A DNA stretch of 23,959 nucleotides. It comes from a virus. Positions 1 to 23,959 of the stretch are shown here, piece by piece (the stretch's first letter is position 1; each line of letters begins with the position of its first letter). The DNA is taken from IMG/VR virus record IMGVR_UViG_3300045135_000838, positions 1 to 23,959 of that record; one strand, 5' to 3'. The translations under genes and the position numbers were made by a program. Under the pieces are notes generated by a model, which saw only the letters and a program-made list of their open reading frames with translations, made no database searches and had not been told where the DNA came from.

Positions 1-114
1 AAAATAGATGATTTTGAGGAATCAATCGAGTTCTGTAAAAAAGAGATTTCTAAGCTTAGAGATGAAATGGCTGACTTCATGGAAGCTGTAGAAAAAGTTA
101 AAAAAAGTTTATAA
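1..114 (+). CDS. C-terminal end of an unrecognised phage protein (partial)
   Basis: Open frame entering from the left edge and ending in TAA at 112-114, giving 37 residues. The visible tail is rich in Lys and Glu with heptad-like spacing of Ile, Phe, Leu, Met and Val, so it probably forms an amphipathic helix or short coiled coil. It is followed directly by an early promoter, so it is the last gene of the preceding transcription unit. Nothing in these residues identifies a family. The frame is open from base 1 and the composition matches neighbouring genes, which supports it being real. Confidence 0.6.
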   Translation, partial: KIDDFEESIEFCKKEISKLRDEMADFMEAVEKVKKSL

Positions 115-131
115 AAACGTAAAAAAAAGTG

Positions 132-160
132 TTTACATTGTCTATTGTTTGTTATAGAAT
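132..160 (+). promoter_or_regulatory. Early sigma70-type promoter
   Basis: The -35 TTTACA lies at 132-137 and the -10 TAGAAT at 155-160, with 17 nt between. An A-rich tract (114-128) precedes it and could act as an UP element. The same GTGTTTACA and TATAGAAT words recur at 13952-13983, and in a close variant at 22314-22343, so this is a repeated promoter class. It drives the operon starting at 187. Confidence 0.8.
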
Positions 161-186
161 AGCTATATCAAATAAAGGAGAACACA

Positions 187-315
187 ATGACTGACATTAT
201 TAATACACTAACTGCCAACCCTGAGTTAACAGTTACATACGCTAAAGTTGCAGTAGTAGCAATTAGTACTTTTATTGCTGCTGGTACATTCTTTGTTATT
301 CGTAAAGGTATCTGA
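187..315 (+). CDS. Small single-span membrane protein
   Basis: A 42-residue frame starts with ATG behind AAAGGAG and ends in TGA at 313-315. Residues about 18-37 form one hydrophobic segment rich in Val, Ala, Ile and Phe, followed by a short Arg-Lys tail. This predicts a single membrane span with a basic cytoplasmic end. It is the first gene behind a strong early promoter and is followed after 1 nt by the next gene. The layout of polar N-terminus, one span and short basic tail superficially resembles filamentous-phage coat proteins, but I take this as shared architecture only. A role in early modification of the host membrane is possible and not shown by the sequence. Confidence 0.7.
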   Translation: MTDIINTLTANPELTVTYAKVAVVAISTFIAAGTFFVIRKGI

Positions 316-316
316 T

Positions 317-646
317 ATGTCAACAACAAAACGTGCTAAGGCTGCCCGCCAGGCAGCTCATGCTCTAGCTAAAAAGAAACGCGAATACGAAAAGATGTTC
401 GCAACTTCTAAACCAAAGAAAAAAGAATTCGTAGAATACAAACATAAGGAGACCTTCACCCGTGAAACGCAAGAATACCCAAGCTTCAAATCGACGTCGT
501 GTACAGCACATGCAACTGCAAAAGCAGAATCAAAAAGGTACACCGGAACGCTTGTTAAGGGAATTGCCACGATGCATAAGAGCAACGCTGTCCCAGTCAT
601 AAGTCAACAAGAAGCTGAAGATATTTCTAAAATGCGTAGAGGTTAA
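317..646 (+). CDS. Basic conserved phage protein of unknown function
   Basis: I start this 109-residue gene at ATG 317, 1 nt after the upstream stop. An in-frame upstream start at 275 would run through the previous gene and has no ribosome site of its own. The protein is very rich in Lys, Arg and Ala in its first 40 residues, which suggests a helical nucleic-acid-binding region. It ends with a segment around TLVKGIATMHKSNAVPVI followed by a run of Glu and Asp. From memory, that C-terminal segment resembles one seen in many tailed-phage hypothetical proteins. No catalytic motif is visible. It is the second gene of the early operon and abuts the SleB-type hydrolase gene. Confidence 0.7.
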   Translation: MSTTKRAKAARQAAHALAKKKREYEKMFATSKPKKKEFVEYKHKETFTRETQEYPSFKSTSCTAHATAKAESKRYTGTLVKGIATMHKSNAVPVISQQEAEDISKMRRG

Positions 647-647
647 T

Positions 648-1130
648 ATGAAGAAGATACTTATTGCTACTGCTCTTTTTTCTAATATGGCTCAAGCAGA
701 TATTTTATATGCTCAAGATAGCCATCCTCAAGAATGGTGCCTAGCTCAAAATATCTACTATGAAGCAAGAAGTTCTTCTTTTGCTGACCAAGTAGCCGTA
801 GCTGATGTAGTACTAAACCGAGTACAATCTCAACGTTATCCTAATACTATCTGTAGTGTGGTTCAACAAGGACCAGTTCGAAATGGTTTACCTGTAAGAG
901 ACAAATGTCAGTTCTCTTGGTATTGCGATGGTAAATCAGATTATCCAACTAATAAAGATGCATGGGCTAATGCTCAATATATTGCATATCAGATGATGCA
1001 TAATGATCAATACAGAGGTATTACTGAAGGTGCGACGCATTATCATGCTGATTATGTTAAACCTCGTTGGGCTAGTAAAATTCAGCACATTGGTCAAATT
1101 GGTGCTCATATCTATTACAGGGAGAAGTAA
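648..1130 (+). CDS. Secreted SleB-like cell-wall hydrolase
   Basis: A 160-residue protein with a short cleavable signal peptide: Lys-Lys, a hydrophobic stretch, then A-Q-A at residues 15-17. The mature part matches the SleB/Hydrolase_2 family. It has NIYYEAR with the presumed catalytic Glu at 39, VADVVLNRV (51-59), QFSWYCDG (88-95), and a late region with THYHADYVKPRWA. SleB-type enzymes cleave peptidoglycan glycan strands. The protein is short and appears to be the catalytic domain alone, without a separate wall-binding domain. It sits third in an early operon rather than next to the spanins. A role in envelope modification early in infection is therefore as plausible as lysis. Four Cys after the signal peptide would suit a periplasmic protein. 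Confidence 0.8.
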   Translation: MKKILIATALFSNMAQADILYAQDSHPQEWCLAQNIYYEARSSSFADQVAVADVVLNRVQSQRYPNTICSVVQQGPVRNGLPVRDKCQFSWYCDGKSDYPTNKDAWANAQYIAYQMMHNDQYRGITEGATHYHADYVKPRWASKIQHIGQIGAHIYYREK

Positions 1131-1412
1131 ATGTCGAGCCTAACGCTTAATGAGATTAAAGAATTAGCAGAATTCATGATTGAACAAATTGCTCTACGAC
1201 CAGAAAATACAGAAAATGGCGAGGTTGTTTGGGATTTTGTAGCTGATGATGTCAGAATACAATTTGGTTCTAAATATGATGACGATGACATCAATTATGC
1301 CATTGGTATGATCATTGAAGCTGCTTATAATATACAACCTGCTAAGATCTCAGATGATGAATTTTTAGATTTCCTAAATACCGATGTACCACCCGGTACT
1401 ATATTCCATTAA
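1131..1412 (+). CDS. Small acidic protein, unknown function
   Basis: This 93-residue frame begins at the base after the TAA of the hydrolase gene; the GGGAG just upstream provides its ribosome site inside the previous gene. The protein is strongly acidic, with a helical N-terminal third (leucine/isoleucine spaced for an amphipathic helix), a run of four Asp near residues 50-53, and a Pro-Pro-Gly near the C-terminus. I do not recognise the family. It ends the early operon, since a new promoter follows within 50 nt. Small acidic early proteins of phages often act as protein inhibitors or DNA mimics, but nothing here shows this one does. Confidence 0.65.
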   Translation: MSSLTLNEIKELAEFMIEQIALRPENTENGEVVWDFVADDVRIQFGSKYDDDDINYAIGMIIEAAYNIQPAKISDDEFLDFLNTDVPPGTIFH

Positions 1413-1430
1413 AAAGTTTTTAATAGCGTG

Positions 1431-1460
1431 TTTATTTCTTAATTAGATACGTGTTATAAT
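1431..1460 (+). promoter_or_regulatory. Early/middle-type promoter for the MoxR-like gene
   Basis: A perfect -10 TATAAT lies at 1455-1460. TTTATT at 1431-1436, preceded by GTG as in the other early promoters, gives an 18-nt spacer. At 1435-1444 the sequence TTTCTTAATT lies exactly 10 nt before the -10 and matches the putative middle box CTTTTTAAAT at 7 of 10 positions. It may serve in both phases. Confidence 0.65.
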
Positions 1461-1495
1461 CATTCCATCAAATCAACAAACGTAGGAATACATCA

Positions 1496-2599
1496 ATGGA
1501 TATCCAATCAGCTAAACAAGTTATCCGTGCTGCCGCTCTTGCCGACGATACTGTAATCATGGAAGGTCTTCATGGTATCGGTAAATCCAATATTGTTAAA
1601 CAATTCGCAAAAGAGGATGGTTATCATCTAGAAGAACTGTTCCTTTCACACCAGGAAGTTGGCGACCTTATTGGTATTCCACATACAATTGAAATCGATG
1701 GTTCAACCGTCACAACTTGGTCTAAACCCATCTGGTTCCAGCGTATTCAAAAAGCAGCTGCTGAAGGTAAACAAGCAGTTCTGTTCCTCGATGAATTGAA
1801 CCGTGCCCCTATTGATGTCCGTCAGTCTGCTCTACAGCTTGTACTTGAACGTATGATCCATGAACACGAGTTACCTACTGTTGATGGTCAGCGCACACTG
1901 GTTGTTGCAGCTATTAACCCTGCTGATGAGTACCAGGTTGATGAACTTGACCCTGCACTACTCGACCGATTCCTACATATCGAGGTAGAAGCTGACGCTC
2001 CTGCATTTATTAAATGGGGTCGTTCTAATAATGTGAACTCTATGGTTCTGGATTTTATTACAGAATATCCAGATCGTTTGCACTGGATGCCCCAGGATGG
2101 TGGTATTGGTGCAACACCTCGTTCATGGGCTAAACTTGGTGACTTCATGGATAATGTTAATTCAATTCCAGAAGAAATCTTGTTCCAGGTTATGAAAGGT
2201 AAAGTTGGTGTAGAGCTTGGTTCACAATTTTACTCTTTCTTCAAGAACTATGCTGATGTTGTTAAAATGGAAGACATCGAAGCTATTGTATCTGAACACA
2301 TGGATACCACAGAAACAGTAGAAGAACTTGCTGAATTTGTCAAGGTTCGTACTTCTAAAATGGAAGCTATCCAGAAAACAGAATTGGCTAATCAATTGGC
2401 TAATAAGTACAAGGATGAAAAAGAAATGCTACCATTCCTTGCATATCTATATGCTATGGAAATTGAAATTGTGGTTGCATTCCTGAAATCATTCCGTAAA
2501 GATGATCCAGAGGCTTATAAAAATCTGGCTAAATTCGATACAGTTATTAACAACAAGGAACTATTCAAACGAATTGTTGCTGCAGCTGATAAGGAGTAA
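1496..2599 (+). CDS. MoxR-type AAA+ ATPase
   Basis: This 367-residue protein carries a complete AAA+ core in its first 210 residues. Walker A is GLHGIGKS (24-31), Walker B is VLFLDE (95-100), the sensor-1 Asn is in AAINP (near 141), and the arginine-finger region is ALLDRF (154-159). The arrangement E-L-N-R-A after Walker B, and SALQLVLERM after it, is typical of the MoxR group. These ATPases remodel or activate protein complexes, usually with a VWA-domain partner encoded next door. No VWA or metallopeptidase-like partner is in this window. The C-terminal 150 residues are helical and acidic and may contact a partner. The small 68-residue gene follows 3 nt later. Confidence 0.85.
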   Translation: MDIQSAKQVIRAAALADDTVIMEGLHGIGKSNIVKQFAKEDGYHLEELFLSHQEVGDLIGIPHTIEIDGSTVTTWSKPIWFQRIQKAAAEGKQAVLFLDELNRAPIDVRQSALQLVLERMIHEHELPTVDGQRTLVVAAINPADEYQVDELDPALLDRFLHIEVEADAPAFIKWGRSNNVNSMVLDFITEYPDRLHWMPQDGGIGATPRSWAKLGDFMDNVNSIPEEILFQVMKGKVGVELGSQFYSFFKNYADVVKMEDIEAIVSEHMDTTETVEELAEFVKVRTSKMEAIQKTELANQLANKYKDEKEMLPFLAYLYAMEIEIVVAFLKSFRKDDPEAYKNLAKFDTVINNKELFKRIVAAADKE

Positions 2600-2602
2600 A
2601 TT

Positions 2603-2809
2603 ATGGCTATTAAGCCACCTTGGTCTAAAATGATAGGTCATCCTGTTCAGGAATCAATAATCAATTCGAATGAAATGATTCCTGGTTTAGTAATTGAAGA
2701 AGGATTTGTTAAGATTGGTAATAAAGCCTTTGATGCTGAACAATTAGGAATAATGTTATCTTATCTAGAAGAACTTACAAAAGAAGCTAAACCGGAAGAG
2801 TTTATATAA
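2603..2809 (+). CDS. Small protein co-transcribed with the MoxR-like ATPase
   Basis: A 68-residue frame starts with ATG at 2603, three bases after the ATPase stop, using GGAG at the end of the ATPase gene. It has a Pro-rich N-terminus, a central segment with alternating hydrophobic residues (LVIEEGFVKIG), and a C-terminal amphipathic helix rich in Leu and Glu. I do not recognise a family. Tight spacing suggests it works with the upstream ATPase, perhaps as an adaptor; this is inference from position only. Its stop codon overlaps the late promoter box at 2805-2812. Confidence 0.65.
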   Translation: MAIKPPWSKMIGHPVQESIINSNEMIPGLVIEEGFVKIGNKAFDAEQLGIMLSYLEELTKEAKPEEFI

Positions 2810-2812
2810 ATA
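2805..2812 (+). promoter_or_regulatory. T4-type late promoter
   Basis: A perfect TATAAATA octamer followed by TTTT. It lies 46 nt upstream of the thioredoxin start and overlaps the stop of the preceding gene. This is the sequence recognised by the T4 late sigma factor gp55. It would drive thioredoxin, the 79-residue gene and the spanin pair, which fits late expression of lysis genes. Confidence 0.7.
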
Positions 2813-2850
2813 TTTTCAAATAATTCAAACAAACGTGAAAAGGAAAGAAA

Positions 2851-3144
2851 ATGGCAAATCTACAATCATTTAATGAATCGGCGCTTTCAACAGAAGGTAG
2901 GATTCTTGTAAAATTCGGCGCACCTTGGTGTGGTCCATGTCAATCTGTAGCTCCAACTTTGGAAGCTATGGCAGAGGAAGGTTATGCGGTATATGATGTG
3001 AATACAGATGAAGATGCTGATTCAGCTGTTAAATATGGTATCCGTTCAGTTCCAACATTTATTGTATTTGAAAACGGTGTAGAAGTTACCCGTGAAACAG
3101 GTGCAATGCAAAAATCACAATTGGTTAATCTACTAGGAGAATAG
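2851..3144 (+). CDS. Thioredoxin
   Basis: A 97-residue thioredoxin-fold protein with the active site WCGPC at residues 26-30, both redox cysteines present, and the cis-proline region RSVPTF (65-70). It is slightly shorter than the roughly 109 residues of bacterial thioredoxin but keeps the full core from the first beta strand to the C-terminal helix. The CGPC dipeptide matches thioredoxin itself rather than the glutaredoxin-like T4 NrdC. It could supply electrons to ribonucleotide reductase, maintain thiols in structural proteins, or act as a processivity or folding helper. It begins a probable late unit (late promoter 46 nt upstream, ribosome site AAGGAAAG) that also holds the spanin genes. 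Confidence 0.9.
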   Translation: MANLQSFNESALSTEGRILVKFGAPWCGPCQSVAPTLEAMAEEGYAVYDVNTDEDADSAVKYGIRSVPTFIVFENGVEVTRETGAMQKSQLVNLLGE

Positions 3145-3145
3145 A

Positions 3146-3385
3146 ATGAGTGAAGCGAAAGAAACAGAACTAAAAACAATTAGTCTTGGCGATAAGGTAT
3201 ATGAAGCAGATTCAATTACCGAACAAGGTGTGAATATCATTAATGATCTACAGAAAGTTGATCAGGTACTTGCACGTCAACAATTGGAAGTTTCTATTAC
3301 ACAGCTTGCAAAGGCTAAGTTGATGGAAGCACTCCAGGAAGAACTTCCTAAATTTAAAGAAGTTCAGGGAACTGAGGCTGCTTAA
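3146..3385 (+). CDS. Small acidic phage protein
   Basis: A 79-residue frame starts 1 nt after the thioredoxin stop, behind GGAG. The N-terminus is acidic with a beta-like segment (ISLGDKVYEADSI) followed by two predicted helices containing QKVDQVLARQQLEV. This pattern, a short strand pair then a helical hairpin, is like that of a group of small phage proteins that often precede membrane or lysis genes, but I cannot name it with certainty. It sits between thioredoxin and the inner-membrane spanin in the late unit, so it is most likely a late accessory protein. Confidence 0.65.
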   Translation: MSEAKETELKTISLGDKVYEADSITEQGVNIINDLQKVDQVLARQQLEVSITQLAKAKLMEALQEELPKFKEVQGTEAA

Positions 3386-3850
3386 ATGGGATTTAGTAGT
3401 GCAATCAAATGGTTATCAATTCTGATAGTTGTCGGAGTATTAGCTGGTGGAGTGTACTACGTCTCTAATATGAAAGCTGCATTAGCTCAATCTGAAGAAA
3501 ATTCAAGAAAACTTCAGGAGTCTGTGCAGCAACAACAAGCAGTTCTTGAACAAAAAACAAAAGAAATTGAAGTAATTCAGGACTTAAATAGAACTCTTAA
3601 CGAACAGAATCAGAAACTACAAGCTGATATAGATAGTCTTAACGAGAGATTCAATGTTAGCGCAAATGGTACATCACGAGATTTTGGTGATATTACCCGA
3701 GCTAAGCCCGGTCTAATTAATAAGATTATCGATAAAGCTACTGATAATGTAAACAGATGTTTTGAAATTGCTACTGGATCACCTATCGAAGAAGGAGAAA
3801 AGAATAATGAGTGCCAAGAACTTATTAATTCTCTTACTGAGCAGCCTTAG
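3386..3850 (+). CDS. Inner-membrane spanin (Rz-like i-spanin)
   Basis: A 154-residue protein with an N-terminal transmembrane helix (about residues 8-28, the rest facing the periplasm). A long coiled coil rich in Gln, Glu and Lys follows (about 30-95), then a C-terminal globular part with two Cys. This is the type II membrane architecture of Rz-like i-spanins. Together with an outer-membrane lipoprotein, these fuse inner and outer membranes at the last step of lysis in Gram-negative hosts. The next gene, a lipoprotein, starts inside its last 44 bases in another frame, which is a hallmark arrangement of spanin pairs. T4 has its own pair (pseT.2 and pseT.3). The late promoter upstream agrees with the role. 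Confidence 0.8.
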   Translation: MGFSSAIKWLSILIVVGVLAGGVYYVSNMKAALAQSEENSRKLQESVQQQQAVLEQKTKEIEVIQDLNRTLNEQNQKLQADIDSLNERFNVSANGTSRDFGDITRAKPGLINKIIDKATDNVNRCFEIATGSPIEEGEKNNECQELINSLTEQP

Positions 3851-4193
3851 TATAACTGGGTGTACATCATTTAGTTTTGGACCTAAGGTCGACCCAATAG
3901 AAGTTCAAACTGTCGCGGTTGAGAAAACTCCATTAAATCTTGAGGATCCTAAACCTCTTAAACCAAAAGAAATCGAATGGCATGTTATTACACCTGAGAA
4001 CTTCCAAGAGGTTTTCGATGAACTAGAAGCCAATAATATTAGTATTGTGCTATATGGTTTATCGGATGATGATTATCAGGATTTATCAATGAATCTTGCC
4101 AGACTTCGAATGTTTATTTTACAGCAGAAGGCTATTATAGATTCATATAGGGAGTACTATGAGCCTCCTGAACCTATAAATAAAAATAATTAA
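3807..4193 (+). CDS. Outer-membrane spanin lipoprotein (Rz1-like o-spanin)
   Basis: I start at ATG 3807, not at the in-frame ATG 3762. From 3807 the protein opens with a lipoprotein signal: Lys, a Leu-rich core, then S-I-T-G-C with the lipidated Cys at residue 19. A good ribosome site (AAGGAG at 3791-3796) also lies 10 nt before it. The protein has 128 residues. A Pro-rich stretch follows the Cys, as in Rz1 proteins. It then has a longer C-terminal domain containing VFDELEANN, VLYGLSDDDYQDLS and LQQKAIIDSYREYY, making it larger than lambda Rz1. Its first 44 bases overlap the i-spanin gene. A terminator follows. Confidence 0.8.
   Translation: MSAKNLLILLLSSLSITGCTSFSFGPKVDPIEVQTVAVEKTPLNLEDPKPLKPKEIEWHVITPENFQEVFDELEANNISIVLYGLSDDDYQDLSMNLARLRMFILQQKAIIDSYREYYEPPEPINKNN
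4175..4182 (+). promoter_or_regulatory. TATAAATA late-type box inside the o-spanin 3' end
   Basis: A perfect TATAAATA octamer within the last codons of the o-spanin. It lies about 30 nt before the terminator at 4210-4240 and 106 nt before the next start codon. It might supply late transcripts for the 43-residue gene and ClpP by read-through, or a very short RNA, or it may be chance in AT-rich coding sequence. Confidence 0.35.
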
Positions 4194-4209
4194 AAATAAA
4201 AATAATTTT

Positions 4210-4240
4210 GGGATGGCGTCACGATTCATCCCTTTTTTTT
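4210..4240 (+). terminator. Rho-independent terminator after the spanin genes
   Basis: GGGATG (4210-4215) pairs perfectly with CATCCC (4227-4232) across an 11-nt loop and is followed by eight T. It ends the late thioredoxin-spanin transcript. Its T-tract continues into AAAC and forms part of the box of the next promoter. Confidence 0.85.
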
Positions 4241-4260
4241 AAACTGAGAAAGTATATAAT
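4235..4260 (+). promoter_or_regulatory. Putative middle promoter for the 43-residue gene and clpP
   Basis: TTTTTTAAAC (4235-4244), exactly 10 nt, then TATAAT (4255-4260). There is no recognisable -35 hexamer at the normal distance. The box and spacing are shared with sites before gp62, gp41, the deoxyribosyltransferase and the 83-residue gene at 7432. The first six bases are the tail of the terminator T-tract. Confidence 0.6.
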
Positions 4261-4280
4261 ACTATTTTAAGGAGCTTGCA

Positions 4281-4412
4281 ATGAATAAACCTATTAAGGC
4301 ACGCAATTCTACTATCATTGCTGCTTACAAAAACGAAATAGATCTAAAAACAAAAGTCGAAAAAGACAGAACAAAATACTCAAGAAAGACTAAACATAAG
4401 AAGGATTACTAA
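4281..4412 (+). CDS. 43-residue basic phage protein
   Basis: A short frame starts with ATG at 4281 behind TTAAGGAG and ends in TAA at 4410-4412, 1 nt before the ClpP start. The protein is strongly basic with a C-terminal tail K-Y-S-R-K-T-K-H-K-K-D. From memory, similar tails end several very short proteins in other tailed phages. It has no Cys and no hydrophobic segment and may bind RNA or DNA. It is the first gene of a two-gene unit with ClpP. Confidence 0.7.
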   Translation: MNKPIKARNSTIIAAYKNEIDLKTKVEKDRTKYSRKTKHKKDY

Positions 4413-4413
4413 T

Positions 4414-4986
4414 ATGTTTCTACCACACGTTATTGAGAAAACAGGACGTTCAGAAAAACCCATTGACCTACCAAGTCGTTTACTACAAGATCGAATCATT
4501 TACTTTGGTACTGATGTAAACTCAGATACAGCTAATATTGCTATTATGCAACTTCTTTGGTTGGCTGCAGATGAACCAGAAGCTGATATTGATTTCTATA
4601 TTAATAGCCCAGGTGGTTCAGTATATGATGGATTAGCTATTAAAGATGTTATTGATTCGATCCCTTGTAAAGTTAATACAGTGGGCGTGGGTATGTGCGC
4701 ATCTATGGGTGCTTATCTATTAGCTGCCGGTACTGGCACACGTAAAGCTATGTCTAATACTCGTATTATGATTCACTCGGTATCTAGTGGTACTATTGGT
4801 ACATTCCACGATATGGAAGTTGATTACGAAGAAACTAAGTTTCTTCAAGATAATCTTATTCAGGATATTTCCAACTTTACTAAAGGTAAATCAACGGTAG
4901 AAGAACTTAAAGCTAAGACTCAACGTGATTACTATATGAGTGCCGAAGAAGCAATTAAATTAGGTCTAATTGACACCGTTGTATAA
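4414..4986 (+). CDS. clpP: ClpP serine protease
   Basis: A full-length ClpP of 190 residues. The whole family signature is readable: the N-terminal axial-loop segment VIEKTGRSEKPIDLPSRLL, YINSPGGSVYDGLAI (63-76), the nucleophile Ser97 in MCASMGAYLLAAG, His121 in RIMIHSVSSG, and Asp172 in QRDYYMSAEEA. Numbering is almost identical to Escherichia coli ClpP (Ser97, His122, Asp171). The enzyme should form the tetradecameric chamber, perhaps mixed with host ClpP. No ClpX or ClpA unfoldase is in the window, so it would need a host or remote ATPase. Likely roles are altered host proteolysis or a part in head maturation; three proteins with protease sites follow 35 nt downstream. It replaces nothing visible from the T4 gene order. 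Confidence 0.93.
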   Translation: MFLPHVIEKTGRSEKPIDLPSRLLQDRIIYFGTDVNSDTANIAIMQLLWLAADEPEADIDFYINSPGGSVYDGLAIKDVIDSIPCKVNTVGVGMCASMGAYLLAAGTGTRKAMSNTRIMIHSVSSGTIGTFHDMEVDYEETKFLQDNLIQDISNFTKGKSTVEELKAKTQRDYYMSAEEAIKLGLIDTVV

Positions 4987-4989
4987 ATA
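4982..4989 (+). promoter_or_regulatory. T4-type late promoter for internal head protein operon
   Basis: Perfect TATAAATA overlapping the clpP stop codon, 40 nt before the start at 5022. Spacing is the same as at the other late sites (36-46 nt before thioredoxin and the 18425 gene). It would drive the three capsid-precursor-like genes. Confidence 0.7.
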
Positions 4990-5021
4990 ACTTTAAATAT
5001 CAAATTTATTAAGGTATCAAA

Positions 5022-5051
5022 ATGAAATTTAGAGATATTTACGAAGGCAAA
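5022..5051 (+). repeat. Repeated capsid-targeting leader sequence, copy 1
   Basis: The first 30 bases of this gene and of the gene at 6839 are identical except for one codon (TAC versus GTT), 27 of 30 bases. The identity at wobble positions suggests recent duplication or recombination of the leader cassette rather than only protein-level selection. Confidence 0.7.
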
Positions 5052-5825
5052 CAGATTCAGGAAAGTCCTGAATCTATTGTCGCTTCATATAAAATGAGAG
5101 CTAAGATTCAAATGGATCGTTTATTAGCTTTAGTAAACAATTCAAAATCTGAGTTCGATGCTAAACATATTAGCCGTCAAATCGAAGACATGGCTGATGC
5201 TATAGATATCGATACTTATTACAGAAATCAAGAAGTTGAACCAATTGCGTCAAGTCCTGTAGCAGAATCCGAAATGAAATTCCAAGCTCTTGGAATGGCT
5301 AAAGAATTGCACAATAAACTAGCTGGTTTAACATTTATCGATATGTTAGCAGTTATGTCTCCAGACAATCCTGCGAAGAAAGAAGTTCAAAATCTTGAAA
5401 CTGCTATTAATGCACTTACTTCTGAAGTTGGTGAGTTCATTCAGAAATATATTCCAGATGTAGCTGATGCAGATGTTGGTGATACTGAGGAATATGCTGA
5501 ACCCGAGGAACCAGAAGAGCCTAAAGAAAAGGAAGCTCCAGAGGAACCTGAGGAAGAAAAAGAAGAAGAACCTTCTAAAGATCAGAAGAAAAAGATTAAA
5601 GATAACGAAAAAGAAGTTACTGAATCTGCTGAATCTGCTGAATCTTTAGAAGAAGGTTCACCAGTTCAAGATTTCAAAACTCTTATGTACAAAACAATGT
5701 ACGGTAAAGAATACGAAATGGCTATTAAAGTAATGCAAGATGAAAATATCTCTGCTGCTGATGCTGCTAAAAGATTCAGACATGTTGATGCTAGAGCATT
5801 AGCAGAACTATTTAAAAAATATTAA
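5022..5825 (+). CDS. Probable internal head / prohead core protein with capsid-targeting sequence
   Basis: A 267-residue protein. It starts MKFRDIYEG, with I6-Y7-E8 followed by Gly, which fits the T4 prohead protease gp21 consensus (Leu or Ile, any, Glu, then cut). It resembles the T4 internal-protein capsid-targeting leader in length and type. Helical regions occupy about 18-60 and 85-145. Residues about 154-208 are a low-complexity Pro/Glu/Lys linker, ending in L209-E210-E211 before Gly, a second candidate site. A C-terminal helical module (217-267) ends in basic residues. The first 30 bases match those of the gene at 6839 at 27 positions. The acidic linker and cleavage sites suit a scaffold/core protein that is processed during head maturation. 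No T4 gene can be assigned. Confidence 0.7.
   Translation: MKFRDIYEGKQIQESPESIVASYKMRAKIQMDRLLALVNNSKSEFDAKHISRQIEDMADAIDIDTYYRNQEVEPIASSPVAESEMKFQALGMAKELHNKLAGLTFIDMLAVMSPDNPAKKEVQNLETAINALTSEVGEFIQKYIPDVADADVGDTEEYAEPEEPEEPKEKEAPEEPEEEKEEEPSKDQKKKIKDNEKEVTESAESAESLEEGSPVQDFKTLMYKTMYGKEYEMAIKVMQDENISAADAAKRFRHVDARALAELFKKY
5622..5645 (+). repeat. Short tandem repeat in an acidic linker
   Basis: The 9-base unit GAATCTGCT occurs twice and two-thirds of a third time, encoding Glu-Ser-Ala repeats at the end of the linker of the 5022 gene. Likely slippage-prone and variable in length. Confidence 0.7.
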
Positions 5826-5837
5826 AGGATAATTAAA

Positions 5838-6839
5838 ATGAAATTTAGTAAATTCCACGCTGAATTAACTGAAGCTAAAAAGTTTAAAAAAGGCGACTCA
5901 GTTAAAATCAAAGATGTTAAAAAGTATGATGCTTTAGCTAAGGATGATGAAGGTACCGTTATCGGCATGATGGGTTCTAAAGTCATGGTTAAAGTTGGTA
6001 CTGGTCAAATGAATGTCGATCCTAAAGATCTTATTCTTGAATCAGATGAATTAACTGAAGGCAAGAAACTTCGCAATGTCCTTTCTGACAAAGAAATGGA
6101 AAAATCAATGAAAAAAGCTTTAGCTGATAAAGCTAACTACAAAGGTGGTAAAGTTAATTGGCCTTTCATTGATGCGGATATGTACATGGAACTAACTGCT
6201 AAAGGTTATGATTTACGTCATCCATCAGTTGATTACATGAATCGTTTTGATAAACTTGCTGATAAGCTTGATCCAGAAATGAACGAAGGTGTAAGACTTG
6301 CAGAAGCTTCTAAATACACAATTGAAGTAGCTGTTCGTGATGCTCGTAAAGCCAACGAAATTCTACAAGATATGTTCAGAAATGATTATAAAACAAAGGG
6401 TTCAAATGTTTTTGTATTTAAAGACGAAGAAACTGCATATGACGCCGGTATGACTTTAATGGCTCAGGAAGTTGAAGTTACTAAAGAAAATGTTGGTTTA
6501 GATGAATCAGTTAATGAATCTCGTAAAGATGCTCCAAAAGGCGATCGCAATACAACTGCTGAGAATCCACTAATTGTTGTTTACGATGACGAATTTACTA
6601 AAGGTAAACCAGGTATGTCTGGTATGATGAATCTACAAACTTGGATGCACATTCACGGTATTTCTAAAAAGTTCCAGAAAGAACTAGCTGAAATGGTTCT
6701 TAAAGCTGGTGCTGGTAAACAGACTGAAGTTTCTAAGAAGATTCTAAAAGATACTCATGATGAATACAAAGAAGAAGGTTTACGTCCTAAGCGTTACTGG
6801 ATTGAACTTTCTAAACATCACGCTAAAGAGGTGAAATAA
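5838..6839 (+). CDS. Modular internal head protein precursor with SH3/KOW-like domain
   Basis: A 333-residue protein that reads like a small polyprotein. It opens MKFSKFHAELTEA, with L10-T11-E12 before Ala fitting the T4 gp21 cut rule. Two more candidate sites lie at L72-T73-E74 before Gly and L154-A155-E156 before Ala. They separate modules. Residues 13-74 hold a KOW/SH3-like barrel (KGDSVKIKD, DEGTVIGMMGSKVMVKVG, then DPKDL). Residues 75-156 hold a mixed helical domain with a Trp-Pro-Phe core. Residues 157-333 hold a further alpha/beta part with a basic C-terminus. Cleavage would release small proteins inside the head, as with T4 internal proteins. It is the middle gene of the late unit and its stop overlaps the next start (TAATG). 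Confidence 0.7.
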   Translation: MKFSKFHAELTEAKKFKKGDSVKIKDVKKYDALAKDDEGTVIGMMGSKVMVKVGTGQMNVDPKDLILESDELTEGKKLRNVLSDKEMEKSMKKALADKANYKGGKVNWPFIDADMYMELTAKGYDLRHPSVDYMNRFDKLADKLDPEMNEGVRLAEASKYTIEVAVRDARKANEILQDMFRNDYKTKGSNVFVFKDEETAYDAGMTLMAQEVEVTKENVGLDESVNESRKDAPKGDRNTTAENPLIVVYDDEFTKGKPGMSGMMNLQTWMHIHGISKKFQKELAEMVLKAGAGKQTEVSKKILKDTHDEYKEEGLRPKRYWIELSKHHAKEVK

Positions 6840-6868
6840 TGAAATTTAGAGATATTGTTGAAGGCAAA
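6839..6868 (+). repeat. Repeated capsid-targeting leader sequence, copy 2
   Basis: Counterpart of 5022-5051; 27 of 30 bases identical, encoding the same M-K-F-R-D-I-x-E-G-K leader. Confidence 0.7.
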
Positions 6869-7327
6869 GCATTAGATCCTAAGGATGTAGTTGCGTATCT
6901 TGTTAAAACTGGCGTAAATCCCAAGGATGCAGAAGAAGCTGTTAAAAAAGGTTTCGATTATGCTAATAAGAAATATGGTGGTGCTACCTATAAAGCTGCT
7001 GTGAAGAAAGTTGCTGAAGTAGTTTGGACATTACATGAATCTACAGATACTGTAAACGAAGATCATTTCAAAGTTGGTGATGAAGTTAAGTGTATCGCCT
7101 CTGGCATGACAGGTAAAGTTGTTAAACTTGACAAAGATGCTGGTGATGCATATTATGTCGTAAAAAGAGAAGATGGTTCTGAAAAGAACTACAAACCTGA
7201 AGAACTTAAGATTCTAACTGAAGGTATGGAAGATGTTATTGCTGATGTGAAACATGATGGAAACACTATCCGTGTTCATGTACACGGTGGTAAATATGTA
7301 CTAAAAGTTAATGGTGAAGAAGTTTAA
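6839..7327 (+). CDS. Internal head protein precursor with SH3/KOW-like domain
   Basis: A 162-residue protein starting MKFRDIVEG, with I6-V7-E8 before Gly as a gp21-type cut site, almost the same leader as the 5022 gene. Further candidate sites are L65-H66-E67 before Ser and L126-T127-E128 before Gly. Between them, residues 76-124 form a KOW/SH3-like barrel (FKVGDEVKCIASGMTGKVVKL then PEEL) like the one in the 5838 protein, so the two genes share both leader and domain. The region before it (15-64) is helical and Lys-rich; the last 30 residues form a short beta domain. The start is coupled to the upstream stop by TAATG. A promoter and a strong terminator follow. Confidence 0.7.
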   Translation: MKFRDIVEGKALDPKDVVAYLVKTGVNPKDAEEAVKKGFDYANKKYGGATYKAAVKKVAEVVWTLHESTDTVNEDHFKVGDEVKCIASGMTGKVVKLDKDAGDAYYVVKREDGSEKNYKPEELKILTEGMEDVIADVKHDGNTIRVHVHGGKYVLKVNGEEV

Positions 7328-7346
7328 ATTAATTTCGGAAAGATTG

Positions 7347-7376
7347 TTTACTTTTTAAATAAGTTGATGATATAAT
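7347..7376 (+). promoter_or_regulatory. Combined early and putative middle promoter
   Basis: TTTACT (7347-7352) with an 18-nt spacer to TATAAT (7371-7376) gives an early-type promoter preceded by the usual G. The same stretch holds CTTTTTAAAT (7351-7360) exactly 10 nt before the -10, the putative middle box. It should drive the 83-residue gene, MazG-like gene and possibly gp44. Its start site falls at the base of the terminator hairpin at 7380. Confidence 0.7.
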
Positions 7377-7379
7377 TAT

Positions 7380-7411
7380 AAGGTAATCTGGTAAAACAGG
7401 TTACCTTTTTT
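7380..7411 (+). terminator. Strong rho-independent terminator after the head-protein operon
   Basis: An 11-bp stem, AAGGTAATCTG (7380-7390) with CAGGTTACCTT (7397-7407), one G-T wobble, loop GTAAAA, ending in six T. It closes the late operon of internal head proteins. It lies just downstream of the promoter at 7347-7376, so new transcripts begin at or inside the left arm. Confidence 0.85.
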
Positions 7412-7431
7412 ATTCATTAGAGGAAGTTAAA

Positions 7432-7683
7432 ATGTCTTACCGTAACACAGATCAAAAACAGAAAGATGGTTTCGGCAAAATCCATGATATGTTCACAGCA
7501 GCTAAATCAGTTAAAGAACTAACTGCAGCTGTCCAAAAAGCTATTCCAATGATGAAAGACTTTGGTTTAGATGATTATCAACAAAAACGTCTAGAAGAAT
7601 ACGGTATGAAATGTTTTGATAAAATCATGATCCGTGACCGTCAACTAGAACAAATGTGCAAAACAAATAAATTCAGAAAATAA
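7432..7683 (+). CDS. Small phage protein of unknown function
   Basis: An 83-residue frame starts with ATG at 7432 behind AGAGGAAG. It is predominantly helical, with Lys and Gln rich ends, two Cys and several Met in the second half (MIRDRQLEQM). No signal peptide or membrane segment. I do not recognise the family. It is the first gene behind the 7347 promoter and precedes the MazG-like gene by 10 nt, so it probably belongs to the nucleotide or DNA metabolism unit. Confidence 0.65.
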   Translation: MSYRNTDQKQKDGFGKIHDMFTAAKSVKELTAAVQKAIPMMKDFGLDDYQQKRLEEYGMKCFDKIMIRDRQLEQMCKTNKFRK

Positions 7684-7693
7684 AGGAAAGACT

Positions 7694-8098
7694 ATGATTA
7701 AACGATTCGAAGACGTCCGACAGTGGGGCGCTATCCGAGGTCTTGGTGAAGCATCAGACCAAGCTCAATATCAACGCTTTCTCCAGGAAGCCGTAGAAAT
7801 CCATGAAGCTATGGTTAATAACGATGAAGAAGAATTCCAGGATGCTATTGGCGACACAATTGTAACACTAATTAACCTTGCAAAAACCCGTGGTTATAAT
7901 GCAGAAGATTGCTTGGATAAAGCATTTGGCGTTATTGAATGTCGTAAAGGTCTAACACGTAATGGTTCATTTATTCGTTACGGTAAACTTGATCCAGAAG
8001 ATCAAAATATCTGTGATGAACATCAGGGTAATCCTGGTGACGAGTACTTTGGATCTAATCAACTAGAGCATTTACAACCGGATGATTTCAAAGGTTAA
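7694..8098 (+). CDS. MazG-like nucleotide pyrophosphohydrolase
   Basis: A 134-residue all-helical protein with the metal-binding pattern of the MazG / all-alpha NTP pyrophosphohydrolase superfamily. FLQEAVEIHEA supplies Glu at 32, 35 and 38, and FQDAIGDTIVTLINLA supplies Asp at 50 and 54. These enzymes hydrolyse nucleoside triphosphates, or in some cases the alarmone (p)ppGpp, to monophosphates. In marine T4-like phages mazG genes are common. A likely role is clearing aberrant nucleotides or tuning the starved-host response. The C-terminal 40 residues lie outside the core. The ribosome site is AAAGGAAAG, and the last 17 bases overlap the next gene. Confidence 0.8.
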   Translation: MIKRFEDVRQWGAIRGLGEASDQAQYQRFLQEAVEIHEAMVNNDEEEFQDAIGDTIVTLINLAKTRGYNAEDCLDKAFGVIECRKGLTRNGSFIRYGKLDPEDQNICDEHQGNPGDEYFGSNQLEHLQPDDFKG

Positions 8099-8651
8099 TC
8101 AAGAACTACTTGAGAAGTTTGTCAACGAGTTCTCACAAAAAATAAACGATCATAAATATCTTCATCAATATACTTCCTTAGATTCGATAAGTAGGACATT
8201 GAAAGATATTTATGATATTGTGATTTATCTTCAAATGACAAATTTTAAAAGTATTCTGAATATTGGCACAGGTCCAGGTATCTTTGAACATGTTGCTAAA
8301 AGAAATAATCTTAATGTTAGAACAGTAGAATATATAGATGAACCAGATAAGGAACTAAATCAGTTCATTAGAGAATTCTTTGGTACTGATATTGATTATG
8401 AAAGTACTAATTTTAAAAATTACAAAATTAATACTTCTGATAAATTTGATGCAGCATTAATAAGTAGATTTGGTCCATTTCAATCATCAGTTACAGAACA
8501 AGACATGAATAACTTCTTTAAAGAAATTTTTAATTATACTGAAGAAATAATAATCCCCAATTTATTACTATCAGCTTCAGCCTCAAATTATTTAAATGAA
8601 ATTGCTGAATTTGATGGATTTGCATATACATTAACAAATAATAGTATATAA
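8082..8651 (+). CDS. SAM-dependent methyltransferase-like protein
   Basis: A 189-residue protein. After 55 helical residues it has the Rossmann motif I ILNIGTGPG (58-66), followed by the acidic end of the second strand (VEYIDEP) and FDAALISRFGPF as the motif IV region. This order fits class I SAM-dependent methyltransferases, although substrate residues such as NPPY or PC are not visible, so DNA methylation is not indicated. The gene starts inside the MazG-like gene (17-nt overlap) with a weak ribosome site. It is clearly more AT-rich than the flanking mazG-like and gp44 genes, with many ATA, AGA and AAT codons. It looks like a recently acquired cargo gene. Confidence 0.6.
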   Translation: MISKVNQELLEKFVNEFSQKINDHKYLHQYTSLDSISRTLKDIYDIVIYLQMTNFKSILNIGTGPGIFEHVAKRNNLNVRTVEYIDEPDKELNQFIREFFGTDIDYESTNFKNYKINTSDKFDAALISRFGPFQSSVTEQDMNNFFKEIFNYTEEIIIPNLLLSASASNYLNEIAEFDGFAYTLTNNSI

Positions 8652-8681
8652 TAAATACATCAAATCAAACGAAGGAAAGAC

Positions 8682-9614
8682 ATGAAAATTATCGACACAT
8701 CTAAATCAGTCTGGTATGAGCGCTATAAACCAGCTTGTATTGATGATCTCGTTATTCCAACCGAGATCAAAACAAAACTAGCCAAATACGTTGAAACTCA
8801 GGACATCCCTAACATCGGTTTGTTCTCTAGTAATCCCGGTACTGGTAAATCAAGTACAGCTCATGCTATCATTAAAGAAATCGGTGGCGAGGCATTATGG
8901 ATCAATGCTTCAATGGAGAAGGGCATCGACGTACTACGAGGCAAGGTCGGTAAATTCGCCTCACAATCATCCTTTGATGACAATATCAAAATCGTAGTTA
9001 TGGACGAGTTCGACCACTTCTCTAAAGATGGTCAGGCGGCATTCCGAGGTTTCATTGACGAGTTCTCTGAGAACTGCCGATTCATCTTTACCGGTAACTA
9101 CAAAGAAAAAATTATTCAACCACTTCTGGACCGCTTGGAAGTATACGACTTTAACTCATTCAGCAAGGAAGAAATGATCAAGCCAATCTTTGAGCGACTC
9201 AGATTCATCCTTGACAATGAGACAGTTACATATGATCCAAAAGCCCTTGTTCCAGTTATTAATACTTATTACCCTCGTATTCGCTCTATGGTTGGGGCTC
9301 TACAAAAGTTCAGCAAAGACGGCTCCTTCGCAGTGTCCGAAAGAGAACTTGACGACGTTAACGTATTCGATAAAGTTATGCAAGTCGTAAGTCCTCAGTC
9401 TTATACTGAAATGATTACTGAGGTAAATAAACTAAATGCTCCAGATAATATGTACACGTATCTCTATAATAATGCCGGTAAGTACTTCCAACCTAATGTT
9501 TATCCAAACGTAGTACTTACAATCGCTAAATACCAACATATGTCTGATTCTGTACGTGACAAAAACCTTAATCTGGCAGCTTGTCTAACAGAACTAATGA
9601 AAGTTAAGGGATAA
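8682..9614 (+). CDS. 44: Sliding-clamp loader large subunit, gp44-like AAA+ ATPase
   Basis: A 310-residue clamp loader of the RFC/gp44 family, close to the 319 residues of T4 gp44. It has the family entry WYERYKP (11-17), Walker A SNPGTGKSS (50-58), Walker B VVMDEFD (105-111), sensor-1 TGN (137-139) and an arginine (R151) where T4 has the SRC arginine finger. The C-terminal collar is helical. The complex of gp44 with gp62 opens and places the gp45 clamp for the polymerase. The probable gp62 is about 5 kb downstream at 14598, unlike in T4 where the genes abut. The ribosome site is GAAGGAAAG. A TATAAT at 8647 may provide a local promoter. Confidence 0.92.
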   Translation: MKIIDTSKSVWYERYKPACIDDLVIPTEIKTKLAKYVETQDIPNIGLFSSNPGTGKSSTAHAIIKEIGGEALWINASMEKGIDVLRGKVGKFASQSSFDDNIKIVVMDEFDHFSKDGQAAFRGFIDEFSENCRFIFTGNYKEKIIQPLLDRLEVYDFNSFSKEEMIKPIFERLRFILDNETVTYDPKALVPVINTYYPRIRSMVGALQKFSKDGSFAVSERELDDVNVFDKVMQVVSPQSYTEMITEVNKLNAPDNMYTYLYNNAGKYFQPNVYPNVVLTIAKYQHMSDSVRDKNLNLAACLTELMKVKG

Positions 9615-9617
9615 ATT

Positions 9618-9839
9618 ATGACTGATTTAATACAATTATTCACAGATTACTCAAGTTATATCGGTTTCTATGTTTATATGGCTTTCTTTGTATGGCTGAT
9701 AAATGCTTTTGTTGCTGGATATAATGGAACGAACTCTAACAAGGACGACTTTATTCAGAGTATCCTTTGGCCTATCTCAATCGCTACACTAATTGGTATG
9801 GTCATCAAATTAATTACTATAAAACTAAATAAGGAATAA
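9618..9839 (+). CDS. Small two-span membrane protein
   Basis: A 73-residue frame starts 3 nt after gp44, behind AAGGG. It has two hydrophobic helices (about 14-34 and 49-67) separated by a polar loop with Asn, Lys and Asp, and a short Lys-rich end. The second helix carries ILWP followed by an Ile/Gly rich stretch. I recall small proteins with the same plan in other T4-like phages but know no function. The position between the clamp loader and an AAA ATPase is surprising for a membrane protein. Confidence 0.7.
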   Translation: MTDLIQLFTDYSSYIGFYVYMAFFVWLINAFVAGYNGTNSNKDDFIQSILWPISIATLIGMVIKLITIKLNKE

Positions 9840-9842
9840 CGA

Positions 9843-11018
9843 ATGGATAGCAGACTAGTAGTTACACATAATTGGGAAGAACTAACAATCGATGAAGCCG
9901 TCATGGCACAACTCGATATTAAAGAAGGTTACATTCATTCTTTAACCGATATTACCATCAAAACAGCACAACTTAAGGATCTTCTAAAAGATCTTAATAA
10001 AGTCTGTGAACTAAAAGAATACGATTACTCAAAAAACAAAAACTCTCTGTACTATAAAGTAAAAGGCGACACAATCAAAGGTTATATCCGAGGTAACTCT
10101 GTTGATCTTTTCTGTGGATTCTATACAACAACAGAAGAAGTTAGTAACGAAGTCTGGAAAGTATTTCTAAAGTACTGCGAGGATAAAAACGATGTAGACC
10201 TATTCATGCATTCGTACTTCATGAACGGTGGTCAACTGGATAATTCTTCTGCCCACATGGACCCAGAAGAACTTAATTACATCTCAGAAAAGTACTACCC
10301 ATACATTGATACACAGATTATGTTCGATCAGTTCTTTACTGGTGCAGAGAACATCCTATTGTTGGTTGGTGAACCAGGTTTGGGTAAATCAAAAATGAGT
10401 ACTCTAGCACTTAAACATGCTTATGAGAACCCAGATAAACTACCTTATGATAAACTGGAAATTAACCCAGCTTTAGAGAATCAATTTGTAAGTATTGTTT
10501 ATGTTAAATCAACCGATGTCTTGGTTAATGATAAATTCTGGCGAGATATGGCTAAAATCCAAGCAGATATCTGTATTATTGATGACTTGGATTACATGCT
10601 GACTAAACGTGATTCAGAAGTACAATCGATTGATGATGCTAGGAAAAATGACTTCTTGAACCAGTTCCTATCATTTACTGATGGTGTTGAAAAGACTAAA
10701 ACTAAGTTTATCATCACAACTAACCAGAAGTATAATGAAATTGATGCAGCATTGCTTCGTAAAGGTCGTCTATTTGACATCTTGGAACTTCGTTCATTGG
10801 ATCCAGCAGAAGCTCTAGCAATCTGGGTTGATAATGGACTGAAAGAATCTGAATTCTACCAGGTGTTCCATACGCATGACATCCTTCCTGCTGACCTCGG
10901 CTCTGAGATTAACAAACGTCTCAATACTCGCATTGAAACTGCAACAGTTTCATATCTAAAAGAAGATGGTATCTCTAAAGTTGAGAAAGCCTCTCGCATT
11001 AAAAAGATCGGTCTCTGA
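9843..11018 (+). CDS. AAA+ ATPase of the classical (FtsH/Cdc48-like) group, unknown role
   Basis: A 391-residue protein. Residues 1-150 form a family-unknown N-terminal part of mixed alpha/beta character. The ATPase module follows, with Walker A GEPGLGKS (176-183), Walker B ICIIDD (243-248), sensor-1 TTN (292-294), and LLRKGRLFDILEL (304-316) whose two Arg are candidate arginine fingers. The KGR.D pattern is that of classical AAA proteins that form hexamers and thread or remodel protein. It lies between gp44 and gp43, and the terminator at 11003-11027 ends with it. A substrate-specific unfoldase in replication, or a partner for phage ClpP, are both guesses from context. Confidence 0.8.
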   Translation: MDSRLVVTHNWEELTIDEAVMAQLDIKEGYIHSLTDITIKTAQLKDLLKDLNKVCELKEYDYSKNKNSLYYKVKGDTIKGYIRGNSVDLFCGFYTTTEEVSNEVWKVFLKYCEDKNDVDLFMHSYFMNGGQLDNSSAHMDPEELNYISEKYYPYIDTQIMFDQFFTGAENILLLVGEPGLGKSKMSTLALKHAYENPDKLPYDKLEINPALENQFVSIVYVKSTDVLVNDKFWRDMAKIQADICIIDDLDYMLTKRDSEVQSIDDARKNDFLNQFLSFTDGVEKTKTKFIITTNQKYNEIDAALLRKGRLFDILELRSLDPAEALAIWVDNGLKESEFYQVFHTHDILPADLGSEINKRLNTRIETATVSYLKEDGISKVEKASRIKKIGL

Positions 11019-11027
11019 CCGGTCTTT
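11003..11027 (+). terminator. Terminator overlapping the AAA ATPase stop codon
   Basis: AAAGATCGGTC (11003-11013) pairs with GACCGGTCTTT (11017-11027), 11 bp with one wobble and a 3-nt loop, but only three T follow. The hairpin includes the TGA stop (11016-11018). Probably a weak or attenuating terminator. Confidence 0.55.
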
Positions 11028-11047
11028 AACCATTCCTGTAATATAAT
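11022..11047 (+). promoter_or_regulatory. Putative middle promoter for DNA polymerase
   Basis: TATAAT (11042-11047) with GTCTTTAACC exactly 10 nt upstream (11022-11031), a degenerate form of the CTTTTTAAAY box (6 of 10 positions). No sigma70 -35 is visible. The box again overlaps the 3' arm of the preceding terminator hairpin. Confidence 0.5.
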
Positions 11048-11077
11048 ACCTCTATTAATTTCAATTCAAGGACAATC

Positions 11078-12598
11078 ATGAAACAATTCGAAGCCACTTA
11101 CCGTGACGGTTTTAACTTCTTTGAACGATACTATGATACCAATCTAGGTCGCTCAGTTAAAAAACGTATTGACCTACCATACGAATGGTTCGAACCATCC
11201 AGCCGTGGTACGTACTCTTATATCCTTGACGAGAGTATTAAACTAGAGAAAAAACAGGGTAATGCTAAACAAGGTCGTGAACACTACGGTTTCATGGATC
11301 CTATGTACCGTAATATCCGTGACAACTACTGGAACAAAGAGGATGGTTATAACAATGATCCTCGCATCTGGTACCTGGATATTGAGACCCGTGTAGGTAC
11401 ATGCAGTACCGGCTTTCCAGTTCCTGAACGTGCTGCTGAACCTATCAGTATGTTCCAGTTCTATGACAACAAAGAAGATGTCCTTATCATGCTTGGTGTC
11501 CGTGACTGGGAGAAACAGGATGAATACATTGCTAAACTTAAAGAAGAACAAGGCATCACAACCAAGTACATCAAGTGCAACGATGAAATCCATCTGATTG
11601 AAACATTCCTGAACATCTTCAATAAACTGGATCCACTCATTGTCTATGCTTGGAACGGTAACGGATTTGACTTTCCTTACATCCACAACCGTATCAAAAA
11701 CCTAGGTATTGACACTAGCCGACTATCTAACTATGGCAAGGTTTCATACCGTGAATCAGAGTTCCAGGGACGTATGGAATTCCGTGTTGATTCTGATGGA
11801 CACTTCTTTATCGACCTTATGGAAGTATACAAGAAGTTTACATTCCATCCTATGGCATCATACTCACTCGACACTGTAGCCGAGTTTGAACTCAAAGAAA
11901 ACAAAGTAAACCATGACCAATACGGCTCATTCGACCAGTTCTATACAGATGGTCATGATGAATTCTGTTACTACGGTGCAATCGATACATACCTAATCAA
12001 ACGCATTGATGAGAAAAAGAACTTCACAGTCCTTATGTCTATGATTGCCGAGAAGATGGGTGTCCAACTGTCTGATTCAATGGGTACAGTGAAACCTTGG
12101 TCACAGTACATCAGTAACAAATCACTACTATCTAATCAGATTCTGCCTATGAAAACAGAACATCCTGATCCTAGAGTAGTTGGTGGTTATGTCCGTGAAA
12201 CAGAGAAAGGTAAACATAAATGGGTTATTTCTGCCGACGTGAACTCAATGTATCCACTACTCGGTATGGTTGGTTTCAATATGTCTCCAGAAACATATAT
12301 TCCTAAACATAAACTACCACCTGAACTACGTGATATTATCCTAGCCAAGTTCAACGACCAGGAAGAAGGTGATCGATTCGACATCCCTGAAGAACTTTGG
12401 AAACGTACAACTGAGCTACTCCAGGAACATAACATGGCTCTTGGTGTTAATGGTGCTGTATTCAGTAAGGATAAAATCGGTATGGTCCCAGAAATGGTTC
12501 AGGACATCTATGGCTCTCGTAAAAAGGCTAAGAAAAAACAGTTCGCGTATGAACAACGCAAGATCCTCATTAAAGAAATCCTGAAGGAGAAAGCATGA
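11078..12598 (+). CDS. 43A: DNA polymerase gp43, N-terminal part (exonuclease and first half of palm/fingers)
   Basis: A 506-residue family B polymerase fragment. The 3'-5' exonuclease has all three motifs: D101-I-E103, Asn and Asp198 in AWNGNGFDFP, and Asp303 in YYGAIDTY. These equal T4 D112/E114, D219 and D324 with a near-constant offset. Motif A of the palm is DVNSMYP with Asp387 (T4 D408). The chain then runs into the first fingers helix, rich in Lys (SRKKAKKKQFAYEQR), and stops. Motifs B and C are in the separate gene at 12798. The break falls near the tip of the two-helix fingers, where a cut chain could still fold with its partner. The stop overlaps the next start as ATGA. The ribosome site is CAAGGA. 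Confidence 0.93.
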   Translation: MKQFEATYRDGFNFFERYYDTNLGRSVKKRIDLPYEWFEPSSRGTYSYILDESIKLEKKQGNAKQGREHYGFMDPMYRNIRDNYWNKEDGYNNDPRIWYLDIETRVGTCSTGFPVPERAAEPISMFQFYDNKEDVLIMLGVRDWEKQDEYIAKLKEEQGITTKYIKCNDEIHLIETFLNIFNKLDPLIVYAWNGNGFDFPYIHNRIKNLGIDTSRLSNYGKVSYRESEFQGRMEFRVDSDGHFFIDLMEVYKKFTFHPMASYSLDTVAEFELKENKVNHDQYGSFDQFYTDGHDEFCYYGAIDTYLIKRIDEKKNFTVLMSMIAEKMGVQLSDSMGTVKPWSQYISNKSLLSNQILPMKTEHPDPRVVGGYVRETEKGKHKWVISADVNSMYPLLGMVGFNMSPETYIPKHKLPPELRDIILAKFNDQEEGDRFDIPEELWKRTTELLQEHNMALGVNGAVFSKDKIGMVPEMVQDIYGSRKKAKKKQFAYEQRKILIKEILKEKA

Positions 12599-12801
12599 AA
12601 ACGGTAAATAAGATCTGCTCTTGTTGTGGATACAAACGTACTGACTTCTACGTAAATCAAAAGACCGGCAGAGCTAATAAATACTGTCGTGAATGTGAAA
12701 CAACTTTTACACCAAAAGAACGCAAAGAGCAGGAACTTAAATGGCTTGTTGGTATAATGACTGATATTAACATCACAGATAAACTTAAGGACAAAGAATG
12801 A
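12595..12801 (+). CDS. 68-residue zinc-finger protein between the polymerase halves
   Basis: The start ATG overlaps the stop of the upstream polymerase gene, and its own TGA overlaps the start of the downstream one (ATGA on both sides). The N-terminal half is a Cys4 zinc motif: C8-S-C10-C11, then C31-R-E-C34, with YKRTDFYVNQKTGRANKY between. This resembles the small treble-clef finger found at the start of many phage HNH homing endonucleases. No HNH catalytic His or Asn motif is present in the remaining 30 residues, which form a Lys/Glu helix. It is most likely the eroded or repurposed remnant of the mobile gene that split gene 43. It could also now act in translation coupling or polymerase assembly. 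Confidence 0.75.
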   Translation: MKTVNKICSCCGYKRTDFYVNQKTGRANKYCRECETTFTPKERKEQELKWLVGIMTDINITDKLKDKE

Positions 12802-13916
12802 GAGACCCACTAGATTACACAGAAGATGAACTCCGTGCTCTATCAGCTGATGAGCTAAAAGAACTACTTAATCTAGCAGAACGTGGTGAATCACTCTTCA
12901 ATACTAGGCAGTTGGTTGAGAAAACCATGATCAACTCCTTGTATGGTGCTATGGCAAACAAATGGTTCCCACTTTTCAACGAGGACATGGCTGCTGCTAT
13001 CACTGGTAATGGTCGATACTTTATCCGTCTATTGGCTGATTACATCGAGGATGCTCTTCAGGCTATTATGCCAGCAGATAAACCATACATCATCTATGGT
13101 GATACTGACTCCGTGTACTATCAAATTGAACCTATCATGGAAGCATACCAAGCCAAAAACCCAGGATTGTCTATTGATGAGTACGTAACGTGGGCTGATA
13201 ACTTCGAGAAAAAGGTAGTCCAACCTGCTATTCAGAAAACCATTGATGACTTTGCATATACTCTTAATGCATATGATAAGGATTCAATTGGTGCTGAACG
13301 TGAGATCATTGCCGATGCGGCAGTACTGGTTGCTAAGAAAAAGTACTTTGCCCGTGTACGTGATTCCGAGGGTACTCGTTACCCAGAAGATTCACCATAC
13401 ATTAAACGAATGGGTCTTGAGGTAATCAAATCCAGTACACCTAAATGGTCACAGAAATACCTTAATGCTGCTATCCCTCATATCCTCGACAAGGATGAGA
13501 ATGATCTTCGTAACTGGGTTAATGAAATCAAACAGAACTTTACCCAGGCTGATCTGAATGACATTGCAGCTGTTGGTGGTGTGTCTAACCTTGGCTATAC
13601 CCTAGGCGATAAAGGCATCCCATTCGGATCTCGTGCAGCTCTAATACACAATAAATATATTAAAGAACACGGCTTAGATGACCGCTATACTCCTATCCAA
13701 GCTGGTGATAAGTGTAAACGTTTGTTCCTACAAACTCCTAACAAGTTTGACTCTGAGATCATTGCATATACTCATGATGGCTTCACAGCTGAACTTCAAG
13801 GTCATATCGACTATGATACACAGTTCGAGAAAACGTTCATGAAACCACTCGAGCTTATGGTTGCTCCTCTTGAGTACAACCTCGAAAAGGAAACCGAAGA
13901 GCTGGATGATTGGTAA
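12798..13916 (+). CDS. 43B: DNA polymerase gp43, C-terminal part (fingers, palm, thumb)
   Basis: A 372-residue fragment completing the polymerase. The first 40 residues (DYTEDELRALSADELKELL) align by eye with the second fingers helix of T4 gp43. Motif B is K42-TMI-N46-SLY49-G (T4 K560, N564, Y567), motif C is YGDTDS with D102 and D104 (T4 D621, D623), and the KKKYFA and GMEVIKSSTP-like segments follow. The C-terminus, KPLELMVAPLEYNLEKE then ELDDW, corresponds to the T4 tail that binds the sliding clamp. Together the two fragments have 878 residues against 898 for T4, so little sequence is lost. Both halves keep every catalytic residue and should form an active split enzyme. Confidence 0.93.
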   Translation: MRDPLDYTEDELRALSADELKELLNLAERGESLFNTRQLVEKTMINSLYGAMANKWFPLFNEDMAAAITGNGRYFIRLLADYIEDALQAIMPADKPYIIYGDTDSVYYQIEPIMEAYQAKNPGLSIDEYVTWADNFEKKVVQPAIQKTIDDFAYTLNAYDKDSIGAEREIIADAAVLVAKKKYFARVRDSEGTRYPEDSPYIKRMGLEVIKSSTPKWSQKYLNAAIPHILDKDENDLRNWVNEIKQNFTQADLNDIAAVGGVSNLGYTLGDKGIPFGSRAALIHNKYIKEHGLDDRYTPIQAGDKCKRLFLQTPNKFDSEIIAYTHDGFTAELQGHIDYDTQFEKTFMKPLELMVAPLEYNLEKETEELDDW

Positions 13917-13954
13917 AAAAATGCAAAAAAGTTTAATTTTTTTTTTAAAAAGTG

Positions 13955-13983
13955 TTTACATTTAACTAGGTTCGGTATAGAAT
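13955..13983 (+). promoter_or_regulatory. Early sigma70-type promoter
   Basis: TTTACA (13955-13960), 17 nt, TAGAAT (13978-13983), preceded by a long A/T tract with ten consecutive T and AAAAA that may act as an UP element. The core words GTGTTTACATT and TATAGAAT are the same as at 129-160. It drives the gene at 14013. Confidence 0.8.
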
Positions 13984-14012
13984 GGTACCATAATCAAATG
14001 AAGGAAAACATT

Positions 14013-14414
14013 ATGAAACTTGGTACTCAAACTGCTTCACTGGTTAACCACATGATGGCTAACACTGTTACTTCTGAAATCAAACCTGGCACAGGTGCAA
14101 CTTTTCTTTCGTGGACAGATCGTCATCCTGGTACAGTAATCAACGTATTCAAGAAAGGTGCGTACACTTACCTTGATGTTCGCCATGATCGTGTTGAATA
14201 TCATGCTGAAGGTAAGTCTACTAACGACTTCGGTGGAACTTATGACATCGTGGATGGTGAAGATCAGTTCTTCTCTACATTCCGATTCAAAACTGACGGT
14301 TCATCTGGTTTCCAGAAGGTTTCTAAAAACCCAGATACAGGTCGTTGGAATAAAATTGGTGATGGTGGTCTTTCTGTCGGTACTCGTGAATACTACTACG
14401 ATCCATCTTTCTAA
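14013..14414 (+). CDS. Conserved phage protein of unknown function
   Basis: I choose ATG 14013 because AAGGAAAA lies just before it; the in-frame ATG at 13998 has no ribosome site and would place that site inside the gene. The protein has 133 residues: a start MKLGTQTASLVNHMM, a beta-rich middle (ATFLSWTDRHPGTVINVF), and an end LSVGTREYYYDPSF. From memory this set of three conserved blocks occurs in hypothetical proteins of many tailed phages and prophages, always without known function. It is expressed alone from a strong early promoter, which suggests a host-takeover or early regulatory role. A structured intergenic stretch follows. Confidence 0.8.
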   Translation: MKLGTQTASLVNHMMANTVTSEIKPGTGATFLSWTDRHPGTVINVFKKGAYTYLDVRHDRVEYHAEGKSTNDFGGTYDIVDGEDQFFSTFRFKTDGSSGFQKVSKNPDTGRWNKIGDGGLSVGTREYYYDPSF

Positions 14415-14509
14415 GGTTTTCGATGAAGTCCAAATTGTAGTGGCTGGATCATTACAGACCTCTCTCGAGAAGATCCACTTTGTAAGTCCTTTGGTACCGG
14501 AGGCAGATA

Positions 14510-14575
14510 ATGGAGAATAAGGATTGGGACTACCCGGTCGAGTGTCTCCACTTTTTAAACACACCTATGTTATAA
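14510..14575 (+). CDS. Candidate 21-residue small protein
   Basis: The start ATG lies 6 nt after a perfect GGAGG, the strongest ribosome site in this intergenic stretch. The frame encodes MENKDWDYPVECLHFLNTPML. It overlaps the terminator-like hairpin and the -10 of the next promoter, which argues against strong selection as protein. Reported because of the ribosome site only. Confidence 0.3.
   Translation: MENKDWDYPVECLHFLNTPML
14511..14556 (+). terminator. Two-part hairpin with T-tract, probable terminator
   Basis: TGGAGA (14511-14516) pairs with TCTCCA (14545-14550). Inside, GATTGGG (14522-14528) pairs with CCCGGTC (14533-14539) with two wobbles and loop ACTA. CTTTTT follows. The T-tract is also the start of the CTTTTTAAAC box of the next promoter. 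Confidence 0.55.
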
Positions 14576-14576
14576 T
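14551..14576 (+). promoter_or_regulatory. Putative middle promoter for the gp62-like gene
   Basis: CTTTTTAAAC (14551-14560), exactly 10 nt, TATAAT (14571-14576). No -35 hexamer at 17 nt (CCACTT). It is the same box and spacing as at 4235, 7351, 16291 and 21164. Confidence 0.65.
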
Positions 14577-14597
14577 AAGTCAAAACAAGGAATCATT

Positions 14598-14981
14598 ATG
14601 TTCAAAACACTAACTGGGGCTATCGATCCCAAGAAAAATCCAAGTCTTGACGAAATTCAAAAAATCCCATCATTTATCTTCTGTAAATGGCTTTCTGGTA
14701 ATCCAATGACTATTAATGCTGCTAATGGTATTAATATGTACGATGATATTCCCATCGAGAATCAATACTGGATGGTTAAATATGCGTTCGCAGGCAAAAT
14801 CAAATATATTCCTTACCCAAAAAATGTCTCTGAGAAACAACTCAAAGAAGTTGAATTTATTTCCAGACACTTCAACATTTCAGAAGAAAAGGCTCATGAA
14901 TACCGAGATCTTTTATCAGCTGAAGAAAAACACGAAATAGTACAAATGTACACTGAACTAGAATTAAAAGGTAAAAAATGA
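14598..14981 (+). CDS. 62: Probable sliding-clamp loader small subunit, gp62-like
   Basis: A 127-residue protein. Its order of features matches the gp62 family: an N-terminal amphipathic part, then FIFCKWLSGNP in the place of T4 FMVENALSQFP, then a segment with conserved Asn and an aromatic before YAFAGKIKYIPYPK (T4 has VPRGKRYGKWAK). A C-terminal helical pair follows (ISRHFNISEEKAHEYRDLLS) like the ends of gp62 in marine T4-like phages. T4 gp62 has 187 residues, so this is a short member. gp62 holds the gp44 ring on the clamp. The gene is separated from gp44 and lies with a DHH phosphoesterase gene, overlapping it by ATGA. The assignment rests on pattern recall. Confidence 0.55.
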   Translation: MFKTLTGAIDPKKNPSLDEIQKIPSFIFCKWLSGNPMTINAANGINMYDDIPIENQYWMVKYAFAGKIKYIPYPKNVSEKQLKEVEFISRHFNISEEKAHEYRDLLSAEEKHEIVQMYTELELKGKK

Positions 14982-15895
14982 ACGAATTAATTGTATTTAC
15001 CCACAATGACTTAGATGCATTAGGTTGTATGTTGCATCTTGAGTACAAGTTTCCTACTGTACCTAAAAAATATTTCCATACGAACTATGCAAATATTATC
15101 GAACTTACAGATGAGATCCTAACGTACCGTAAACAGAACGGCAATACTCATATTGTAATCCCTGATGTTTCTTTTGGTGATAACAAAGAATCTTTGCGCA
15201 AGATCTATAATGCATTTGATAATGTAACACATATTGACCACCACTTATATGCTGATGGCTTCTGGGATGAATTCCCTAATATGAAAGTTGTTTGGGATAA
15301 GTCGGTTTGTGCTACAACATTATGTGCTCGTTATTTTGGTAATGAAGGACAGAATAAAAATCTAGATAAATTGACATATATCATCGATGTATATGATATG
15401 TGGCGAGTTAAATCTGAACACTTCCATATTGCTCAGGATTTGAATGAGTACTTCTGGAATACAGAGAAAACAGATCTATGTAAGATTATTGTTGATAATG
15501 AGTACAAGTTGCCAGATAATTATATGGAAACTGTTCAGTTCATTCATAATGAATTTGAAGCTGCTTTGAAAGATTATGAATCCAGAAATATGATTTATCG
15601 AGCTGGTGAGATTACATTGGCATTTGTGCAAGAGTGGTTCAATCAGATTCTGATTCGTGAGATGGATGCTGGCAAGAACTTTGTGATTGGGATTAATCCT
15701 TGGGGTTTGATTAAAGTACGTGTTAATCAGGATGCACCATATACACATAAACAGTTAAATAAACTTAGATTGGTTCTGACAGGGACTGAGACAACAGGTC
15801 ATATGCATGCATTTACCTATAAGATTAATGGGTCTGGGTTGGATGCACTTATGGCGGAAGCACAAAAAGTAACAGAGGCTATTGGAAACTTATGA
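14978..15895 (+). CDS. DHH-family phosphoesterase
   Basis: A 305-residue protein with the DHH superfamily motifs. Motif I is THNDLDALG (8-16), motif II has Asp63 in VIPDVS, and motif III is HIDHH (85-89). Motif IV is probably Asp137 or Asp140 in YIIDVYDMW. The C-terminal domain has GTETTGHMHAF, a DHHA1-like substrate loop. Relatives include nanoRNases that finish RNA decay and phosphodiesterases that hydrolyse pApA or cyclic dinucleotides. In this phage it could recycle oligoribonucleotides for DNA synthesis, or degrade a nucleotide signal. It overlaps the gp62-like gene by ATGA at its start and the zinc-ribbon gene by ATGA at its end, so it is translated with the replication proteins. Confidence 0.82.
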   Translation: MNELIVFTHNDLDALGCMLHLEYKFPTVPKKYFHTNYANIIELTDEILTYRKQNGNTHIVIPDVSFGDNKESLRKIYNAFDNVTHIDHHLYADGFWDEFPNMKVVWDKSVCATTLCARYFGNEGQNKNLDKLTYIIDVYDMWRVKSEHFHIAQDLNEYFWNTEKTDLCKIIVDNEYKLPDNYMETVQFIHNEFEAALKDYESRNMIYRAGEITLAFVQEWFNQILIREMDAGKNFVIGINPWGLIKVRVNQDAPYTHKQLNKLRLVLTGTETTGHMHAFTYKINGSGLDALMAEAQKVTEAIGNL

Positions 15896-16131
15896 GAGTA
15901 TATTCAGTAAAAGAAGTAACAGTAGAGGAAAGGGACTTTGTAAGATCTCATTGCGATAAATGTGGTGCTGAATCAGAGTACATCGATGGTAATACCGAGG
16001 TGCATATTGAATTCGGGTACGGTTCTGATTTTGATATGCAGCATTGGTCATTTGATATTTGCGATAAATGTATTAAAGAGTTCACTGATACATTTAAAGT
16101 TCCTGTCACTAAACACAAGGATTTTTATTAA
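15892..16131 (+). CDS. Small zinc-ribbon protein
   Basis: A 79-residue frame beginning in an ATGA overlap with the DHH gene. It has two Cys knuckles, C21-D-K-C24 and C57-D-K-C60, separated by a 30-residue beta-rich segment, which is a classical zinc-ribbon layout. Acidic residues dominate between the knuckles and the C-terminus is basic. Such single-domain ribbons occur in many phages and may bind DNA, RNA or another protein. No enzymatic motif is visible. It is translated between the DHH phosphoesterase and a small membrane protein, and its stop overlaps the next start (TAATG). Confidence 0.75.
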   Translation: MRVYSVKEVTVEERDFVRSHCDKCGAESEYIDGNTEVHIEFGYGSDFDMQHWSFDICDKCIKEFTDTFKVPVTKHKDFY

Positions 16132-16298
16132 TGTGGCGAATCTGGGCTAAGGCTTTAGGTGCTAAAACTGGAACAAATGATAAAGAGGCAGATAAGGTAG
16201 CAATAGTCAGAAGTGCTATTGTTATCTTTGAGATTATTGTAGGCGTATTTATTGTATTAAATGCTATCGCTAATCACGGATGGAATCTTATTTTTTAA
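16131..16298 (+). CDS. 55-residue single-span membrane protein
   Basis: Starts with ATG at 16131 in a TAATG overlap with the zinc-ribbon gene and ends with TAA at 16296-16298. Residues 1-25 are polar with a Trp-rich start (MWRIWAKALGAKTGTNDKEA). Residues 26-47 form one hydrophobic helix rich in Ile and Val, ending near NAIANHGW. From memory, small membrane proteins with the same start and Asn/His/Trp end occur in several T4-like marine phages. Function unknown. The T-run at its end forms the box of the gp41 promoter. Confidence 0.75.
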   Translation: MWRIWAKALGAKTGTNDKEADKVAIVRSAIVIFEIIVGVFIVLNAIANHGWNLIF

Positions 16299-16316
16299 AT
16301 AAATATGGTTTATAAT
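16291..16316 (+). promoter_or_regulatory. Putative middle promoter for gp41 helicase
   Basis: TTTTTTAAAT (16291-16300), exactly 10 nt, TATAAT (16311-16316). A weak TTATTT at 16288-16293 could serve as -35 with 17 nt. Start of transcription would fall about 25 nt before the gp41 start codon. Confidence 0.6.
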
Positions 16317-16348
16317 ATCTGTTATTGATTGATATACGAAGGACAAAA

Positions 16349-17911
16349 ATGACTGATTTCGAATTTATTTTACTTAAGAAACTCACCCACAATGGTGAGT
16401 TCTTTGGCAAAGTTATGCCTATTTTGAAGGGTAAATATTTTACTGATATTGGCAACCAAGAGTTGTTTAAATTGGTAAAGGAATATTATAATGAGTATCG
16501 TAGTATTCCATCGCTTACGGAATTGGTAGCAGCTGTAAAGAATGTAAGTAATGCAGAGATTCGTGCTGAGGTTGTTAAGTCACTTCAACGTATTAACACT
16601 ACGGAAGAGGTTCAAAACGTAGAATTTCTATGTGATGAGACTGTTTCGTGGGTTAAAGATGCAATGTATATGGAAGCATTGCAGATTGGTTCAGATGGTT
16701 TGATGAATAAAGACGACAATCTGAAACTAAAAGCTCAACAGATTATGGATGAACGAGCAAAGGTTAGCATCGACACTGATCTTGGTTTGGACTTCGATGA
16801 TATTGATGCTATGATTGAGTACTATTCAGAACGAATGACTGGTATTCGAACACAGCATAAAGAGCTTAATAAAAGGCTTGGTCCTGGCTTTTTGCCAGGT
16901 ACATTAAGTGTTATCCTTGCTGCTTCAGGTGTTGGTAAGTCATTGTTGATGACTGACCTCATTAGTGGTATGATTAAAAAGAATAAGAACATCCTGCTTA
17001 TATCTCTCGAGATGTCGGATAAGGAAATCATGAAGAGGGTACACGCCAATGCCATGGATTTACCAATTAATAGTCTACTGGATTTGAATAAGACTCAAGG
17101 TGAGTTGGATAAATTGGATCGACCAATAGTGACTAAAGAAATGGTGCTATCGGCTTACAATAAAATGAAGACTGATGGCTCAACAGGGAAATTCTTCGTC
17201 AAAGATTATCCAAGTGGTTCATTTTCTCCATTGATGCTTGAACAGCTAGTGGAGTCATATAAAATTGAACGTGGGGTAGAGTTCGACGCTATCTTTGTAG
17301 ACTATATTGGTATTATGAAATCAGATTTGCTTAGCCCTGCTGCAGGTCTGTATAGTTACATTAAATCAATTGCGGAAGAGGTTCGTGCCACTGCCAAGAA
17401 ACTTAATGTACCTATTATATCAGCATCACAGTTAAATCGTTCTGCGACTAACAACATTGACGAGGCTGATAACAGTAATGTATCCGATTCAATGGGTACA
17501 GTAATGACTGCTGACTTTATGCTCTTCTTGCTTCAGAACGAAGAAATGAAAGAGAAAAAGGAAATCGTTTGCAAGATTACAAAGAACCGTTTCGCTGGTA
17601 GGACGGATACTTGGATGATGAATATCGATTATGAGCACATGCGATTCAATGATATGTTGATTCAAAATGCTGGTACTGACATTACTGGAATCGACTTTAC
17701 AGATACAACAGCCCTCAAGGCAACAGATAATTCTATCGACGACTTTGGGATCATAACACCAACAAAACAAAAACAGGCAGAGGAATTTGCCACAAATGAA
17801 GTAAAAGACATTGTGCGAGAAGATGTTCAAAAGGTCATGGAAGCTGATCAACAGTCAAAGGATCCTATGAACAATGACATTAACGACATATTTGCTCAAC
17901 TGGGCATCTAA
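16349..17911 (+). CDS. 41: Replicative DNA helicase gp41, DnaB-like
   Basis: I start at ATG 16349, behind CGAAGGACA; an in-frame TTG at 16325 lies upstream of that ribosome site. The protein has 520 residues against 475 in T4. An N-terminal helical domain of about 150 residues precedes the RecA-like motor. Walker A is ASGVGKSLLM (about 192-201), followed by ILLISLEMSD with the catalytic Glu (H1a), Walker B FDAIFVDYIG, then SASQLNRSA (motif H3) and the Arg-finger region KITKNRFAGR. This is the DnaB/gp41 superfamily 4 hexameric helicase that unwinds the fork with the gp61 primase. The acidic C-terminal tail (about 70 residues) is longer than needed for the motor and may bind primase or the loader. 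Confidence 0.92.
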   Translation: MTDFEFILLKKLTHNGEFFGKVMPILKGKYFTDIGNQELFKLVKEYYNEYRSIPSLTELVAAVKNVSNAEIRAEVVKSLQRINTTEEVQNVEFLCDETVSWVKDAMYMEALQIGSDGLMNKDDNLKLKAQQIMDERAKVSIDTDLGLDFDDIDAMIEYYSERMTGIRTQHKELNKRLGPGFLPGTLSVILAASGVGKSLLMTDLISGMIKKNKNILLISLEMSDKEIMKRVHANAMDLPINSLLDLNKTQGELDKLDRPIVTKEMVLSAYNKMKTDGSTGKFFVKDYPSGSFSPLMLEQLVESYKIERGVEFDAIFVDYIGIMKSDLLSPAAGLYSYIKSIAEEVRATAKKLNVPIISASQLNRSATNNIDEADNSNVSDSMGTVMTADFMLFLLQNEEMKEKKEIVCKITKNRFAGRTDTWMMNIDYEHMRFNDMLIQNAGTDITGIDFTDTTALKATDNSIDDFGIITPTKQKQAEEFATNEVKDIVREDVQKVMEADQQSKDPMNNDINDIFAQLGI

Positions 17912-17917
17912 TATAAT
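17891..17917 (+). promoter_or_regulatory. Possible MotA-like middle promoter
   Basis: TTTGCTCAA (17891-17899) resembles the T4 MotA box (A/T A/T TGCTT T/C A) at 7 of 9 positions and lies 12 nt before TATAAT (17912-17917), the T4 spacing. It sits at the end of gp41 and would serve the gene at 17970. Because the box is coding sequence, support is modest. Confidence 0.35.
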
Positions 17918-17969
17918 CGTCTAGTGAAACCCTCTAGGCAACTAAAATCAATTATAAAGGAAATTAAAA

Positions 17970-18401
17970 ATGCAATCACAAAAAACATTTGAAACTTCTG
18001 CGTTCGTCGGTATCGCCTTCTCAAACGATGTCATTTACAACTATGTCGAAGATGATGGCGAGTTCGAATTTACCGGACTCAGTCTCATCGCTCAACTTAA
18101 ATACAATCGCAATGAAATTATTGCTGATATTATTAAAAGTCAATCATATGACCGTATCCGTGCTATTATGGATGATGAAGTAATCTTTGGAACTCGTGGT
18201 GACAGAAATAATTCTAATGTTGCTTATCTGAATGAACTTTATCACATGATGGAAATGGAAGATCAGGTCTTTGATTACTACTATATTCTAGATTTTAATC
18301 AGGATTTACTTATCGTTAAAACTCCTGATCTTATCAAACCTATTGCTCTTGAATATCAGAATAATGATGACGTAGAATATTTCCTGAATATAAATAATTA
18401 A
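17970..18401 (+). CDS. Unknown protein, 143 residues
   Basis: A frame starting with ATG behind AAAGGAAA. The protein is acidic and soluble, with mixed alpha/beta character: a beta-rich start (ETSAFVGIAF, VIYNYVEDDGEFEF), a central helical part (NEIIADIIKSQSYDRIRAIM), and an end with a run of Asp, Tyr and Asn. There is no Cys, no signal peptide and no nucleotide-binding motif. The first third has more C-ending codons than the last third. I do not recognise the family. A late promoter overlaps its 3' end. Confidence 0.65.
   Translation: MQSQKTFETSAFVGIAFSNDVIYNYVEDDGEFEFTGLSLIAQLKYNRNEIIADIIKSQSYDRIRAIMDDEVIFGTRGDRNNSNVAYLNELYHMMEMEDQVFDYYYILDFNQDLLIVKTPDLIKPIALEYQNNDDVEYFLNINN
18389..18396 (+). 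promoter_or_regulatory. T4-type late promoter
   Basis: Perfect TATAAATA near the end of the preceding gene, 36 nt upstream of the start at 18425. It drives the acidic/basic head-protein precursor. Confidence 0.7.
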
Positions 18402-18424
18402 AAATTGAACTTTAGGAGATTATA

Positions 18425-19063
18425 ATGGGTTCTTTTAAAACGTATCTAAAAGAGAATGAAGATCTTTTAGCAAAAATTATGGCTGAACTTGATGAGCTTT
18501 CTGATGAAGAGCTAGGTGAGTTCGGTGAAGTTCTTTATTATGAATTCTTTGATGATGAAGAATCTTATGAAGATGATTACGACTTCTTTGACAAAGAAGA
18601 TGTTCAAGCAATGGTTAAAGAACTTGGTGCTGATATGTACGAAGAAATTCTTGACATGCTTGAAGAAATCGAAGAAGATAATGAAGATGAAATTGACGAA
18701 GCTAAAAAGATGGATGACAATCCATGTTGGGAAGGCTACGTTATGGTTGGAACCAAGCTAAAAGATGGTAAAGAAGTTCCTAACTGTGTTCCTGAAGAAG
18801 ATGTTACTGAAGAGATGCGTGAAGCTGTTTCTCGTATTATGAAACAGAAGAACAAAAATCGTAAAAAACGTAAGTTCATGAGCAACTCTAAAGCTGATCT
18901 TCGTAAAACAAAAGCTAAACGTAAGAAAGATGCTCGTTTAAACAAGGCTAAACGTAAGCGTTACTACCGTGCTAATAAAGCTAAAATCTCTGCATACCAA
19001 AAATCACGTTCTGCAGCTATTAAGAAAGGCACTCATAAAGTTAAAAAGCGTCGTTCAGCTTAG
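18425..19063 (+). CDS. Probable internal head protein precursor: acidic N-half, basic C-half
   Basis: A 212-residue late protein with two halves of opposite charge. Residues 1-92 are extremely acidic (long runs of Asp and Glu). The leader MGSFKTYLKE is like T4 capsid-targeting sequences, with L8-K9-E10 as a possible cut site, and I90-D91-E92 before Ala fits the gp21 protease rule exactly. The part after it starts with NPCWEGYVMVGTKLKDGKE then VPNCVP, a motif I recall from structural proteins of T4-like marine phages. It continues into about 75 residues dominated by Lys and Arg (RKKRK, KAKRKKDAR, KAKRKRYYR). Cleavage would discard the acidic half and leave a DNA-binding basic protein in the head. 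It is followed by the hairpin at 19071. Confidence 0.7.
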   Translation: MGSFKTYLKENEDLLAKIMAELDELSDEELGEFGEVLYYEFFDDEESYEDDYDFFDKEDVQAMVKELGADMYEEILDMLEEIEEDNEDEIDEAKKMDDNPCWEGYVMVGTKLKDGKEVPNCVPEEDVTEEMREAVSRIMKQKNKNRKKRKFMSNSKADLRKTKAKRKKDARLNKAKRKRYYRANKAKISAYQKSRSAAIKKGTHKVKKRRSA

Positions 19064-19070
19064 TCCACAG

Positions 19071-19125
19071 AAAAGTTCCTTAATAAATAAAACTATATTA
19101 TTAAACATTAAGGAACTTTTATTTT
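19071..19125 (+). promoter_or_regulatory. Perfect 14-bp inverted repeat masking the ribosome site of the next gene
   Basis: AAAAGTTCCTTAAT (19071-19084) is the exact reverse complement of ATTAAGGAACTTTT (19107-19120), with a 22-nt AT-rich loop. The right arm contains the AAGGA ribosome site of the TTG-start gene at 19124. It is followed by ATTTT, so it may also act as a terminator for the 18425 transcript. A near-late box, TAATAAATA, lies in the left arm and loop (19081-19089). Confidence 0.75.
19081..19089 (+). promoter_or_regulatory. Late-like promoter box inside the hairpin
   Basis: AATAAATA (19082-19089) matches the late octamer at 7 of 8 positions and lies about 43 nt before the TTG start, the same distance as the perfect late boxes. 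A transcript from it would begin in the loop and lack the left hairpin arm. Confidence 0.4.
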
Positions 19126-19348
19126 GTTTGAACAGTACTTCATTGAGGTTACAGAAAAGACCGACAAGTTATATTATAACTATATCGGCATTAACCGAAA
19201 GGAATTCCCTAAATGGGAAGGCTGGAAAATCATAAACAAGTATAAAGAAGATGGTATAGATATTAAGGACATTCAGGACGAACGTCTAGATATACTCGTT
19301 AAGAACTTCTATTATCTTAAATACTTATCTACTCAAACTCGTGATTAA
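19124..19348 (+). CDS. 74-residue protein with TTG start, possible muramidase-domain fragment
   Basis: The start is TTG at 19124 with AAGGA 9 nt upstream; no ATG exists at this end. The protein is soluble and rich in Lys, Tyr and Ile. The order YIGINRKEFPKWEGWKII, then GIDIKDI, then LVKNFYYLKYL is reminiscent of the middle of GH108-type phage muramidases, where a Gly-Ile-Ser motif, a dI.dl segment and a final Tyr-Trp-like helix occur. The catalytic Glu-Gly-Gly of those enzymes is missing, so activity is unlikely and the match may be chance. The last 20 bases overlap the end of the convergent terminase gene. Translation appears to be controlled by the hairpin at 19071-19120. Confidence 0.6.
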   Translation: MFEQYFIEVTEKTDKLYYNYIGINRKEFPKWEGWKIINKYKEDGIDIKDIQDERLDILVKNFYYLKYLSTQTRD

Positions 19349-21149
19349 TAACATGACCATTCCAAGTCTCTTGTCTCTGGGATGGCATATATTCCTCATC
19401 AGCTCCATCATCGAAACTCCCGATAGTCAATAATTCTCCGAACTCTACTTTCTCTGATTCTTCTAAATCATCTGATTCGTACAAGTTCTTAATTAGTACT
19501 CTCATATCTTCGAAGTTTTTACTATTAGTAAATGGTACAAACGTCAATGCTAATGACATAATCATATCATCATGAGCACCATCATCTGCTTGGAATTTAT
19601 TATTAATTAGAATAAATTGATAGAACTCATTAATAGTCGACTTATCATTAATTTCTAATTTATCGTTCTCTATAAACAATTTCAATGTCTGCAGAATCTG
19701 TTTGCGAGACTTCGGAGTAGTCCTAAACCCAGGATACCTCTTTTTACGATTCCTTCCTACGTCTTTATCATAATGTAAGTTCTCGTACTCATAATCATTT
19801 CTCATCTGATCTGCGATAGACTGACCAGCACCTTCATTATTCTCAATAATTAAATAAGGATTGTAATAGAACTCACACCACTCATTCAAGAACTCAGGCA
19901 TCAATAGATAATCAATCTGTAACTGTGCTGTTGCAACCTGTTTAAATCTGAACTCTGTTACATCAATAATCTGTACAGCAAATGCATCCTGCCCATCCTT
20001 AGCTGGATCGACATTCATAATATACTTATGACCTGGCTCTGGATAATGATATATCTTAAGCTTACCATCCCTAATCTCATGAATCTCACCATGCTTCATT
20101 TCTGAAAGTTTATTAGCAGAAATCAGCGTATGACTCGAACCCATGAACTCATTAGCATAGTTCTGATTAAAGTAGATCAATCCGTGTTTATCAATAATCT
20201 TCTTCTGGAATTCTTCTGGTTTCATTTTAGTTCCATCAGGATTATAACGTGGTACATCTCTCCAATCAACCTCGAAAATATTCATACCATTAATCTCTTC
20301 TCGAGCACCCTTGACCATCTGATAAAAATGGTTCATACCATTAGCAGTACTAAGAATAATATTCTTTTTCCAAGCTAGACCAGATTGAGAAGGGAAGATA
20401 GAATCAGCAAATTCTTCCCATACTGTACTACGAATAAACGCACATTCATCAACAACTAGGATTGCAATAGTGTAACCACGAAACGCGTCAGAGTTAGGAA
20501 CATCAGTTAGGATACGCATCTTGGATTCGTTTTCAATTGAACCCTTGTTCCATACGTTAATACCTTGTTGCATCCATACAGGAAGCTCAATTAATATGTT
20601 CTTAGTGTTAGCAAGGAATTCTCGAGCCTGAGCACCTTTGTTACCTACAATACCAATATTAAGATCTTTACCAAAATTAAACTTATGAGCTAAGTAAATA
20701 GCAGTACTAATTGACTTACCAGACTGACGACCCATCAAACCAATATTGTCCTCGTTTTCATCTGGTATAATAGCATCAAGAAAATCTGTTTGGTACGAAC
20801 GTAAATCAGGAAAGTTCACACCTTTTGGCGTCTTAATTTTGATATAGTTATCTTTAAAGTAATGAATGTCCTGAGCACATTTTGTGAGCTCTTCAATATG
20901 TATAGGGTGAAGATTTATTTTAGTAAAAGATTTCTTTAGACGTCTATTACCGTTGAATGATATACGGTTAGAATATGAGTCTAGATAGTACTGTTCATTG
21001 TCTTTTTCTAGATCTAGAATATCTAAGGCAAGTTGTTTTCCTTCGTTTCCATGAGCTCTTAATGCTTCTAGTAGTTCAGAAGTGATCTCATGTTTATTTG
21101 ACTTCAGGTACTCAATGGTATCATCGTCAAAAATTTTTTTCAAGGACAT
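19329..21149 (-). CDS. 17: Large terminase subunit gp17 (DNA packaging ATPase/nuclease)
   Basis: A 606-residue protein, almost the length of T4 gp17 (610). ATPase domain: the Q-motif region (SYQTDFLDAI), Walker A GRQSGKS (140-146), Walker B ILVVDECAF with D234 and E235 (T4 D255, E256), and coupling motif STANG (267-271). Nuclease domain: Asp381 in NVDPAKDGQDAF, Glu436 in LIIENNEG, and the pair Asp527-Asp528 in GAHDDMIMSLAL. These fit the RNase H-like triad of T4 (D401, E458, D542). It packages concatemeric DNA into proheads and cuts it. It is the only minus-strand gene here, convergent with the TTG-start gene and divergent from the deoxyribosyltransferase. The small terminase gp16, upstream of gene 17 in T4, is not adjacent. 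Confidence 0.95.
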   Translation of the reverse strand: MSLKKIFDDDTIEYLKSNKHEITSELLEALRAHGNEGKQLALDILDLEKDNEQYYLDSYSNRISFNGNRRLKKSFTKINLHPIHIEELTKCAQDIHYFKDNYIKIKTPKGVNFPDLRSYQTDFLDAIIPDENEDNIGLMGRQSGKSISTAIYLAHKFNFGKDLNIGIVGNKGAQAREFLANTKNILIELPVWMQQGINVWNKGSIENESKMRILTDVPNSDAFRGYTIAILVVDECAFIRSTVWEEFADSIFPSQSGLAWKKNIILSTANGMNHFYQMVKGAREEINGMNIFEVDWRDVPRYNPDGTKMKPEEFQKKIIDKHGLIYFNQNYANEFMGSSHTLISANKLSEMKHGEIHEIRDGKLKIYHYPEPGHKYIMNVDPAKDGQDAFAVQIIDVTEFRFKQVATAQLQIDYLLMPEFLNEWCEFYYNPYLIIENNEGAGQSIADQMRNDYEYENLHYDKDVGRNRKKRYPGFRTTPKSRKQILQTLKLFIENDKLEINDKSTINEFYQFILINNKFQADDGAHDDMIMSLALTFVPFTNSKNFEDMRVLIKNLYESDDLEESEKVEFGELLTIGSFDDGADEEYMPSQRQETWNGHVINHEFE

Positions 21150-21163
21150 TCAGTTTCTTCCTT

Positions 21164-21189
21164 CTTTTTAAATAGAAATAAATTATAAT
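21164..21189 (+). promoter_or_regulatory. Putative middle promoter for the deoxyribosyltransferase unit
   Basis: CTTTTTAAAT (21164-21173), exactly 10 nt, TATAAT (21184-21189). This copy is not preceded by a terminator, so its poly-T box is not explained by termination. Start of transcription is expected near 21196, shortly before the ribosome site TTAGGAGAG. Confidence 0.65.
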
Positions 21190-21200
21190 ACTATTTATTA
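21182..21200 (-). promoter_or_regulatory. Divergent promoter elements for gp17
   Basis: Read on the minus strand, TAATAAATA (21200-21192) is a 7 of 8 match to the late box. TATAAT (21187-21182) overlaps the plus-strand -10 because the shared core TATTATAATA is nearly symmetrical. Both are 30-50 nt upstream of the gp17 start. A ribosome site (GAAGGAAG) follows on that strand. Confidence 0.45.
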
Positions 21201-21213
21201 ATTAGGAGAGAAT

Positions 21214-21627
21214 ATGAAAATCTATCTAAGCGGTAATATGACGCCCTCGGCAGATTACTATGAAAAATGGACATCAATGTTCAGCGATTATCTTGAGAAG
21301 TTTGACACGCCGTATAAATGTTCTATATCTAAATTAAAAGATCCAACAGATGGCAAGTTTATTGTTCATCACGATTTAGCTCGATTGAAGCGTTGTGATA
21401 TTCTGGTGGCTAATCTTTCGGTAACAGACACAAGTCATCATTTGACTGGTGCTATTGTCGAGATCTATGAAGCTTATAAGCAGAATAAACCTGTATATGT
21501 TTATTACAGTACAGAGAATCCACGTTCTGAACAAGCTGGTAGTTCTTGGATTCAGCAATTTGTTACTCGAGAATTTAACGATATAATTGAACTTTTTGAC
21601 TTTTTAATACATGAGGAGAATGTATAA
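21214..21627 (+). CDS. Nucleoside 2-deoxyribosyltransferase-like protein
   Basis: A 137-residue Rossmann-like protein. It starts MKIYLSGNM, the typical first strand of the nucleoside 2-deoxyribosyltransferase family. It has DLARLKRCDILVANLS (54-69) with the conserved Asp before the strand, and GAIVEIYEAYKQNKPVYVY (79-97) in which Glu83 occupies the place of the family nucleophile. These enzymes exchange the base on deoxyribonucleosides or hydrolyse deoxynucleoside 5'-monophosphates. In a phage this would recycle host nucleotides or process modified bases. It begins a unit with its own putative middle promoter, which matches a role in nucleotide supply. The stop overlaps the next start (TAATG). 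Confidence 0.75.
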   Translation: MKIYLSGNMTPSADYYEKWTSMFSDYLEKFDTPYKCSISKLKDPTDGKFIVHHDLARLKRCDILVANLSVTDTSHHLTGAIVEIYEAYKQNKPVYVYYSTENPRSEQAGSSWIQQFVTREFNDIIELFDFLIHEENV

Positions 21628-21950
21628 TGAACCAGGAATTCCGTGACTTTTTAGCAGCTGAGTATAATAAACTTACTGCAAAAGAACAGAAGGCAGCTGA
21701 TGCTCTAGCTGATGAAGAAAAGAGTACTCGACAGAAAGGAGCCCAAAAAGCTGCTGTAACTCGAGCACAAAGATCATTTATGGACATGTTAAAAACTAAA
21801 GTAAATGATACTAATGCTCCTGAAGAGGAACAAACTCAGGATGACGAAAATACTGAGATCGAAACTCCAGAAACTCCAGAAACCGATACAGAAGTAGAGA
21901 CTCCTGAAACTCCTGAAGCTTCTGAAGAACCAGAAACAAGAGAGGAATAA
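21627..21950 (+). CDS. Acidic-tailed small protein
   Basis: A 107-residue frame starting in a TAATG overlap with the previous gene. The N-terminal 60 residues form a charged helix (LAAEYNKLTAKEQKAADALA, then an Arg/Lys-rich stretch). The C-terminal 45 residues are a disordered tail of Glu, Thr and Pro in repeated ETPE units, with matching DNA repeats (GAAACTCCAGAAACTCCAG and GAGACTCCTGAAACTCCTG). No Cys or Trp is present. Such tails often mediate electrostatic contacts or mimic nucleic acid. I do not recognise a family. It ends 1 nt before the next gene. Confidence 0.7.
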   Translation: MNQEFRDFLAAEYNKLTAKEQKAADALADEEKSTRQKGAQKAAVTRAQRSFMDMLKTKVNDTNAPEEEQTQDDENTEIETPETPETDTEVETPETPEASEEPETREE

Positions 21951-22277
21951 ATGATGTATACCCCAGATGGTTGGATGCTTGTAAAAATCAATGGTGATGA
22001 CCCACACTATAGAATCTTCGGTTCTTGGGCTGGTGGATATGTTGATGGTGATTCTTGGAGAATGAATTCAGGTATTACCGACTGTAAAAAAGAAGGAGAT
22101 ACTTTCGAATTCTATGGTTACAGTGGGTCTGTTTATATTGTTCATAAAAATACCTATGGCAAATTAACAATGCACAACTGGGGTATGCTTAAAAAATATT
22201 GTGATAATTCAGCAGGGACTATGGAGATTGTTGAAGAAATGCCCCAGGACCTTGAAAATTTTGATTGGATTATTTAA
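21951..22277 (+). CDS. Conserved phage protein of unknown function
   Basis: A 108-residue frame starting at ATG 21951 (a second ATG follows immediately and may be used). The protein is rich in aromatics and Gly. Conserved-looking blocks are MYTPDGWMLVKI, FGSWAGGYVDGDSWRMNSGI and YGYSGSVYIVHKNTYG. I recall this block order from hypothetical proteins in a wide range of tailed phages of unrelated hosts, which implies a general role that is still unassigned. No catalytic motif or membrane segment can be pointed out. It is the last gene before an early promoter. Confidence 0.8.
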   Translation: MMYTPDGWMLVKINGDDPHYRIFGSWAGGYVDGDSWRMNSGITDCKKEGDTFEFYGYSGSVYIVHKNTYGKLTMHNWGMLKKYCDNSAGTMEIVEEMPQDLENFDWII

Positions 22278-22315
22278 AAAAGTTAAAAAAATTTACAAAG
22301 AACTGAAAAAAAGTG

Positions 22316-22343
22316 TTTACTTTTGCTATAGTTATGTTAGAAT
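22316..22343 (+). promoter_or_regulatory. Early sigma70-type promoter
   Basis: TTTACT (22316-22321), 16 nt, TAGAAT (22338-22343), with several A-tracts upstream (22276-22311) like an UP element. Same AAAGTGTTTAC and TAGAATGG words as at the other early promoters. Drives the genes from 22368. Confidence 0.75.
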
Positions 22344-22367
22344 GGTTACATCAAATGGAGGATACAA

Positions 22368-22583
22368 ATGAAAAATCTAGTTAAAAATTTCATCGGTTCT
22401 GTTCTAAGTGTAGCTATTCTTTTTGTAGCTTTTGACTATGTTCTGACCGGCTCAGATGTAATGGTTTCACACAGTACAGGTGCTTGTGTTTCTGTAGAGA
22501 ACTACGATGGTATTCTTTTCAAAGCTGGTGAGTATAACTGTGAGAATCTACCACCTAAGTATACACATATCTGGGTTAAATAA
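22368..22583 (+). CDS. Small membrane-anchored phage protein
   Basis: A 71-residue frame behind AATGGAGG. Residues 9-27 are a hydrophobic helix after two Lys, either a membrane anchor or an uncleaved signal. The exported part has VSHSTGACVSVENYDG, then YNCENLPPKYTHIWVK, with two Cys that could form a disulphide. From memory, the C-terminal part (Cys, VENY, CENLP, and a final W-V) resembles a short domain found in many phages, both with and without the anchor. Early expression and probable periplasmic exposure suggest an envelope role. Function unknown. Confidence 0.75.
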   Translation: MKNLVKNFIGSVLSVAILFVAFDYVLTGSDVMVSHSTGACVSVENYDGILFKAGEYNCENLPPKYTHIWVK

Positions 22584-22613
22584 ATATCAGAAATTATTTA
22601 AGGAGATAAATTT

Positions 22614-22829
22614 ATGTCACGTACTATTACAAACAAATTGCTAGAAATGGTCGAAAATGAGATTCTGGATCGAGATGTTTTGATTACAGCATGTTTGAAA
22701 TATATGTCTGAAGCTGAAGTTCAGGATATGGCTGAATTAAATGATTTTCTAGAACATTCAGAAGTTGATTTAGAAGATTTTAGTGAAGCCGATTATTATG
22801 GCTTCGAAGATGAAGATGAGAATTATTAA
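22614..22829 (+). CDS. Small acidic phage protein
   Basis: A 71-residue frame behind TTAAGGAGA. The first 45 residues are helical (ITNKLLEMVENEILDRDVLI, then ACLKYMSEAEVQDMAELND) and the tail is almost entirely Asp, Glu and Tyr. The first part resembles short acidic proteins that I recall in several T4-like and other phages. No known function. It lies in the early operon started at 22316 and precedes the next gene by 16 nt. Confidence 0.7.
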   Translation: MSRTITNKLLEMVENEILDRDVLITACLKYMSEAEVQDMAELNDFLEHSEVDLEDFSEADYYGFEDEDENY

Positions 22830-22845
22830 ATAGGGATGTTGTATA

Positions 22846-23067
22846 ATGACAACTATGCTACTTGACTTTAAAAAAGAAATTAAATGGCAGGAAGAACGTA
22901 TACACGATGTATTCGTAAGTATGCAAGAACTTCTGGATAATGCTCCAGATAATCCAGAGGATTTCAAAAAGGAAATGGAAGAAATTCTGACGCAAGGTAA
23001 CCACCGTTTTATGGATATGGTTTCATTTGCAGAAGCAGCTCATAGACAAATTTTCGGAGATAAGTAA
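22846..23067 (+). CDS. Small helical protein, unknown function
   Basis: A 73-residue frame, start ATG 22846 with AGGGA about 9 nt upstream; an internal ATG at 22855 would give 70 residues. The protein is helical, with DFKKEIKWQEERIHDVF and NPEDFKKEMEEIL. It has no Cys and no membrane segment. A TATAAT with a good upstream box overlaps the first start codon, so a transcript from there would favour the second ATG. It ends in TAATG with the next gene. Family not recognised. Confidence 0.65.
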   Translation: MTTMLLDFKKEIKWQEERIHDVFVSMQELLDNAPDNPEDFKKEMEEILTQGNHRFMDMVSFAEAAHRQIFGDK

Positions 23068-23603
23068 TGAATATTTTCTACCTTCACAAAGATCCAGTTA
23101 AATGTGCAGAGATGATGCATGACAAACATGTAGTTAAAATGATCCTCGAAACAGCACAACTATTGTGTACAGCACATCGTATTTTGGATGGCGAAATGTA
23201 TGTTGGTCGTACAGAAAACACAGGTCGTAAAGTGAAGCGCTGGAAAATGAATGACGAATTCATGGAATCTAAGCTGTATAAAGCAACACATGTCAATCAC
23301 CCATCAGCCATTTGGGCACGTCAGTCTAACAATAACTACAAATGGTTATATCAACATTTCGTAGGTTTATGTCAAGAATATACTTACCGTTATGGTAAAA
23401 CACACATGTGTGAAGATAAACTCATAATTGCATTGGCTATCCCACCTAAAAATATCCCAATTAATTTCCTATCAGAGATGCCACAAGCTATGCCAGATGA
23501 GTACAAACGTGTTAACCCAGTAGATGGTTACCGTGCTTATTACATTGGCGAAAAAGTCCAGCAGTCAAAATGGACTAAACGTTCTGTACCTGAATGGATA
23601 TAA
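23067..23603 (+). CDS. Conserved phage protein (MNIFYLxKDP family), unknown function
   Basis: A 178-residue frame coupled by TAATG to the previous gene. Its start, MNIFYLHKDPVKCAEMMHDKH, followed by VVKMILETAQLLCTAHRILDG, is a pattern I recall from hypothetical proteins in T4-like and other tailed phages. Further blocks are THVNHPSAIWARQSNNNYKWL and a C-terminal VDGYRAYYIGEKVQ with Lys-Trp. The conserved His, Lys, Asp and Trp residues look like an enzymatic or nucleic-acid-binding site, but the activity is not known to me. It closes the early operon; the late box at 23599 overlaps its stop. Confidence 0.8.
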   Translation: MNIFYLHKDPVKCAEMMHDKHVVKMILETAQLLCTAHRILDGEMYVGRTENTGRKVKRWKMNDEFMESKLYKATHVNHPSAIWARQSNNNYKWLYQHFVGLCQEYTYRYGKTHMCEDKLIIALAIPPKNIPINFLSEMPQAMPDEYKRVNPVDGYRAYYIGEKVQQSKWTKRSVPEWI

Positions 23604-23606
23604 ATA
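23599..23606 (+). promoter_or_regulatory. T4-type late promoter for hsp20
   Basis: Perfect TATAAATA across the stop codon of the preceding gene, 75 nt before the hsp20 start, a longer leader than at the other late boxes. The leader is folded (next entry). Confidence 0.65.
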
Positions 23607-23611
23607 AATTT

Positions 23612-23651
23612 GTACTATCGAGATGATGGTACTTAACCGGGCGAGTTGCCC
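23612..23651 (+). promoter_or_regulatory. Two tandem hairpins in the hsp20 leader
   Basis: GTACTATC (23612-23619) pairs with GATGGTAC (23625-23632), one wobble, loop GAGAT. Then GGGC (23639-23642) pairs with GCCC (23648-23651), loop GAGTT. The first begins at the expected late start site. The ribosome site AAGGAG (23660-23665) lies outside both stems. No T-tract follows, so this is not a terminator. Confidence 0.55.
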
Positions 23652-23673
23652 ATAACAATAAGGAGATAACGAG

Positions 23674-23959
23674 ATGTTATTAAATACACTTACACAAAAA
23701 GACCTAGATTGGTTCTTTAGAACACCACACGACGATAAGGTTCTTCGATACCCATTAACTAATTTGGGTGTTAATGAAGAAACTAATGAACTTCTAGTTG
23801 AAGTTGCCGTAGCTGGTTTTAAGAAGGAAGAAATTGAGCTAGAGATTAAAGGTAATCGAATTATTATCCGAGGTCAACCTAGCGATTCTGAACTCGACAC
23901 TCGTTGGTTACAACGTAATATTAGTCGTAGTCCTTTCGAAAGAACTATTGTACTTCATG
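23674..23959 (+). CDS. Small heat-shock protein Hsp20 (partial, runs off the window)
   Basis: The first 95 codons of an alpha-crystallin-type chaperone, start ATG behind AAGGAGATAACGAG. After a short N-terminal arm (about 25 residues, FFRTPHDDK) the alpha-crystallin domain begins: YPLTNLGVNEETNELLVEVAV, then AGFKKEEIELEIKGNRIIIRG, the standard strand pattern of the family, and RSPFERTIVL in the place of the sHSP F.R...LP segment. Hsp20 genes are a known feature of marine T4-like phages. There they are thought to guard folding of virion proteins, and the late promoter upstream agrees. The C-terminal I-x-I motif lies beyond the window. Confidence 0.9.
   Translation, partial: MLLNTLTQKDLDWFFRTPHDDKVLRYPLTNLGVNEETNELLVEVAVAGFKKEEIELEIKGNRIIIRGQPSDSELDTRWLQRNISRSPFERTIVLH

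Follow-up and report, generated by a model that had tools for sequence, protein, structure and literature searches.

The window, the whole stretch of DNA that was analyzed, spans 23,959 nt of a 24-kb virus record. Its large terminase subunit shares 67% identity with those of pv27, phiTY18, and phiKT1024, all T4-like phages of Vibrio, and short stretches of the window match these three phages and Va1 at the DNA level. For comparison we used pv27 (191 kb), the nearest annotated relative, whose entire genome was read; G004, a 205-kb relative; and the sister contig L010, whose B and C proteins are 98% and 94% identical to those of the window. The window also holds a split DNA polymerase (11078 to 13916; open reading frames at 11078 to 12598 and 12798 to 13916, with a zinc-ribbon-like frame at 12595 to 12801 between them), a layout repeated in pv27 at 112368 to 115304, and an overlapping Rz/Rz1-like spanin pair (3386 to 4193; PHROG matches, E = 3e-14 and 7e-12).

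A preliminary description had placed an operon of three consecutive genes, encoding internal head proteins, at 5022 to 7327, and open reading frames A, B, and C were found there. That extent proved too narrow for the whole set, to which we added gene D, which shares the leader type and promoter motif of the other three and has its own copy of that motif. Searches of phages with full-length B and C (tblastn) matched almost nothing. The features are as follows (↓, predicted cut; res, residues).

4982 to 4989, +: T4-type late promoter motif TATAAATA, upstream of A-B-C; also at the A homologs of L010, pv27, and Va1
5022 to 5825, +: gene A, 267-aa precursor (leader, A1, A2 core with acidic tail, A3)
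5022 to 5045, +: A leader MKFRDIYE, capsid-targeting-like; its MKFRD start is invariant across five A homologs
5064 to 5267, +: A1 module, res 15-82, with borders IQE↓S and VAE↓S; missing in pv27, Va1, and G004
5268 to 5654, +: A2 conserved core and E/P-rich acidic tail, res 83-211
5655 to 5822, +: A3 basic module, res 212-267, starting after LEE↓G
5838 to 6839, +: gene B, 333-aa precursor (leader, KOW/SH3, B2, B3, B4)
5838 to 5873, +: B leader MKFSKFHAELTE
5874 to 6059, +: B KOW/SH3-like barrel, res 13-74, ending at ELTE↓G
6060 to 6305, +: B2 module, res 75-156, between LTE↓G and MNE↓G/LAE↓A
6306 to 6506, +: B3 module, res 157-223; found again in L013/L014 and MaF61 ORF140 (a protease fusion), with flanking xE sites in all
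6519 to 6836, +: B4 basic C-terminal region, res 228-333
6839 to 7327, +: gene C, 162-aa precursor (leader, C1, KOW/SH3, C3)
6839 to 6862, +: C leader MKFRDIVE
6863 to 7039, +: C1 basic helical module, res 9-67; found again in L011 and within a 625-aa polyprotein of L016
7061 to 7222, +: C KOW/Tudor-like barrel, res 75-128, ending at ILTE↓G
7223 to 7324, +: C3 short beta-strand module, res 129-162, from the AF2 model
7380 to 7407, +: intrinsic terminator of the A-B-C unit; same in L010
18389 to 18396, +: late promoter motif TATAAATA, upstream of D; also at the D homologs of L021-L024 and pv27
18425 to 19063, +: gene D, 212-aa precursor (leader, acidic region, CW cassette, basic fragment)
18455 to 18700, +: D acidic region, res 11-92, net charge -34
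18701 to 18823, +: D "CWxGY...VPNCVP" cassette, res 93-133, between IDE↓A and MRE↓A
18824 to 19060, +: D basic fragment, res 134-212, net charge +33, pI 12; preceded by a site in 6/6 homologs

Transcription signals and the prohead protease

The late promoter and the terminator proposed for the A-B-C unit were both located, the latter likewise in the sister contig. The motif TATAAATA is not rare by itself (5 in the window against 2.9 expected). In pv27, copies precede gp19, gp20, gp22, gp23, and the homologs of A and D by 29 to 48 nt, and none precedes the four replication genes checked. Its presence at homologs of A and D and at head genes points to late expression of A and D. Further copies stand at 2805 to 2812, before a thioredoxin-like gene (2851), and at 23599 to 23606, before an Hsp20-like gene (23674).

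A homolog of gp21, named beforehand as a check, is present in the relatives: an S77 (gp21-type) protease (PF03420) was found in pv27 (E = 1.7e-24), G004 (2e-24), and G001 (1e-13); contig L013 encodes a gp21-family protease. A search of the 24-kb window itself found no S77 gene, and gp21, gp22, and gp23 are all absent from the contig. Directly upstream of A-B-C is a ClpP-family protease gene (4414 to 4986; PF00574, E = 1.4e-50), whose pv27 homolog carries the label head maturation protease; that label is probably a mistake, because pv27 has a separate S77 gp21. The upstream gene was considered as the processing enzyme and rejected: it belongs to the ClpP family, which is not known to have LxE specificity, and the relatives have S77.

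Leaders and predicted cut sites

The T4 gp21 cut motif is L/I-X-E, and ten residues of IPIII are enough for targeting (PMC9026906). Genes A, B, and C had been described as starting with short leaders that end in (I/L)-x-E before Gly or Ala, and their leaders read MKFRDIYE↓G, MKFSKFHAELTE↓A, and MKFRDIVE↓G; all three thus have the T4-type capsid-targeting form ((I/L)xE plus a small residue), and the D leader ends in LKE↓N. Each internal site named earlier was also found, and the full set of internal sites is 211 LEE↓G in A; 68 ILE↓S, 74 LTE↓G, 150 MNE↓G, 156 LAE↓A, and 223 LDE↓S in B; and 67 LHE↓S and 128 LTE↓G in C.

Sites of the form [IL]xE↓[AGS] were counted per open reading frame and compared with composition-preserving shuffles. 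B has 5 against 0.55 expected (P < 0.001) and C has 3 against 0.21 (P = 0.001), a 9- to 14-fold excess that ranks them first and second among 37 open reading frames in the window; in A the excess is not clear (3 against 0.97, P = 0.065). To test the method, 319 open reading frames of pv27 were scanned likewise; the top three places went to the scaffold gp22, an Alt-like ADP-ribosyltransferase, and gp21, and in T4 the proteins of these three types undergo gp21 processing. gp22 again ranked first in G004, where several chance open reading frames also scored high, so counts alone are not a detector; as a general detector or as proof they were rejected, A not being significant either. The pv27 product at 55918 to 58014 (L005 5918-8014), annotated as hypothetical, is probably the Alt counterpart, because its leader is capsid-targeting-like (KLKFSTFIKE↓S) and an ADP-ribosyltransferase domain was detected in it (PF03496, E = 5e-12).

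Structure models (AF2) were built with very shallow alignments (mean pLDDT, 47 and 57) and gave confident strands for the B and C barrels only (B 21-67 and C 82-125; local pLDDT mostly 64 to 83); most predicted sites in B and C sit in low-confidence linkers. Fold claims outside the two barrels were dropped, the models being too weak. Foldseek and Pfam matched the barrels to Tudor, KOW, and MutS2-SH3 domains, with Pfam scores below the curated cutoff, and together with the modeled strands these matches suggest a five-strand SH3-like barrel in each. The earlier claim that two of the proteins share a KOW/SH3-like barrel ending at LTE-G stands, for B and C, in the predicted fold and the LTE↓G ends; the two barrel sequences are not significantly similar (P = 0.17), so the barrel is shared at the fold level only.

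Module gain, loss, and recurrence at the sites

Modules have been gained or lost between two sites in close relatives, twice in A and also in D. The A protein of L010 is longer by a 64-aa insert whose ends fall precisely at DDLTE↓A and SNLTE↓G, and the window has ESLEE↓G at this point; A1 is an extra N-terminal module of the window protein relative to pv27, Va1, and G004; and the 41-residue CW cassette of D is present in L021 and absent in pv27, L022, L023, and L024. For these three indels, the chance that an insert of equal size would have a site at both ends within ±2 aa is 0.019, 0.029, and 0.025, with a joint value of about 1e-5. A [ILVM]xE↓[AGS] site stands closely before the shared A2 core in 5/5 A homologs. 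A likeness of A3 to the tail of the L016 protein (FRHVDARALAELF and FRGVDARILARMV) is suggestive and weak (E = 0.005) and was not used.

Gene D is split by charge. Across the four homologs tallied, the N-terminal part has a net charge of -34 to -38 and the 79-residue C-terminal part +31 to +33, and the site before the basic domain has the form [LM]xE↓[AGS] in 6/6 homologs with a varying middle residue. The basic tail had no tblastn match in phages, the query probably having been masked as low complexity. We infer that cutting D would free a DNA-binding fragment from its acidic partner; if so, D suggests that DNA-binding fragments of the head may start out in charge-neutral precursors and be exposed by proteolysis.

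Three of the modules, one each from B, C, and D, recur in unrelated polyproteins of phages. B3 is found in a 651-aa protein of L013/L014 and in Flavobacterium phage MaF61 ORF140 (L003 6534-10748; 1,404 aa), whose N terminus is related to the prohead proteases of other phages and is followed by B3 and many modules separated by LNE/LxE sites; by its layout, ORF140 looks like a self-contained head polyprotein. C1 recurs in L011 and within the 625-aa L016 protein, and C1 from L016 had no tblastn match in phages. The CW cassette recurs in cyanophages, in halovirus HSTV-1 (inside a gene annotated as head maturation protease), in Rhodobacter phage RcZahn (in a gene flanked by those for the maturation protease and the major capsid protein), and in some members of the cytidylyltransferase family (Sf-CH8 gp135 and L016). 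The 651-aa polyprotein of L013 (2651 to 4606) also contains, away from its start, a second stretch that resembles a leader, MKHVKLFEAFVNE↓K, as a fusion of two leader-bearing genes would leave.

Eighteen module occurrences (3 each of B3 and C1, and 12 of the CW cassette from T4-like or unassigned phages) were scored for [ILVM]xE↓[AGSND] within 20 aa on both flanks, with all placements in the same proteins as the expectation. Both flanks carried a site in 13/18 occurrences against 1.7 expected (P = 1e-11); the relaxed motif was fixed after cases had been seen, the strict motif is significant too (6/18 against 0.68 expected, P = 9e-6), and the occurrences are not all independent. In the other 5, one flank or both had no site. 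Four control motifs flanked both sides in 0 to 2 of the 18; one of the four, a polar-xE motif, served to control for E-rich linkers. Sites thus coincide with the borders of independently recurring modules far above chance, which bears out the proposal that internal sites separate the modules. A literature search, with subscription journals mostly outside it, found no paper describing modules bounded by prohead-protease sites.

Proposed maturation, alternatives, and known systems

Polyprotein processing is strongly supported by these sequence comparisons. The likely reading is that T4-type internal head proteins have here been elaborated into cassette polyproteins that are cut by the prohead protease. 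The prediction of several small mature, head-packed proteins per gene holds as the best reading because A to D have T4-type leaders, the relatives encode S77, and sites fall at module borders. A, B, C, and D would be precursors made late, each brought into the prohead core by its short N-terminal capsid-targeting leader. The S77 protease (gp21) would cut after (I/L/V/M)-x-E, taking off the leader first and then parting the modules, so that each gene would give several small proteins kept in the head with the DNA; the cut in D would part its acidic half from the +33 basic fragment, then free to bind DNA. The cut sites would double as evolutionary joints, at which head precursors acquire, drop, and exchange modules. 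We infer that the fragments of A to D are cut, packaged, and injected.

One alternative shares the cleavage step and gives the pieces another fate: these proteins would be core or scaffold filler like T4 gp67 and gp68, packed into the prohead, cut by gp21, and mostly expelled before DNA entry, with no host function. It fits the cutting of gp22, gp67, and gp68 into multiple fragments (PMC9026906, PMC5694885), the long acidic stretches in A and D, and the occurrence of CW and B3 modules in protease or scaffold proteins; indeed, the long acidic region of A and the acidic half of D may serve as core filler or charge masks and then be discarded. We nevertheless consider it unlikely for the set, as two modules between sites are predicted folded barrels rather than scaffold-like coiled coils, the D fragment is strongly basic and suited to staying with DNA, and cytidylyltransferases, which are related to one module family, remain in virions, having been detected in those of cyanophages (PMC3037559, PMC10665884).

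The proteins could instead be ordinary T4-like internal proteins that lose the leader only, as is known for T4 IPI-III, and stay whole as mature multidomain proteins, with internal (L/I)xE in the linkers for other reasons. A has no significant site excess, and E-rich linkers do raise chance matches (the polar-xE control hit 15/36 edges against 8.2 expected). That control motifs bracket modules in only 0 to 2 of 18 occurrences against 13/18, that indels end at sites, that the D junction keeps its site in every homolog despite the varying middle residue, and that B and C have a 9- to 14-fold excess together make this quite improbable. That these are cytoplasmic late proteins unrelated to the head, their leaders and sites a coincidence in E-rich phage proteins, is very improbable: KOW/Tudor barrels could act on the host ribosome or RNA polymerase, but the late-promoter motif common to gp19-gp23, the leader conserved in A homologs, the fusion of modules to head proteases, and the both-flank statistics (13/18 against 1.7) all speak against it.

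Some fragments may act on the host, as the earlier suggestion of host-takeover effectors has it. The proposed domain search of the fragments returned the Tudor, KOW, and MutS2-SH3 matches of the barrels and no enzymatic or antidefense match for any fragment in PADLOC, Pfam, NCBIfam, or PHROGs, and a search of a defense/antidefense library likewise gave nothing. pv27 is annotated with a beta-glucosyl-HMC-alpha-glucosyltransferase, and its phage group may carry glucosylated hydroxymethylcytosine. DNA with this base is a target of type IV restriction enzymes, and T4 internal proteins protect such DNA. Antirestriction is therefore a reasonable function to consider first, and by analogy with T4 IPI-III it is our leading guess. 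T4 Ip1-3 are injected and inhibit type IV restriction enzymes (PMC12373910).

It seems to us as likely as not that, across T4-like and some other tailed viruses, the prohead-protease motif serves generally as a joint at which modules are exchanged. Head precursors would then be open cassette strings, in which inserted small proteins are copackaged, cut free, and delivered; this proposal would take in the protease-fused string of MaF61 and charge-masked DNA-binding fragments like that of D. If true, the cut-site rule would predict which phage genes are head delivered, and into what pieces, and would explain how new packaged proteins are added without evolving a new targeting signal each time. 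Should the rule find many more candidate injected proteins in marine phages, their functions would be directly testable. The most useful new points are the indels ending at sites, the recurrence of site-bracketed modules, and the charge-split gene D.

Among known systems, polyvalent proteins (Iyer et al. 2017, PMC5512222) are, like A to D, multidomain, likely capsid packed, and shuffled in their domains. They contain embedded peptidases and recognized effector enzymes; no embedded peptidase or recognized effector domain was found in A to D, where the prohead protease would separate modules without recognized activity. The inner-body or ejection proteins of phiKZ and SPN3US, which gp175/gp245 cut (PMC10052503, PMC5694885), are packed in the head, and a gp21-related protease matures them after x-E, cutting each propeptide several times, much as proposed for A to D. 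These cuts remove long N-terminal propeptides, whereas the sites of A to D would part reusable modules, and the motif of SPN3US differs, gp245 cutting after AxE several times per propeptide (PMC10052503). Cleavage of T4 gp22 and the core proteins yields several fragments (PMC9026906), and gp22, gp67, and gp68 have dense L/IxE sites and several pieces, as predicted for A to D; their pieces are mostly lost from the head, whereas A to C have leaders and predicted globular domains. Family searches with A to D gave no result pointing to T4 IPI-III. T4 IPI, IPII, IPIII, and Alt (PMC9026906, PMC12373910) resemble A to D in the short (I/L)xE plus small-residue leader, late expression, an S77 protease (here seen in relatives only), and their nature as variable accessory genes, several per genome. 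Each of the T4 internal proteins is one small protein cut once, at its leader (Alt bears a propeptide at either end [PMC5694885]), whereas A to D would comprise several modules between many sites.
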